From: Glaciihabitans sp. INWT7
Lineage (GTDB): Bacteria; Actinomycetota; Actinomycetes; Actinomycetales; Microbacteriaceae
Assembly: GCF_014217685.1 (NCBI RefSeq)
Contig: NZ_CP043653.1
Location: forward strand, 1,740,419 to 1,804,418
Length of the DNA: 64,000 nucleotides
Reading direction: 5' to 3'
The notes under the pieces were generated by a model. That model made no database searches. It worked only from the letters and a program-made list of their open reading frames with translations, and was not told where the DNA came from. Both the position numbers and the translations under genes were made by a program. Position 1 is the first letter of the stretch. Each line of letters begins with the position of its first letter. This document shows positions 1-64,000 of the stretch, piece after piece.

Positions 1-2
1 CC

Positions 3-1694
3 GACTATCGCACCGTCGACCGCAACACTCCCGGTGTCGCCCTTCCCGAGGTCTTCCTCGGCATCATCCCCGGATGGGGAGGCGCCTGGCTGCTACCGAA
101 CCTCATCGGCATCGAGAACGCCCTCAAGGTGGTCATCGAGAACCCGCTGAAGAACAACAGGATGCTCAAGGGTCAAGAGGTCTTCGACCTCGGTATCGCG
201 GATGCCATCTTCGACTCTGTGTCGTTCCTCGAGCACTCCATAGCGTGGGCCGACGGCGTAATCTCCGGAACCACGACCGTGAAGCGCGCGAACGCCCCCG
301 GCAAGATCGAACGCGCGGTGAAGTGGGACATCGCCATCGGTGTCGCCACCAAGATGCTTGAGAACCGCATCGGCCGGGTCGCGAAGTCGCCGTACAAGGC
401 TCTCGAACTGCTCAAGGCCGCGAAGAACACCGACCGTGCCACCGGTTTCGCCGCGGAGGACGAGGCCCTCGCCGAACTCATCTCCGGCGACCAGTTCAAG
501 GCGAGCATCTACGCATTCAACCTGGTGCAGAAGCGAACCAAGCGTCCCGCGGGAGCGCCGGATAAGGCGCTGGCGAAGCCGGTCACCCAGGTCGGTGTGA
601 TCGGCGCCGGTCTCATGGCCAGCCAGTTCGCACTGCTCTTCGTGCGCCGCCTCAAGGTGCCCGTGGTGATCACCGACCTCGACCAGGCACGGGTCGACAA
701 GGGTGTGGCCTACATCCATGACGAGATCGACGCCCTTCTCGGCAAGAAGCGCATCTCTCCGGATGAAGCGAATCGCCTCAAAGCGCTCGTCACCGGTACC
801 ACCGACAAGGCCGACTTCGCCGCCTGCGACTGGGTGATCGAGGCCGTTTTCGAGGAGCTCGGAGTCAAGCAGGCCGTCTTCGCCGATGTGGAGCAGTACA
901 TCTCCGAGACGGCCGTGCTCGCCACCAACACCTCCTCGCTCTCGGTCGAGCAGATCGGCGCCGACCTGAAGCATCCGGAACGCCTCGTGGGCTTCCACTT
1001 CTTCAACCCGGTGGCCGTGATGCCCCTCGTGGAGGTTGTCAAGACCCCGCAGACGGATGATGCGACGCTGTCGACCGCGATGGTGACCGCCGCAAAGCTC
1101 TTCAAGAACGCGGTGATCACCACGGACACTCCCGGCTTCGTGGTCAACCGCATTCTCGCGAAGGTGCTCGGCGAGGCGATGCACGCGGTCGATACCGGCA
1201 CTCCTTTCGAGGTCGTCGAGGAGTCGACCAAGCCGTTCGGCCTTCCGATGACCCCGTTCGAGTTGCTGGAGTTGGTCGGACTCAAGGTCGGCGCGCACGT
1301 GCTCGACACCCACCATGCGGCGTTCCCCGAGCGGTTCTTCGAGAGCGAGAATCTGCACAAACTCGCCGAACTCGGTCACATCTTCGAACGCGATTCCAAG
1401 GGGAAGGTGACCGGAATCAATAAGAAGGCGCGCGCCATCGTCGCCGGGGGCACGACTCCGATGACGGCCGAGGAACTCCGCACCCGCCTCGAGGACGGTC
1501 TGGCGGACGAGGTACACCGCATGCTCGAGAGCAACGTCGTCGAGGCTGCGGAGGACATCGACCTCTGCCTCATCCTCGGGGCCGGCTATCCGTTCCAGAT
1601 GGGCGGGGTGACTCCGTACCTCGACCGGGTCGGTGCCTCGGAGCGGGTCTTCAACGACACATTCCATCACCCGGTGCTGCGCGGAGTCTCGTAG
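3..1694 (+). CDS. fadB: Fatty-acid oxidation complex alpha subunit (enoyl-CoA hydratase / 3-hydroxyacyl-CoA dehydrogenase), 5' end missing
   Basis: Open from the window edge in frame 3; 563 residues are visible and the true start lies upstream. It begins inside the crotonase domain (ALPEVFLGIIPGWGGAWLLP, the oxyanion-hole/active-site loop region). The NAD-binding fold of 3-hydroxyacyl-CoA dehydrogenase follows, with VGVIGAGLMASQFALLF near base 594. NTSSLSVEQIG and HFFNPVAVMPLVEVV carry the catalytic His and the Asn-Pro signature. A C-terminal helical HAD domain ends in NDTFHHPVLRGVS. It should catalyse hydration and then oxidation of enoyl-CoA in cytosolic beta-oxidation. A thiolase partner is often adjacent and would be outside the window. 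It is followed by a strong hairpin that separates it from the convergent aldo/keto reductase. Confidence 0.93.
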   Translation, partial: DYRTVDRNTPGVALPEVFLGIIPGWGGAWLLPNLIGIENALKVVIENPLKNNRMLKGQEVFDLGIADAIFDSVSFLEHSIAWADGVISGTTTVKRANAPGKIERAVKWDIAIGVATKMLENRIGRVAKSPYKALELLKAAKNTDRATGFAAEDEALAELISGDQFKASIYAFNLVQKRTKRPAGAPDKALAKPVTQVGVIGAGLMASQFALLFVRRLKVPVVITDLDQARVDKGVAYIHDEIDALLGKKRISPDEANRLKALVTGTTDKADFAACDWVIEAVFEELGVKQAVFADVEQYISETAVLATNTSSLSVEQIGADLKHPERLVGFHFFNPVAVMPLVEVVKTPQTDDATLSTAMVTAAKLFKNAVITTDTPGFVVNRILAKVLGEAMHAVDTGTPFEVVEESTKPFGLPMTPFELLELVGLKVGAHVLDTHHAAFPERFFESENLHKLAELGHIFERDSKGKVTGINKKARAIVAGGTTPMTAEELRTRLEDGLADEVHRMLESNVVEAAEDIDLCLILGAGYPFQMGGVTPYLDRVGASERVFNDTFHHPVLRGVS

Positions 1695-1733
1695 CGCCGG
1701 CTCTCCGGTTCGAGATCCCTGCCACTCTCGGAT

Positions 1734-1765
1734 GGGACCGGCGTGATCACAATCACGCCGGTCCC
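1734..1765. terminator. Bidirectional terminator hairpin between fadB and the aldo/keto reductase
   Basis: A perfect 14-bp inverted repeat (GGGACCGGCGTGAT at 1734-1747, its complement at 1752-1765) encloses a 4-nt CACA loop. It sits between two convergent genes, 40 bp after the fadB stop and 38 bp after the reductase stop on the other strand. There is no long T-run on either side, as is common for actinobacterial terminators. Confidence 0.75.
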
Positions 1766-1802
1766 TCCCGACGAAGCCCAGGCCTCCCGGCGGGGTCGGC
1801 CG

Positions 1803-2776
<974 letters not shown>

Positions 2777-2780
<4 letters not shown>

Positions 2781-3160
2781 TCCGTGGGGGTCCTTCCCTG
2801 GTAGGTCGCGATCTTGAAGTCGATCGCGGCCAGGCTTTCGGTCATCACGGCGAGTTGCGCCATGACGGAGATCCGGTGCAGGAGCAACAGCTCGAGCCGG
2901 TCGGGAACTGTCGACTCGCCCTCGCGGGCCAGATCGACGTATTGGCGCAGCCGGGCGATCGGTAGACCCGTCGAACGGAGCTTGGTGAGGAATTCCACCC
3001 AGCGCACGTCCGCGTCGTTGTATCGCCGGTGCGTGGATGACGCGCGAACGATCGGCCTGAGCATCAGTCCGGCCCGCTCGTAGTAGCGCAGTGCATGCGC
3101 CGACAACCCGGTGAGTTCGGCGACCTGGGAGATCGAGTAGCTGGGGGCGGTCAACGTCAT
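2777..3160 (-). CDS. MerR-family transcriptional regulator
   Basis: 127 residues. An N-terminal winged helix-turn-helix typical of MerR proteins (YSISQVAELTGLSAHALRYYERAGL, then HRRYNDADVRWVEFLTKLRSTG) is followed by a dimerisation coiled coil (LELLLLHRISVMAQLAVMTESLAAIDFKI). There is no cysteine in the effector part, so metal sensing by thiols is unlikely. It fits the group that controls linked aldo/keto reductases, perhaps in response to aldehydes or drugs. It is the first gene of the two-gene operon and sits under a promoter with the hallmark MerR 19-bp spacer, so it is probably autoregulated. The predicted transcription start falls on or next to its ATG. Confidence 0.92.
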
Positions 3161-3166
3161 AGAGCA

Positions 3167-3197
3167 AGGCTAGAACTTAGAGCGCACTCTCAGTCAA
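3167..3197 (-). promoter_or_regulatory. MerR-type promoter/operator with 19-bp spacer, leaderless
   Basis: On the minus strand a -35 TTGACT (3197-3192) and a -10 TAGCCT (3172-3167) are separated by exactly 19 nt. The spacer holds the dyad AGAG-TGCG-CTCT. An over-long 19-bp spacer carrying a dyad is the signature of promoters that MerR proteins activate by DNA distortion. The -10 ends 6 nt before the ATG at 3160, which predicts a leaderless mRNA. Confidence 0.75.
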
Positions 3198-3216
3198 ACC
3201 CGTGCCGGGGAGAGGG

Positions 3217-5163
3217 TCAGGAGCGATCTGAGCCGAGAGATCGTTCTTCGTGGGCATCGTCGGCGAGCGGACGAGCGACCGGGATCTTGCTGCCGAGAAC
3301 CTGTTCGACTACGTCGCGGGCGATCTGCTGCGGAGTCAGGCCGGCCTCTTCGAGGATCTCTGCTCGTGACCCGTGCTGGAGGAATTCGTCGGGGAGCCCG
3401 AGTTCGGTGAGAGCGGTGTCGACGCCGGCCGCCCGCAGCTCCTGCCGGATGCGAGTGCCGATTCCTCCGACCCGGATGCCGTCCTCGATGGTCACGACGA
3501 GTCGATGCTCCGCAGCAAGGGAGATCACGCTCTTCGGCACGGGTACCACCCAGCGTGGATCGATGACTGTCGCGCCGATCCCCTGGTCCGCCAGCCTCTC
3601 GGCCACGGCGAGTCCGATCTCCGCCATCGGGCCCACCGTGACGATCAGCACGTCTTTTCGCGACGCCTCACTCAGCACGTCGACGCCGTCGGGCTGGCGT
3701 CGCACCGCGGCGATCTCGTTGCCGACGCTGCCCTTGGAGAACCGCACGACAGTCGGAGCATCGGTCACGGCGACAGCCTCGCCGAGTTCCTCGCGCAGCC
3801 TGGTCGCGTCACGCGGCGCACTCAGGCGGATGTGAGGCACGACCTGCAGGATCGCCAGGTCCCAGATGCCGTGATGACTCGGCCCGTCCGGTCCGGTGAC
3901 CCCGGCTCGATCGAGCACAAAGGTGACGCCGGCCTTGTGCAGCGCGACATCCATCAGAACCTGGTCGAATGCCCGGTTGATGAACGTGGCATACAACGCG
4001 ACCACGGGATGCAAGCCTCCGAAGGCGAGCCCCGCGGCCGAGGTGACCGCGTGCTGCTCGGCGATTCCCACGTCGAAGACGCGGTGCGGATACTTGGCGG
4101 CAAAGGGCTGGAGGCCGGTGGGTCGCAACATCGCTGCCGTGATCCCGACGATGGCCGGGTTTCTGTCGGCAAGCACCACGAGCTCCTCGGCGAAGACCGA
4201 GGTCCAGGACTGCTTGTCGGAGGCTCCGATCGGCTCGCCGGTCTCCGGATCGATGTGGCCGACGGCATGGAACTGGTCTGCGGCATCGAGCACGGCCGGT
4301 TCGAAACCCTTGCCCTTCTGCGTGATCGCGTGCACGATCACGGGGGCACCGTAGTTCTTGGCCTGGGTGAGGGCTTCCTCCATGGCCCGGAGGTCATGGC
4401 CGTGGATCGGTCCGATGTATTTGATGTCGAGGTTCGAGTAGAGCGCTTCGTTGTTCGAGAAGCGGCTCAGGAAGCCGTGGGTGCCCCCGCGGATGCCCCG
4501 GTACAGGGCTCGACCCGGGCCGCCGAAGAGGTCGAAGAAGCGTCGACTGGAGGCATAGAGACTGCGGTACGAGCGACGGGTGCGCACGTCATTGAGGAAG
4601 CGCGCCATCCCCCCGATGGTCGGAGCATAGGAGCGCCCGTTGTCATTGACGACGATCACGAGGTTGCGGGAATTGTCGTCGCTGATGTTGTTGAGGGCTT
4701 CCCAGGTCATGCCACCGGTCAGCGCGCCGTCGCCGACGATCGCGACGACATGACGATCCTTCTGGCCGGTCATCTGGAACGCACGCGAGATGCCATCCGC
4801 CCAGCTCAGGGAACTGGAAGCGTGCGACGACTCCACGATGTCGTGAACGGATTCGGACCGCTGCGGATACCCGGCCAATCCTCCGCGCTCGCGCAGGCGG
4901 CTGAAATCCTGCCGCCCGGTGAGGAGTTTGTGCACATAGGACTGGTGCCCGGTGTCGAAGACGATCGCATCGTTCGGCGAGTCGAAGACCCGATGAACTG
5001 CCATCGTCAGTTCGACGACACCGAGGTTGGGGCCGAGGTGACCGCCGGTCTTCGAGACCTCCCTGACCAGGAACTCCCGGATCTCGGCGGCAAGGACGAC
5101 GAGTTGCTCTTGCGAGAGTCGGTCCAGGTCTCGGGGTCCGTGGATACTCTGCAGAAGGCTCAC
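3217..5163 (-). CDS. dxs: 1-deoxy-D-xylulose-5-phosphate synthase
   Basis: 648 residues, full family length. Thiamine-diphosphate binding is shown by VAIVGDGALTGGMTWEALN (GDG...N motif). The pyrimidine domain has MLRPTGLQPFAAKYPHRVFDVGIAEQHAV with the conserved catalytic Glu, and a transketolase C-terminal domain follows. It condenses pyruvate and glyceraldehyde-3-phosphate to make DXP, the first step of the MEP isoprenoid pathway. It starts with GTG at 5163, only 9 nt after the aconitase stop, so it is probably co-transcribed with acn. DXS needs no Fe-S cluster, but the later MEP enzymes IspG and IspH do, which may explain the pairing. Confidence 0.97.
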   Translation of the reverse strand: MSLLQSIHGPRDLDRLSQEQLVVLAAEIREFLVREVSKTGGHLGPNLGVVELTMAVHRVFDSPNDAIVFDTGHQSYVHKLLTGRQDFSRLRERGGLAGYPQRSESVHDIVESSHASSSLSWADGISRAFQMTGQKDRHVVAIVGDGALTGGMTWEALNNISDDNSRNLVIVVNDNGRSYAPTIGGMARFLNDVRTRRSYRSLYASSRRFFDLFGGPGRALYRGIRGGTHGFLSRFSNNEALYSNLDIKYIGPIHGHDLRAMEEALTQAKNYGAPVIVHAITQKGKGFEPAVLDAADQFHAVGHIDPETGEPIGASDKQSWTSVFAEELVVLADRNPAIVGITAAMLRPTGLQPFAAKYPHRVFDVGIAEQHAVTSAAGLAFGGLHPVVALYATFINRAFDQVLMDVALHKAGVTFVLDRAGVTGPDGPSHHGIWDLAILQVVPHIRLSAPRDATRLREELGEAVAVTDAPTVVRFSKGSVGNEIAAVRRQPDGVDVLSEASRKDVLIVTVGPMAEIGLAVAERLADQGIGATVIDPRWVVPVPKSVISLAAEHRLVVTIEDGIRVGGIGTRIRQELRAAGVDTALTELGLPDEFLQHGSRAEILEEAGLTPQQIARDVVEQVLGSKIPVARPLADDAHEERSLGSDRS

Positions 5164-5172
5164 GACTTCAGC

Positions 5173-7983
5173 CTAAACCAGCGACCTCAGAACGAACTGG
5201 AGGATGCCACCGTTGCGGTAGTAGTCGGCCTCACCGGGGGTGTCGATGCGAACCACCGCGTCGAACTCGACGGTCCGCTTGCCCGGCTCGGAATGCTCGG
5301 TCGGTGCAGCGGTCACGTGAACCGTCTTCGGCGTGGTGCCCTCGTTCAGCTCCTCGAGCCCCGAGATGCTGACCACCTCGGTGCCGTCGAGCCCGAGGCT
5401 CGCCCAGCTCTCACCGGCGGGGAACTGCAGCGGCACGACTCCCATGCCGATCAGGTTGGACCGGTGGATGCGCTCGAAGCTCTCCACGATGACCGCCTTG
5501 ACGCCGAGAAGGCTCGTGCCCTTCGCCGCCCAGTCGCGCGACGAGCCGGAGCCGTACTCCTTGCCGCCGAAGATGACGAGCGGGGTTCCGGCGGACTGGT
5601 AGTTCTGGCTCGCGTCGTAGATGAACGCCTGCGGGGCATCCGCCTGGGTGAAGTCGCGGGTGAATCCGCCCTCGACGTTGTCAAGGAGCTGGTTGCGCAG
5701 GCGGATGTTCGCGAAGGTACCGCGGATCATCACCTCGTGGTTGCCGCGACGCGAACCGTAGGAATTGAAGTCCTTGCGGTCGACGCCGTGGTCGGCGAGG
5801 TACTGCCCCGCCGGGCTGTCGGCCTTGATGTTGCCTGCGGGGCTGATGTGGTCCGTCGTGACCGAGTCACCGAGCTTCGCGAGCACACGGGCACCGGTGA
5901 TGTCGCTCACCGGGGTGGTCTCAAGCGTCATGCCATCGAAGTAGGGGGGCTTGCGGACATAGGTGGACTCGCTGTCCCATTCGAACACCTCGCTGTCCGG
6001 CGTCGGGAGCGAGCGCCAGCGCTCGTCGCCGTCGAAGACCTCGCCGTATTCCTTCGTGAACATAGCGGTGTCGATGGACGAGTCGATGGTGGACTGCACC
6101 TCTGCGGCATCTGGCCAGATGTCCTTGAGGTAGACCTCCGCGCCATCGCTTCCGGTGCCGAGCGAGTCGGTCTCGAAGTCGAAGTTCATGGACCCGGCCA
6201 GCGCGTAGGCGATCACGAGCGGCGGGCTTGCGAGGTAGTTCATCTTCACGTCGGGGCTGATGCGACCCTCGAAGTTGCGGTTGCCCGAAAGCACCGCCGT
6301 GACCGCGAGATCGTTCTTGTTGATCGCGTCCGTGACCTCTTCGATCAGGGGACCGGTGTTGCCGATGCAGACGGTGCAGCCGTAGCCGACCGTGTAGAAG
6401 CCGAGGGCTTCGAGGTCGTCGGTCAGCCCGGCCTTCGCGTAGTAGTCCGTGACGACCTTGGAGCCGGGCGCGAGAGTCGTCTTGACCCACGGCTTGGAGG
6501 TGAGCCCCTTGCGCACGGCGTTGCGGGCCAGGAGGCCGGCCGCGAGCATGACCGAGGGGTTCGAGGTGTTGGTGCAGGAGGTGATCGCGGCGACGGCCAC
6601 GGCACCGTGGTCGAGCGTGTAGTCGAGGCCGGACTTGGTGTGCACGTCCGTGGGGCGGGACACCGTCGACGGCGCGTGGCTGACGTGCGTGTGGCGATGC
6701 GTGTTGAGGTGATCCCCGGGCTGGTTGCTCGGCGGATCGGAGGCCGGGAAGGACTCCGAGATCTCCAGGTCGACCAGATCCTGGTCTACCTCGGCGTAGC
6801 TCGTGAGGTCCTTGGCGAACTGGGTCTTGGCGGAGGAGAGGATGACCCGGTCCTGGGGCCGTTTCGGCCCGGCGATCGAGGGCACCACCGTCGTGAGGTC
6901 GAGCTCGAGGTACTCGCTGAAGGTGGGCTCGGAGTCCGCGTCGTGCCAGAGCGTCTGCAGCTTGGCATAGGCCTCGACCAGGGCGACCTGCTCCTCACTG
7001 CGACCGGTGAGGCGAAGGTAATCGAGAGTGACGTCATCGATCGGGAACATGGCGGCGGTCGAACCGAATTCCGGGCTCATGTTGCCGATGGTGGCGCGGT
7101 TCGCCAGCGGCACGGCGGCGACTCCGGCACCGTAGAACTCCACGAATTTGCCGACGACACCGTGCTTGCGCAGCTGTTCGGTGATGGTGAGCACGACATC
7201 CGTCGCCGTCACGCCGGTGGGGATGACGCCGGTGAGCTTGAAGCCCACGACCTTGGGGATGAGCATCGAGACGGGCTGGCCGAGCATGGCGGCCTCGGCT
7301 TCGATGCCGCCGACTCCCCAGCCGAGCACCCCGAGCCCGTTGACCATCGTGGTGTGCGAGTCGGTGCCGACGCAGGTGTCGGGATAGGCCTGCAGCACCC
7401 CGTCGACGGTACGGGTCATCGTCACTCTGGCGAGGTACTCGATGTTGACCTGGTGCACGATTCCGGTTCCCGGCGGCACGACCTTGAAGTCGTCGAACGC
7501 GGTCTGTCCCCAGCGCAGGAACTGGTAGCGCTCCCCGTTTCGCTCGTATTCGATCTCGACGTTGCGCTCGAGCGCATTCTCCGAACCGAACAGGTCGGCG
7601 ATCACGGAGTGGTCGATCACGAGCTCGGCGGGGGCGAGGGGGTTGATCTTCTTCGGGTCTCCCCCGAGGGCGGAGACCGCCTCGCGCATGGTGGCGAGGT
7701 CGACGATGCAGGGCACCCCGGTGAAGTCCTGCATGATCACCCGGGCTGGCGTGAACTGGATCTCGGTGTCTGGGTCGGCCGTCGGCACCCAGGACCCGAG
7801 GGCCTCGATCTGCGACTTCGTCACGTTCGCGCCGTCTTCGGTGCGCAGAAGGTTCTCGAGCAGAACTTTGAGGCTGTAGGGCAGCTTCTCGTACCCGGGC
7901 ACCCGATCGACCCGGAAGATCTCGTAGTCGGTAGAACCGACCGTCAGGGTGTCCTTCGAACCGAAGCTGTTGACCTGCGACAT
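5173..7983 (-). CDS. acnA: Aconitate hydratase A
   Basis: 936 residues. The AcnA/IRP-type order is clear: [20 protein letters not shown] at the N-terminus, [22 protein letters not shown], and Fe-S ligands in [17 protein letters not shown] and [14 protein letters not shown]. The swivel domain has [21 protein letters not shown] and [17 protein letters not shown]. It isomerises citrate to isocitrate in the TCA cycle through a [4Fe-4S] cluster. The ATG at 7983 is preferred over the open upstream extension because AGGGAG lies 7 nt before it and the protein then starts at the family N-terminus. A perfect long palindrome and a DtxR/IdeR-like box lie upstream. Confidence 0.97.
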
Positions 7984-8072
7984 TGCGCGACTCCCTTGCT
8001 GAGCTGTAAGAGGTGTGATCTCTTGACGAGACATCCGCTGTCATCCTGAACCTCGACCGGCGACCATGCCAG

Positions 8073-8091
8073 CAAGGTAAGCCTAAGTCTC
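8073..8091. promoter_or_regulatory. Candidate DtxR/IdeR iron box upstream of acnA
   Basis: AAGGTAAGCCTAA (8074-8086) matches 13 consecutive positions of the DtxR/IdeR consensus TWAGGTWAGSCTWACCTWA. The last third of the 19-mer is poor, giving 14 of 19 overall. It lies 90 bp upstream of the aconitase ATG, a sensible place for iron control of an Fe-S enzyme. Confidence 0.5.
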
Positions 8092-8108
8092 CCCCGGCTC
8101 GGACGGCA

Positions 8109-8140
8109 GCTAAAGTATCTTGACGTCAAGATACTTTAGC
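8109..8140. promoter_or_regulatory. Perfect 32-bp palindrome upstream of acnA (MarR-type operator candidate)
   Basis: The half-site GCTAAAGTATCTTGAC is followed directly by its exact reverse complement, giving 32 bp with no mismatch and no spacer. The core halves ATCTTGA/TCAAGAT resemble operators of MarR-family regulators. TamR of Streptomyces, a MarR protein, is reported to control aconitase. The site ends 7 bp from the stop of the DUF3159 gene and lies about 126 bp upstream of acnA. It could also act as a hairpin in RNA, but there is no T-run. Confidence 0.65.
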
Positions 8141-8147
8141 ACGATGA

Positions 8148-8855
8148 TCAGTCGCTACTCGGTCGGGCCGGGCTCGTGTAGACAGCGCGCACGAGAAGCC
8201 ACGTCACCCACAGCATCCCCGCATACAGAGGGATGCCGAGGAGCAGTTTCACGCCCGCGAGCCACTCCGCCTCTTTGGCGAGGTACAGCGGCACCTCTAC
8301 GGCGAGCCGGAGCGCGAAGAGTCCTGCCCACAGCCACGTCGTGAGGTAGAGCACCCTGCGCTTCGCCTTCTGCTTGCGCCACTGGGTGGTCTCGTTGGTG
8401 AGGAACCCGACGATGACGCCGATGAGGGGCCACCGCACGAGGATGCTGAGCAGAAGCACACTCAGACTCGCGATGTTGATGATGATGCCCGGGATGAAGT
8501 TCGCCTCGGCGCGACCCGAGATCAGGGCGAGAACCGCCGAGATGGCGATGCCGGCGATGCCGGCGAAGGCCTGCGTGATCGGAGTACGGGTGGCAAGCCT
8601 GACCACCACGAACAGCACGGCGAGCCCCACCGGGACCAACACCGACAGTGCAACGTTCTTCGTTGCGGCGTAGAGCACGAGGAAAGCCAGTCCGGGAAGG
8701 ATCGACTCGACGAGGCCACGCACCCCGCCCACCGCCTTCAGCAGCGATCCTGCTGTCGGCACTTCGCCCGGGGCGACCTGTCCGAGACCGGTCTTGCGCA
8801 TCGCGTCCGCGAACGCCTCACGAAACCCCGGTTCCGGCGATTTTTCGTCGGCCAC
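8148..8855 (-). CDS. DUF3159 membrane protein
   Basis: 235 residues from the GTG at 8855 (VADEKSPEPGFREAFADAMR). The match is to the actinobacterial DUF3159 family: a short polar N-terminus, then about six hydrophobic segments (for example LPGLAFLVLYAATKNVALSVLVP, FIPGIIINIASLSVLLLSILV, LLLGIPLYAGMLWVTWLLV). The function is unknown; the protein is inner-membrane. It starts 4 nt after the stop of the DUF3710 gene, so it is the third gene of a dut–DUF3710–DUF3159 operon conserved in actinobacteria. The reading frame is open upstream to 8972, but that part is antisense-like and overlaps DUF3710. Confidence 0.85.
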   Translation of the reverse strand: MADEKSPEPGFREAFADAMRKTGLGQVAPGEVPTAGSLLKAVGGVRGLVESILPGLAFLVLYAATKNVALSVLVPVGLAVLFVVVRLATRTPITQAFAGIAGIAISAVLALISGRAEANFIPGIIINIASLSVLLLSILVRWPLIGVIVGFLTNETTQWRKQKAKRRVLYLTTWLWAGLFALRLAVEVPLYLAKEAEWLAGVKLLLGIPLYAGMLWVTWLLVRAVYTSPARPSSD

Positions 8856-8859
8856 CCGG

Positions 8860-9525
8860 CTAGGCGCCCGGTGTCGACGGCATGTCGTCCGCCGCCGCAG
8901 CGGTCTTCGGCATATGGAGAGGGATGAGGTCGCGCGGCGGCATCGGCGTCTTGCCGCGCACGACGACGACACTGCGGAATAGCTCCTCGATCTTCGAGGC
9001 GGCCTCCTGGTCGACCGCGCCGTCGCCGGCGATCACACCCCGCAGGAACCAGCGAGGCCCGTCGACTCCGATGAATCGCGCCAGTCGGGTGGAATCGGGC
9101 TGTCCCGGGGTCGTTGCCGGAATTTCGGCGAGCAGCTCCGGACCGAAGGGACCGACAGAGAGTCGGGTCGTTCCACCCTGCTTCGCGATCTGTTCGGCGA
9201 TCTGCTCGCGGATCTCATGCCAGAGACCGGATGTGCGGGGAGCCGCGAAAGGCTGCACCTGAAGGGTGGACCCGGCGTAGTCGAGGCCGACTGCGACGAC
9301 CCGCTGACTGCCCTCCTCCACCTCGAGGCGCAGCTGAAGACCCTCCCGCGGAAGGATCTTCACTCCACCGAGATCGACGTAGGGGCGCACCGGGTTCGCC
9401 TCAGATTCGTCGAGCGGTCCCTCGGTCTCCCGATCGGCAGGGGCGGACTTCAGCTGCTCGTCCGGGGCACTGGCCTCGGTGGCGTCGCTCGGCTGGATCT
9501 CGCCGGAGGTGTTGGTGTCGCTCAC
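8860..9525 (-). CDS. DUF3710 domain-containing protein
   Basis: 221 residues. After an acidic, low-complexity N-terminus (about 1-45) comes the DUF3710 core: YVDLGGVKILPREGLQLRLE, a variable stretch, then WHEIREQIAEQIAKQGG and FIGVDGPRWFLRGVIAGDGA. It is soluble with no signal peptide, and its biochemical role is unknown. Its ATG overlaps the dut stop by 4 bp (9522-9525), and the DUF3159 gene follows after 4 nt. This translationally coupled order is common in actinobacteria, but it does not by itself reveal the role. Confidence 0.88.
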   Translation of the reverse strand: MSDTNTSGEIQPSDATEASAPDEQLKSAPADRETEGPLDESEANPVRPYVDLGGVKILPREGLQLRLEVEEGSQRVVAVGLDYAGSTLQVQPFAAPRTSGLWHEIREQIAEQIAKQGGTTRLSVGPFGPELLAEIPATTPGQPDSTRLARFIGVDGPRWFLRGVIAGDGAVDQEAASKIEELFRSVVVVRGKTPMPPRDLIPLHMPKTAAAADDMPSTPGA

Positions 9526-10004
9526 AGGAGCTCTCCTTGTTGGTCGTGATGGGGTGTATCGCTGTCAAGCGTCGCATAGCCGGTCGATCCGAATCCGGAT
9601 TCCCCGCGATGACTGCCCGGGAGCGTCGAGACGGGGATGAACCTCGCCCGGCTCACCGGCATGATCACCAACTGGGCGATCCGGTCTCCGACCGCGACAG
9701 AGTACGGCACCGAGCTGTCGGTATTCAGCAGGGTGACGCTGATCTCCCCGCGGTAGCCGGCATCCACGGTGCCCGGACTGTTGACGATGGTGATGCCGTG
9801 CCGCGACGCGAGCCCGCTGCGCGGCACCACGAAGGCCACAAAACCGTCGGGCAGGGCGATCGAGACGCCGGTTGCGACTGTTGCACGCTGGCCCGGGTCG
9901 AGCTGCACCGCTTCCGCTGCCGTGAGGTCGGCACCAGCGTCACCGGGATGCGAGTAGCTTGGCATCCGGTCGGCGACGATCAGTACTTCAACGCTTTGAG
10001 CCAC
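9522..10004 (-). CDS. dut: dUTP diphosphatase (dUTPase)
   Basis: 160 residues from the GTG at 10004 (VAQSVEVLIVADRMPSYSHP). All five trimeric-dUTPase motifs are present in order: AGADLTAA, PRSGLA, GTVDAGYRGE (with the catalytic Asp), RIAQLVI and RGESGFGSTG. It hydrolyses dUTP to dUMP and pyrophosphate, keeping uracil out of DNA and feeding thymidylate synthesis. The open frame extends 15 codons upstream, but nothing there resembles the family. It is the first gene of the operon with DUF3710 and DUF3159 and diverges from the DUF3093 gene. Confidence 0.96.
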   Translation of the reverse strand: MAQSVEVLIVADRMPSYSHPGDAGADLTAAEAVQLDPGQRATVATGVSIALPDGFVAFVVPRSGLASRHGITIVNSPGTVDAGYRGEISVTLLNTDSSVPYSVAVGDRIAQLVIMPVSRARFIPVSTLPGSHRGESGFGSTGYATLDSDTPHHDQQGELL

Positions 10005-10069
10005 GTCACGAGGGTAGTGCAGAACGCGCAGGGGGTTGGAGCACGGCAAAGTCTGATCGAATAGGGACT

Positions 10070-10561
10070 ATGACGCAGAACCCGCCCGGCGGCCCCTCGA
10101 CCCTCTCGACGCTCTATCGCGAGCGCATCTGGCCATCGCCCTGGGTGTTCGTATCGACGGCCCTGGTCATCCCGGCGAGCCTGCTCGTTTTCCTGCCGAT
10201 CAACCTCTTCGCCGGGGTGATCGTGGCCATCGTGCTCTACGGCGCCGTGGTTCTCGTGCTCGTGGCGACATCCCCGATCATCGAGGTGCTGCCCGGCGAA
10301 CTCGTCGCCGGTCGGGCGCGAGTGCCGGTGGACCTCATTGCGGGGGTGACCGCCTTCAGAGGAGAGGAGGCGACCTTGCAGCGCGGTCGCCTACTCGACG
10401 CGCGGGCCTGGCTGCTCATCCGCGGCTGGGTCGCACCGGTCGTGAAGATCGACCTCGCCGACGCGAGCGACCCGACCCCGTATTGGATCGTGTCCACCCG
10501 CACCCCCGATGCGCTGACCGCCGCGCTGACCTCCGCGATCGACTCCGCCCGCGCCGCCTAG
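10070..10561 (+). CDS. DUF3093 membrane protein
   Basis: 163 residues. Two hydrophobic segments (WVFVSTALVIPASLLVFLPI and LFAGVIVAIVLYGAVVLVLVA, about residues 24-66) precede a small soluble domain with the typical RAWLLIRGWVAPVVKIDL and DPTPYWIVSTRTPDAL. It matches the actinobacterial DUF3093 family, which commonly neighbours dut; the function is unknown. The start at 10070 is chosen because AGGGA lies just upstream and the extension to 9959 runs into the divergent dut gene. Confidence 0.85.
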   Translation: MTQNPPGGPSTLSTLYRERIWPSPWVFVSTALVIPASLLVFLPINLFAGVIVAIVLYGAVVLVLVATSPIIEVLPGELVAGRARVPVDLIAGVTAFRGEEATLQRGRLLDARAWLLIRGWVAPVVKIDLADASDPTPYWIVSTRTPDALTAALTSAIDSARAA

Positions 10562-10577
10562 CTCAATGCAGAAGCGA

Positions 10578-10871
10578 TCAGGCCGCGCACTCCTGGCAGA
10601 TCGGACCGAGCTTCTCTTCGTGGTCGAGCTGCGAACGGTGCTTCACGAGGAAGCAGTTGACACAGGTGAATTCGTCGGCCTGCGGAGGCAGCACCACGAC
10701 ATCGAGGTCGAGGTCTGAGAGGTCTGCACCAGGAAGCTCGAAACCCCCGGGATTGTCGGCGTCGTCGACGTCGACCACACCGGACATCTTGTCCGGGACG
10801 CGCTCTTTGAGAGCCTCGATCGACTCGGAGTCGTCGTCGGTCTTTCGAGGTGCGTCGTAGTCGGTTGCCAT
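10578..10871 (-). CDS. DUF4193 zinc-ribbon protein
   Basis: 97 residues starting MATDYDAPRKTDDDSESIEA, the DUF4193 N-terminus. An acidic middle leads to a C-terminal four-cysteine zinc ribbon (FTCVNCFLVKHRSQLDHEEK then GPICQECAA). It is a small, abundant-type actinobacterial protein of unknown role, probably binding zinc and perhaps nucleic acid or RNA polymerase. It diverges from sepH, and a 17-bp palindrome lies in the shared upstream region. Confidence 0.9.
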   Translation of the reverse strand: MATDYDAPRKTDDDSESIEALKERVPDKMSGVVDVDDADNPGGFELPGADLSDLDLDVVVLPPQADEFTCVNCFLVKHRSQLDHEEKLGPICQECAA

Positions 10872-10932
10872 GCCCATCCAGTTCTTGAAAATATCGATTG
10901 GTCTCAATCGGCGGCCATAGTTTGCATCATTA

Positions 10933-10949
10933 GTTTGCGAATAGCAAAC
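10933..10949. promoter_or_regulatory. 17-bp inverted repeat between DUF4193 and sepH
   Basis: GTTTGC-GAATA-GCAAAC is a perfect 6-bp dyad with a 5-nt spacer in an unusually AT-rich patch between two divergent genes. It has the size of a dimeric repressor/activator site. The cognate regulator is not identifiable from the window. Confidence 0.4.
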
Positions 10950-10991
10950 CACTGCCAAACGACCGTGAATCCGACTTCTGTGCAACTTGCG

Positions 10992-11032
10992 GCACGCCCG
11001 GGATATTCCCGGGATTTGGGGATGGGGCGTGC
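10992..11032 (+). other. Structured leader upstream of sepH
   Basis: GCACGCCC (10992-10999) can pair with GGGCGTGC (11025-11032), while an overlapping dyad CCCGGGATATTCCCGGG (10997-11013) offers a competing hairpin. The two folds are mutually exclusive in part. The element lies 41 nt before the sepH ATG. This could be leader structure or simply operator sequence. Confidence 0.35.
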
Positions 11033-11072
11033 GACTCTAGAGGCGAAGAAGTGACCGCGAGAGGCGTTCAGC

Positions 11073-12149
11073 ATGCAAGACCTGAGAGTCATCGGAGTGG
11101 AGAACGGCGCACTCCTCGTCGCATCAGACGAAGGTACCAAGTACCGCATCGCCATCGACGAAGTACTGCAGTCCAGACTGCGCCAGGCGATCCCCGACCC
11201 GGGATCGGGGCGAAAGCTCGCGCCACGGGAGATCCAGGCCCACATCCGTTCCGGGATGTCGGCGCAGGATGTCGCGGCCATCACCGGCGTTCCGCTCGAC
11301 TACATCCAGAAATTCGAGGGCCCCGTGCTCGCCGAGCGCGAGTTCGTCGTGAACTCCGCGCTCAACGTGCCCGTGCACACGGCGATGGAGACAGACCCAC
11401 TCGGTGGCGGCTCGACCTTCGGCACTGTCATCCGCGAACGCCTCTATGACCTCGGCGCTATCGATGAGCGGTGGGCGAGCTGGAAAGAGGTCGGCGGCGG
11501 CTGGGTCGTGAAGCTCGCCTTCAGTGCGGAACAGATCGAGCGGGACGCCCGCTGGCGGTTCGATCCCAAGAAGGCCGCGCTTTCCCCGCTCAACAACGAA
11601 GCGATCACGCTGTCCCAGCAGGGGGATGCCTCCGGCGCGCTGGTTCCCCGCCTGCGTGCGGTCGGAGACGAAGAGCGCCAACCCGACCAGTCGCGCTTCG
11701 ACAGCGGCGCCTTCACCAGCGAAGAGCTCTCTCAGCAGGAGCCGGGGCGTTCACGTCTCGAGGTGGTGCCCTATGGACGACTGGATGATGCGCCGGCCGC
11801 CGTCTCGGATGCCGCGATAAATCGTGCGCCAGCCCCCGACGAGTCCGAATCGAACCAGACTGCCGACCTCCTCGAGGCCCTGCGTCGCCGTCGTGGCGAG
11901 CGCGAGTCCGCCGGGTTCGGCGACGAGGCGATCGCTGCCGACTCGAAGTCTGCTCATCCCTCGACCGGCACCATCCGTCTCGTGGATGTGCCCCTCGATG
12001 TCTTCGGCGACGAGAACGACGACCGGCCGGGAAACACCGCCCCCCAGCCGAATGTGTTCCAGCCCCGAGCGTCGTCACGGAAGGGACGGGCGTCGATGCC
12101 GAGCTGGGACGAGATCGTCTTCGGCGCGCGCTCGGACGACGACCTGTAG
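11073..12149 (+). CDS. sepH: Septation protein SepH
   Basis: 358 residues. The N-terminal DUF3071 domain starts MQDLRVIGVENGALLVASDE and contains the helix-turn-helix-like RSGMSAQDVAAITGVPLDYI. Tryptophan-rich segments RWASWKEVGGGWVVKLAF and DARWRFDPKKAALSPLNNEA follow. The last ~150 residues are polar and disordered, ending in a conserved-looking PSWDEIVFGARSDDDL tail. SepH in actinobacteria binds FtsZ and helps Z-ring assembly. It sits in its usual place near dut/DUF3093/DUF4193. The start is preceded by GAGAGG. Confidence 0.92.
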   Translation: MQDLRVIGVENGALLVASDEGTKYRIAIDEVLQSRLRQAIPDPGSGRKLAPREIQAHIRSGMSAQDVAAITGVPLDYIQKFEGPVLAEREFVVNSALNVPVHTAMETDPLGGGSTFGTVIRERLYDLGAIDERWASWKEVGGGWVVKLAFSAEQIERDARWRFDPKKAALSPLNNEAITLSQQGDASGALVPRLRAVGDEERQPDQSRFDSGAFTSEELSQQEPGRSRLEVVPYGRLDDAPAAVSDAAINRAPAPDESESNQTADLLEALRRRRGERESAGFGDEAIAADSKSAHPSTGTIRLVDVPLDVFGDENDDRPGNTAPQPNVFQPRASSRKGRASMPSWDEIVFGARSDDDL

Positions 12150-12184
12150 CTCAGCCTTCCGATGGTCTCGCGACGCTCGCACGG

Positions 12185-13324
12185 TCAGCGGGCGAATGCG
12201 CCGAAGCGGAGGAGTGGCACGGAGAGCTCATCGGCCGACCATGAGCCGTGCTGCCCCACCATGTTCCGGCCCGTGTTGCCGGTGACTCTCGAGTCGTAAT
12301 AGGCGATGCCCTTTCGCGCGGCCACGATGACGTCGCCGATTCGCGGGGCCACCTCGGCATAGACCACGGCACCGAACCACCCCGATTCGATCGCTTCTGA
12401 GCGCGAGACGATCCACGATCGGGATCCCTCGATCTCTCGCCAGGCCGCCAGCACCGACGCACGAAGTGCCTCTGAAGCATCCGGTTCGAAATGGAGCTGC
12501 AGGGCCCGCGGCTCCCCCGCGACGAAGCGGATGCCGTCGATCAGGCGGGCTTCCGAATCGAAAAGCACCTGCGCGCTCGGCGGCACGTCGAGCACACCGT
12601 GATCAGCGGTCAAAAGCATCCCCTCGTCTGCGCGGAGCGTCGGGGCGAACGCCTGCACCTCGCTGTCGAGCTCCTCGAGAGCCGCGGTCCACTGTTGCGA
12701 CTGCCAACCCCACGCATGACCGGCCTGGTCGAGCTCGGGCACATACAGGTAGATCAGTCCCCGGTCGATCTCGTCGAGAGTGCGCCGAGCCTCCTGGAAG
12801 CGGTCCGACATCGTCGCTCCGCTGCGGTATTCCGCACCCCGCAGCACCGCGCGAGTGAAACCGGACGACCGATAGCGCTCTGTGCCGATCGCGAAGCTCG
12901 GGATACCGGCTTCGCGGGCCGTCTCGAAGAGGGTCGGCACCCGCTGCCAGGTGGCCGGATCCAGCCGGGCATCCCATCCGCTCAGCTGGTTCACGACGCG
13001 GTCGTTCGCCGCGTCGAGCACGCTGTACCCGACGAGCCCGTGGATACCGGCCGACTCACCGGTGGTGAGCGTGGCCAACGCCGCGGCTGTGGTCGAGGGG
13101 AACCGCGCTCCGATGATCGATCCGGCCGTGAGCAGTGGCGCCAGGGTTCGCGCGTGCCCGCGCCGTGCAGTGAGGGCGGATGTTCCGAGCCCGTCGACCA
13201 GCAGCACGATCGCCTTCTGCACCGGCGGCAATGCCAAGCGATTCGTCTCATGAGCGATGGTTTGAAGGGAACTTGGCACGACATCGGCAAGGCTGAACCG
13301 GTGCGTTTTGGTGGCCGGTAGCAT
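12185..13324 (-). CDS. Alkaline-phosphatase-superfamily phosphodiesterase / nucleotide pyrophosphatase
   Basis: 379 residues from the ATG at 13324 (MLPATKTHRFSLADV). The superfamily metal and nucleophile motifs are visible: VLLVDGLGTSALTARRG (metal Asp), GARFPSTTAAALATLTTGE (nucleophile Thr), YVPELDQAGHAWGW (Asp and His ligands) and LLTADHGV (Asp-His). It is predicted to hydrolyse phosphodiesters or nucleotide pyrophosphates; the substrate is unknown. There is no clear signal peptide, so it is probably cytosolic. Only 12 bp separate its start from that of parC on the other strand, so the two promoters must overlap the coding starts. Confidence 0.85.
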   Translation of the reverse strand: MLPATKTHRFSLADVVPSSLQTIAHETNRLALPPVQKAIVLLVDGLGTSALTARRGHARTLAPLLTAGSIIGARFPSTTAAALATLTTGESAGIHGLVGYSVLDAANDRVVNQLSGWDARLDPATWQRVPTLFETAREAGIPSFAIGTERYRSSGFTRAVLRGAEYRSGATMSDRFQEARRTLDEIDRGLIYLYVPELDQAGHAWGWQSQQWTAALEELDSEVQAFAPTLRADEGMLLTADHGVLDVPPSAQVLFDSEARLIDGIRFVAGEPRALQLHFEPDASEALRASVLAAWREIEGSRSWIVSRSEAIESGWFGAVVYAEVAPRIGDVIVAARKGIAYYDSRVTGNTGRNMVGQHGSWSADELSVPLLRFGAFAR

Positions 13325-13336
13325 GGGGGCAATCCT

Positions 13337-15799
13337 ATGACTACTCCCGAAATCCCTCCTGCGCAGCCCAGCGGGGAACGCATCGACACCGTCGACGTCT
13401 CCACCGAGATGGAGGGGTCGTTTCTCGAGTACGCCTACTCCGTGATCTACTCTCGAGCACTCCCCGACGCTCGCGACGGGCTCAAGCCGGTTCAGCGCCG
13501 CATCCTGTACCAGATGACCGAGATGGGCCTGCGGCCCGACCGCGGGCACGTCAAGTCCGCGCGCGTCACCGGTGAAGTGATGGGCAAGCTGCATCCGCAT
13601 GGCGACGCATCCATCTACGACGCGATGGTGCGGCTCGCCCAGAGCTTCATTCTGCGTGTGCCCCTCATCGACGGCCACGGCAACTTCGGCACGCTCGACG
13701 ACGGACCGGCGGCCCCCCGCTACACCGAGGCCCGTCTCACCGCGGCCGCGATGGCGATGACGGAGGACCTCGACGAGGACGTCGTGGACTTCGTGCCGAA
13801 CTACGACAACCAGCTGACCCAGCCAGAGGTGCTGCCCTCGGCGTTTCCCAACCTGCTGGTGAACGGGGCCTCCGGCATCGCGGTGGGGATGGCCACGAAC
13901 ATGGCGCCGCACAACCTCATCGAAGTCATCGGCGCGGCCCGGCATCTCATCGCGCATCCGGATGCCTCCCTCGACGACCTCATGTCGTTCGTGCCCGGCC
14001 CCGACCTGCCCACCGGCGGCACCATCATCGGGCTCGCCGGCATCCGCGACGCCTATGAGACTGGACGGGGCAGTTTCCGCACCCGCGCGCGCGTCTCGGT
14101 CGAGAACATCACCGCGCGAAAAGCCGGCCTCATCATCACCGAGCTCCCGTACATGGTCGGCGCCGAGAAGGTGATCGAGAAGATCAAGGACGGGGTCAAC
14201 TCCAAGAAGCTCAACGGCATCTCGGATGTCACCGACCTCACCGATCGCAAGCACGGCCTGCGGCTCGTCGTCGGTATCAAGACCGGCTTCAGCCCCGACG
14301 CGGTGCTCGAACAGCTGTTCCGCTTCACGCCGCTCGAAGACTCGTTCAACATCAACAACGTCGCCCTCGTCGACGGCGGCCCGAAGACCCTCGGCCTGCG
14401 CGAACTGTTGCAGGTCTACATCGACCACCGCATCTCGGTGGTGACGCGCCGCAGCCAGTATCGGCTCGCTCGCAAGAGGGAACGCCTGCATCTCGTCGAG
14501 GGTCTGCTCGTCGCGATCCTCGACATCGACGAGGTGATCCAGGTGATCCGGGCGAGCGATGACACGGAGCAGGCCCGCGTGCGGCTGATGGATGTCTTCG
14601 ACCTCAGCCAGATCCAGGCCGAGTACATCCTCGAACTGCGGCTGCGCCGCCTCACCAAGTTCTCCCGCATCGAACTCGAAGCGGAGCGCGACCAGTTGCT
14701 CGCCGAAATAGCCGCGCTCGAGCAACTGCTCACCGGGCCGCAGCGGGTGCGCCAGCTGGTCTCCGACGAGCTCGAGGAGGTGGCGGAACGCTTCGGTACC
14801 CCCCGCCGCACTCTGCTGACCGAGGCGCGACCCCCGGTCGGCACCACCGTCGCCGCCCGGGCGGCCGCGGCCGTGCTCGAGATCGCCGACACGCCCTGCC
14901 GGGTGTACCTGTCGACGACCGGTCGGGCGATCCGGGTCGACCTCCCAGACGTCGCCTCCGAGCTGCCCGAGCGTGCCGCCCGACGCACCAAGCACGATGC
15001 GATCCTGTCGTCGATCGTCACGACCAGCCGATCGGAGATCGGCGCGGTCACGTCGCTCGGACGACTCATCCGCCTCACACCCGTCGACCTTCCGGTCGTT
15101 CCCGAGAGCTCAATCCAGCTCGCGGCCGGGGTGCGAATCTCCGACTACCTCGCTATCGATGCGAAGAAGGAGCGTGTGCTCGCTCTGGTGTCGCTCTCGT
15201 CTTCGGACGCGATCGCCATCGGTACCCGACAGGGCGTGGTGAAGCGGCTCACGCCCGGAGACTGGGCGAACCGACCCGAGTTCGAGATCATCTCCCTCAA
15301 GCCGGGAGATTCGGTCGTGGGAGTGCGGCAGTCGGCCGACACCGATGAGCTGCTCTTCGTGACCTCCGAGGCGCAACTTCTACACTTCCCCGCCGCCAGT
15401 GTTCGGCCACAGGGGCGTTCGGCCGGCGGAATGGCGGGCATCAACCTGGGTGCGAAGGCCTCGGTGATCTTCTTCGGAGCCGTCGACCCCGGGTCAGAGG
15501 TCGTCGTCGCCACCGTTTCGAGCAGTAGCGCGACGATCGCCGGCATGGAGGCGGGACGTGCGAAGGTCTCATCACTGTCGGAATTCCCCGGAAAGGGTCG
15601 CGCGACCGGCGGGGTGCGCGCCCATTCGTTCCTCAAGGGTGAAGACCAACTCGTGGTGGCCTGGGCCGGTATCGCTCCCCCACTCGCTGTCGGTGCGGAT
15701 GGCGCGGTGCGCGCCCTGCCCGAGGCAGGAGCCAAGCGCGACGCATCCGGAACCCCCCTCGACGGCCTCGTCGGCTCGATCGGCAGCCCGATCCGCTGA
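13337..15799 (+). CDS. parC: DNA topoisomerase IV / gyrase-type subunit A
   Basis: 820 residues. The winged-helix/tower fold starts with EYAYSVIYSRALPDARDGLKP, and the active-site tyrosine is in DDGPAAPRYTEARL (Tyr129). The quinolone-determining loop reads KLHPHGDASIYDAMV. A C-terminal beta-pinwheel follows from about residue 500 with GyrA-box-like repeats (for example ARRTKHDAILSSIV). It lacks a clean gyrase GyrA-box, and its partner parE is the convergent neighbour, so I call it ParC-type. It would relax and decatenate DNA with ParE. Actinobacterial annotations vary between gyrA-like and parC. Confidence 0.92.
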   Translation: MTTPEIPPAQPSGERIDTVDVSTEMEGSFLEYAYSVIYSRALPDARDGLKPVQRRILYQMTEMGLRPDRGHVKSARVTGEVMGKLHPHGDASIYDAMVRLAQSFILRVPLIDGHGNFGTLDDGPAAPRYTEARLTAAAMAMTEDLDEDVVDFVPNYDNQLTQPEVLPSAFPNLLVNGASGIAVGMATNMAPHNLIEVIGAARHLIAHPDASLDDLMSFVPGPDLPTGGTIIGLAGIRDAYETGRGSFRTRARVSVENITARKAGLIITELPYMVGAEKVIEKIKDGVNSKKLNGISDVTDLTDRKHGLRLVVGIKTGFSPDAVLEQLFRFTPLEDSFNINNVALVDGGPKTLGLRELLQVYIDHRISVVTRRSQYRLARKRERLHLVEGLLVAILDIDEVIQVIRASDDTEQARVRLMDVFDLSQIQAEYILELRLRRLTKFSRIELEAERDQLLAEIAALEQLLTGPQRVRQLVSDELEEVAERFGTPRRTLLTEARPPVGTTVAARAAAAVLEIADTPCRVYLSTTGRAIRVDLPDVASELPERAARRTKHDAILSSIVTTSRSEIGAVTSLGRLIRLTPVDLPVVPESSIQLAAGVRISDYLAIDAKKERVLALVSLSSSDAIAIGTRQGVVKRLTPGDWANRPEFEIISLKPGDSVVGVRQSADTDELLFVTSEAQLLHFPAASVRPQGRSAGGMAGINLGAKASVIFFGAVDPGSEVVVATVSSSSATIAGMEAGRAKVSSLSEFPGKGRATGGVRAHSFLKGEDQLVVAWAGIAPPLAVGADGAVRALPEAGAKRDASGTPLDGLVGSIGSPIR

Positions 15800-15821
15800 C
15801 AGCGGGGCCCTGCGGCTCGCC

Positions 15822-17921
15822 TCAGACGTCGATGCGTTCGCGGGAGAGCCCGTCGGAGCCGGCGATGATGAAGTCCTTGCGCGGGGCCACATCGTTCCCC
15901 ATGAGCAACTCGAAGACGCGCTCGGCATTCGCCGCGTCGGTGATCTGCACTCGCCGGAGGGTGCGGTGGTGGCGGTCCATCGTGGTGGTCGCCAGCTGGT
16001 CGGCATCCATCTCGCCGAGTCCCTTGTAGCGCTGGATGGGATCCTGATAGCGCTTGTTGGACTTCTTGAGCCCCGCGAGCACACCGTTGAGTTCCTGCTC
16101 AGAGTAGGTGTAGATCGTCTCGTTCGGTTTGGTGCCGGGATTCATCACGATCACCCGGTGCAGCGGGGGAACCGCCGCGTACACTCGCCCGTCCCTGATC
16201 ATGTCGGGCATGTAGCGGAAGAACAGGGTGAGCAGCAGGGTGCGGATGTGGGCGCCGTCGACATCCGCGTCGCTCATGATGATCACCTTGCCGTACCGTG
16301 CAGTCGCGAGGTCGAAGCTTCGGCCGGATCCGGCTCCGATCACCTGGATGATCGAGGCGCATTCGGCATTCCCCAACATGTCGGAGACCGATGCCTTCTG
16401 CACGTTGAGGATCTTGCCGCGGATGGGCAGGAGGGCCTGATATTCGCTGTCCCGCGCGAGCTTCGCCGTGCCGAGCGCGGAGTCACCCTCCACGACGAAG
16501 AGCTCGCTGTTGGCGACATCCGAGCTGCGGCAGTCCACGAGCTTGGCAGGAAGGGACGAGTTCTCCAGTGCGTTCTTGCGGCGCTGGGTCTCCTTGTGCG
16601 CCCGTGCCGAGATGCGGGACTTCATCTCCGCGACGATCTTGTCGAGCACGAGAGCCGACTGGGTCTTGTCGTCGCGCTTGGGCGAACCGAATCTCTCGGC
16701 CATGGTCTTCGCCACGACGGCAGCCACGATGTTGCGCACGGCCGGAGTCCCGAGGATCTCCTTGGTCTGCCCCTCGAACTGCGGTTCTGGAAGCCGCACC
16801 GTCAAGACCGCGGTGAGCCCGGCGAGCACATCGTCTTTCTCGATCTTCTCCGTGCTGTTCGCCCCGGTTCCCACCTTGAGCCGCCGCGCGTTCTGCTCGA
16901 CCTGAGAGCGCAGGAACTTGAGCATCCCGGCCTCGAATCCGGCCTGGTGGGTGCCGCCCTTCGGTGTGGCGATGATATTCACGTAGCTGCGGAAGACCGT
17001 TTCATAACCCGTACCCCAGCGCAGCGCGATGTCGACCTCGCACTCGCGCTCGAGTTCTGTGGCGACCATGTGCCCCTTGTCGTCGAGCACGGGGACGGTC
17101 TCGCTGAAGGTGCCAGAGCCCGACATCCGCCAGGTCTCCGTGAGGGCGGTGTCGGGAGCGAGGAAGTCCACGTACTCGCCGATCCCGCCGTCGAAGCGGA
17201 AGACTTCGGTGCTCGGCTCTTCGCCGCGCTCGTCGGTGATGGAGATGCCGAGACCGCGAACGAGAAACGCGGTCTGGCGGGCGCGGGTCGAGAGCTCGTC
17301 GGTCTGGAAGGTCGTGCCCCGGCTGAAGATCTGCGGATCCGCCCAGTAGCGGATCCGGGTGCCGGTCACACCGCGGGCGACCTTGCCCACGACCCTCAAC
17401 TCGCTCTTGTTCTCGAACGGGGTGAATACGGCATCAGCCCTCGGGCCGTCCCCGGAGTCGGCGAAGATTCCCGGTTCTCCCCGGTGGAAGGACATCGCCC
17501 AGGTCTTGCCGTCGCGGTCGACTTCGACATCGAGTCGTTCCGACAGCGCATTGACGACGGATGCGCCAACGCCGTGCAGTCCCCCGGAGGCCGCATACGA
17601 TCCACTGCCGAACTTGCCGCCGGCGTGGAGTTTGGTGAAGACGACCTCGACGCCGGAGAGTCCGGTCTTCGGCTCGATATCGACCGGGATGCCGCGCGCG
17701 CGATCCCGCACCTCGACGCTGTTGTCCGAGTGGAGGATCACGCGGATCTCGTCGCCGTTTCCGCCGAGCGCTTCGTCGACGGAATTGTCGATGATCTCCC
17801 ACAGGCAGTGCATGAGCCCACGGGAGTCTGTGGATCCGATGTACATTCCTGGGCGCTTCCGCACGGCCTCGAGGCCCTCGAGCACTGAGAGGTGTCGTGC
17901 GGAATAGTCGGAACTCGCCAC
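15822..17921 (-). CDS. parE: DNA topoisomerase IV subunit B
   Basis: 699 residues. The GHKL ATPase domain has LWEIIDNSVDEALGG and GGLHGVGASVVNALS. The transducer domain has the QTKEILGTPAVRN region. The TOPRIM domain has LFVVEGDSALGTAKLARDSE and IIMSDADVDGAHIRTLLLTL with the metal Asp pair. It provides ATP-driven strand passage for the ParC–ParE enzyme. It converges on parC with 22 bp between the stops. The 223 bp upstream separate it from the divergent DUF7455 gene and hold the promoters for both. Confidence 0.95.
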   Translation of the reverse strand: MASSDYSARHLSVLEGLEAVRKRPGMYIGSTDSRGLMHCLWEIIDNSVDEALGGNGDEIRVILHSDNSVEVRDRARGIPVDIEPKTGLSGVEVVFTKLHAGGKFGSGSYAASGGLHGVGASVVNALSERLDVEVDRDGKTWAMSFHRGEPGIFADSGDGPRADAVFTPFENKSELRVVGKVARGVTGTRIRYWADPQIFSRGTTFQTDELSTRARQTAFLVRGLGISITDERGEEPSTEVFRFDGGIGEYVDFLAPDTALTETWRMSGSGTFSETVPVLDDKGHMVATELERECEVDIALRWGTGYETVFRSYVNIIATPKGGTHQAGFEAGMLKFLRSQVEQNARRLKVGTGANSTEKIEKDDVLAGLTAVLTVRLPEPQFEGQTKEILGTPAVRNIVAAVVAKTMAERFGSPKRDDKTQSALVLDKIVAEMKSRISARAHKETQRRKNALENSSLPAKLVDCRSSDVANSELFVVEGDSALGTAKLARDSEYQALLPIRGKILNVQKASVSDMLGNAECASIIQVIGAGSGRSFDLATARYGKVIIMSDADVDGAHIRTLLLTLFFRYMPDMIRDGRVYAAVPPLHRVIVMNPGTKPNETIYTYSEQELNGVLAGLKKSNKRYQDPIQRYKGLGEMDADQLATTTMDRHHRTLRRVQITDAANAERVFELLMGNDVAPRKDFIIAGSDGLSRERIDV

Positions 17922-18144
17922 GTGAATCTCCTTCGCGGCGCCGCCGGCATCGCCTGAACGGGAATGGATGCTGGCCGGGCCGGGTTAAACACTAATGACC
18001 AACGTCACTGTCCCCGACCTGCGACACCCCCAGCACTGGGTGGTACGCGTTCAGCGAAATACACGGGTTTTGTCGTCACGATGTAACACGCCCGTGTTTG
18101 GATAGGGACAACGAATTATTGATAGGAAACCGGAGGAGCAACTC

Positions 18145-18381
18145 ATGACTCAGATTGCACCCACCACGACCGCAGTGGATGAACTCGACTCGAGCCACCA
18201 GCTCACTGCCTCGGACCGCTGCGACAGCTGCGGCGCACAGGCGTACATCCGTGTCGCCATCGGTTCCAGCGAGCTGCTGTTCTGCGCCCACCACGGCAAG
18301 AAGTACCAGGAGAAGCTCGCGACCGTCGCCAGCGACTGGCACGACGAGTCGGACCGCCTTCTCCAAGACAACCGCGCCTGA
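18145..18381 (+). CDS. DUF7455 small zinc-binding protein
   Basis: 78 residues. The signature is CDSCGAQAYIRVAIGSSELL followed by FCAHHGKKYQEKL, a compact Cys/His metal site, flanked by charged ends. This family is near-universal in actinobacteria and its role is unknown. It has a strong Shine-Dalgarno GGAGGAG 6 nt before the ATG and is followed by a clean terminator, so it is a monocistronic gene. Its position next to the sigA/parE region is typical. Confidence 0.9.
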   Translation: MTQIAPTTTAVDELDSSHQLTASDRCDSCGAQAYIRVAIGSSELLFCAHHGKKYQEKLATVASDWHDESDRLLQDNRA

Positions 18382-18407
18382 GCGGCAACCTCCCCCTCTG
18401 ATTTCAG

Positions 18408-18439
18408 ACAGCGCCCTCGGCTCCGGCCGGGGGCGCTGT
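18408..18439 (+). terminator. Terminator of the DUF7455 gene
   Basis: ACAGCGCCC (18408-18416) pairs with GGGCGCTGT (18431-18439) across a GC-rich loop, 27 bp after the stop. It has no long T-run and may also shield the convergent alanine racemase-like gene. Confidence 0.65.
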
Positions 18440-18525
18440 GCTGTCTGCGCAACCTGCGAAGTCTGCGAGGTCATGGTGATCTGGGCAGTGTGGGCGATAC
18501 CGCCAGCGCGTTCAGGTTGAGAGAC

Positions 18526-19587
18526 TCACTCGAAGAAGCGGCGCAGGATACGCGGACTCAGTCGGGTCACGATCTCTTCGCCGATCGTGCCGAGCTCGTC
18601 TGCCCATTCCTGCAGCGTCGGCTCGCCGTCCGCTCCGCTGCCGAAGAGTACCGCGGTGCCCCCGGGTCGCACCAGCGCCTCCCCCGTATCGACCACGAGG
18701 CTGTCGATGTGAACCGCGACGATCTCGTGAAGGCGCCCGTCGATGGAGAGCTGCAGCACCCCGGCAGCTGCGCTCGGGATGCCGTCACCGAAGCCGATGC
18801 CGATTGTCGCGAGTCCATCACGCACGGCGATGACGGGGGCGGTCAGGGTCATCACGGGTTCGAGCCACAGCGATGAGGGCGTGATGCCGCCACCCGGTGA
18901 GATCCCGTAGGAGAACGCCCCGATCCGCACCAGATCGAACCGCGCATCCGCCCTCGCGAAGGCGGCTGCGCTCGCCGCGAGATGCCGCACGGCGAAGCGC
19001 GCACCGAGTTGCTCGGCCACGGCGACCGCCGCAGCGAACCGTGCGATAGCGATCGAGTCGTCGTCGTCCGAGGCCTCGGCGATGTGGGTCCAGGCTCCGA
19101 CGAGCTCGATGCGGTCGGACAGCTCGATCGCCCGCGCCACGAGCCCCGGCCACTCGTGGACGCTCGCGCCATTTCGGTGGAGGCCGGTGTCGATCTTGAG
19201 GTGGACCCGCGCTCGCAGGGAGGCGCCAGCACCCGCTATCGCCTCGAGCTGGCCGATCGTCGACACGCCGAGATCCAGTTCGGCCTCGATCGCCGCCGCG
19301 TAGTCCTCGTCTGGACCGAGCAGCCAGGTGAACACCGACACGTCGCGCGGGATGCCGTTCTCTCGCAGTACCAGTCCGGTCTCGATGTCGAGGGAGCCGA
19401 TCCATCCGAGCCCCGCCTCTACCGCGGCGCGCGCAACCGGCACGAGACCGTGGCCGTAGGCATCCGCCTTCACCACGGCCATGAGCGCGGCCGGTGCGAT
19501 CCGCTCGCCGAGCCGCGCGAGGTTGCGACGATAGGCGGAGAGATCAACCGTCGCCGTCGGCACTGTCGTCGGATCGGACGACACCAT
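18526..19587 (-). CDS. Alanine racemase-like protein, lysine half of a split active site
   Basis: 353 residues with a complete PLP barrel. The PLP lysine is present (AVVKADAYGHG, Lys40), as are the barrel motif VHLKIDTGLHRNG and the pyridine-contacting Arg (LVRIGAFSYG, Arg221). The C-terminal domain is altered. The catalytic tyrosine of the family motif GYADG is Phe here (IGIGFGDG, Phe266). The segment that normally reads GExVSYGxTWxA before it is absent. The usual GRxxMD motif has become VAVHID. In alanine racemases Lys and Tyr come from different subunits. This protein alone should therefore lack the tyrosine base, and the gene directly upstream supplies the missing part. Its ATG overlaps that gene's stop by one base (TGATG). 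It may be generically annotated as alr. Confidence 0.85.
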   Translation of the reverse strand: MVSSDPTTVPTATVDLSAYRRNLARLGERIAPAALMAVVKADAYGHGLVPVARAAVEAGLGWIGSLDIETGLVLRENGIPRDVSVFTWLLGPDEDYAAAIEAELDLGVSTIGQLEAIAGAGASLRARVHLKIDTGLHRNGASVHEWPGLVARAIELSDRIELVGAWTHIAEASDDDDSIAIARFAAAVAVAEQLGARFAVRHLAASAAAFARADARFDLVRIGAFSYGISPGGGITPSSLWLEPVMTLTAPVIAVRDGLATIGIGFGDGIPSAAAGVLQLSIDGRLHEIVAVHIDSLVVDTGEALVRPGGTAVLFGSGADGEPTLQEWADELGTIGEEIVTRLSPRILRRFFE

Positions 19588-20252
19588 CAGTACACCCGCG
19601 GCAAGTGACTGCCGAACACGGAGACGATCTCGGCGGAAGGTCGCCCGAGGCTGCCTGCCCAGTCCCAGACCGCCGGTTCGCCCGCGAGAGGGTCGCCGAA
19701 GACCACGGCTTCGTCGCCGATCGCGGCCCGGTCGGATCCGAGGTCGAGCACCAGGGCGTTCATGGCCACACGTCCCACGATGCGCCGTGCCGCTCCCTCG
19801 AGCAGGAGGGATCCCACATTGCTGGCGATGCGGTCGAGGCCGTCGGCATAGCCGATGCCGACCAATGCCAGGTTCGTGCGTGCACTCGCTGTCCAGGTGT
19901 AGCCATAGGAGACGCTCTCGCCGGCATCGATGGTCTTCGTGCCGACGACGAGCGCGCTCACCCGCATCGCCGCCCGCAGTTCGGGATCGGACGAGAGACC
20001 GTACAGCGCGACGCCGGCGGAGACGAAGTCGCCATGCACTCCCGACGACGCGGCGAAGTCGAGGTCTCGGATGAAGGCACCACCATCCAGCGCGGCGTCG
20101 GTCACCGCGGTGAGGCCGTGCCCGTAAGCATCCGCCCGCACGTCGGCCACCAGCACACGAGAACCGGCCCGGCGGGCGAGCACGGCGGCATTGTCACGGA
20201 TCGCCGAGAGGTCGATGCTCGCGCTGTGAATGCGTGAACCGGGCAGCGTCAT
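19587..20252 (-). CDS. Truncated alanine racemase-like protein, tyrosine half of a split active site
   Basis: 221 residues from the ATG at 20252. GTG at 20255 and TTG at 20273 are alternatives, and no site has a well-spaced Shine-Dalgarno. The first barrel strand is kept, but the PLP lysine is Arg (VADVRADAYGHG, Arg39). About 170 barrel residues are then missing, and the chain resumes near the last barrel unit (FVSAGVALYG), where the pyridine Arg is Ser. The C-terminal domain is intact and canonical: GESVSYGYTW, VGIGYADGLDR with the catalytic Tyr135, and VGRVAMNALVLDLG with Met164. It cannot form its own PLP site but can supply the tyrosine to a partner. It lies between the GatD-like gene (34 nt gap) and the second racemase (1-nt overlap). 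Uninterrupted reading and retained C-terminal motifs argue against a pseudogene. Confidence 0.82.
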   Translation of the reverse strand: MTLPGSRIHSASIDLSAIRDNAAVLARRAGSRVLVADVRADAYGHGLTAVTDAALDGGAFIRDLDFAASSGVHGDFVSAGVALYGLSSDPELRAAMRVSALVVGTKTIDAGESVSYGYTWTASARTNLALVGIGYADGLDRIASNVGSLLLEGAARRIVGRVAMNALVLDLGSDRAAIGDEAVVFGDPLAGEPAVWDWAGSLGRPSAEIVSVFGSHLPRVY

Positions 20253-20286
20253 CACCTCTCGCACCGAAACCAAGATCCTGACGAAC

Positions 20287-21024
20287 CTAGATCCTCGAGA
20301 ATACGTGCTTCGCGTGGGAGATGATCACTTCTCGGGCCCGCGTGGCGTAGAGCTCGAGGCTCTCGTTCCCCGCGGAGGAGTTCGTGGGCAGTCCACGGCG
20401 CTCTGCGACGAAGGCGATGATCGCGTCGGTGAGAAGGGGGTTGAGGGGCAGCACAGGGCCGCCGACCTGGGTGCCGATCGCGCTGCCGTCGAGAAGTCCC
20501 TCGACCGATCCCTCACCGTTGCCCGTTCCCGCCTCGAGGATCCCAAATGGCTTGGCGCCGGCATCCAGCGTCCACCGCGACGCGTTGTCTTCGAAGCCGA
20601 CGACCTGGCCGAACGGTGAATTGACGATGACATAGCCGACCGAGCGGCTCGCGACACGCGTCGCTCTCAGCGGGAGGATGCCGAGCCCCTCCAGCGAACT
20701 GCCGTCGAGCAACGAGATCGAGTGACCGAGAAGCTCCGCACCGGAGCCGTAGGCGAAGATCGGCACTCCGCTCTCGCGGAGCGCCCGGAGCCGGTCGGCG
20801 TTGGCCAGCAGGTCGGCGTGGATGTTCCGCATCGCCGAGAGCGGACCGTTGCCCACGACGACGAGATCGACGTCCGTCGGCAGTACGGATCCCACTTCGT
20901 GCGCGACGACGGTGACCGAATGTCCGGCGTGCTCGAGTCGCTTTGTCAATGCCATGACATTGCCGCGATCTCCGGCGACGCCGAGCTCATCCGGGTAGAG
21001 CTGCACGATTGTCAGGGCACTCAT
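20287..21024 (-). CDS. GatD-like class I glutamine amidotransferase protein with lost catalytic residues
   Basis: 245 residues, collinear with GatD of the MurT–GatD lipid II amidotransferase: N-terminal IVQLYPDELGVAGDRGNVMA, LEGLGILPLRATR and VGFEDNASRWTLD. Where GatD has the nucleophile in ICGGYQFLG, this protein reads YGSGAELLG, so Cys is Gly93. Where GatD has YLHGPILP with the catalytic His, it reads QVGGPVLP, so His is Gly188. The Arg of the glutamine-site loop (ENHGGR in GatD, EDNASR here) is kept. It should therefore be unable to release ammonia from glutamine. It overlaps the MurT-like gene by 4 bp, as expected for a complex. It is probably a structural partner or a pocket for another nucleophile. 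Confidence 0.85.
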   Translation of the reverse strand: MSALTIVQLYPDELGVAGDRGNVMALTKRLEHAGHSVTVVAHEVGSVLPTDVDLVVVGNGPLSAMRNIHADLLANADRLRALRESGVPIFAYGSGAELLGHSISLLDGSSLEGLGILPLRATRVASRSVGYVIVNSPFGQVVGFEDNASRWTLDAGAKPFGILEAGTGNGEGSVEGLLDGSAIGTQVGGPVLPLNPLLTDAIIAFVAERRGLPTNSSAGNESLELYATRAREVIISHAKHVFSRI

Positions 21025-22358
21025 CGCTGGTTCTCCAGTTCGAGGAAACCGATCTGCTTGCGCGCGAGCATCATGATCTCGTAGTTCACGATCCAAGTCT
21101 TCAACCCGGTGGACGGTCGGGGCATGGCGCGCATGATGTCGATCGCCTTCTTCAGGTCGGGTTCGACCACCCCGATGGTGATCCCCTCGTGTTCGAGGCG
21201 CAGCGCGATCTGCCAGGCCTTTGCCCCGGTGATGACATCCACGTGATCGAGAGCGGCGAAGTCGATGTCGTAGATCCAGGAGATGTCGGGCGTGCCCTCA
21301 TCGATGGCCAGAAGCACCTGCTCCGGCGGCTCCGGAAGGGCATCGAGGTTGAGCTGCAGGCTCGCCGCATTCTTGAACATCACGAACTCGACCTGCTCGT
21401 TCACGCCATCGCGGTTGGTGAAGTCGAGCAACTCACCACGCCCGTAGGCCGGCTTCATCGCGGCGAACGCTGCGGCCGAGGATGCCCCGTCGAAGCGTTC
21501 CCCGAGGATGACCGCCGCCGTTGCCAGCGCCGCTGCGGCATCGATGGCGTAGTGGAGCCCCTTCGCGGGCAGGGTCACCTCGACGCTGGTGCCATCGACG
21601 ATGATCGAGGCGCCGGCGCGGTCGGTGGCCACCAACTCTGCAAGGGCTCGATGCGATTCGGCCTGCACCGCCTGGTCGCGATAGTCCTTCGCATTGAACA
21701 GGCCATGAGGGGCACGCGCGATGACGTCCGCGGACGCTCCGAAGTAGGTGATGTCGGGCTCGGTCGTCGCATCGCCGTCGACGTACCGGCGCGCGATCTT
21801 CGACAGGTACGGGTCTTCGCGATTCGTCACGATGTGCGACCCCGCCTGCTGGGCGGTGTCCAGCATCATGTCGGCGACGCGCTCGGTCTCGTAAAAACGA
21901 TAGAGCTGGTCCACCTGCGTGTTCAGCACGAGCACCGTCGAGGGCGGCACGACCGCCGCGAACTCGAGCGCGAAGGCCTCATCGACCTCCAACACGCCGA
22001 TGTCGGCATCCACCCGTCCGAGCACGCTCGACTCCGCAAGGATCGACGACGCGATTCCCTGCGGCAGGTTCGCGCCGGAGGGATTCGTGAACACGGTGAG
22101 TCCGTGGCCGCGCAGCACCTCCGTCAGCATGTGGGTGGTCGTGGACTTGCCGTTGCTGCCCAAAACATAGACGATGCCGTAGCGGAACTGGCCCGTGACA
22201 TCCCGCAGGAAATGCGGTGCCAGCCTCGTGGTGACGTATCCGGGGAAAGCGGACCCACCGCCACGCAACTTCGCGAGGGCGCGCACCGCCTTACCCGCCA
22301 CTACGGGGAAGAAGTACCTGAGGCCACGGAGGCCGCCTGTTTTCTGCTCGCTCACCAC
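21021..22358 (-). CDS. MurT-like Mur ligase (DUF1727 C-terminal domain)
   Basis: 445 residues. The Mur-ligase ATP site is intact (VLGSNGKSTTTHML, residues 66-79), as are VLEVDEAFALEF and the DUF1727 C-terminal part with DISWIYDIDFAALDHVDVIT, which in MurT contacts GatD. MurT of Staphylococcus carries a four-Cys zinc ribbon after the DDPF..R region; this protein has the matching REDPYLSKIARR but no cysteine anywhere. MurT activates the alpha-carboxyl of D-Glu in lipid II as an acyl phosphate. With a dead GatD partner the acceptor is probably not ammonia. It starts with GTG at 22358 (or 22355), 5 nt after the sigA stop. Confidence 0.87.
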   Translation of the reverse strand: MVSEQKTGGLRGLRYFFPVVAGKAVRALAKLRGGGSAFPGYVTTRLAPHFLRDVTGQFRYGIVYVLGSNGKSTTTHMLTEVLRGHGLTVFTNPSGANLPQGIASSILAESSVLGRVDADIGVLEVDEAFALEFAAVVPPSTVLVLNTQVDQLYRFYETERVADMMLDTAQQAGSHIVTNREDPYLSKIARRYVDGDATTEPDITYFGASADVIARAPHGLFNAKDYRDQAVQAESHRALAELVATDRAGASIIVDGTSVEVTLPAKGLHYAIDAAAALATAAVILGERFDGASSAAAFAAMKPAYGRGELLDFTNRDGVNEQVEFVMFKNAASLQLNLDALPEPPEQVLLAIDEGTPDISWIYDIDFAALDHVDVITGAKAWQIALRLEHEGITIGVVEPDLKKAIDIMRAMPRPSTGLKTWIVNYEIMMLARKQIGFLELENQR

Positions 22359-22363
22359 GCGGT

Positions 22364-23731
<1,368 letters not shown>

Positions 23732-23972
23732 CGGGACACCTTTCACTAGTTGATCTTCAGGCGTTACACGCCCATCGTTGGTAGAACGACCCTCACCCGG
23801 CACACCATGGCCACCGGGTTTTTCGGGCAGCACTAAGACCCATGTCAAGTCCTGATCTTTCACGCAGCGGTGCTGCAGAACAATCACGATGACCTGAACG
23901 GGTCTTACGTCAATTATTGCACGGATTCACAATGACCCTTGCCAACTCAGCCAAGTCGCTATATAACAACCG

Positions 23973-25319
23973 CTAATCGGTCCTGCGTCTCCAGAACCTC
24001 ACCAGGGAAACCCACAACGGGGCCACCGTTATTCCCTCCTCGGCGTGGAGCTTCACCCGGGTCAGCCGCCGTGCGCGCACGAGGAAGAACATCCCCGTTC
24101 CGATGACGAGATACTGCACGAGCAGGGCGATCCGGAAGGAATCCCAGGCGAACACCTCGCTCGCCGCTCCCCCGGCCACGCGCGCCGTGTTCTGGATGTC
24201 CAGCACGAGCCCGATCAGGTACATCATGACGAAGCTGGCCAGAAACCCGCCCACGTTGACGACACCGTTCGCCGAACCGAGGCTTCGCATCGGGTTGAAG
24301 GTGCGGGCGAAGTCGAATCCGATCAGTGATCCGGGCCCGCCGATGCCCAGCACCACCACCAGGGTGACGACGAGCCAGAACGGCGGATGCCCCGGCCACA
24401 GCAGCACGGTAGTCCAGGTGACCCCGATCATCACCACGATGGCGATAACGAGGTTTGACCGCCGCAGGGGAAAGCGCGCGGTGAGGATACCGAGGATCGG
24501 TCCGCTCACGACTCCCGCGGCCACGATCAGCGTGAGAAGGGCGGAGGCCGTGCCCGGGGAGTAGCCCAGTCCCGCCGTGAGAAGAGGGAACCCCCATAAC
24601 AGGGAGAAGACCGTTCCCGACGATTGGGTGACGAAGTGCGACCAGAAGCCCAATTGAGTGCCGGGGCGAGCCAGCGATTCCCGCAACTGGTGCACCGCAC
24701 CGCGCCAGTTCGCGGCCCCGCTTTCGGGCGCTGCGGCATCCGCCGGCGGTCTCGTCGGGTTGCCGTTGGAGAGCAGAACGATCACCAGTACGGAGGCGAT
24801 GAGAGAGAGTGCCGCCGCCGAGAGGAAAGCGGGTTGCCAGCCCAGCCGGTGCAGCAGAAGCGACAGCGGTATGGCAGAGAGCACCTGACCGAGTTGCCCG
24901 ATGTTGCCCGTCCACTGGGACACCTGGGGAAGGATGCGCCCGCGAAACCACGAGGCGAGCAATCGAATGACCGAGATGAAGGTCAACGCATCGCCGGCGC
25001 CGACCAGGATGCGCCCCAGGATCGCGATGCCGATGGAGGGGGCGAGGGCAAGGGTGGTCTGCCCCGCGAACATGAGCACGGCGCCCGCCGCGATCAGCAC
25101 CTTCGGTCCCACCCGGTCGAGGAGAACGCCGGTAGGGATCTGCAGGGCGGCGTAGACGATCAGCTGCACCACCGCGAGGCTGGACAGCGCGGAGGCCGAC
25201 ACATCGAAGCGATGGGCCGCCTCGATACCGGAGACCCCGAGCGAGGTACGCTGCATCACCGCGATCACGTAGGCGAAGAGGGCGACTCCCCAGATGAGCC
25301 AGGAGCGCCGCGAATTCAC
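23973..25319 (-). CDS. MFS transporter
   Basis: 448 residues with about 12 hydrophobic helices in two sets of six. The N-terminus MNSRRSWLIWGVALFAYVIAVMQRTSLGVSG and the loop DRVGPKVLIAAGAVLMF (MFS motif A-like) resemble the anion/hexuronate-type subclass. ISVIRLLASWFRGRILPQVSQ also fits that group. The substrate is unknown. It ends in a basic cytosolic tail (FWRRRTD). It lies upstream of sigA on the same strand, with 241 bp between them that must hold the sigA promoter, and downstream of the PAC2 gene. Confidence 0.85.
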   Translation of the reverse strand: MNSRRSWLIWGVALFAYVIAVMQRTSLGVSGIEAAHRFDVSASALSSLAVVQLIVYAALQIPTGVLLDRVGPKVLIAAGAVLMFAGQTTLALAPSIGIAILGRILVGAGDALTFISVIRLLASWFRGRILPQVSQWTGNIGQLGQVLSAIPLSLLLHRLGWQPAFLSAAALSLIASVLVIVLLSNGNPTRPPADAAAPESGAANWRGAVHQLRESLARPGTQLGFWSHFVTQSSGTVFSLLWGFPLLTAGLGYSPGTASALLTLIVAAGVVSGPILGILTARFPLRRSNLVIAIVVMIGVTWTTVLLWPGHPPFWLVVTLVVVLGIGGPGSLIGFDFARTFNPMRSLGSANGVVNVGGFLASFVMMYLIGLVLDIQNTARVAGGAASEVFAWDSFRIALLVQYLVIGTGMFFLVRARRLTRVKLHAEEGITVAPLWVSLVRFWRRRTD

Positions 25320-25421
25320 CTGTCAACTGTAGCCCGCACGGACAAACCACCCCCGGCCAATGTGTTACGCCGCGGTCAGGGACGCAAGAGGTCGGGGCCC
25401 AGTCTCACGGGGTCCGAGGTG

Positions 25422-26351
25422 TCAGAGCGAGAACGGCTCCGGCTCTTCGCCGTTGCGTCGAGCGGCCAGGAAGTTCTCCAGCTCTGCGGCGATCTCATCC
25501 GCCGACGGGAGTTCGCCGTCCACGTCGGTGAGGGGAGACCGCAGCGGGTTTCCCTCCATGTAGGAGTCGTGGCGTTCCTCGAGGGTGCCGACAAGGCGCG
25601 CGAGCTCCGGGTTCGATTCCACCTGGCTGTCGATCTTGGTGAGGAAGTCCCGGCCCTCTTCGCGGAGCGCATCGGTCGGGAAGATCAGCCCGGTGGCCGC
25701 GCTGATCGATTCGAGGGCTTTCACCGCGGCATCCGGAAACTCCGTATCGGCGAGGTAGTGCGGAATGAGCAGGACGAAACCCGCTGTCGGGTGCGACTGC
25801 TGCTGCAACCGGTATTCGACCAGGTGGAGGGCGTTTGCCGGCACCTGGGTGCGCGGCTTCCAGATGGACATCGCGTCGGTGAGTTCCGTGCGGTTGCCGC
25901 TGACGGTCACCCCGATCGGACGGGTGTGTGGAACCGGCATGGGAATCGCGTGGACCCAGGTCGTGGTCTTCACCTTGAACCGCGCGATGAGGTGCATCAC
26001 CGCTTCGCTGAACCGCTCCCACTGGAAGTCGGGTTCGAAACCGGTGAGAAAGAGAAAGGGCTGGCCGATCTCATCGGTCGCGAGGGAGAGGGAGAGACGC
26101 GGCGGCCGGTAGTCGGCCAGGTGATCCTGGTCGAAGTAGATCGTGGGGCGGCGGGCGCGGTAGTCGAGCAGGATGTCGGCGTCGAATGTCGCCACCTCGC
26201 GGTGGTCGACCGTGTCGAGCAGGTACTCGCTCAATTGGGTCACGGCGGCTCCGGCATCCGCAAAGCCGGTGAGGCCGGCCACGAGATCGAGGCCCTCCGG
26301 CACGTCGATGACGGCCGGATTCAGTTCATAGAGACCCTCGGGATTTTGCAT
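25422..26351 (-). CDS. PAC2 family protein
   Basis: 309 residues. This is the PAC2 fold used by proteasome-assembly-chaperone-like proteins: an N-terminal MQNPEGLYELNPAVIDVPEG, LVAGLTGFADAGAAVTQLSEYLL, YRARRPTIYFDQDHLADYRPP and the C-terminal NPELARLVGTLEERHDSYME. Actinobacterial members are soluble and their function is unsettled. It diverges from pepA with about 115 bp between starts. A -10-like TAGAGT lies 6 nt before the ATG, so its mRNA may be leaderless. Confidence 0.9.
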   Translation of the reverse strand: MQNPEGLYELNPAVIDVPEGLDLVAGLTGFADAGAAVTQLSEYLLDTVDHREVATFDADILLDYRARRPTIYFDQDHLADYRPPRLSLSLATDEIGQPFLFLTGFEPDFQWERFSEAVMHLIARFKVKTTTWVHAIPMPVPHTRPIGVTVSGNRTELTDAMSIWKPRTQVPANALHLVEYRLQQQSHPTAGFVLLIPHYLADTEFPDAAVKALESISAATGLIFPTDALREEGRDFLTKIDSQVESNPELARLVGTLEERHDSYMEGNPLRSPLTDVDGELPSADEIAAELENFLAARRNGEEPEPFSL

Positions 26352-26467
26352 TGTTTAACTCTAATCGCGGTCGTTGGCGCACACTCCCGTCCCGTTAGTG
26401 CCGAGAGCGAACAGGTGACCGCTGCCCCGGCACAGTCCTTCCCCGGTGGCGCGGATACGATGGCGCA

Positions 26468-27961
26468 ATGACCCTGCCCACTCTGAAAATTTCCTCCGCC
26501 GCTCCTCTCTCGCTCGCCGCCGACGTGCTCGTGCTCGGGGTACGGGCGACGGATGACGGGCCCCGCCTCGTCACTGAGGACGCCGAATTCGCCGAGCTCT
26601 CGGCCAGCCTCGACGGCATCGGAGTCACCGGCGGAGTCGACGAACTGGTGCGGGTGCCGGCGGCGATCGGAAGCGCGCGCAGCATCGCGCTCGTCGGCCT
26701 CGGCACGTCGACGCCGGGGCAAGACTCGCTGCGGTACGCGGCCGGCACCGCTTCCCGTCGGCTCACCGGCGTGACCTCGCTGGTGATCGCCCTGCCGACG
26801 CTGTCGTCGGCCGAGGTGCTCGCAGTGCTGGAAGGGGCCGCGATCGGCGCCTATTCCTACACGTCTTACCGGTCATCGACCCTCGAGAAGACGAAACTTC
26901 CCGCGACGGACATCACCATCGCCACGGAGATCCCAGCCGATGACGAGCTGGTCTCTCGCGCTTCCATCGTGGCCGGGGCGATCCACTCGGTGCGCGACCT
27001 CGTCAATGCACCCCCCTCGGACCTCTACCCGGAGAGCTTCGCCGACGCCGTGCTCGAGCTCGCCGAGGACCTCCCCGTCGAGGTCGAGGTGCTGGCGGAG
27101 GACGAACTCCTCGCCGGCGATTTCGGGGGAATCCTCGGAGTCGGCCAGGGTTCCACCCGCGGGCCGCGACTGGTCAAGATCAGCTACTCCCCCACGACCG
27201 CGCGCTCCCACCTGGCTCTCGTCGGCAAGGGCATCACCTTCGACACCGGAGGGCTGTCGCTCAAGCCGCCGGCAGGAATGGTGGGAATGAAGTACGACAT
27301 GGCCGGTGCGGCGACGGTGATGGCTGCGGTCTTCGCTGCGGCACGGCTCGGTCTCGACATCCGCCTCACCGCCTGGTTGTGCCTGGCGGAGAACATGCCA
27401 TCGGGCTCGGCCATCCGCCCGAACGACGTGCTGCGCATGAAGGGCGGTACGACCGTGGAGGTGCTCAACACCGATGCCGAAGGCCGTCTCGTCATGGCCG
27501 ACGGGCTCGTCGCCGCGAGTGAGGAGTTTCCGGATGCGATCATCGACGTCGCGACGCTCACCGGTGCCCAGCGGGTCGCACTCGGCGATCGATATTCCGG
27601 GGTGATGGGCGACGACGCTCTCGTCGGCCGGGTCGCCGCGACAGCGCGCACCGTCGGGGAGCAGCTCTGGCCGATGCCGCTTCCAGGCGAGCTCCGCGCC
27701 CTGCTCAAGTCGGATGTCGCGGACATCGCGAACGCGAAGATCGGCAACACGGCCGCAGGCATGCTCCTCGCCGGAGTGTTCCTGCAGGAATTCGTCGGTT
27801 CGCAGTCGGATTCCTCGGCTGGACGCATCCCCTGGGCCCATATCGACATCGCTGGACCGGCCCACAATGCCGGAGGGGGATACGGCTACATCGGTACCGG
27901 ACCGAGCGGCGTTGCTGTGCGAACTCTGATCGCGCTGGCTGAGGAGATTTCGCTCGCGTAG
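26468..27961 (+). CDS. pepA: Leucyl (cytosol) aminopeptidase, M17
   Basis: 497 residues. The C-terminal catalytic domain has LVGKGITFDTGGLSLKPPAG with the metal Lys and Asp, KYDMAGAATVMAAVFA, and the M17 signature NTDAEGRLVMADGL. The N-terminal alpha/beta domain (about 1-170) is more divergent, as usual. It removes N-terminal residues from peptides using two metal ions and probably forms a hexamer in the cytosol. It is followed by a hairpin, then lpdA 102 bp downstream on the same strand. Confidence 0.94.
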   Translation: MTLPTLKISSAAPLSLAADVLVLGVRATDDGPRLVTEDAEFAELSASLDGIGVTGGVDELVRVPAAIGSARSIALVGLGTSTPGQDSLRYAAGTASRRLTGVTSLVIALPTLSSAEVLAVLEGAAIGAYSYTSYRSSTLEKTKLPATDITIATEIPADDELVSRASIVAGAIHSVRDLVNAPPSDLYPESFADAVLELAEDLPVEVEVLAEDELLAGDFGGILGVGQGSTRGPRLVKISYSPTTARSHLALVGKGITFDTGGLSLKPPAGMVGMKYDMAGAATVMAAVFAAARLGLDIRLTAWLCLAENMPSGSAIRPNDVLRMKGGTTVEVLNTDAEGRLVMADGLVAASEEFPDAIIDVATLTGAQRVALGDRYSGVMGDDALVGRVAATARTVGEQLWPMPLPGELRALLKSDVADIANAKIGNTAAGMLLAGVFLQEFVGSQSDSSAGRIPWAHIDIAGPAHNAGGGYGYIGTGPSGVAVRTLIALAEEISLA

Positions 27962-27971
27962 TAAGGTCTTT

Positions 27972-27995
27972 GTGGCCCGAAAATAATCGGGCCAC
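27972..27995 (+). terminator. Hairpin after pepA
   Basis: GTGGCCCGA (27972-27980) pairs perfectly with TCGGGCCAC (27987-27995) around an AAATAA loop, 10 nt after the stop. There is no T-run, and a second GGCC-rich repeat follows. It is a likely terminator between pepA and lpdA. Confidence 0.55.
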
Positions 27996-28063
27996 GCGGT
28001 CCGTGGCCTGTCAATGGCCGGGACACACGCACACCTCACAAAGAAACCCAAGGGAGTCGCCGG

Positions 28064-29437
28064 GTGCCTGAGCAGAACTTCGACATCGTCATCCTCGGAG
28101 CGGGAAGCGGCGGCTACGCCGCGGCGCTGCGAGCAAGCCAACTGGGGTTCTCCGTGGCCCTCGTCGAAAAAGGAAAACTGGGCGGTACCTGCCTGCACGT
28201 GGGGTGCATCCCCACCAAAGCGCTGCTGCACTCCGCCGAGGTCGCCGACGTCACGCGTGAATCCGCGAAGTACGGGGTCACCTCGAGCTTCGAGGGAATC
28301 GACATCGCCGCCGTCACCGCATACCGCGAGGGAATCGTCGCGAGCAAGTACAAGGGCCTCCAGGGTCTGATCAAGGCCCGTGGAATCACCGTGATCGAGG
28401 GCGAAGGTCGCCTCACCGCGGCCAACACCGTCACCGTGGGCGAGAACACCCTCGTGGGCAAGAACGTGATCCTCGCCACCGGGTCGTACTCCCGATCGCT
28501 CCCGGGCCTCGAAATCGGCGGACGCGTTATCACCTCCGAGCAGGCGCTCGAACTCGACTTCGTACCGAAGAAGGTGCTCGTGCTCGGCGGTGGTGTCATC
28601 GGCGTCGAGTTCTCGAGCGTGTGGAAGTCCTGGGGCACCGACGTGCAGATCATCGAGGCGCTGCCGCACCTCGTGCCCAACGAGGACGAGGCCATCAGCA
28701 AGCAGTTCGAGCGTGCATTCCGTAAGCGCGGAATCAACTTCAGCCTCGGCATCCGCTTCCAGAGCGTCACCCAGAACGACGACGGCGTCGTCGTGACGCT
28801 CGAGGATGGCCAGACCTTCGAGGCCGAGCTCCTGCTCGTCGCCGTCGGCCGCGGACCGGCCACCGCAAACCTCGGATACGAAGAGGTCGGCGTGACGATG
28901 GACCGCGGATTCGTCATCACGAACGAGCGACTCCTCACGAGCGTTCCGAACGTGTATGCCGTCGGAGACATCGTGCCCGGCCTCCAGCTCGCGCACCGCG
29001 GCTTCCAGCAGGGCATCTTCGTCGCCGAGGAGATCGCGGGGCTGAACCCGATCGTGATCGAGGACATCAACATCCCCAAGGTCACCTACTCCGACCCGGA
29101 GGTCGCGTCCGTCGGACTCTCCGAAGTCAAGGCGCAGGAGCAGTACGGGGCCGACAAGGTCACCACCTACGACTACAACCTGGCCGGCAACGGCAAGAGT
29201 CACATCATCGGCACCGCGGGATCGATCAAGGTCGTGCGGGTGAACGACGGCCCGATCGTCGGAATGCACATGATCGGTGCCCGCGTCGGGGAACTCATCG
29301 GGGAGGCCCAGCTCGTCGTGAACTGGGAGGCCTACCCCGAAGACCTCGCGCCGCTGCTCCACGCGCACCCCACGCAGGACGAAGCGCTCGGCGAGGCGTT
29401 CCTCGCCCTGGCCGGAAAACCGCTCCACGCGATGTAG
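28064..29437 (+). CDS. lpdA: Dihydrolipoyl dehydrogenase (E3)
   Basis: 457 residues starting with GTG (VPEQNFDIVILGAGSGGYAA, the FAD dinucleotide fold). The redox disulfide is in GGTCLHVGCIPTKALLHS. The NAD fold is VLVLGGGVIGVEFSSVWKSW, and the C-terminal His-Glu pair is in HAHPTQDEALGEAF. It reoxidises lipoyl groups of 2-oxo acid dehydrogenase complexes. The E2 gene follows 72 bp downstream on the same strand, so this E3 is dedicated to that complex or shared with pyruvate dehydrogenase. Confidence 0.96.
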   Translation: MPEQNFDIVILGAGSGGYAAALRASQLGFSVALVEKGKLGGTCLHVGCIPTKALLHSAEVADVTRESAKYGVTSSFEGIDIAAVTAYREGIVASKYKGLQGLIKARGITVIEGEGRLTAANTVTVGENTLVGKNVILATGSYSRSLPGLEIGGRVITSEQALELDFVPKKVLVLGGGVIGVEFSSVWKSWGTDVQIIEALPHLVPNEDEAISKQFERAFRKRGINFSLGIRFQSVTQNDDGVVVTLEDGQTFEAELLLVAVGRGPATANLGYEEVGVTMDRGFVITNERLLTSVPNVYAVGDIVPGLQLAHRGFQQGIFVAEEIAGLNPIVIEDINIPKVTYSDPEVASVGLSEVKAQEQYGADKVTTYDYNLAGNGKSHIIGTAGSIKVVRVNDGPIVGMHMIGARVGELIGEAQLVVNWEAYPEDLAPLLHAHPTQDEALGEAFLALAGKPLHAM

Positions 29438-29509
29438 GCGTCGCGCCAAGAGGCGCGTCGTCATCGAACTAAGCTAAACAAACAGAACTGGTCTAAAGGA
29501 GCATCACTG

Positions 29510-31147
29510 ATGAGCGAATCCGTCAACCTCCCGGCACTCGGAGAGAGTGTCACCGAGGGCACGGTGACCCGCTGGTTGAAGAACGTGGGAGACCGCGTCG
29601 AGGTAGACGAGCCGCTGCTCGAAGTCTCCACCGACAAGGTCGACACGGAGATCCCGTCGCCGATCGCCGGCGTGATCGAAGCCATCCTGGTGGCGGAGGA
29701 CGAGACCGTCGAGGTCGGCACCCCCCTGGTGACCATTGGAGACGGATCCGGATCATCGGATGCGACCCCCGAGGCACCCGCAGAGGCCGCCCCGGCCGCC
29801 GTCACGCCCGCACCGCCGGAGGACGCGCAGCCCGTCTCAGAAGTGCAGCCGGAGCCCGTCGCCGCAGCGGCACCCGAGCAGATCTCCGCTCCGCCGCAGG
29901 CGCCCGCAGCGCCGCAGGCCCCTCCCGCTCCTGAGCCCGCCGCCCCCCAGCAGGCGGAGGCGCCGGTCGCCGAGGTACCTTCCGCCGATGCTCCCGCTCC
30001 GGGAGACGAGGCGCCCACTGCTGCTTCCGCCCCGGCACCTGCCGACGCGGTCGACCCGGCACCGGCACAGGAGGCAACCGACGCTCCGGCGCCTGACGCA
30101 GCCCCGGCACCCGCGGCTGCTCCGGCGCCCGCTGCTGCTCCAGCACCCGCCGCTGAAGCTGCTCCTGCACCCGCTGCTGCTCCGGCACCTGCGGCTGCTG
30201 CTGCTCCCGCTGCTGCTCCTTCCGTCGATGCCAACCCGGGTTACGTCACTCCCCTCGTTCGCAAACTTGCCAATGAGAAGGGCATCGACCTCTCGACGAT
30301 CGCCGGTTCCGGAGTCGGAGGACGGATCCGCAAGGAAGACGTGCTCACGGCGACCTCGGCCACACCGGACGCTGCGGAGGCCCCGGCCGCTTCGGCTCCC
30401 GCGGTCGCCGCACCGGCATTGGAGACCTCTCCCCTGCGCGGCACGAGCGTTCCGATGTCTCGACTTCGCAAGGTCATCGCCGAACGTGCGGTCATCTCGA
30501 TGCAGTCGTCCGCGCAGCTCACGTCTGTCGTCGAAGTGGACGTCACGCTCGTCGCGAACTTCCGCGACTCGGTGAAGGCGGAGTTCCTCTCGAAGACCGG
30601 GCAGAAGCTGTCCTTCCTTCCGTTCTTCGCGCTTGCAGCAGCGGAAGCCCTCAAGGCCTTCCCGATCATCAACGCCACGATCGACGGAGACACGATCGTG
30701 TACCCGCCCCAGGAGAACATCTCCATCGCGGTCGACACCGAGCGTGGGCTTCTGACGCCGGTGATCCGGGATGCCGGGTCTCTCGATCTCGCCGGTCTCG
30801 CCGCGCAGATCGCCGACCTCGCCGCGCGCACCCGCGACAACAAGCTGAAGCCCGACGAGCTGGCCGGCGGTACCTTTACGCTGACCAACACGGGTTCACG
30901 CGGGGCGTTGTTCGACACCCCGATCGTGTTCCTGCCCCAGTCCGCGATCCTCGGCACCGGGATCGTCGCCAAGAAGCCGGTCGTCGTCTCGAGCGGTGGG
31001 CTCGACGCGATCGCGATCCGCTCGACGGTCTACCTCGCCCTGTCGTACGACCACCGGATCGTGGATGGCGCGGACGCCGCCCGCTTCCTCGTTGCCGTGA
31101 AGAACCGTCTCGAAGGCGGCGATTTCGCCGGAAACCTCGGCTACTGA
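29510..31147 (+). CDS. sucB: 2-oxoglutarate dehydrogenase E2 (dihydrolipoamide succinyltransferase)
   Basis: 545 residues. One lipoyl domain with the lipoylated Lys in [13 protein letters not shown] (about Lys42) is followed by an Ala/Pro linker of about 160 residues. The peripheral-subunit-binding domain is [20 protein letters not shown], and the catalytic acyltransferase domain ends with [17 protein letters not shown] (His...Asp-Gly catalytic motif). The linker is unusually long and nearly pure A/P/E. The Shine-Dalgarno AAAGGAG is well placed. In actinobacteria an E2 of this type serves pyruvate dehydrogenase and often 2-oxoglutarate dehydrogenase as well, so the substrate call is less sure than the family. 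The 3' end is duplicated as a 17-bp tandem repeat. Confidence 0.93.
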
Positions 31148-31191
31148 GAAGCCTCGGCTACTGAGAAACCTCGGCTACTGAGAAACCTCGG
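31136..31191 (+). repeat. 17-bp tandem repeat spanning the sucB stop codon
   Basis: The unit CTCGGCTACTGAGAAAC recurs with a strict 17-bp period starting at 31136, 31153 and 31170, with a partial fourth copy at 31187. The first unit contains the last codons and TGA of the E2 gene. Because 17 is not a multiple of three, the copies lie after the stop and do not extend the protein. It looks like recent slippage. Confidence 0.8.
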
Positions 31192-31212
31192 CAGCACGGT
31201 CGCGCGCTCTCG

Positions 31213-32754
31213 CTAGCCGAGTGCAAGATCTCTGATCCGCCATCCGGCCTCGCTTCTCACCAGCAGAAGCGGGGCCGGATTCTTCGTACTCACCGCAGAA
31301 CCGTCAGTCGCGAGCAGCTGGATGATGGCCGAATCTCCCAGCTGCTGGATGAGGTGCGGGGTGAACCCCTCGAGGGTCGCCTCTGCCGGCAGGCTGCCCC
31401 CGTTCTTGAGACGACGGACGAGATCGCGGTCCGCCTCGATCACTGCCGAGCCCGACTGATCGACCCCGTCCAGGCAGGTGACGGATCTCGCCACGAAGCA
31501 TTTCGACCGCGCGGTGAGGAGAGCGCGGGCGGCGGCGAGAGGGTCCTGCCCCTCGATGGCGGATCTCGACGGCGCCGGAGATGCGTCGAACGGGAGGTCG
31601 GCCGGGAGCCCTGACTCCATGGGCGCTGTGCGATCCGGGGTCGGCGTCGGCGAATCCGGCCCGGGCGATCTCAAGGCGGGCGAGGTCGGTGTCGTCTGGG
31701 AACCTTCCGGTGTCGACCCCGGCTTCCCCGGGGCGGACTCGGAATGAGCAGCCGGAATCACGGTGAGAGCGACGACCAACGCTCCGATCCCCGCTCCCCC
31801 GGCGATCCAGACGGGAATCCGAACCGGCGAGAGGAACGTGACCAGTCGTGCGCGCAGATGAGCGAGCGGGTGGATGTCCGTGACCTCGGTGGCAGCGGCC
31901 CAGTTCGGCAGAAGCTCACGGCTCACGGACAGATCCTCCGCGGGGGCTTCCCGAAGGAGAAGCGGGATTCCCGGATGAAGAACGGGGTGGGTCGACTGCT
32001 GCAGCGGCACCGAGATCGGTGACTCCTCGTCGAAGCGGATCGGCAGCGCCGGAGCGAGCGCGAAGAGTCGGTCGATCAGGTTCGAAAGCGCTTCCTCGCC
32101 CAGGGGTGGCCCGGCCAGTTCGTGCCGCACGGTCGCAAGGGCGGCCGAGGACGCTCCCGGCTCCAGCCGACCGAGTACCGATCCGATCAGATCCCGAATC
32201 CCCTGCCGATCTGCGCCCGCGCCGGCATCCGCGTCGAGCTCGGCCGCCGTCAGGCTCGGAGTGTCTCCCTCTGTCGGAAATTCCCCGATGAGCGCGACCG
32301 AGCCGAATTTCGCCAGCACCGGAGCGCCGCCATCGTCGAAGAGAACCGAAGAGAGCGTGATGTCCCGATGCGCGACTCCGACTCGATGCAGCTCCTTCAC
32401 CGCCTCAATGAGCGGCACCAGGATGCTCACCGCTTCCCCCGGCGCGAGGGTGCCTCGCGTCGCGAGCAGTCGGCCGAGGGTTCCGGAGCCCAGTCGCGGC
32501 AGGATGAGGCACGGCCGACCATCCGCACCGGTCGCGAGGTCCTTCAGCTCCAGAAGGTGACGGGAAGATGCCCGGGCCAGGGCCTCTATCTCGCGATCGA
32601 TGCTCCCGTCGTCGGTCTGCGGCCGGTAGACCTTGATCGCCGCGATCCGATCCCCATCGGGAGGTTCCCGCGTACCTGCGTGACCGAGGTGGATCTCGGC
32701 GCGCGTCCCCGCACCGAGCTTGCGCACGAGTCGATAGCCGCCGACGGTCTCCAT
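31213..32754 (-). CDS. Membrane-anchored protein kinase-like protein, predicted pseudokinase
   Basis: 513 residues. The N-terminal kinase fold has YRLVRKLGAGTRAEIHLGHA (loop not fully glycine-rich) and the VAIK-type lysine (AAIKVY, Lys41). The catalytic loop reads AHRDITLSSVLF: HRD is kept, but the conserved Lys and Asn are Thr133 and Ser136. The DFG metal Asp is Lys149 (LAKFGS). Loss of both metal ligands predicts no phosphotransfer. A linker leads to one transmembrane helix (IPVWIAGGAGIGALVVALTV), then a Ser/Pro/Thr-rich stalk and an extracellular domain ending SEAGWRIRDLALG. It is probably a scaffold or sensor. Its start is antisense to the non-coding lead of the divergent DUF4191 gene. 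Confidence 0.8.
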   Translation of the reverse strand: METVGGYRLVRKLGAGTRAEIHLGHAGTREPPDGDRIAAIKVYRPQTDDGSIDREIEALARASSRHLLELKDLATGADGRPCLILPRLGSGTLGRLLATRGTLAPGEAVSILVPLIEAVKELHRVGVAHRDITLSSVLFDDGGAPVLAKFGSVALIGEFPTEGDTPSLTAAELDADAGAGADRQGIRDLIGSVLGRLEPGASSAALATVRHELAGPPLGEEALSNLIDRLFALAPALPIRFDEESPISVPLQQSTHPVLHPGIPLLLREAPAEDLSVSRELLPNWAAATEVTDIHPLAHLRARLVTFLSPVRIPVWIAGGAGIGALVVALTVIPAAHSESAPGKPGSTPEGSQTTPTSPALRSPGPDSPTPTPDRTAPMESGLPADLPFDASPAPSRSAIEGQDPLAAARALLTARSKCFVARSVTCLDGVDQSGSAVIEADRDLVRRLKNGGSLPAEATLEGFTPHLIQQLGDSAIIQLLATDGSAVSTKNPAPLLLVRSEAGWRIRDLALG

Positions 32755-32875
32755 GCAGCGAGTATCCGGTCCGTGGGTCATCCGTCGTCGCGCCCGGACC
32801 CGGTCTGTGGCCCGTTGCCTCCTCTCTGCCAGTGTGAGGGAGCAGAGCCCGACGGTCAGGCCGTATCCTTGTGTC

Positions 32876-33592
32876 ATGGCACGCACCCAGAATTCGGCAC
32901 CCAAACCTGCGAAAGAGCCCGGTCGTCTCAAGCAGATGTACCAGGTCTTCCAGATGACCCGTCGCTACGATTCGAATGCGATCTGGTGGTTCCTCCTCGC
33001 GTTCCTCGCCCCGATACTCGTCGGCATCGTGGCAGGATTCCTGATCTCCGGTGTCGATAACGTCTTCGGATTCGTTCTGTGGATCATCGCTGGCGTTCTC
33101 GGTGGCGTGCTGCTGTTCCTGATCGTGCTCGGTCGACTCGCGGAACGCGCTGCCTATTCGCAGATCGAAGGGCAGGCCGGCGCCGTCGGCGCCGTGCTCA
33201 AGAGCTCGCTGCGCCGCGGCTGGACCGCGAGTGAGATGCCCGTCGCCGTGAGCCCCAAGACTCAGGATGCCGTCTACCGGGCGGTCGGCAACGGCGGTGT
33301 CGTGCTGATCGGCGAGGGTCCGAAGAGCCGCACCCAGAAGATGCTGGACGAGGAACGTCGCCGGGTCACCCGCATCCTGCCGAACGTGAGTGTGCACTTC
33401 CTTCACGTGGGCCCGGATGCCGATGCGGTGCCACTGCACAAGCTCGCGGGGCGCATGGCGCGTTTCAAGCGCTCGCTGAACAAGTCAGAGATCTACGCAG
33501 TGAGCAACCGACTCGCGTCCCTCGGTAAGAACCAGCTTCCCATCCCCAAGGGCGTCGACCCGATGCGGGCGCGCGCGCCCCGGCCGCGCTAG
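32876..33592 (+). CDS. DUF4191 membrane protein
   Basis: 238 residues starting MARTQNSAPKPAKEPGRLKQ. Two hydrophobic helices (WWFLLAFLAPILVGIVAGFLI and FGFVLWIIAGVLGGVLLFLIV, about 38-90) precede a cytosolic domain with GQAGAVGAVLKSSLRRGWTA, GNGGVVLIGEGP and a basic tail. This is the actinobacterial DUF4191 family, usually next to an RDD gene, as here. The function is unknown; it may work with membrane proteases or lipoylation genes found nearby in other genomes. The open frame upstream to 32753 has no family similarity. Confidence 0.88.
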   Translation: MARTQNSAPKPAKEPGRLKQMYQVFQMTRRYDSNAIWWFLLAFLAPILVGIVAGFLISGVDNVFGFVLWIIAGVLGGVLLFLIVLGRLAERAAYSQIEGQAGAVGAVLKSSLRRGWTASEMPVAVSPKTQDAVYRAVGNGGVVLIGEGPKSRTQKMLDEERRRVTRILPNVSVHFLHVGPDADAVPLHKLAGRMARFKRSLNKSEIYAVSNRLASLGKNQLPIPKGVDPMRARAPRPR

Positions 33593-33620
33593 TAGGCGGC
33601 CCTCCGCCTCTTGCCGGCTG

Positions 33621-34031
33621 CTAGCGCCGGACCAGCACGGTGCCGGCGAGCCGGTCGTGCAGGCCGCGTCGATCCCGGTCGGCGATGAGAGCCGGCACGA
33701 GCAGGGAGAGCAGCACTGTGCGCACGATCGGGCGCCAGACCCCGATCCATCCGGACGCCAGGGGCACGACCCGCATCCCGAGCAGAAGGTGCCCGATGCT
33801 GCCGCTCAGCAGCATCAGGAAGACGATCTGAAGCACCGCGAAGATGGCGAGGCTGGCCCAGCGGTCGTAGTCGAAGAACGCGTAGGAGATCAGGGCGCCC
33901 AGCGCCACGTCGATGGCGAACGCCGCTAGACGGCGACCGAACCGGGCGATCGAGCGCGGACCGGTGGCGGGAAGACCGAAGTGCCGGCCAGGCCAATCGC
34001 TGGGCTGGGCGGATGTTCGGGGCTCTGCCAT
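33621..34031 (-). CDS. RDD family membrane protein
   Basis: 136 residues. The RDD hallmark positions are visible in RFGRRLAAFAIDVALGALIS, followed by three hydrophobic segments and the C-terminal WRPIVRTVLLSLLVPALIADRDRRGLHDRLAGT. RDD proteins are small membrane proteins; a few have been linked to ion exchange, but the role of this one is unknown. It is convergent with DUF4191 and divergent from glnA. The GlnR-type half-sites upstream of glnA begin only 30 bp from this gene's ATG and may affect it. Confidence 0.87.
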   Translation of the reverse strand: MAEPRTSAQPSDWPGRHFGLPATGPRSIARFGRRLAAFAIDVALGALISYAFFDYDRWASLAIFAVLQIVFLMLLSGSIGHLLLGMRVVPLASGWIGVWRPIVRTVLLSLLVPALIADRDRRGLHDRLAGTVLVRR

Positions 34032-34060
34032 ACCGAAGATCCTACGGTCGCCAACTCGAC

Positions 34061-34098
34061 GTAACATGCACGAAACAATAGCGACACCGTGGCGAAAC
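34061..34098 (+). promoter_or_regulatory. GlnR operator of glnA: four phased half-sites
   Basis: GTAAC (34061), GAAAC (34072), GACAC (34083) and GAAAC (34094) are each followed by exactly 6 nt, giving 11-bp phasing across four half-sites. This is the arrangement gTnAC-n6-GaAAC-n6 described for the nitrogen regulator GlnR of Streptomyces. It lies 75 bp upstream of the glnA ATG. Confidence 0.8.
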
Positions 34099-34172
34099 TC
34101 CCTTCGTCTAGCGTCACAGTTGGCTGCGCTTGCCGCCGTACCCAGTTCCAAACCCCATTGGAGTCAAGTCAC

Positions 34173-35597
<1,425 letters not shown>

Positions 35598-35610
35598 TCC
35601 GCTTCTCGAC

Positions 35611-35644
35611 CAAGAGCCGCATCCCCTCGGGAGTGCGGCTCTTG
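35611..35644 (+). terminator. Terminator of glnA
   Basis: CAAGAGCCGCA (35611-35621) pairs perfectly with TGCGGCTCTTG (35634-35644), 13 bp after the glnA stop. The stem may extend by a few imperfect pairs (TCCC/GGAG). Confidence 0.85.
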
Positions 35645-36009
35645 CGGGTTAATCGGGCGCACATGCCGACGCCGCGATGTCATCGTTGCCGCCAGCCGTC
35701 AGAAAGTGCGCTCCTCTGCGTTCCCGTCGACCGTCTTTGACGGGTGGGTGCTCCCGGACTGTGGGTAGACCGAGACTCTCGCCCGGCTCCGGCCTGGCCG
35801 CGGCGTTGCGAACCGCCTACCCCGGCCGTCACAAACCGTCCAGTCGCGGGGTCCGTTGCAACAGTCTGCAACGGACGGGCGGGGATCACCTCTCCCTGCG
35901 CCGACCACTGCCTCCGGTCCGGCCATGCGCCGTCGGACTCGGCACCGCCGCGGCCTGCCCGTGGGACTTGGCTCCAGGCGTGGTGACTCGGCTCCTGCGG
36001 CGCCTCCAT

Positions 36010-36060
36010 CCGACAGGAGTTGCTGTCCTCAGCGCCCCAGGAGACGATTTCCGACGGGCG
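36010..36060 (+). repeat. 51-bp dispersed repeat, middle copy
   Basis: It aligns without gaps to 36381-36431 (about 39 of 51 identical) and to 35696-35746. The ends form a short inverted repeat (CCGnC ... GACGG), so single-stranded forms could fold. The role is unknown; it is REP- or MITE-like in size but too diverged to call a known family. Confidence 0.6.
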
Positions 36061-36150
36061 CGCACTCCTAGCCCAACGCCACCCGAAGAGACTCGATCGG
36101 CTCCGGGGGGTCCCGAACCGCGAAGATGCTCCCGCCGTCTCGGCCTGCCC

Positions 36151-36283
36151 CACCGTCGCCAGCCGCTCCGCCGTGGCCAGCCGCCCCACAGTCGCCAGTT
36201 GCCCCACAGTCGCCAGTTGCTCAGCCGTCGCCAGCCGCCCACCGTCGCCAGCCGCGCCACGGTCGCCGGCCGCTCAGCCGTCA
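36151..36283 (+). repeat. 18-bp tandem repeats, about eight units
   Basis: The core GTCGCCAG (with variants GTGGCCAG and GTCGCCGG) recurs at 36154, 36173, 36191, 36209, 36227, 36244 and 36262, with a truncated unit at 36280. The spacings are 17-19 bp. Units vary between CAGTT and CAGCC after the core. No spacers and no cas genes are present, so it is not a CRISPR array. Confidence 0.8.
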
Positions 36284-36851
36284 CTAACTGCGCGGTCGCC
36301 GGACCCTCAGGACAAACACTGACGGATGAAGGCAGCTCGCCGCCACCATCCGCCAGAACCCCCTCCCACCGCACCGCGATCCGTCAGAAGTTGATCTACT
36401 CGGCGCCTCAGGCGACAGTCTCCGACGGGTGAATGGCACCCGCGTCCGACCGGAGCAACTCGCCGGGCTCCGCTGCTCCCCATCGTGACCCTCCCCCGCC
36501 GTCTCGTCCTCCCCCGCCGTCGCAAACTGCTCAGTCGGCGTGGATTCGCGGCAGTCTTTGACCGATGGCAGGTAACGCACGCCATTCAGCCGCGGAACAC
36601 GGATGGCAGGCAACGCACGCAGCTCCCCCGCGGAACACAGATGATCGGCAACGCAGGCTCAGACGCAGAGAACAGGCGACCGACGCCAGAACACACTCTG
36701 GCCGTCGCGGAGGGCATGGCGGCACCCGAGCCGTGGGAGACGGATGCGTGGCCCCCGCGGCCGGGGAAGTTTCAGCACACTCGGCTCCGGTGAGCAGCCC
36801 GATCCGGGAGCACAGAGGCGCGAAGCGAATGACGACCCCGAGAAGCCGCAG

Positions 36852-36881
36852 CAGGGCCGCACCGATTACGGCACGGCCCTG
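36852..36881 (-). terminator. Hairpin downstream of the UDP-glucose dehydrogenase gene
   Basis: CAGGGCCG (36852-36859) pairs with CGGCCCTG (36874-36881), with a further CCG/CGG inside the loop. It begins 24 bp after the stop of the minus-strand gene. No T-run follows. Confidence 0.5.
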
Positions 36882-36904
36882 CGAAAACCCCTGTTCGCGC
36901 GGGT

Positions 36905-38374
36905 CTAGCGCGCCCCAACGAGTCGTCGGCCCGAGCCGAGCACGAGCGGCGGCGAGTAGGCCAGCAGCGGGGCGGGAGCCGTTCCGAGACCGGTGAGCGT
37001 CCAGCCAGCGGAACGCCATTCGTGCGCATCGAGGCAGTTGCGGGCGTCGATGATGACCGGCGTCGCCACGAGGTCTACCAGGTCGCGCGGATCGGTCTCC
37101 TTGAACTCGTTCCACTCGGTGAGAACGAGAAGGGCGTCGGAGTTCGTCGCCGCTTCCGCGATCGACTCGGCGTAGATGAGGGTCGGGAACATCTTCTGCG
37201 CCGTCTCGTTGGCCTCGGGATCGTAGACGACCACCTGGGCACCGCGCAGATGCAGAGCAGCCGCCACGTTAAGCGCCGGGGAGTCGCGCACGTCATCGGT
37301 GAGCGGCTTGAAGGCCGCGCCGAGCACACCGATGCGGCGGTTAAGAACGGATCCGCCACAGGCCTCGATCGCCATGTCGATCACGCGCTGGCGCTGAGCC
37401 ATGTTGATCTCATCCACCTGCTGCAGGAGCGAAGCCGCCTTCATCGCACCGAGCTCACTCGAGCGATGGATGAGCGCACGAATGTCCTTCGGCAGGCATC
37501 CGCCACCGAAGCCGAGGCCGGCGTTGAGGAACTGCCGCCCGATGCGCACATCGTGGCCGAGGGCATCCGCGAGCACGTTGACGTCGGCTCCGGCCGCATC
37601 GCACACCTCGGCGATGGCGTTGATGAAGGAGATCTTGGTGGCGAGGAACGCGTTCGCGCTGACCTTCACCAGTTCCGCGGTCGGCAGATCGCAGACGATC
37701 ACCGGTGTACCGGTCGCGATCGGGATGGCATAGACCTCGCGCATGAGAGCTTCCGAGGCCTCGCTGGTTCCACCGAGCACGATGCGGTCGGGAGTGAGGG
37801 TGTCGTCGACAGCCTTGCCCTCTCGGAGGAACTCGGGGTTCCAGATGATCTCGGTCTCGATGCCCTCCGGTACATGCTCGAGGATCATCTCGCGCAATGC
37901 CTGTCCAGTGCCCACGGGCACCGTCGACTTGCCGACGATCAGGCCGTTGTGCGTGAGGTTCCCCGCAACCTGCCTGGTGGCCTCCTGCACGTAGTTGAGA
38001 TTCGCCGCATTGCTTCCGCGCTGCTGCGGGGTTCCGACGCAGATGAAGTGCACATCCGACAGCGCCGTGGCCTCGGCGATATCCGTGGTGAAACGAAGTC
38101 GACCGCTTTCGACATGCTTACGGATGAGCTCCGGCAGCCCGGGCTCGAAGAACGGCACCCGCCCTTCGCTGAGGGCCTGCGCCTTGGCCGGGTCGTTGTC
38201 GACGCCGATCACTTCGAAGCCCATCTCCGCCATGGCGGCGGCATGGGTCGCCCCGAGGTATCCGGTGCCGACGACGCTGATCCGTGGCGCCGTCGTGCGC
38301 GGCGCGGTGAGGGTGGTGTCGACGAAGACCTGGTCGACAGGTGTTGCATCTCCGAGCGGGTTCTGCTTCTTCAT
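36905..38374 (-). CDS. ugd: UDP-glucose 6-dehydrogenase
   Basis: 489 residues from the ATG at 38374, which has AGGAGGA 4 nt upstream. The N-terminal NAD fold is ISVVGTGYLGATHAAAMAEM. The active-site cysteine is in GFGGGCLPKDIRAL, with the sugar-binding NAGLGFGGG before it, and the C-terminal UDP domain has VLGAAFKPLTDDVRDSPALN. It oxidises UDP-glucose to UDP-glucuronate with two NAD+. It is the last gene of a three-gene minus-strand cassette with a GH26-like protein and a processive glycosyltransferase, so its product is probably a precursor for a uronate-containing surface polymer. Confidence 0.95.
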   Translation of the reverse strand: MKKQNPLGDATPVDQVFVDTTLTAPRTTAPRISVVGTGYLGATHAAAMAEMGFEVIGVDNDPAKAQALSEGRVPFFEPGLPELIRKHVESGRLRFTTDIAEATALSDVHFICVGTPQQRGSNAANLNYVQEATRQVAGNLTHNGLIVGKSTVPVGTGQALREMILEHVPEGIETEIIWNPEFLREGKAVDDTLTPDRIVLGGTSEASEALMREVYAIPIATGTPVIVCDLPTAELVKVSANAFLATKISFINAIAEVCDAAGADVNVLADALGHDVRIGRQFLNAGLGFGGGCLPKDIRALIHRSSELGAMKAASLLQQVDEINMAQRQRVIDMAIEACGGSVLNRRIGVLGAAFKPLTDDVRDSPALNVAAALHLRGAQVVVYDPEANETAQKMFPTLIYAESIAEAATNSDALLVLTEWNEFKETDPRDLVDLVATPVIIDARNCLDAHEWRSAGWTLTGLGTAPAPLLAYSPPLVLGSGRRLVGAR

Positions 38375-38454
38375 GATGTCCTCCTGGTAGTGGTGATGGA
38401 CGCCGTCCGATGGGGATGGTGGCTGGTGGGGAGTGTGGGTGTCTGGTCGGTTGG

Positions 38455-39894
38455 TCATTGAGGACTGAGATCGAATCGTCCGCCGGGAAGCGCGAGACCC
38501 GCGGTGAAGGCGGCGAGGCTGTCCGGCCTCGAGTCGATGCGCCAGTCGTTGGTTGCGAGCTCCCCCTCGGTGTAGGAGGTGACGGCGAGGTTGAACCAGG
38601 AGAACCCGATGATGTCCTGGTTCTCCGGCTTCGCGAGGGCCTTGAAGAGGCTGGTGATCCAGGCCGCCTTGTGGCCTCCGGTTTCGGATGCCCCGATCTC
38701 AGCGAGCAGGATCGGCTTGTCGGTGATCCGCCTCAGTTCCTTCAGGCTCGGGGTGAAGGTGTAGTCGAAGGTGAAATCGTTGTCCGGCTTGTAGGCGGGG
38801 CGGAGGTAGCCGGAGAGACCGACGACATCCACGTAGGCGGATCCCGGGTAGAGCGAATCGAGATAGGCCGGGGCCTTGTGCGTCGCCGGGAGGTTGTTGA
38901 TCACGTTCGGCGCCCAGATCCAGGCGACGAGGCTGTTCGCGCGCTCCTCCTGGAAGATGTCGTGCACGTGCTGCCACATCTTGACGTAGTCCCCGGGCCG
39001 GTTGCCGTTGATGGCCGTGCCCTTGCCGTCGTCTTCCGACCACGGGTACCAGATGCCGTTCATCTCGTGGTCGAGACGGATGCCGAGGGGAAGACCGGAG
39101 GCCACGATGTCTTTCGCGTACTGGTGAAGATAGGCGTCGAAGTTGCCGGGAACGCCGGCGGCGGGGTCGCCGATGATCTTGGGGAGCGAGTAGTCCGGCT
39201 CCGAGACGGCATCATTGGCTGCACCGATCGGTCGGGATTCCCAGGTGAGGATCGGAAGCGTGTTGCGCTTCCACGAGGCCTTCACGACATCCGCCCGGAA
39301 GCTCTGGTCCCAGCCCCCGAAATAGCCCACCGCATTCGGCTGGCTGCCGATCTTCTTCGCCGTGGCGTCGAACGACGCGAAGTTGAATGGTGCCTGCTCG
39401 GTGTACATGCCGAAGTAACGGGAGGTCGGGTTGATGATCTCCGCTTTGGACGGCGCGGTCACGACCGCTCCCGCCGCGCTGCTCGTCGGCTTCCGGGTGG
39501 TGGGCTTCGCCTTCGCTGCCGTGGTGGTCTTGGCGGCCGCAGCGGCATCCAGGGCGCCCTGCGCGCTGTAGAGCTGCTGTTGGATCGACGCCAACTGGGC
39601 CTTCGTCGCGCTGAGGTTGCCCTTGCTTCCGCTCAGCTGCTTCTGCAGCGCGATCACTTGGCTGAGCAGCGAATTGCGCTCGGCGACGATCTTGGCGGTG
39701 GCGAGATCCGCCCGGGTGACGGATGCCGCTGCCTGGGTGACGGGGTTCGCCGGCGAGTTCCAGACGATCACGCTCGTCCCAACGAGGCCGAGCACGAGGA
39801 CGGCGGCACCGGCGGCGGTGAACCGTGCACGGGTGCTCGAGAGCGCCCACCAGGTTCCCGGTCGACTGAGGTTGCTGCGCTTAAGAAATGACAA
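38455..39894 (-). CDS. Membrane-anchored GH26-like glycoside hydrolase
   Basis: 479 residues. One N-terminal signal-anchor helix (FTAAGAAVLVLGLVGTSVIVW, about 25-45) and a coiled coil (LLSQVIALQKQLSGSKGNLS) lead through a Thr/Lys-rich linker to an extracellular TIM barrel from about residue 155. The acid/base Glu is in LGIRLDHEMNGIWYPW and the probable nucleophile Glu in KPILLAEIGASETGG, the GH26 arrangement. It may trim or release the polymer made by the neighbouring glycosyltransferase, whose stop it overlaps by 14 bp. Similar hydrolases sit beside cellulose- or hyaluronan-type synthases in other bacteria. The substrate is not known. Confidence 0.85.
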   Translation of the reverse strand: MSFLKRSNLSRPGTWWALSSTRARFTAAGAAVLVLGLVGTSVIVWNSPANPVTQAAASVTRADLATAKIVAERNSLLSQVIALQKQLSGSKGNLSATKAQLASIQQQLYSAQGALDAAAAAKTTTAAKAKPTTRKPTSSAAGAVVTAPSKAEIINPTSRYFGMYTEQAPFNFASFDATAKKIGSQPNAVGYFGGWDQSFRADVVKASWKRNTLPILTWESRPIGAANDAVSEPDYSLPKIIGDPAAGVPGNFDAYLHQYAKDIVASGLPLGIRLDHEMNGIWYPWSEDDGKGTAINGNRPGDYVKMWQHVHDIFQEERANSLVAWIWAPNVINNLPATHKAPAYLDSLYPGSAYVDVVGLSGYLRPAYKPDNDFTFDYTFTPSLKELRRITDKPILLAEIGASETGGHKAAWITSLFKALAKPENQDIIGFSWFNLAVTSYTEGELATNDWRIDSRPDSLAAFTAGLALPGGRFDLSPQ

Positions 39895-41401
39895 TGAAAT
39901 ACGCCTCCACAGCGAAGATGGTGAGTCCGATCACGTACGGCCAGGCGGCCTTGGGATTGAGACGCCGGCGCCGCTGGGCCCGGGGCGCCGAGGCCCTGAC
40001 CCGGGTAGCGATCCGTGGCGACGCCTCGAGAAGTGCTGTCGAGTGGTTGCCGGCCGATAGCGGGCCGAATCCGATCGGGGCCTGATCCGAACCGGGATCG
40101 ACCCGGGGGCTCTCATCGATCGACAAGGACTCGACGATCGTGTCGTTCGACGAGCCACCCGCATAGGCCCCGGCCCGGGTGCCCCAGCCGCTGGCGTGTC
40201 CCATGCGGAAGAAGCCGATGAGGCGGATGGGCATGAGGAACGCGGTCGAGACGATGATGAACACGGGAAGCCGGAAGAAGTCGCTCGGCTTCTCCGAGAG
40301 ATGACGCAGCTGCCGGATGGCCATGCTGAGCACCGAGGACAACACCATGAGGCCGACGACGAGCGCGATACCGCTCTGGACGCCGTACTCCTTGAGGATG
40401 CCCTCGTAGAAGTTGTAGCCCTGGCCGGTGAAGCTGCGGAAGATCCAGCCGCCGATGACTCCGGCGAGCAGGAAGGGAAGCACGATGTCCATCACGAAGA
40501 ACAGGGCGAGCACTGGCGCGTGACCGAGCATCCAGGGCAGCATCCGAAGGGTGTTGTACTGGCTGCCACGAGCCCAGCGCAGCTGCTGCTTGAAGAGCTT
40601 CTTGATCTGGAGGGGGGCATCCGTGTACACCAGCGAGGTGTACTGGTACACGGTGCGGTAGCCCTCCTTGAGCGTGAGGTTGGTGAGGGTGCGGTCGTCG
40701 CTGACCTCGAGGAAGACGCCCATGAACTGTTCAGTCATGAAGCGCTCCATGACCCGCACCATGATCGAACGGCGGAAGGCGATCGTGCGTCCGGGAAGGC
40801 AGCCGACCTGTCCGAGCACGCTCTGCGCGGGCATCGAATACAGGGCCCGGGAGTTCTCCAGCCAGTCCGCCCATCGGGTGATCCAGCTCCGCTCGGGCTC
40901 GAGAATCCGCTGGCGCGTCGTCGCGCCTCCGACGGATACATCGGCGAACGGCTTCACGAGCTCCGAGAGGGTGTTGTCGGTCCAGACGGTATCGGAATCG
41001 ACCAGCACCGTGATGTCGCCGGTGGAGAGCTCCGTACCGATCTTTACGGCGTTGCGCTTGCCGGGAATCGGAGTGTGGACCCACCGCACCAGGGGCCGGA
41101 ACTCGTCGGAGATCGCCTCAAGGGTCGGGTTCCGTGCTCCATTGATCACGACGATGATCTCGCCGGGCCGCTGCTCCACCATGCGGCCGAGCACGTCACG
41201 AAAAAGATCTTCCGGCTCGTCGAGCACGGGCACGATGACGCTCGTCGTTCCGGTGAAAGTCCCGGTGAATGGCTTGTAGCGGCTGGAGATGACGAGCTTG
41301 ATCACCCAGAGGGCCCAGATGAGGGCTGAGTAGACCGCGAAGGTGTAGATCTCCGGGTGTCCGTCAATCATGTGACGGATCTGGAGGATGAAAATGAACA
41401 C
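39881..41401 (-). CDS. Processive family 2 glycosyltransferase (cellulose/hyaluronan synthase type)
   Basis: 506 residues from the GTG at 41401 (GGGGA upstream); the ATG at 41371 is an alternative with a weaker site. An N-terminal helix (IYTFAVYSALIWALWVIKLVI) is followed by the GT-A domain: TSVIVPVLDEP, IPGKRNAVKIG, VLVDSDTVW (DxD), a probable catalytic Asp in EVSDDRTLTN, and QQLRWARG (QxxRW). These are the marks of processive synthases. Several C-terminal helices and a basic tail ending in another helix complete it. It should polymerise a nucleotide sugar and extrude the chain. Operon partners point to a glucuronate-containing exopolysaccharide. Confidence 0.9.
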   Translation of the reverse strand: MFIFILQIRHMIDGHPEIYTFAVYSALIWALWVIKLVISSRYKPFTGTFTGTTSVIVPVLDEPEDLFRDVLGRMVEQRPGEIIVVINGARNPTLEAISDEFRPLVRWVHTPIPGKRNAVKIGTELSTGDITVLVDSDTVWTDNTLSELVKPFADVSVGGATTRQRILEPERSWITRWADWLENSRALYSMPAQSVLGQVGCLPGRTIAFRRSIMVRVMERFMTEQFMGVFLEVSDDRTLTNLTLKEGYRTVYQYTSLVYTDAPLQIKKLFKQQLRWARGSQYNTLRMLPWMLGHAPVLALFFVMDIVLPFLLAGVIGGWIFRSFTGQGYNFYEGILKEYGVQSGIALVVGLMVLSSVLSMAIRQLRHLSEKPSDFFRLPVFIIVSTAFLMPIRLIGFFRMGHASGWGTRAGAYAGGSSNDTIVESLSIDESPRVDPGSDQAPIGFGPLSAGNHSTALLEASPRIATRVRASAPRAQRRRRLNPKAAWPYVIGLTIFAVEAYFIVIS

Positions 41402-41893
41402 GAGATTCCCCGATCGTTTGCGGTGGTGGACTGTCCGCAACGTTGAGGAACTGGCGAGCTTTTTTCGGGGTAGTTGAATTATTGACAGACGGCTCAAGCA
41501 GAAGCAAACGGGCAGAACCGGGTCGAAGCGGATCTCTCGGTTCCCTCCCGTTTTTGTCACCCGTTTTGTGTCAGCACTTCGGCCGACGTAGGGCCTGACC
41601 CCCAAACGGTGGACACCGGCGTCATTCTCGAGGAGCGCAGGAAGCTCGGCTGAAGCTCTCAGCGATGGAAGCAAAAGTGCTGATCAAATTGATTATCGTG
41701 CGCCCGAATACGCGGTCGGAATCGCGGGCGTGGACGGCGCGGCTGCCGGGTGGCCGCGCGGGGGGACAGAACGCCCCCTCCCCGAAAGGGGTACAAAAAA
41801 TCGCCGCGACGGGGGACGCAGAAAATAGATAAAAATAGTCCGAACGTTTACCGGTTGGAAACATCCGAGGGGCCCGGAGCGAGCCGCCGCGAC
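41402..41893. promoter_or_regulatory. Intergenic region upstream of the exopolysaccharide cassette
   Basis: About 490 bp with no gene, more AT-rich than its surroundings. It must hold the promoter of the minus-strand glycosyltransferase operon and the 3' end of glnE transcription. A CCCCTTTCGGGG hairpin (41781-41792) with nearby T-tracts on the minus strand can serve as the glnE terminator. A -10-like GATAAT lies near 41690 on the minus strand. I could not recognise a riboswitch in it. Confidence 0.4.
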
Positions 41894-44878
41894 TCAGCCG
41901 GTGGTCGGTCCGGGCGCTTTCGCGACGCCGTAGAACCGCTTCTCGAACACCGCGCGAGCCAGTCGGGTCACCCGCAGGTAATCCTCTTCGAGCTGAGTCG
42001 CGGAGCCAGGCGGATACTCGAGCAGTCGAGCGACACCGTCGAGCTGCTGCCGATCGGTGGGCAACACATCCGTTGTCCGGGTCATCCAGAGCACCATCGC
42101 GGACCGCACGCGGGACGCGAAGATCCAGGCATCGCGCAACTTCGTCGCATCGCTCGCCGTCACGAAACCCTCGGCGCGGGCGACCTCGAGTGCCGAGAGC
42201 GTCGAGGTGGTTCTGAGCCCCGGCACGGTCGCCCCATTCTGCAACTGGACGAGCTGCACGAACCACTCCACGTCACTGAGCGAGCCCCGACCGAGCTTGA
42301 GGTGCCGGGCCGGATCCGCCGCCTGCGGCAGCCGCTCAGACTCGACTCTCGCCTTGATGCGTTTCACCTCGCGCACGTCGTTGTCCGAGATGGCGGTGGG
42401 AAATCGCACCCCATCGGCGAGGGACTCGAAGTCGGCGAGCAGCGCGGGATCCCCCACGGCACCACGAGCGCGAAGGAGTGCCTGCGCCTCCCAGGTGAGC
42501 GACCATCGGGCGTAGTACGCCCGATAAGAGTCGAGCGATCGGACGACCGCCCCGTTCTTGCCCTCCGGTCGCAGGTCGATATCGAGGTCGAAGGGCAGTC
42601 TCAGGTCTTCGGTGTGGCGGTTGAGCTCGCTGACCAGTTGCTTCGCCCGCGTGGCGGCGTCTTCGTCCGTGGCACCGCTGGCGCGATAGACGAAGAGCAC
42701 ATCGGCATCGGATCCGAAACCGAGCTCTTGGCCGCCGTAGCGCCCCATTGCGACGATGCCGAACTCGATGCCGTCATCCTCGGGTCGCACGGCGTCGAGT
42801 ATCCCCGTGAGGAACGCCGTCGTCACGTCGGAGAGGGCCTTGCCGAGCTCCTCCACGTGCACCACGCCGAGGATCGCGCCGATGGCGAGGCGCAGCACCT
42901 CGCGGCGGCGCAGAGTGCGCAGCGCGAGCGCAGCGGCAGCGATGTCGTCATGTCTCGCGAGGGTGGATGCCGTTTCGTCGAGCAGTGCCGCGAGGGAGCG
43001 CGGGGCGAGCTCCTCCTCCCGGTCGAACCAGGCGGCCGCCTCCGGGATGCGCTCGAGCAGCACTCCGACGAAGCGGGCGGAGGACAGCACGCTGGTGAGG
43101 CGTTTGGCCGCGCCGGAGGAATCGCGCAGCATTCGGAGGAACCAGTAGGACTCCCCGAGGTCGTCACTGAGTCGACGGAAGGCGAGGAGACCATAGTCGG
43201 GATCCGCGCCGTCAGCGAACCATTGGAGCATCACCGGCAGCAGATGGCGCTGGATGGCCGCGCGGCGCGACACTCCCCCGGTGAGCGCACCGATGTGCGC
43301 GAGCGCGCCCTTCGGATCGCGGAATCCGATCGCCGCGAGCCGCGCAACCGCCTGTTCGCTGCTCAATGCGAGGCCCTCGTCGGGGAGGGCAGCGACCGCG
43401 GAGAGCAGAGGACGATAAAAGAGCCGCTCGTGGAGCTTGCGGACCTCGTGCTTCGTACGGTTCCACTGCTCGGTCAGGTCGGCGACACCGGACGCGACGC
43501 CGGTCGCGCGGGCGAGGATCCTCACAGCGTCGGGATCGCTCGGCATCAGGTGGGTCCGCCGGAGCAGGACCAGTTGGAGGCGGTGTTCGAGCAGCCGCAG
43601 AAAACGGTAGTCGCGCGAGAACTCCGCGGCCTCGACGCGCCCGATGTAGCCCTGCTCGGCGAGGGCGACGAGGGCGGGAAGCGTCGCACGTTGGCGAACA
43701 AGCTCGTCGGTCTGGCCATGCACGAGTTGGAGCAGCTGGATGGTGAACTCCACGTCGCGCAATCCGCCCGGCCCCAACTTGAGCTGGTAGTCGAGTTCGG
43801 CGCTCGGGATGTTGTCGGTCACCCGCTCCCGCATGCGCTGCACCCCCTCGACGAAGTTCTCGCGTGAGGCGCTCGACCAGACCTTCGGAGCGACCGCGTC
43901 GACGTAGCGCGCCCCGAGTTCGACATCACCGGCCAGGGGTCTGGCTTTGAGAAGCGCCTGGAACTCCCAACTCTTCGCCCAGCGGTCGTAGTAGGCGATA
44001 TGGGAGTCGAGGGTGCGCACCAGCGCACCATCCTTACCCTCCGGCCTCAGGTTGGCATCCACCTCCCAGAGCGCGGGCTCCCGGGAGTAGTCGTGGATGC
44101 CTCTCATCGTCGCCATGGCCAGGCGGGTCGCGATCTCCACAGCGCGGGAGTCGTTCACCTCACCGGAGCCCTCGGCGACGAAGATCACATCGACATCGCT
44201 CACATAGTTGAGTTCCCTGGCGCCGGCCTTCCCCATGCCGATGATCGACAAGCGGGTCGCCGCAACCTCCGCAGCAGGAAACCGTGCGGTGGCGCGGGCA
44301 ACAAGCAATGCAGCGTCGAGGGCTGCTGCCGCCAGGTCGGCGAGTGCCGCCGCCACACTGTCGAGACCGTCGAGCGGATGCGCCTGCCCGAGATCCCACG
44401 CGGCGAGTTGCGTCACGTGGCGGCGATAGCGCACCCGAAGGGCATTCCAGGACGCCTCCTCGTTCGTGGCATCGATCGAGGCGACCGACTCCGCCAGGTC
44501 GAGTCGATACGCCTCAGGAGCCAACGGTCGCGCGAACGGCAGCGCAAGCACCGCAAGCTCCTCAGGATGGCGCATCAGGAAGTCCGCGAGCCCGGCGGAG
44601 GCTCCGAGCACCCGAACCAGCCGATCGGCCGCGGAGGCATCGCCGAGCACCGCCATGGTCTCGGTCGGAGCCTGCCGTGCCAGCGTCGTGAGAAACCGCA
44701 GGGCGCCGTCGGCATCCGCCGCATGGGCGAACAGGGGCAGGAGTCCCTGCGCGCTCAGGTCACCGGTTTCGTCTCCGCCGAGCAGCTCATCCAGTTCGGC
44801 GAGCAGCTCGACCGCGGGGTCGAGTTCGGCGAACCCGATCCTCGCGAGATCGGTCAGGATGGATTGTTCGCGCGCCAT
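41894..44878 (-). CDS. glnE: Bifunctional glutamine synthetase adenylyltransferase / adenylyl-removing enzyme
   Basis: 994 residues with two nucleotidyltransferase domains. The N-terminal one has SIIGMGKAGARELNYVSDVDVIFV and the C-terminal one AMGRYGGQELGFGSDADVLFVY; both keep the metal Asp pair (DVD, DAD). Each is followed by a helical domain typical of GlnE. It adds and removes AMP on the regulatory tyrosine of glutamine synthetase in response to nitrogen state. The target tyrosine is present in glnA at 34173 but not in the glnA2-type protein next door. The order glnA–glnE–glnA2 is usual in actinobacteria, but here glnA is separated by a 6-kb insertion. Confidence 0.96.
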   Translation of the reverse strand: MAREQSILTDLARIGFAELDPAVELLAELDELLGGDETGDLSAQGLLPLFAHAADADGALRFLTTLARQAPTETMAVLGDASAADRLVRVLGASAGLADFLMRHPEELAVLALPFARPLAPEAYRLDLAESVASIDATNEEASWNALRVRYRRHVTQLAAWDLGQAHPLDGLDSVAAALADLAAAALDAALLVARATARFPAAEVAATRLSIIGMGKAGARELNYVSDVDVIFVAEGSGEVNDSRAVEIATRLAMATMRGIHDYSREPALWEVDANLRPEGKDGALVRTLDSHIAYYDRWAKSWEFQALLKARPLAGDVELGARYVDAVAPKVWSSASRENFVEGVQRMRERVTDNIPSAELDYQLKLGPGGLRDVEFTIQLLQLVHGQTDELVRQRATLPALVALAEQGYIGRVEAAEFSRDYRFLRLLEHRLQLVLLRRTHLMPSDPDAVRILARATGVASGVADLTEQWNRTKHEVRKLHERLFYRPLLSAVAALPDEGLALSSEQAVARLAAIGFRDPKGALAHIGALTGGVSRRAAIQRHLLPVMLQWFADGADPDYGLLAFRRLSDDLGESYWFLRMLRDSSGAAKRLTSVLSSARFVGVLLERIPEAAAWFDREEELAPRSLAALLDETASTLARHDDIAAAALALRTLRRREVLRLAIGAILGVVHVEELGKALSDVTTAFLTGILDAVRPEDDGIEFGIVAMGRYGGQELGFGSDADVLFVYRASGATDEDAATRAKQLVSELNRHTEDLRLPFDLDIDLRPEGKNGAVVRSLDSYRAYYARWSLTWEAQALLRARGAVGDPALLADFESLADGVRFPTAISDNDVREVKRIKARVESERLPQAADPARHLKLGRGSLSDVEWFVQLVQLQNGATVPGLRTTSTLSALEVARAEGFVTASDATKLRDAWIFASRVRSAMVLWMTRTTDVLPTDRQQLDGVARLLEYPPGSATQLEEDYLRVTRLARAVFEKRFYGVAKAPGPTTG

Positions 44879-44915
44879 TGCCGTCGAGTCCTAAAACCGC
44901 AGTTCGGGGATGCCG

Positions 44916-46271
44916 TTACAGCATCTCCAGGTTGCTCTTGAGCTCGTAGGGGGTGACCTGCGCGCGGTACTCGCGCCATTCCTGGCGCTTGTTGAGGAGC
45001 ACGAAATTGAAGACCTGCTCACCGAGGGTCTCGGCCACCAGCTCCGACTCCTCCATCAGCGAGACTGCGTGATCCAGACTCGCGGGGAGCTGGCTGTAGC
45101 CGAGGGCTCGGCGCTCGGCATCCGAGAGCTCCCACACGTTGTCCTCGGCCTCGGCGGGGAGCTCGTAGCCCTCTTCGATGCCCTTGAGCCCGGCGGCGAG
45201 AAGCAGCGAGAAAGCGAGATACGGGTTCGCCGCCGAGTCGATGGCACGGTACTCCACCCGCGCGCTCTGGCCCTTGTTCGGCTTGTACAACGGAACCCGC
45301 ACCAGGGCTGAGCGGTTGTTGTGTCCCCAGGTGACGAAGCTCGGAGCCTCCCCGAGCTTGTTCTGCGACGATCCGCCCCAGAGCCGCTTGTAGGAGTTCA
45401 CGAACTGGTTGGTCACGGCGGTGATCTCCGGCGCGTGGCGCAGAAGGCCCGCGATGAAGTGGCGCCCGATCTTGGACAGTTGATACTGTCCCGCGCCGTC
45501 GTAGAACGCGTTGGTATCCCCCTCGAAGAGAGACATGTGAGTGTGCATGCCAGAGCCTGGCTCGCCCGACAGCGGCTTCGGCATGAACGTGGCGTAGACG
45601 CCCTGCTCGATCGCGACCTCTTTGATCACGGTGCGGAAGGTCATGATGTTGTCGGCGGTGGTGAGGGCGTCCGCGTAGCGGAGGTCGATCTCGTTCTGGC
45701 CCGGGCCGGCTTCGTGGTGGCTGAACTCTACAGAGATGCCGAGGTCTTCGAGCATCCGCACCGAACGGCGACGGAAGTCGTGCGCGGTGCCTCCTGGCAC
45801 GTTGTCGAAGTAGCCGGCGCGGTCGACGGGCTGCGGACCCTCTTCACCGAACTGAGAGCTCTTGAGCAGGTAGAACTCGATCTCGGGGTGCGTGTAGAAG
45901 GTGAATCCGCGCTCCGCGGCGGTCGCGAGCGTGCGCTTCAACACGTTGCGCGGGTCTGCGACGGCCGGCTGGCCATCGGGGGTCATGATGTCGCAGAACA
46001 TGCGGGCCGTCGGGTCGATCTCCCCGCGCCACGGCAAAATCTGGAAGGTCGCCGGATCCGGATGCGCGAGTACGTCGGCCTCGTAGGAGCGGGTGAGTCC
46101 CTCGATCGCCGAGCCGTCGAATCCGAGACCCTCGGCGAAGGCTCCCTCGACCTCCGCGGGAGCGATCGCGACGGACTTGAGAGTACCGACGACGTCCGTG
46201 AACCAGAGGCGGATGAACTTGACGCCACGTTCTTCGATGGTGCGGAGAACGAAGTCGCGCTGCTTGTCCAT
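44916..46271 (-). CDS. glnA2: Glutamine synthetase, GlnA2 type (no adenylylation tyrosine)
   Basis: 451 residues, shorter than glnA and close to mycobacterial GlnA2. It has FIRLWFTDVVGTLKSVAIAP, HPEIEFYLLKSSQF, GSGMHTHMSLFEGD, HAPEITAVTNQFVNSYKRLW and ARVEYRAIDSAANPYLAFSL. At the position of the adenylylation tyrosine (LYELPPEE in glnA) it reads DNVWELSDAERR, so Tyr is Trp and GlnE cannot modify it there. The start at 46271 has an AGGAG element upstream (CAAGAGGAGCCC). It may be a true glutamine synthetase or a gamma-glutamyl amine ligase, and the sequence alone does not decide. Confidence 0.92.
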   Translation of the reverse strand: MDKQRDFVLRTIEERGVKFIRLWFTDVVGTLKSVAIAPAEVEGAFAEGLGFDGSAIEGLTRSYEADVLAHPDPATFQILPWRGEIDPTARMFCDIMTPDGQPAVADPRNVLKRTLATAAERGFTFYTHPEIEFYLLKSSQFGEEGPQPVDRAGYFDNVPGGTAHDFRRRSVRMLEDLGISVEFSHHEAGPGQNEIDLRYADALTTADNIMTFRTVIKEVAIEQGVYATFMPKPLSGEPGSGMHTHMSLFEGDTNAFYDGAGQYQLSKIGRHFIAGLLRHAPEITAVTNQFVNSYKRLWGGSSQNKLGEAPSFVTWGHNNRSALVRVPLYKPNKGQSARVEYRAIDSAANPYLAFSLLLAAGLKGIEEGYELPAEAEDNVWELSDAERRALGYSQLPASLDHAVSLMEESELVAETLGEQVFNFVLLNKRQEWREYRAQVTPYELKSNLEML

Positions 46272-46329
46272 GGGCTCCTCTTGTTGCTCGCTCCGGGGCG
46301 ATTCCTCCCCGGCTATTAGGCTAGTGGCT

Positions 46330-48075
<1,746 letters not shown>

Positions 48076-48099
48076 TGCCCCGAGGCTAGGATTGCGCGC

Positions 48100-48936
48100 A
48101 TGACCGACCCCACTGCAGCGGCGACCCAGGCGAACCTCAAGAGGGTGCGCACGCGACACTTCCAGAGCGCGAAAGAGAACGGTGTGAAGATCACCGGCCT
48201 CACGAGCTACGACCAGCTCACGGCATCCATCTTCGATGCTGCGGGGATCGACTTCCTGCTCGTCGGCGACTCCGCCGGCAACAACGTGTTGGGCTACGAG
48301 ACCACGCTCCCCGTGACGATCGAGGACCTTATCCCGCTGACCCGTGCAGTGGCCGGCGCCGTCACGCGCGCCTTCGTCGTGGCCGACATGCCCTTCGGCA
48401 GCTACGAGACCGGGCCGGATGAGGCGTTGCACACGGCATTCCGGTTCATGAAGGAGACGCACGCGCACGCCGTGAAGTTCGAGGGCGGTGTGCGCAGCGC
48501 CGAGCAGATCCGCCGCATCGTCTCGGCGGGAATTCCCGTGATGGGTCACATCGGTTTCACCCCCCAGAGCGAACACGGTCTCGGCGGCCACATCATCCAG
48601 GGTCGCGGAGAAGGGGCAGAGCAGCTCCTCGCCGACGCTCACGCCGTGGAGGACGCGGGAGCTTTCGCCGTCGTGCTCGAGATGGTGCCCTCACTCATCG
48701 CGAAGCAGGTCACCGAGGAACTGCGCATCCCCACGATCGGGGTGGGGGCCGGCCCCCATGTGGATGGTCAACTGCTCGTCTGGACGGACTGGGCCGGGCT
48801 GACCCTCGGCCGCATCCCCAAATTCGTCAAGCGCTATGCGAACCTCAGCGGCATTCTGACGGATGCCGCGAAGGAGTACATCGCGGATGTCGCGGGCGGA
48901 GAGTACCCGTCCGCGGAACACGAGTACACGGACTAG
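48100..48936 (+). CDS. panB: 3-methyl-2-oxobutanoate hydroxymethyltransferase
   Basis: 278 residues, full family length. Metal-binding Asp and substrate residues are in DFLLVGDSAGNNVLGYETTL and FVVADMPFGSYETGPDEAL. The catalytic Glu is in AVVLEMVPSLIAKQVTEELR, followed by PTIGVGAGPHVDGQLLVW. It transfers a hydroxymethyl group from methylene-THF to 2-oxoisovalerate to make ketopantoate, the first committed step to pantothenate and CoA. It starts 24 bp after nadE, so the two cofactor genes probably share a transcript. Confidence 0.97.
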   Translation: MTDPTAAATQANLKRVRTRHFQSAKENGVKITGLTSYDQLTASIFDAAGIDFLLVGDSAGNNVLGYETTLPVTIEDLIPLTRAVAGAVTRAFVVADMPFGSYETGPDEALHTAFRFMKETHAHAVKFEGGVRSAEQIRRIVSAGIPVMGHIGFTPQSEHGLGGHIIQGRGEGAEQLLADAHAVEDAGAFAVVLEMVPSLIAKQVTEELRIPTIGVGAGPHVDGQLLVWTDWAGLTLGRIPKFVKRYANLSGILTDAAKEYIADVAGGEYPSAEHEYTD

Positions 48937-48944
48937 CACCATCC

Positions 48945-49316
48945 ATGAAGATCGCGCAGGTCGCCCAGCGAGTAACCGACCTCGACCGGGCCGTCGAGTT
49001 CTACGAGCAACTCCTCGGCCAGCCGGCGGTCGCGCGGTTCGATCCCCCGGGCCTAGCCTTCTTCCGGTTCGGAGACACCCGGTTCTTGCTCGACCGTGTC
49101 GCTCCAAGCTCACTCTTGTACTTCGCCGTGGACGACGTGCGTGCCGAGACTGAGCGCCTGCGGGCATCCGGGATCCTGATCGACACCGAACCCCACATCA
49201 TCTTCAGTCATGACGACGACACTCTCGGGCCGGCCGGCACCGACGAATGGATGTCCTTCATCATCGATAGCGAAGGCAACACCGTCGGGCTGGTCAGCCA
49301 CAACCCTCCCACCTGA
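48945..49316 (+). CDS. VOC family (glyoxalase/bleomycin-resistance fold) protein
   Basis: 123 residues. Two beta-alpha-beta-beta-beta units are visible: KIAQVAQRVTDLDRAVEFYEQLL with FFRFGDTRFLLDRV, then LLYFAVDDVRAETERLRASG with EWMSFIIDSEGNTVGLVSHN. The final Glu/Asp-rich strand has the DSEGN motif common in this fold. The substrate and any metal are unknown. It is 8 bp after panB on the same strand, probably the end of the nadE–panB transcript. Confidence 0.85.
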   Translation: MKIAQVAQRVTDLDRAVEFYEQLLGQPAVARFDPPGLAFFRFGDTRFLLDRVAPSSLLYFAVDDVRAETERLRASGILIDTEPHIIFSHDDDTLGPAGTDEWMSFIIDSEGNTVGLVSHNPPT

Positions 49317-49329
49317 GGGCCGAGGGCCA

Positions 49330-49500
49330 TCAGTCGTTCTTCGCGTCGTCCTCTGCCCACTTGCGGGCGCGTTCGGCGATGATCTCGGGAGCGCGGGCGG
49401 CATCCTCCCGGGTGTCGAACGGGCCGTCCAGCTCCGAAGCAAGCGACTGCTTGCCCTCTTCCACCTCGTGGGTGCGGGTGTTGTAGTACCACTGCGTCAT
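49330..49500 (-). CDS. Small SPOR-like protein
   Basis: 56 residues: MTQWYYNTRTHEVEEGKQSL then DGPFDTREDAARAPEIIAER. It matches the short actinobacterial proteins often labelled SPOR-domain and commonly found next to map. The WYYNTRTxEVE start and the PF.TREDA segment are the recognisable parts. Highly charged, soluble, function unknown. The open frame extends upstream to 49662 but crosses the divergent map gene, so the ATG at 49500 is used. Confidence 0.8.
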   Translation of the reverse strand: MTQWYYNTRTHEVEEGKQSLASELDGPFDTREDAARAPEIIAERARKWAEDDAKND

Positions 49501-49534
49501 GAATGACTCCTTGCTCGCGACTAAAATTACTCCT

Positions 49535-50401
49535 ATGCCCAAGGATTCGAATGGCCACCTGGTTGCGGGGCACGTTTCTCCCGCTCGATTCGTGCCGAGG
49601 CACATCGTGCGTCCCGAATACGTCGGGAAGGCCGCTCCCTCCCGCTTCACCGGGTCGGACATCTACGACGCGGAAGCCGTCGGTCGCATCCGCGAATCGG
49701 GCCGGATCGCGGCGGATGCGATCGCCCTCGTCGGCGAACACGTGCGGGCGGGAATCACCACCGATGAGCTGGATGTCATCGGCCACGACTACATGGTGGC
49801 GAACGACTCCTACCCCTCGACCCTCGGCTACCGTGGCTTCCCCAAATCGCTCTGCAGTTCGGTGAACGAGGTGATCTGTCATGGCATCCCCGACGACACC
49901 GTGCTCGAAGACGGTGACATCGTGAACATCGACATCACCGCATTCAAGAACGGCGTGCACGGGGACAGCAATCAGACCTTCATCGTCGGCCAGGCTGCAC
50001 CGCAGGTGGCGGAGCTGGTCGAACGCACGCGCGAATCGCTCAATCGAGGCATAAAAGCCGTGGCGCCCGGCCGGGAGATCAATGTGATCGGACGCGCCAT
50101 CGAGTCCTACGCGCGCCGTTTCGACTACGGAGTCGTGAGGGATTTCACCGGCCACGGCGTCGGGGAGGCATTCCATTCCGGCCTGATCATTCCCCACTAC
50201 GACGCCGCCCCCTCCTATGCCACAGAGATAGAAGTGGGTATGGTCTTCACGATCGAGCCGATGCTCACCCTCGGGGGCATCGAATGGGAGATGTGGGATG
50301 ACGACTGGACCGTCGTCACCAAAGACCGCAGCATCACCGCCCAGTTCGAGCACACCATGGTCGTGACCGAGCGCGGCGCGGAAGTGCTGACACTCCCCTG
50401 A
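49535..50401 (+). CDS. map: Type I methionine aminopeptidase
   Basis: 288 residues from the ATG at 49535. The N-terminal PRHIVRPEYVGK extension is typical of actinobacterial MAPs that can bind SH3-like partners. Metal ligands are in DIVNIDITAFKNGVHGDSNQT (two Asp), FTGHGVGEAFHSGLIIPHYD (His), TIEPMLTLGG (Glu) and AQFEHTMVVT (Glu region). It removes the initiator methionine from nascent proteins. TAAAAT lies 7 nt before the ATG with no Shine-Dalgarno, so the mRNA may be leaderless. It diverges from the SPOR-like gene 34 bp away. Confidence 0.95.
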   Translation: MPKDSNGHLVAGHVSPARFVPRHIVRPEYVGKAAPSRFTGSDIYDAEAVGRIRESGRIAADAIALVGEHVRAGITTDELDVIGHDYMVANDSYPSTLGYRGFPKSLCSSVNEVICHGIPDDTVLEDGDIVNIDITAFKNGVHGDSNQTFIVGQAAPQVAELVERTRESLNRGIKAVAPGREINVIGRAIESYARRFDYGVVRDFTGHGVGEAFHSGLIIPHYDAAPSYATEIEVGMVFTIEPMLTLGGIEWEMWDDDWTVVTKDRSITAQFEHTMVVTERGAEVLTLP

Positions 50402-50440
50402 ACTGCTGACGGCAGAACAATCTAAGAAGAGAATGGCGAG

Positions 50441-51190
50441 ATGACTTCCAAAGCAGTAGGCATCGACATCGGCGGCACCGGCATCAAGGGCGCGATCGTC
50501 GACGTCTCGACGGGCAAGCTCCTCAGCGATCGGATCAAGTTGCCCACACCGGAGGGCGGGCAGCCGGATGACATCGTCTTGACGGTGCTGGAGGTGCTGA
50601 AGAAGCTCGGCTCGCCCGACAAGAAACTGCCGATGGGCCTCTGCTTTCCCGCTGTCGTCGTGAAGGGGCGCACCCTCTCGGCCGCCAACGTCTCGAAGAA
50701 ATGGATCGGCCTCGAAGCCGAAGCCCTCTTCGAGAAGGGGCTCAACCGCGACATCAGCTTCGTGAACGACGCGGATGCGGCGGGCTACGCCGAGGCGCTG
50801 TACGGGGCGGCCGAGAAGCAGAAGGGCCTGGTGATCCTGACCACCCTCGGCACCGGCATCGGAACCGCTCTCATCTACAAGGGCGTCCTCGTGCCGAACG
50901 CCGAGCTCGGCCACCTGCAGCTCGAGGGGGTCGACTGGGAGACCAAGGCGGCCTATTCGGCGAAGGAACGCGAGAACCTGAGCTGGGAACAGTGGGCCGA
51001 ACGCCTGCAGAAGTACTACGACATGCTCGTGGCTCTCTTCCACCCCGATCTCTTCATCGTGGGTGGCGGGGTGTCGAAGGAGCACAAGGACTTCCTGCCG
51101 CTGCTGAAGCTCGATACCCCGATCGTCCCCGCCGTACTCCGCAACAACGCCGGCATCCTCGGTGCTGCCGCCCTGGCCTCCGGAAAGTAG
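50441..51190 (+). CDS. ppgK: Polyphosphate glucokinase
   Basis: 249 residues of the ROK/hexokinase fold. The phosphate-1 loop is GIDIGGTGIKGAIVD, followed by SFVNDADAAGYAEAL with the catalytic Asp, LTTLGTGIGTALIYKG and NAELGHLQLEGV. Length and the LGTGIGTAL signature fit PpgK, which phosphorylates glucose using polyphosphate or ATP. It starts 39 bp after map with the RBS-like AAGAAGAGAATGGCGAG upstream. It is separated from the kdp operon by 174 bp containing a strong inverted repeat. Confidence 0.93.
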   Translation: MTSKAVGIDIGGTGIKGAIVDVSTGKLLSDRIKLPTPEGGQPDDIVLTVLEVLKKLGSPDKKLPMGLCFPAVVVKGRTLSAANVSKKWIGLEAEALFEKGLNRDISFVNDADAAGYAEALYGAAEKQKGLVILTTLGTGIGTALIYKGVLVPNAELGHLQLEGVDWETKAAYSAKERENLSWEQWAERLQKYYDMLVALFHPDLFIVGGGVSKEHKDFLPLLKLDTPIVPAVLRNNAGILGAAALASGK

Positions 51191-51290
51191 CTCCGTCCCG
51201 CTCGAGCCCGCGTAAGGCTTCGCCTCCGCGGCGTTAGGGATCCGTTAGTTCCGCGACCCTGCCGCCCCGGCGGGTGTGGAATTCCTGAGT

Positions 51291-51318
51291 GGCATCGTGT
51301 CGATCTGCACACGATGCC
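51291..51318 (+). promoter_or_regulatory. Perfect inverted repeat in the kdp leader/promoter region
   Basis: GGCATCGTGT (51291-51300) and ACACGATGCC (51309-51318) are exact reverse complements with an 8-nt spacer. It lies 46 bp upstream of the first small ORF of the kdp operon. No T-run follows, so it is more likely an operator or a leader hairpin than a terminator of ppgK. Confidence 0.55.
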
Positions 51319-51364
51319 GCTGCGTGCCCCATGGCCGCAGCTTTCGCTCGTTTCGGAGGAATCC

Positions 51365-51448
51365 ATGCTCGATCTCATTTATGTGATCGGCGTTGTCGGC
51401 CTGTTCGCCCTCATCGCCCTCGTCGCCCGGGGGGTCGAGAAACTGTGA
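51365..51448 (+). CDS. 27-residue membrane peptide at the head of the kdp operon
   Basis: [20 protein letters not shown] continues with ARGVEKL and stops at 51448. It is one transmembrane helix with a short charged tail. The Shine-Dalgarno is excellent (GGAGGA 4 nt before the ATG). Its TGA overlaps the GTG start of kdpF by 4 bp (51445-51448), so the two are translationally coupled. It resembles KdpF in size but lacks the PERF-type ending. It is probably an accessory subunit or a second KdpF-like peptide. Confidence 0.7.
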
Positions 51449-51534
51449 TCTTCTTCACGGTGCTCAGCCTCGTCCTCGGCGTGGCAGCACTCGTCTATCT
51501 CGTCTTCGCCCTCGTGAAGCCGGAGCGATTCTGA
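51445..51534 (+). CDS. kdpF: KdpF small subunit of the K+-transporting ATPase
   Basis: 29 residues, [20 protein letters not shown] then FALVKPERF, from the GTG at 51445. One transmembrane helix followed by the K/RPERF ending is the KdpF pattern. It overlaps the upstream small ORF by 4 bp and the kdpA start by 1 bp (TGATG at 51532-51536). KdpF stabilises the KdpABC complex in the membrane. Confidence 0.85.
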
Positions 51535-53210
51535 TGAACAACACCTGGCTCTTCATCCTGCAGGCGGCGACCATCGTCCTGGTCCTCGCCCTGATCTATC
51601 GCCCCCTGGGCGACTACATGGCCCAGGTCTACACGAAGCCAAAGAACATGCGTGTCGAACGCGGCTTCTACCGGCTCATCGGCGTCAACCCGGCATCAGA
51701 GCAGACCTGGCCGGTCTACCTCCGCAGCGTGCTCGCCTTCTCGGCGATCGGAGTGCTTGCGGTCTACCTGCTCCAGCGCATCCAGGAGATCCTGCCCTAC
51801 TCTCTCGGCTTGCCGGCAGTGGAGCAGTCGCTGGCCTGGAACACCGCGATCTCGTTCGTGACCAATACCAACTGGCAGTCGTACTCGCCAGACCTCACCA
51901 TGGGTTACACGGTTCAGCTTGTCGGGCTCGCCGTTCAGAACTTCGTCTCCGCAGCCGTCGGAATCGCCGTGGCCGTCGCCCTCATCCGCGGGCTCGCCTC
52001 TCGAAAGTCCACGACGATCGGCAACTTCTGGGTGGATCTCACCCGCGGTGTCGTGCGGATTCTGCTTCCGCTCTCGGTGATCGCCGCCATCGTGCTGATC
52101 TTCAGCGGAGTAATCCAAAACCTCGCCGGCTTCCAGCACATCTCGACTCTGACCGGAGGTACCCAGACGCTCCCGGGTGGTCCGGTGGCCTCCCAGGAGG
52201 CGATCAAGGAGCTCGGTACCAACGGTGGCGGATTCTTCAACGCCAACTCCTCTCATCCCTTCGAGAACCCGACCGGATGGTCGAGCCTGTTCGAGATCGT
52301 GCTCCTGCTCGCGATTCCGTTCTCCCTGCCCCGCACCTTCGGGCGCATGGTGGGCGACAACCGCCAGGGCTACGCCATCCTGTCGGCCATGGGCCTGATC
52401 TGGGTGGTCTCGGCGGCCCTCCTCACCCTCCTGGAGAGCGTCGGCAGCGGAACGGCAAGCCAGCTGGCTGGAGGGGCGATGGAAGGCAAAGAGGTGCGAT
52501 TCGGCATCGTCGGATCGAGCCTCTTCGCCACCTCAACGACGCTCACCTCGACCGGCGCGGTCAACTCCATGCACGACAGCTTCACCTCCCTCGGCGGAGG
52601 TCTGATCATGGTGAACATGATGCTCGGCGAGGTGGCTCCCGGTGGGGTGGGATCCGGCCTCTACGGCATCCTCGTGATGGCGATCGTCGCCGTCTTCGTG
52701 GCGGGTCTGATGATCGGGCGCACCCCCGAGTATCTCGGCAAGAAGATCGGTTCGCGCGAGGTGAAACTCGCGAGCATCTACATCCTGATCACGCCGACTC
52801 TCGTGCTGGCCGGAACAGCGCTGAGCTTCGCCATACCGGCGGTACAGAAATCCGTGGTCGGCACCTCGATGGCAAACACCGGGCTGCACGGATACTCGGA
52901 AGTGCTCTACGCCTTCACCTCGGCGGCGAACAACAACGGTTCGGCCTTCGCCGGGCTCACCGCGAGCACCCCTTGGTTCGATACGGCTCTCGGAGTGGCG
53001 ATGCTGCTCGGCCGGTTCCTCCCGATCGTGTTCGTACTCGCCCTCGCCGGCTCCTTCGCCGCCCAGGAAAAGATCCCGACCACCTCCGGCACCCTTCCCA
53101 CCCATCGGCCGCAGTTCATCGGCCTTCTCGTCGGCACGATCGTCATCGTCTCGGCTCTCACCTACCTCCCCGTACTCGCGCTAGGCCCGCTCGCAGAAGG
53201 ACTGAAGTAA
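51534..53210 (+). CDS. kdpA: K+-transporting ATPase subunit A
   Basis: 558 residues with about ten transmembrane helices. The channel-like K+ path is visible in the pore loops: [60 protein letters not shown] and [20 protein letters not shown], each the descendant of a K+-channel filter. KdpA selects and carries K+ at micromolar levels. The ATG overlaps the kdpF stop by one base, and kdpB follows after 5 nt. Confidence 0.97.
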
Positions 53211-53215
53211 CAATC

Positions 53216-55375
53216 ATGACCACAACCCTCATCACTCCCACCGGGAGCGACTCGCCTTCGCAGAAGCAGGGGCGAAAGCAGGCCTCCGCGTTCAGCGCCG
53301 GCCAGCTCGTCAAGAGCATCCCGGATGCCCTTCGCAAGCTGGATCCGCGCCTCATGTGGCGCAACCCGGTCATGTTCGTCGTCGAGATCGGCGCCGCGCT
53401 CACCACCCTCCTCGCGATCGCGACCCCGTTCCTCGGCACATCCGCGCAGACCGCAGCCTCCCCCACCTCGCTCGCCTTCATCTGGTCGATCGCGGTCTGG
53501 CTGTGGCTCACCACTCTCTTCGCCAACATGGCGGAGGCGGTGGCCGAGGGTCGCGGGAAGGCCCAGGCCAAGAGCCTGCGTGACAGCCGCACCAGCACCA
53601 TGGCGGAGCGGGTGCGCGCATACGACGAGACTGGAGATCCCGGTGCAGAGCGAGCCGAGTTCGAGAAGATCGCCTCTGCCGAGCTCACTCTCGGTGACAC
53701 CGTGGTCGTCGTCGCAGGAGAGCCGATCCCCGGCGACGGCGACATCATCTGGGGTATCGCCTCCGTAGACGAATCCGCCATCACCGGCGAATCCGCTCCC
53801 GTCGTTCGCGAGTCCGGGGGTGACCGCAGCGCGGTCACCGGGGGCACCCGCGTGCTCTCCGACCGCATCGTCGTGCGCATCACGTCGAAGCCGGGCGAGA
53901 CCTTCGTCGACCGCATGATCAAGCTGGTCGAGGGCGCGTCTCGCCAGAAGACTCCCAACGAGATCGCACTCAACATCCTGCTCGCGAGCCTCACCATCAT
54001 CTTCGTGGTGGTCGTGCTGATCATCAATCCGATCGCTCAGTATTCGAACGCGGCCCAGAGCCTCCCCGTGCTCGTCGCCCTGCTGGTCTGCCTCATCCCG
54101 ACCACCATCGGCGCCCTGCTCTCGGCGATCGGCATCGCCGGCATGGATCGGCTCGTGCAGCACAACGTGCTCGCCATGTCCGGCCGTGCCGTCGAGGCTG
54201 CCGGCGACGTGACGACCCTGCTCCTCGACAAGACCGGCACGATCACCTACGGCAACCGCCGGGCGGCGGAGTTCGCGACACTCTCCAGAGTGGATGCCGA
54301 GACTCTCGCCACGGTCGCGGCAGCCTCCTCTCTCAGCGACCCGACCCCCGAGGGCAAGTCGATCCTCGATCTCGCCACTGAGCAGGGCTTTGCCTACCCG
54401 ACCACCGTCGACGGCACCGTCGTGCCGTTCACCGCGCAGACCCGCATGAGTGGCGTCGACTACGCCGATGGCAGCCAGGTGCGCAAGGGCGCCGGATCCA
54501 TGGTCAGCTCCTGGGTCGCGGAGTCGAGCACGCTCACTCCCGCCCAGCAGACCGAACTGGACGGCGTTGTCACGCGCATCTCCGAGGCCGGCGGCACGCC
54601 GCTGGTCGTCGCTCGACGCACCGCCGCGGGTGAAGCGTCCGTTCTCGGTGTCGTCTACCTCAAGGATGTCGTGAAGACCGGCCTTGCCGAGCGCTTCGCC
54701 GATCTGCGTCGCATGGGCATCCGCACCGTGATGATCACCGGCGACAACCCGCTCACCGCCAAGGCGATCGCGGCAGAGGCCGGGGTAGACGACTTTCTCG
54801 CAGAGGCGACCCCGGAAGACAAGATGGAGCTCATCAAGAAGGAGCAGGCCGGCGGCAACCTCGTGGCGATGACCGGAGACGGCACCAACGACGCCCCGGC
54901 GCTCGCTCAAGCGGATGTCGGTGTCGCGATGAACACGGGGACCTCTGCGGCCAAAGAGGCGGGCAACATGGTGGATCTCGACTCCGACCCCACCAAGCTC
55001 ATCGACATCGTGGGCATCGGCAAGCAGCTGTTGATCACCCGTGGGTCGCTCACGACCTTCTCGATCGCGAACGACGTCGCCAAGTACTTCGCCATCATCC
55101 CGGCGATGTTCGTGGCGAGCTACCCCGGACTCGCAGCGCTCAACTTCATGCAGCTGCACTCCTCGGCATCCGCCATCCTGTCCGCCGTCGTCTTCAACGC
55201 CCTCATCATCATCGTCTTGATTCCCCTGTCCCTCCGCGGGGTGACCTACCGCCCGGGCAGCGTGTCCAGCGTGCTCGGACGCAACCTGCTCATCTACGGT
55301 TTCGGCGGCCTCATCGCGCCATTCATCGGCATCAAGCTGATCGACCTCGTCATCTCCCTCATCCCGGGCTTCTAA
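53216..55375 (+). CDS. kdpB: K+-transporting P-type ATPase subunit B
   Basis: 719 residues. The phosphorylated Asp is in [12 protein letters not shown] (about Asp338), the actuator motif is [11 protein letters not shown], and the hinge is [20 protein letters not shown]. Seven transmembrane helices are expected. It powers K+ uptake through KdpA with ATP. An N-terminal extension of about 40 polar residues ([20 protein letters not shown]) precedes the first conserved part, common in actinobacteria. The open frame upstream inside kdpA is not used; the ATG is 5 nt after the kdpA stop. Confidence 0.97.
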
Positions 55376-55414
55376 GCCCTTCGCAGACAAACGAATTCAC
55401 AAAGGACACATCTC

Positions 55415-56026
55415 ATGAGCCAGCTCCGCGGCGCACCGCGCCAATACTGGGTCGCTCTTCGCGCCATGGTGGTCTTCACCATCGCCCTGGGCATCATCTA
55501 CCCGCTCGTCATCACGGTGGTCGGCCTGGTGGCTCCATCGCAGGCGAACGGCTCGCTCGCCTCGGTAGACGGCAAGACCGTTGGATCGAGTCTGATCGGC
55601 CAGTCGTTCACCGACAAGAAGGGCAACGCCCTGCCCCAGTGGTTTCAGTCCCGCCCATCGGCAGCCGGGGAAGGCTATGACGGCGGGTCCTCCGGCGCCA
55701 CCAACCAGGGCACCGAGAGTGAGACACTGATCAAGGCGATCAAGGAGCGGAAGGCAGCCATTGCGAAGAGCGACGGGGTGGATCCGGCGTCGATCCCGGC
55801 TGACGCTCTCACGGCCTCAGCGTCGGGACTCGACCCGCACATCAGCCCGGCCTATGCCCGCGAGCAGATCTCACGGGTGGCCGCGGCACGCAACCTCTCC
55901 GAAGCCCAGGTCACGAAGCTCGTCGACGCTGCGGTCACCGGCCGCGTGCTCGGCTACATCGGCGAACCGACGGTCAACGTGCTCGAGCTCAACGTCGCTC
56001 TCGCCAAACTCGACCCGAGCAACTGA
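55415..56026 (+). CDS. kdpC: K+-transporting ATPase subunit C
   Basis: 203 residues. One N-terminal transmembrane helix (MVVFTIALGIIYPLVITVVG, about 19-38) anchors an extracytoplasmic domain with GSSLIGQSFTDKKGNALPQW, SASGLDPHISPAYAREQISR and YIGEPTVNVLELNVALAKLD. KdpC stabilises the complex and increases ATP affinity of KdpB. GGACACATCTC precedes the ATG. kdpD starts 13 bp downstream. Confidence 0.96.
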   Translation: MSQLRGAPRQYWVALRAMVVFTIALGIIYPLVITVVGLVAPSQANGSLASVDGKTVGSSLIGQSFTDKKGNALPQWFQSRPSAAGEGYDGGSSGATNQGTESETLIKAIKERKAAIAKSDGVDPASIPADALTASASGLDPHISPAYAREQISRVAAARNLSEAQVTKLVDAAVTGRVLGYIGEPTVNVLELNVALAKLDPSN

Positions 56027-56039
56027 GGCGGTCGGCTGA

Positions 56040-58568
56040 ATGACCCGAGGCATCCTGCAGGTCTATCTCGGCGCGGCTCCCGGAGTCGGCAAGACCTTCA
56101 GCATGCTCGAGGAGGGCCGGCGACTCCTCGACGCCGACCTCGACGTGGTCGTGGGACTGGTCGAGACGCACGGCCGAGCCGAGACTGCGCGGCTCACCGA
56201 GGGTCTCGAGCTGTTCCCGCGTCGCAGCGTCGGACATCGCGGGGTGACCCTCGATGAACTCGACCTCGACGGCCTCATCGCCCGCCATCCGGACTGGGCT
56301 CTCGTCGATGAACTCGCGCACACCAATGCCCCCGGCAGCGCGCACGAGAAGCGCTGGCAGGACGTCGAAGACCTCCTCGATGCGGGCATCAACGTGATCT
56401 CGACGGTGAACATCCAGCACATCGAGTCGCTCAACGACGTCGTGCAGTCCATCACCGGGGTCACCCAACGCGAGACGATCCCCGACTCCGTGCTGCGATC
56501 CGCCGACCAGATCGAGGTGGTGGACCTCACGCCGGAGGCGCTGCGCACCAGACTCGCGGGCGGTCACATCTATCCCGCCGGCACTATCGACGCCGCTCTC
56601 AGCAACTATTTCCGCCTCGGCAACCTCACCGCCCTGCGCGAACTCGCCCTCCTCTGGTTGGCGGACGAGGTGGATGTCGCGCTGCAGGCCTATCGCAACG
56701 AGCACGGCATCCGTGGCAAGTGGGAGGCCAGGGAGCGGGTCGTCGTCGCCCTGCCCGGCGGAACGGAGGGAGAGACCCTCATCCGCCGGGGGGCTCGCAT
56801 TGCGGCCCGAACCAGCGGAGGGCAGCTGCTTGCCGTCCACGTCTCGAGCTCGGATGGCCTCGCCGAGTCCGATCCCGGCGCGCTCGACACCCAACGGTCC
56901 CTCGTCGAACGCCTGGGCGGCACCTATCACCAGGTGATCGGTGACAACACTCCCACGGCGCTCGTGGACTTCGCCCGCGGCGTCAACGCCACCCAGCTCG
57001 TGATCGGCGTGAGTCGGCGGAGCCGCCTCACCACCTTCCTCACGGGGCAGGGAATCGGTCAGACGGTCATCCGGGCATCCGGCGACATCGACGTACACAT
57101 CGTCTCCCATGCCTCCGCCGGCACCCTGCAGCTGCCCACGACCGGCGGGGCGCTCACGGTGCGTCGCCGAGCCGTGGGCTTCGCCCTCGCCCTGATCGGG
57201 CTCCCCCTGCTCACCTGGATCCTCAGCGGGTTCCGAAGCAGCGAATCGCTCCCGAGCGATGTGCTGGCATTCCAACTGCTCGTGGTGGTGGTGGCGCTCA
57301 TCGGCGGCATCTGGCCCGCCGTCACGGCAGCGGTGATCGCTGGGCTGCTGCTCGACTTCTTCTTCGTCAACCCGCTCTACACCGTCACGATCGCCGACCC
57401 CCTGCACCTTCTCGCCCTGGTGATCTTCCTGGTGATCGCGGTGCTGGTCAGCCTGGTGGTCGACCAGGCCGCAAGCCGAAGCCGTTCAGCGAAGCGCTCC
57501 GCAGCCGAGGCCGAGACGCTCGCCACTGTCGCCGGCAGCATCATCCGCGGCGAGAATGCCGTCGAAGCCCTGGCCAACCGCATGCTGGAGATCTTCGGCA
57601 TGACGAGCGTGATCGTGAGCTATGACGGTGAGCGACTCTTCGAGGCCGGTGCATCGACCGCGACGGGTGATGAGAAGCGTACGGTCGTGGAGCTCGGAGA
57701 CAACGGCAGCGTCGTGCTCACCGGACGCGATCTGCAGGCCTCCGACCGGCGCATCCTCAATGCCTTCGTCTCGCAGATCGAGGCCGCCCTGGTGCAACAG
57801 GAACTGCGTACCGCTGCCAGCGGCATCCGCCCGCTCGAGGAGGCAGACCGCCTGCGCACGGCGCTGCTCGCGGCCGTCGGTCACGACCTGCGCACCCCTC
57901 TCTCCTCGGCGACCGCGGCGGTGTCGAGCCTGCGCAGCACGGATGTCTCATGGAGTGATCGTGACCGGGACGATCTGCTGCAGACCGCAGAGGTCTCCCT
58001 TCACCGCCTCGCCGAACTGGTCAACGACCTGCTCGACGCCAGCAGGCTTCAGGCCGGTGTGCTGCCGATCTCGCTGGGGAGGGTCGGCCTCGACGAGATC
58101 GTTCCCCTCGCTCTCGACGAGCTGAGGGTGCCGCTCGACCGGGTGCGGGTGGATGTCTCTGCCGAACTCCCCGAGGCGCTCTGCGACGCGGTGCTCCTTC
58201 AGCGGGTGATCGTCAATCTGGTCGCGAATGCCCTGCGCTACTCCCCCGCCGACTCCCCACTCTTCATCACGGCGAGCAGTTTCGGGGAGCGGCTCGAACT
58301 GCGTGTCATAGACAGGGGTCCCGGCATCCCGCTGGCGAAACTGGCCGAAGCCTTCCAACCGTTCCAGCGACTGGGAGACACGGACAACACCACCGGAGTC
58401 GGGCTCGGACTGGCCCTGTCCAATGGATTCATGGAGGCGATGGGGGGCAGCCTGGAGGCGGAGGACACCCCCGGTGGCGGGCTGACGATGGTCGTGACCC
58501 TGCCGACGAGTGAGCCGCTACCCACCCAAGAGCCCGTGAACGAACTTCCGCTGAGACAGGAGTCGTGA
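56040..58568 (+). CDS. kdpD: Sensor histidine kinase KdpD
   Basis: 842 residues with the full KdpD architecture. The N-terminal KdpD/ATP domain has YLGAAPGVGKTFSMLEEGRR and DELAHTNAPGS. A universal-stress-protein-like domain follows (about 230-350), then four transmembrane helices (about 375-475), a GAF-like region, and the dimerisation helix with the phospho-acceptor His in AVGHDLRTPLSSATAAVSSL (about His615). The ATPase domain has RGPGIPLAKLAEAF and TTGVGLGLALSNGF. The Walker A and Walker B-like motifs are intact. It senses K+ limitation or turgor and phosphorylates KdpE; in other bacteria the USP domain can bind c-di-AMP. Confidence 0.95.
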   Translation: MTRGILQVYLGAAPGVGKTFSMLEEGRRLLDADLDVVVGLVETHGRAETARLTEGLELFPRRSVGHRGVTLDELDLDGLIARHPDWALVDELAHTNAPGSAHEKRWQDVEDLLDAGINVISTVNIQHIESLNDVVQSITGVTQRETIPDSVLRSADQIEVVDLTPEALRTRLAGGHIYPAGTIDAALSNYFRLGNLTALRELALLWLADEVDVALQAYRNEHGIRGKWEARERVVVALPGGTEGETLIRRGARIAARTSGGQLLAVHVSSSDGLAESDPGALDTQRSLVERLGGTYHQVIGDNTPTALVDFARGVNATQLVIGVSRRSRLTTFLTGQGIGQTVIRASGDIDVHIVSHASAGTLQLPTTGGALTVRRRAVGFALALIGLPLLTWILSGFRSSESLPSDVLAFQLLVVVVALIGGIWPAVTAAVIAGLLLDFFFVNPLYTVTIADPLHLLALVIFLVIAVLVSLVVDQAASRSRSAKRSAAEAETLATVAGSIIRGENAVEALANRMLEIFGMTSVIVSYDGERLFEAGASTATGDEKRTVVELGDNGSVVLTGRDLQASDRRILNAFVSQIEAALVQQELRTAASGIRPLEEADRLRTALLAAVGHDLRTPLSSATAAVSSLRSTDVSWSDRDRDDLLQTAEVSLHRLAELVNDLLDASRLQAGVLPISLGRVGLDEIVPLALDELRVPLDRVRVDVSAELPEALCDAVLLQRVIVNLVANALRYSPADSPLFITASSFGERLELRVIDRGPGIPLAKLAEAFQPFQRLGDTDNTTGVGLGLALSNGFMEAMGGSLEAEDTPGGGLTMVVTLPTSEPLPTQEPVNELPLRQES

Positions 58569-59248
58569 TGCGCATCCTGGTGGTGGACGACGACCCGCAG
58601 ATCCTCAAAGCGCTGCGCATCAATCTCGCGGCTCGCGGCTACGAGGTATTCCTCGCGCAGTCCGGACCAGACGCCCTGGACGTCGCCGCCCGCGTCAAGC
58701 CCGAGCTTGTGGTGCTCGATCTCGGACTGCCCGGCTTCAGCGGCATCCGGGTGATCGAGGGTCTGCGCGGCTGGACCGAGGTTCCGATCCTCGTCGTAAG
58801 CGGACGCACGGATTCCGCAGACAAGGTCGACGCGCTCGATGCGGGGGCGGATGACTATGTCACGAAACCGTTCGCGATCGACGAGTTGCTCGCCCGCATC
58901 CGCGCCCTCAGTCGACGCTCGCCTGCGGAGCCGGAGCAGCCGGTGGTGACCTTCGGCGATGTGACGGTGGACCTCGCCGCGCATTCCGTGTCGAAAGCGG
59001 GCTCCGGCGCGGTGAAGCTGACCCCGACCGAGTGGCACATTCTGGAAGTCTTGGTGCGCAATCCGGATCGCCTGGTGACGAAGCACTTGCTCTTGACCAC
59101 GGTGTGGGGCCCGGCCTACGAGAAAGAAGACGGTTACCTGCGGCTCTACCTCGGGCAACTCCGCAAGAAGCTGGAGCCTGAGCCCTCACGGCCGAAGTAT
59201 CTGCTGACGGAGCCGGGAATGGGCTACCGGTTCGCTCCCGGGACCTAG
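58565..59248 (+). CDS. kdpE: Response regulator KdpE
   Basis: 227 residues from the GTG at 58565 (4-bp overlap with kdpD); the ATG at 58568 gives one residue less. The receiver domain has RILVVDDDPQILKALRINLA, the phosphorylated Asp in VVLDLGLPGFSG (Asp52) and the Lys in DDYVTKPFAIDELLARI. The OmpR-type winged helix has LTPTEWHILEVLVRNPDRLV and YLRLYLGQLRKKLEPEPSRP. It should activate the kdp promoter when phosphorylated. A 15-bp tandem repeat starts right at its stop codon. Confidence 0.95.
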   Translation: MMRILVVDDDPQILKALRINLAARGYEVFLAQSGPDALDVAARVKPELVVLDLGLPGFSGIRVIEGLRGWTEVPILVVSGRTDSADKVDALDAGADDYVTKPFAIDELLARIRALSRRSPAEPEQPVVTFGDVTVDLAAHSVSKAGSGAVKLTPTEWHILEVLVRNPDRLVTKHLLLTTVWGPAYEKEDGYLRLYLGQLRKKLEPEPSRPKYLLTEPGMGYRFAPGT

Positions 59249-59355
59249 CAGTTTCGGCCAGCGCCGTTCCGGCCAGCGCCGTTTCGGCTCGTGCCGTTTC
59301 GGCCAGTGCCGTTTCGGCTAGCGCCGTTTCGGCTCGTGCCGCTTCGGCTAGTGGC
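59249..59355 (+). repeat. 15-bp tandem repeats after kdpE, about seven units
   Basis: Directly after the kdpE stop, the unit GCCGTTTCGGCTAGC and variants (CCAGC, CTCGT, CTAGT) repeat about seven times with a strict 15-bp period. Units contain GCCG...CGGC, so neighbouring copies can fold into short hairpins. It may act as the operon terminator or as a structured 3' end. Confidence 0.75.
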
Positions 59356-59724
59356 AGGGCAACACCGGGGTTCGCCGTCGCAATCGACGCTCATCCGCAC
59401 ATCGGAGCCCGGCCGCGTAGCCAGTCCGACGAAGCACAGACGGATCGCCTCACCGATCGTGAAGTCCCAGAATTCGGCTAGCAGGACGCTCGAATATAGT
59501 CTCTGAACAGCATTTTAGATGGTGGAGAGCCGAATCATCCATCGACTTGTGGAGAAGTGGACCCGCACACCCAGTGCCGAATTCACAGCCTCGCTCGCAG
59601 CGCGCAAGCGACAGAATGGACCCATGCACTCCCGCCCCGTGAGCGTCAGCATCCACCGTCCCGCAGCCGAGGACTCCGAGCTCGCCGTCGACGAGGCGAA
59701 TCCGAAGACTCTGCTGGAGAGCCC
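59356..59724. other. Gap between the kdp repeats and the P-loop kinase
   Basis: With the repeats, this makes about 475 bp without a convincing gene. A weak open frame at 59519-59728 encodes 69 residues and its TGA overlaps the kinase GTG by 4 bp, but its composition and start are unconvincing. An AT-rich segment at 59490-59525 probably holds the promoter of the kinase gene. Nothing else is recognised. Confidence 0.35.
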
Positions 59725-60381
59725 GTGAGCTCGGAAGATCGGGCAGTGGCACGCACCCCCACAGACCTGCTGCCCTTGGTCGATCACCTCCGCTCGCGGC
59801 TCCGAGAGACGGGGATGCGTCAGATCATCGGTATCGCCGGAACACCCGGAACGGGCAAGTCGACACTCGCGGGGCGCCTTGCGGAGAGTCTCGGCGCGGA
59901 CCGCTGCGTCGTGGTACCGATGGACGGCTTTCACCTGGCCACCGCCATCATCGAGGGCACTCCGCTTCGTGATCGCCGCGGGGCGATCGACACCTTCGAT
60001 GTCGGAGGCTACATCTCCCTTCTGCAGCGTCTTCGCGAACGCGACGAGGCGGTGGTCTATGCGCCCACATACCGCCGCGGTCTCGAAGAGCCGATCGCCG
60101 CGTCGATCGCCGTTTCGCGTGACATCGACATCGTGATCACGGAGGGGAACTACCTCCTCTCGCCAGAGCCGGGCTGGCGAAGCATCCGCGACCTGGTCGA
60201 CGAGATCTGGTTCGTGGATACGCCGACGGAGCTGCGGACGGTTCGACTCATCGACCGACACGTCGCGTCCGGCATGAGCCGGGAGGCCGCTACGGCCTGG
60301 GCGACCGGTCCGGATGAGGCCAACGCGCGGGCCATCGAGTTGACCCGGCACCGCGCGGACCGCCAGATCGACGGAGGCTAG
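59725..60381 (+). CDS. P-loop nucleoside/nucleotide kinase family protein (uridine/pantothenate kinase-like)
   Basis: 218 residues from the GTG at 59725 (GGAGA 5 nt upstream). Walker A is GIAGTPGTGKSTLAGRLAES. VVPMDGFHLATAIIEGTPLR is the substrate Asp/lid region found in uridine kinase, pantothenate kinase and the sugar-kinase-like FrcK group. IDIVITEGNYLLSPEPGW is the Walker B-type strand. It phosphorylates a small hydroxyl substrate whose identity cannot be read; proteins of this type are sometimes called nucleoside/nucleotide kinase family or fructokinase-like. No partner gene suggests the pathway. Confidence 0.82.
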   Translation: MSSEDRAVARTPTDLLPLVDHLRSRLRETGMRQIIGIAGTPGTGKSTLAGRLAESLGADRCVVVPMDGFHLATAIIEGTPLRDRRGAIDTFDVGGYISLLQRLRERDEAVVYAPTYRRGLEEPIAASIAVSRDIDIVITEGNYLLSPEPGWRSIRDLVDEIWFVDTPTELRTVRLIDRHVASGMSREAATAWATGPDEANARAIELTRHRADRQIDGG

Positions 60382-60396
60382 CTCGGCGGAGAGGGT

Positions 60397-60773
60397 GAAT
60401 GGGCCGGCTATTACGCCGGGTTCTGTCCCGACACATCCGAAAACGTGTCATCGACGGCCATCTATCTACGATGTACGTTGCCGCACACCTCTAGCGGTCT
60501 ACCCGGAAACTGGACGAGCCGCCCGTAACGCTTCCTGTTCGACCTTGCTCCGGGCGAGGTTTACCTAGCCGACCCGATCACGCGGGCCGCTGGTGGTCTC
60601 TTACACCACCGTTTCACCCTTACCGCCTGGTCGAAACCAGGAGGCGGTCTGCTTTCTGTTGCACTTTCTCGCGGGTTGCCCCGGGTGGGAATTACCCACC
60701 GCCCTGCTCTGTGGAGCCCGGACGTTCCTCGGTACCCCCGAGGGGATAACGCGACCGTCTTGCCGACCCATTC
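60397..60773 (-). ncRNA. rnpB: RNase P RNA, bacterial type A
   Basis: On the minus strand the ends form stem P1: GAATGGGTCGGC at 60773-60762 pairs with GCCGGCCCATTC at 60408-60397. The 5' part has the conserved GAGGAACGTCCGGGCTCCAC, and the 3' part reads ACAGAACCCGGCGTAATAG, hallmarks of the catalytic core. Length is about 377 nt. It cleaves the 5' leader of tRNA precursors. It lies just downstream of the CT398-like gene. Short open frames across it are not genes. Confidence 0.95.
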
Positions 60774-60798
60774 GAATGGACAGCCTAGCCGAGTGCGG

Positions 60799-61539
60799 TT
60801 AGAGCCCGGACTCCCCCGTGCGCACGAGGATCGCACTGCTCTCGGGGCAGATCAGCACATCGTCCGGAGCGGCGGCACGAATGGCAGCCATGTCGAATTC
60901 GTTGAGCTTGAGGCCACTCGCCTCCGATACCCCTCCGCGGAGCAAGGATGCACCCTGGCCGTAGCGGGCACGCTGGCGCTCGTAGAGCGCCAGGAGTTCT
61001 TCCGGCACCTTGCCCGCGATGGTCGAACGATTCGCAGCGGCATGCGTGCGTTCGCTGGTGAGAGTGCCGAGCGACTCTTCCTTCTCGGCCACCACTCCCG
61101 CGATCGTGGCCTGAAGCGCGTCGTGCCTGGCCCGGAGCTCCCGCATGGCGGCTTCGAGTGCATCGACCCGCTCCATCACCCCGAGTTCGATCTCCTCGAG
61201 CTCGAGCTGCCGGCGCGTGAGGCCGGCGAGCTCGCTCTCGAGCCCCGCGACATCCTTGACCGAAGACGATGCCTGAAGGCGCTCGGTATCGCGCTTGATC
61301 CGAGCTTCGACCACCGAGACGTCGGACTCGATGCGTCCGAGCTCACGCTGGGCATCCTCCAGCGCGCCGGTCGCGCTGAGCGTCTCGACCCGCAGCGCCG
61401 TCGACTCGCTTTCGAGCCCCGCGATCACGGCGAGTTGCGGAAGCTTCTTCGCGCGGTGATCGAGCTGTTGGATGCGCGTGTCGAGAGCCTGCAACTCCAG
61501 CAGGTGGGCCTGGTCGTTCGGGCTGGCTTTCAGTGCCAT
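60799..61539 (-). CDS. CT398-like coiled-coil protein with a degenerate zinc ribbon
   Basis: 246 residues. Residues about 10-165 form a long coiled coil (LLELQALDTRIQQLDHRAKK, then LEDAQRELGRIESDVSVVEA). The C-terminal part, in most relatives a four-Cys zinc ribbon (CGGC...C..C), here reads GGVSEASGLKLNEFDMAAIR then DDVLICPESSAILVRTGESG, keeping one cysteine only. It therefore probably does not bind zinc. The family is linked to flagellar or envelope functions in some bacteria but is mainly uncharacterised. The Nif3-like gene lies directly upstream (19 bp), the usual actinobacterial pairing. Confidence 0.87.
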   Translation of the reverse strand: MALKASPNDQAHLLELQALDTRIQQLDHRAKKLPQLAVIAGLESESTALRVETLSATGALEDAQRELGRIESDVSVVEARIKRDTERLQASSSVKDVAGLESELAGLTRRQLELEEIELGVMERVDALEAAMRELRARHDALQATIAGVVAEKEESLGTLTSERTHAAANRSTIAGKVPEELLALYERQRARYGQGASLLRGGVSEASGLKLNEFDMAAIRAAAPDDVLICPESSAILVRTGESGL

Positions 61540-61558
61540 GGGTGCCTCATTCGGTTGG

Positions 61559-62404
61559 TCATTGGACGATCGTGAAATCCCAAGGGTCTGTGCGGAGGTC
61601 GCTCACGGTGACCGTGACACCGGGAAGCGCTGCGCGCAACTCCTCGGCTGCGACATCCAGCCAGAGCCATTCGCTCGCCCAGTGGGAAACGTCCACGAGC
61701 GCCGGCCCAGTGTCGACCTTGGCGTTCTCGCGCGACTCCGAGGCGGGGTGATGCCGCAGATCCGAGGTGATGTAGACGTCGGATGCGAGCACCGCAGCTT
61801 CACCGAGGAGCGAGTCCCCGGCCCCGCCGCAGAGGGCGACGCTCTCGATCACGCGATCGTAATCCCCGGAGACTCGGATGCCCGAAGCGGTGGCGGGCAG
61901 GATCTCCGCGAGCTGGCGGGCCAGTCGGCCGAGTGTGGTCGGCTCCGGGAGACGGCCCACCCGTCCGATGCCACGGGAGGCGAGCGGGCCGGAGGTGATG
62001 GGGTGCACCTTCAGAAGGCCGAGGTGGGAGGCCAGGACGGCGGAGGTGCCGGTCTCCACGACATCCGCGTTGGTGTGCGCCGCAATGAGCGCACAACCGC
62101 CTCGGATCAGCCGGGCGAGCACGACCCCCTTGTACCGGTCCTCCGCGACAGAGGTGACCCCACGCAACAGGAGTGGATGATGCACGAGCAGCAGATCGGC
62201 ACCGGCGGCCAGGGCCTCGTCGGCCACATCCGGAACCGCGTCGACCGCGAGGTGAATGGCGGTGACCTCCGCCCGGGGATCACCGGACAGCAGCCCGGGG
62301 GCGTCCCAGGCTTCCGCCCCGGCGATCGGCCAGAGTCGTTCGACTACGGCGCAGACATCCGCGACGGTCACAGTTGCCGTGTCGGCATCGGCGGAGTGAG
62401 GCAT
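61559..62404 (-). CDS. Nif3-like dinuclear metal centre protein
   Basis: 281 residues. Metal ligands are in LLLVHHPLLLRGV (His pair), CALIAAHTNADVVETG (His...Asn-x-Asp) and VDVSHWASEWLWLDVAAEEL (His and Glu near the C-terminus). This is the hexameric NIF3/DUF34 family, widely conserved. Its function is unsettled; a GTP cyclohydrolase I-type or metal-insertion role has been proposed. It is probably co-transcribed with the CT398-like gene 19 bp downstream. Confidence 0.92.
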   Translation of the reverse strand: MPHSADADTATVTVADVCAVVERLWPIAGAEAWDAPGLLSGDPRAEVTAIHLAVDAVPDVADEALAAGADLLLVHHPLLLRGVTSVAEDRYKGVVLARLIRGGCALIAAHTNADVVETGTSAVLASHLGLLKVHPITSGPLASRGIGRVGRLPEPTTLGRLARQLAEILPATASGIRVSGDYDRVIESVALCGGAGDSLLGEAAVLASDVYITSDLRHHPASESRENAKVDTGPALVDVSHWASEWLWLDVAAEELRAALPGVTVTVSDLRTDPWDFTIVQ

Positions 62405-62449
62405 CCGCCCATTGTAGTTTCGGAGCGAGCCGCCGGTTGCGCCGAGAGA

Positions 62450-63952
62450 TCAGGTGCGCGACGCCTGACGTCGCTCCTGGCGGCGGATGGTCGAGATTCC
62501 CGCCACCAAGGGGGTGAGCACGCCGAGCGCGAGGGACATCAGGACTCCCGCATCCGTCGAACCGAGAGCACTCGACAGGGGAACCCCTGTCGCGCGGAAG
62601 AGGTAGCCTTCCCAACCGAGACCGGGCAGGGTGGCCGAAGTGAATCCCCATCCGATGACGGATGCGACCAGCAGCATCGAGAAGTTGAGCCAGTTCACAT
62701 CGCGGTAGATCCCGCCGCGGGCCAGGAGCGACCGGGTGTCGAAACGCCGACGGCGCAGGATCATCTCGGCCGAGAAGATGCCCGCCCAGGCAGCCACCGG
62801 AACGGCGAGCGTGGTCGCGAGATCACGGAACACGGTCACGACATTGCTCACGGTGAAGCCGAGGGCGATCGCCACGGCGAACACCAGGACTCCCACGATC
62901 ACGGTCGCCCCGCTCCTGGTGACCCGCAGGCCGAGCGCCCCGAGGGCAAAACCCCCGGAATAGATGCTCAGGATGACTCCCGAAAGCAGGCTGAGCGAGA
63001 CGGCCGCGATGAGCGGCAGCGGGTACCAGCCCGGAAGGAGGCTCGCGATGGTGTCGATCGGGCTGCTGCCGAGACCTTTCGCGATCGCGGGATCGGATGC
63101 CGCGAGAACCGCGCCGTAGGCGATCAGAAAGAACGAGGGAACCGTGGTGCCGAACGACGCCCAGAGCATCGCCGATCCACCAGAGGAGCTGGGACGCTGG
63201 TATCGGGCGAGGTCTCCACTGCTGTTGGCCCAGACAAGTCCGACGAAACTGAAGACGAGCACGACACCGGTCACCACGAGGATCACGGGCCCATCCCCCA
63301 CGGTGAGCGCAGCGGAGATATCGACGGCCGGCCAGGTGATGGCGATGAGGGCGATGATGAGCACTGCGGAGAGGATGCCGAGCACCAGCTGGCTGCGGGC
63401 GAAGAGCGCGTAGCCGAAGAATGCCACGGTGAGGGCGAGCAGGAATCCCGCGGCCATGACGATCACCATCAGTTGCAACTCGGTGAGGGTGCCGCCGAAC
63501 CCGGAGCGCACGAGGACGCGCGCGGTGGCCGCCGCGATGATCCACAGGAGCACCGCGCCCCAGAACAGGCGACTCACAAGCGCGATCGTGGCTGGGAGGA
63601 TGTTGCCGAGGTGGCCGAAGGTCGCTCGCGAGACCACCATCACCGGCTGTCCGCTCCACTTGCCGGCGAGCGTGCCGAGGCCGAGCGGCAGGAGCGAGAT
63701 CGCCACCCCGATGAAGGCGGCCACCACAGCCTGACGGAGGCTCATGCCGAGAGAGAAGATCGCCCCGCCGAAGGCAAGGCTGACCACCGAGGAGTTTGCG
63801 GCGAACCAGAGCCAAAAGAGGCGTGATGTTCGACCGACGCGCTGGTCGAGTGGTGTCGGCTGCGAGCCGCTCGCCTCCGGCATGAACACCCGCGCTCCCA
63901 CAGCCTGTTGCTCGACGACCGCGACGGCGGCGGATTCCAGGAAGGGATTCAT
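62450..63952 (-). CDS. NCS1 family purine/cytosine permease-like transporter
   Basis: 500 residues with about 12 hydrophobic helices. The N-terminal part, LDQRVGRTSRLFWLWFAANS then MSLRQAVVAAFIGVAISLLP, and SGQPVMVVSRATFGHLGNIL are typical of the nucleobase:cation symporter-1 (cytosine permease) family. FSFVGLVWANSSGDLARYQR and YSGGFALGALGLRV match helices 6 and 8. The substrate could be cytosine, a purine, hydantoin or a vitamin. No adjacent deaminase narrows it, and upstream sequence is cut off by the window end. Confidence 0.88.
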   Translation of the reverse strand: MNPFLESAAVAVVEQQAVGARVFMPEASGSQPTPLDQRVGRTSRLFWLWFAANSSVVSLAFGGAIFSLGMSLRQAVVAAFIGVAISLLPLGLGTLAGKWSGQPVMVVSRATFGHLGNILPATIALVSRLFWGAVLLWIIAAATARVLVRSGFGGTLTELQLMVIVMAAGFLLALTVAFFGYALFARSQLVLGILSAVLIIALIAITWPAVDISAALTVGDGPVILVVTGVVLVFSFVGLVWANSSGDLARYQRPSSSGGSAMLWASFGTTVPSFFLIAYGAVLAASDPAIAKGLGSSPIDTIASLLPGWYPLPLIAAVSLSLLSGVILSIYSGGFALGALGLRVTRSGATVIVGVLVFAVAIALGFTVSNVVTVFRDLATTLAVPVAAWAGIFSAEMILRRRRFDTRSLLARGGIYRDVNWLNFSMLLVASVIGWGFTSATLPGLGWEGYLFRATGVPLSSALGSTDAGVLMSLALGVLTPLVAGISTIRRQERRQASRT

Positions 63953-64000
63953 CGTGCCCGGCGCACGGAGACCGTCATCACCGTCTATATCGCTGGCAGA

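Follow-up and report, generated by a model that had tools for sequence, protein, structure and literature searches.

The locus described here raises the question of whether two neighbouring genes that both resemble alanine racemase (Alr), each lacking what the other keeps, encode the two halves of one active site. The window, by which we mean the whole stretch of 64,000 nucleotides of Glaciihabitans sp. INWT7 that was analysed, carries on its minus strand a short gene (A) and, downstream of it, a longer gene (B), both with open frames. A sequence-only reading had claimed that the two genes hold opposite active-site halves, and this was borne out at the locus itself and in 97 split pairs.

The two genes of the window

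Table 1. Features of the locus, in positions of the window.
Feature	Position	Strand	Remarks
Gene B (long, 353 aa)	18526..19587	-	TIGEE, with Glu where Alr has Tyr354
Gene A (short, 221 aa)	19587..20252	-	First barrel part without PLP Lys, then complete Alr C-terminal domain
A/B stop-start overlap, one base	19585..19589	-	TGA of A and ATG of B share base 19587
GatD-like protein, directly upstream of A	20287..21024	-	Start codon chosen by judgement
MurT-like Mur ligase	21021..22358	-	ATP motif GSNGKSTT and MurT_C domain
parE/gyrB-like gene	15822..17921	-	Neighbour of split pairs (68/70 loci)

Alr, of PLP fold type III (TIGR00492; PF01168 plus PF00842), resembles the A/B pair in its fold, in the PLP residues of the barrel, in a site shared across the subunit interface and in sequence. 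The difference lies in the number of sites: the Alr homodimer has two complete ones, whereas the halves of a single site appear to be divided between A and B, with the remaining site seemingly dead. In structures described in PMC3485190 and PMC3245724 Tyr265, Tyr284, Arg290, Arg309 and Met312 serve the partner's site and Tyr354 the protein's own; Arg309 is printed unprimed at one place in the latter.

All of the residue differences that had been read from the two window proteins are present. B has Lys40 (VVKADAYGHG), VHLKIDTGLHRNG and Arg221, reads Phe266 within IGIGFGDG, carries VAVHID and has no hairpin, while A has Arg39 (DVRADAYGHG) and Ser at the position of the pyridine Arg, together with GESVSYG, Tyr135 and GRVAMN. 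The change of the pyridine Arg to Ser is not general among split A. The large barrel deletion reported for A is real, but by Pfam it amounts to about 150 residues and not 170, with A matching Ala_racemase_N at positions 1-65 of 220 and then Ala_racemase_C over 127 of 127. The one-base overlap of the two open frames, also as had been read, suggests that their translation may be coupled. Against the TIGR00492 alr equivalog (cut-off 168 bits) B scores 182.8, above the cut-off, and A 119.9, below it, and both match the sequences of Alr crystal structures. Single-chain AlphaFold2 models reach a pLDDT of 94.3 (B) and 90.3 (A). The best PDB match of each is an Alr, with a TM score by query length of 0.95 and an rmsd of 1.9 A for B, and of 0.85 and 4.8 A for A.

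Split and complete pairs across the family

A profile of B (A1) searched at 1e-60 gave a match in 293 of the 299 family genomes, many of these matches being plain Alr. The DNA was read at the best match in 100 genomes, at 40 more regions in 38 genomes and at the window locus; G087, G031 and G177 were also covered, and the remaining 157 of the 299 genomes lie outside the loci read. The first set (the 100 genomes and the window) contains tandem pairs throughout except at four loci, with A first and both genes on the same strand, and in three of its genomes a single canonical Alr stands at the best match (L116, L119 and L122), while at the fourth locus B runs into a contig end (L057). The 98 pairs of this set comprise 70 split pairs and 28 complete pairs, in which each gene has both halves; two of the 98, L134 and L130, suffered from alignment or trimming faults and were classed by hand. 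One genome (G225, locus L087) has two different split pairs, whose starts are about 5 kb apart. The second set contributed 15 split and four complete pairs as well as a B that lies where a contig stops (L274), and otherwise held single Alr-type genes. Among the best 80 matches of a scan of named genomes there were at least 12 further split pairs, found in Agreia, Leifsonia, Microbacterium, Gulosibacter and a Rhodoluna MAG, and at least nine complete pairs, found in Curtobacterium and Subtercola. Split pairs span 27 coded genera of the first set and also g85, a coded genus whose best match is a named Microbacterium. The counts leave out L139, L145, L166 and L172 as already counted, the nine named complete pairs, the complete pairs of G087, G246 and G031 (L016, L022 and L036) and L026, where a contig end truncates B.

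Among the 97 split and 32 complete pairs read we found no mixed pair. Homologues with the short gene lost and the long one kept, which had been named as evidence against the heterodimer, were not encountered in the loci read: where B stands without A (L057 and L274), or A beside a shortened B (L026), the locus lies at a contig end. Single Alr matches at 1e-50 occur in 14 of the 99 genomes of g85, which is compatible with loss of the pair but is no proof of it. An order-wide search of 198 genomes, some of them from this family, gave 16 with a match at 1e-110, and apart from the window's own B none of these 16 is as short as a split B would be; the split B of g85 also miss this threshold, which leaves the result weak.

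Positions were given Alr numbers by motif, and residues were counted in 99 split B, 97 split A and the 32 complete pairs. Lys39, Tyr43, Lys129, Arg136, His166, Ser204 and Arg219 are kept by every split B (99/99), while the hairpin Tyr is present in none of the 99, Met312 in one and Arg309 in one. Split A keep the hairpin Tyr (VSYG) and Met312 in 97 of 97, Arg309 in 92 and Tyr265 in 84, the other 13 having Phe; position 313 is Asp in 84 and Asn in 13. In the column of the PLP lysine (39) 69 split A have other residues, 27 have gaps and one has a K, which belongs to an over-long reading frame (L134) and which we judge to be a misalignment; an alignable PLP lysine was found in none of the 97. It is only in A and B taken together that the catalytic Tyr265, Met312, the hairpin and the PLP lysine are all present. 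The 32 complete B have all of the listed residues, except for Lys129 (21/32). A check for fixed and co-occurring losses across Microbacteriaceae had been proposed; the losses are reciprocal in every one of the split pairs read.

The strongest sequence argument for a single shared site comes from within the C-terminal domain, where position 354 and the residues that serve the partner's site have opposite fates. Position 354 is acidic in all 99 split B (Asp in 52, Glu in 47) and is mostly Ala, Leu, Val or Pro in split A, with Glu in six and Asp in one. An exception to this division is the partial retention in B of Asp313, a partner-site position that is still Asp in 65 of the 99. Position 265 drifts in split B, being Tyr in 31, Phe in 22, Ser in 18 and other residues in the rest. 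With Tyr in 31 of the 99, the sister genome G237 among them, Phe266 was ruled out as the key feature that it had been taken for.

Several variants were seen within both kinds of pair. The split A with Phe at the catalytic Tyr are those of L040, L043, L058, L067, L135, L136, L279, L280, L287, L288, L291, L146 and L184, and of six main-set pairs with Phe in A, four also have Phe in B. The split A of L090, L095, L097, L099, L112, L126, L128 and L137 match the Alr profile over nearly its full length yet have no PLP lysine, and are possible intermediates of the split. In the complete pairs of genus g35 (L084, L086, L088, L091, L093 and L094; six of six surveyed genomes) the first gene has Phe265 and occupies the canonical alr place, and B keeps Tyr; Phe265 in these first genes would make sense if pairing of A with B was already there.

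In three genomes, G243 and G283 of genus g84 and G234 of genus g74, a single open frame runs through A and B, which show the reciprocal losses here too and would presumably be made as an A-B fusion. Of 94 pairs, split and complete together, 82 have a possible start that gives a 4-base overlap of A and B, and four more have one with a 1-base overlap. Compared with G237, the dN/dS ratio is 0.12 for A and 0.15 for B, and over eight within-genus comparisons, some with dS above 1, it ranges from 0.10 to 0.41. Chance or decay is an unlikely source of a pattern that recurs in 97 pairs with ratios of 0.12 and 0.15. A sequencing artefact was ruled out by the same structure in 97 pairs, and a pseudogene by dN/dS.

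Trees of the two parts of the protein differ on the history of the split. In a tree of the barrel (100 rows) B falls into two groups, each mixing split and complete members, and an AU test rejects a single clade of split B (p 0.008). In the tree of the C-terminal domain the split B come together, perhaps through long branches, and a single group with weak support (88), placed on the side of Alr, holds the split A. Taken together the trees make two splits possible, or one split and a gene replacement.

Substrate, neighbouring genes and the cell wall

To define residues that set B apart we scanned for columns that are acidic in more than 90% of the 131 B and in less than 30% of canonical Alr and complete A. 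Only two columns emerged: 169, where Asn becomes Asp or Glu (130/131), and 354, where Tyr becomes Asp or Glu (131/131). Tyr354 is found in 26 of 27 canonical Alr rows, two of which are repeats (L032/L234 and L033/L235). Position 354 is a published entryway residue of Alr, and 169, three residues past His166, may lie near the entryway. The combinations at 169/354 in B are Glu/Glu (58), Asp/Asp (62), Glu/Asp (10) and Gly/Asp (1), and two newly acidic columns indicate a basic substrate. Beside the equivalent of Arg136, where lysine-preferring and broad-specificity racemases have Asn, window B reads HRNG; RNG is found in the canonical Alr of the family as well.

Known enzymes offer a partial parallel. 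The lysine-preferring and broad-specificity racemases (Lyr and Bar; PDB 4dza and 4dyj) have the Alr fold, act on basic amino acids and, like B, have no Tyr354; they carry Thr or Ala there and no acid (PMC3485190), where B has Asp or Glu. They are homodimers. Charged residues at 354 reduced Ala racemisation in another Alr (PMC4517790), an effect that would fit a changed substrate, but would equally fit a poor enzyme. From the residues of B, the racemase pair probably acts on a basic diamino acid, Orn or Dab, and for the Glu/Glu pair of the window Orn is predicted.

The walls of Curtobacterium, where B is Glu/Glu, presumably contain D-Orn, and those of Leifsonia and Pseudoclavibacter, where B is Asp/Asp, we take to contain Dab. 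Taxonomic papers give further walls: in Agreia (B Glu/Glu) l-DAB is connected to d-Orn and in Subtercola (B Asp/Asp) the wall has DAB (PMC5945732), while in the clade of M. testaceum, itself Glu/Glu, D-Orn is reported for three of four species and L-Lys for M. enclense (PMC10757982). Rhodoluna lacicola yielded a d-Ala-d-Dab peptide (PMC4156110), and B of the Rhodoluna MAG has Asp at 354 and Gly at 169. The Asp/Asp of Gulosibacter is uninformative, since its walls are described with DAB or D-Orn (PMC6113628). The published walls fit Glu/Glu with D-Orn and Asp/Asp with Dab, but the choice of Glu or Asp tracks the two clades into which B falls in the barrel tree, and the match is therefore worth about one independent contrast. 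It is plausible, and we lean slightly towards it, that the D-product is the bridging diamino acid of type B peptidoglycan in Microbacteriaceae.

First-set loci extend 2.5 kb either side of the pair. Besides the presumed parE neighbour (Table 1), the 70 split-pair loci have MurT in 48 and tsaE in none; complete-pair loci have glmS and tsaE in 28 of 28, and parE and MurT in none. A canonical alr lies between glmS and tsaE in all 20 split-pair genomes checked, so that D-Ala has another source there. The window genome contains two other complete Alr, L001 and L002, by which the pair was ruled out as the cell's only Alr. L002 (1877741-1881379) is a complete Alr-like gene that reads GTIAHEI, with His at position 354, and its neighbour is presumably a D-Ala-D-Ala ligase.

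The genes upstream of A recall the MurT/GatD lipid II amidotransferase in being neighbours in many loci and in the ATP motif and C-terminal domain of MurT. The GatD-like proteins differ from the GatD of that enzyme in their Cys, which is absent from 91 of 101 aligned rows (some genomes repeat); seven rows are cut before it and three have it (L241-L243). Where GatD of S. aureus has its catalytic residues, which we take to be Cys94 and His189, the window protein has Gly in both cases and would be expected to have no glutaminase activity. The MurT-like ligase is its probable partner, and a GatD without Cys suggests that the MurT/GatD reaction may have changed. MurT with a Cys-less GatD also occurs in genomes without a found pair, and is therefore not specific to the racemase. 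In type B walls the bridge is attached via the alpha-carboxyl of D-Glu, which makes a MurT that uses an amino acid in place of ammonia a natural guess, though an unproven one. A Gly-d-Glu peptide is called characteristic in PMC4156110.

A probable shared site and the alternatives to it

The explanation that we favour takes A and B as the subunits of a single PLP-dependent racemase with the Alr fold, an obligate heterodimer. In it B would provide the barrel, with PLP, Lys39, Tyr43, Lys129, Arg136, His166, Ser204, Arg219 and the acid at 354, and A would provide, across the interface, the catalytic Tyr265' together with the hairpin, Arg309' and Met312'. The other site, composed of the missing barrel of A and the decayed C-terminal domain of B, would be dead, leaving exactly one working site per dimer. 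Its substrate would be a basic diamino acid (Orn or Dab), the D-form of which would go to the type B peptidoglycan bridge. The analysis itself shows the residue patterns, the co-occurrence of the two genes, the open frames that they share, their gene context and the folds of the single-chain models; complex, activity, substrate and cell-wall role are what we infer from these. The obligate heterodimer with one complete site, as first predicted from the window, is likely given the reciprocal losses in 97 of 97 pairs, the lack of any mixed pair among those seen, the single open frame in three genomes and the fate of position 354. Against it stand the split A with Phe for the catalytic Tyr (13/97) and the B that retain Asp313 (65/99) or Tyr265 (31/99).

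These same retentions in B are what would be expected if a B homodimer were a racemase by itself and A a regulatory or stabilising paralogue, like the prozyme of trypanosomes. Activating paralogues that are catalytically dead are known (PMC5201418 and PMC3663545). In trypanosomatid AdoMetDC/prozyme and deoxyhypusine synthase the active enzyme requires such a paralogue, but these systems are reported to work by relief of autoinhibition or by allosteric activation and not through reciprocal halves of a PLP site. With the hairpin gone from all 99 B and Met312 from 98, parts that in Alr the partner supplies and that A retains exactly, we consider action of B alone quite improbable. The missing parts of B could also come from the cell's canonical Alr, which has them and with which the folds are common, so that A, B or both would complement Alr (B barrel with Alr C-terminal domain) and not each other. 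The prospects of this arrangement are very slight, as A and B are adjacent in every complete locus read, mostly overlapping and in three genomes in one frame, and their losses are reciprocal to one another. Large deletions and lost motifs could mark the pair as a decaying duplicate undergoing pseudogenisation, an account made scarcely credible by the dN/dS ratios of the eight within-genus comparisons and by 97 pairs in which the frames are open and the residues fixed.

A different kind of doubt attaches to the substrate. A true A-B heterodimer might act on Ala or Ser, or carry out another PLP reaction, with the link to the cell wall being wrong; the heterodimer part of this reading overlaps with the explanation that we favour. 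Window B does score above the alr equivalog cut-off, and the substrate call depends on just a pair of acidic positions and on a match with cell walls that is confounded. Tyr354, nearly constant in canonical Alr, is nevertheless replaced by Asp or Glu in every B, and each of the 20 genomes checked has a separate canonical alr, so that we regard an Ala or Ser substrate, or another reaction, as rather unlikely. Taking the heterodimer acting on Orn or Dab as a whole, we can tentatively combine the parts: a split one-site racemase would make the D-Orn or D-Dab of type B walls, Glu/Glu or Asp/Asp at 169/354 would set Orn versus Dab, the neighbouring MurT and a glutaminase-dead GatD would add an amino acid and not ammonia to the alpha-carboxyl of D-Glu, and the reciprocal split, starting from a tandem duplication of alr, would have happened two or more times. 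All of this together is a possibility that we hold with less than even confidence.

In all 97 split pairs read, two genes inherited together each keep the half of a site that the other has lost, a principle like that of serine palmitoyltransferase. There the LCB1 subunit has no PLP lysine, and the enzyme is of fold type I with other chemistry, unlike A and B. LCB1/LCB2 is a PLP heterodimer (PMC3794620). Among the open-licence PMC papers listed, judged by title or abstract start, we found no such pair under heterodimeric, split or tandem Alr, type B MurT/GatD, Microbacteriaceae racemase, peptidoglycan or MurT, or Orn/Dab racemase. With window B above the equivalog cut-off, annotation will probably describe pairs of this kind as one alanine racemase and a fragment.

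If the heterodimer is true, the symmetric two-site homodimer of the Alr fold has been turned into an obligate heterodimer with one site. Because there are living relatives with complete tandem genes, others with a full-length barrel without Lys and others again with a single frame for A and B, the path by which paralogues come to depend on each other could be tested step by step. For Microbacteriaceae the pair would be a candidate route to a marker on which taxonomy has long relied, the D-ornithine or D-diaminobutyrate in walls of type B.
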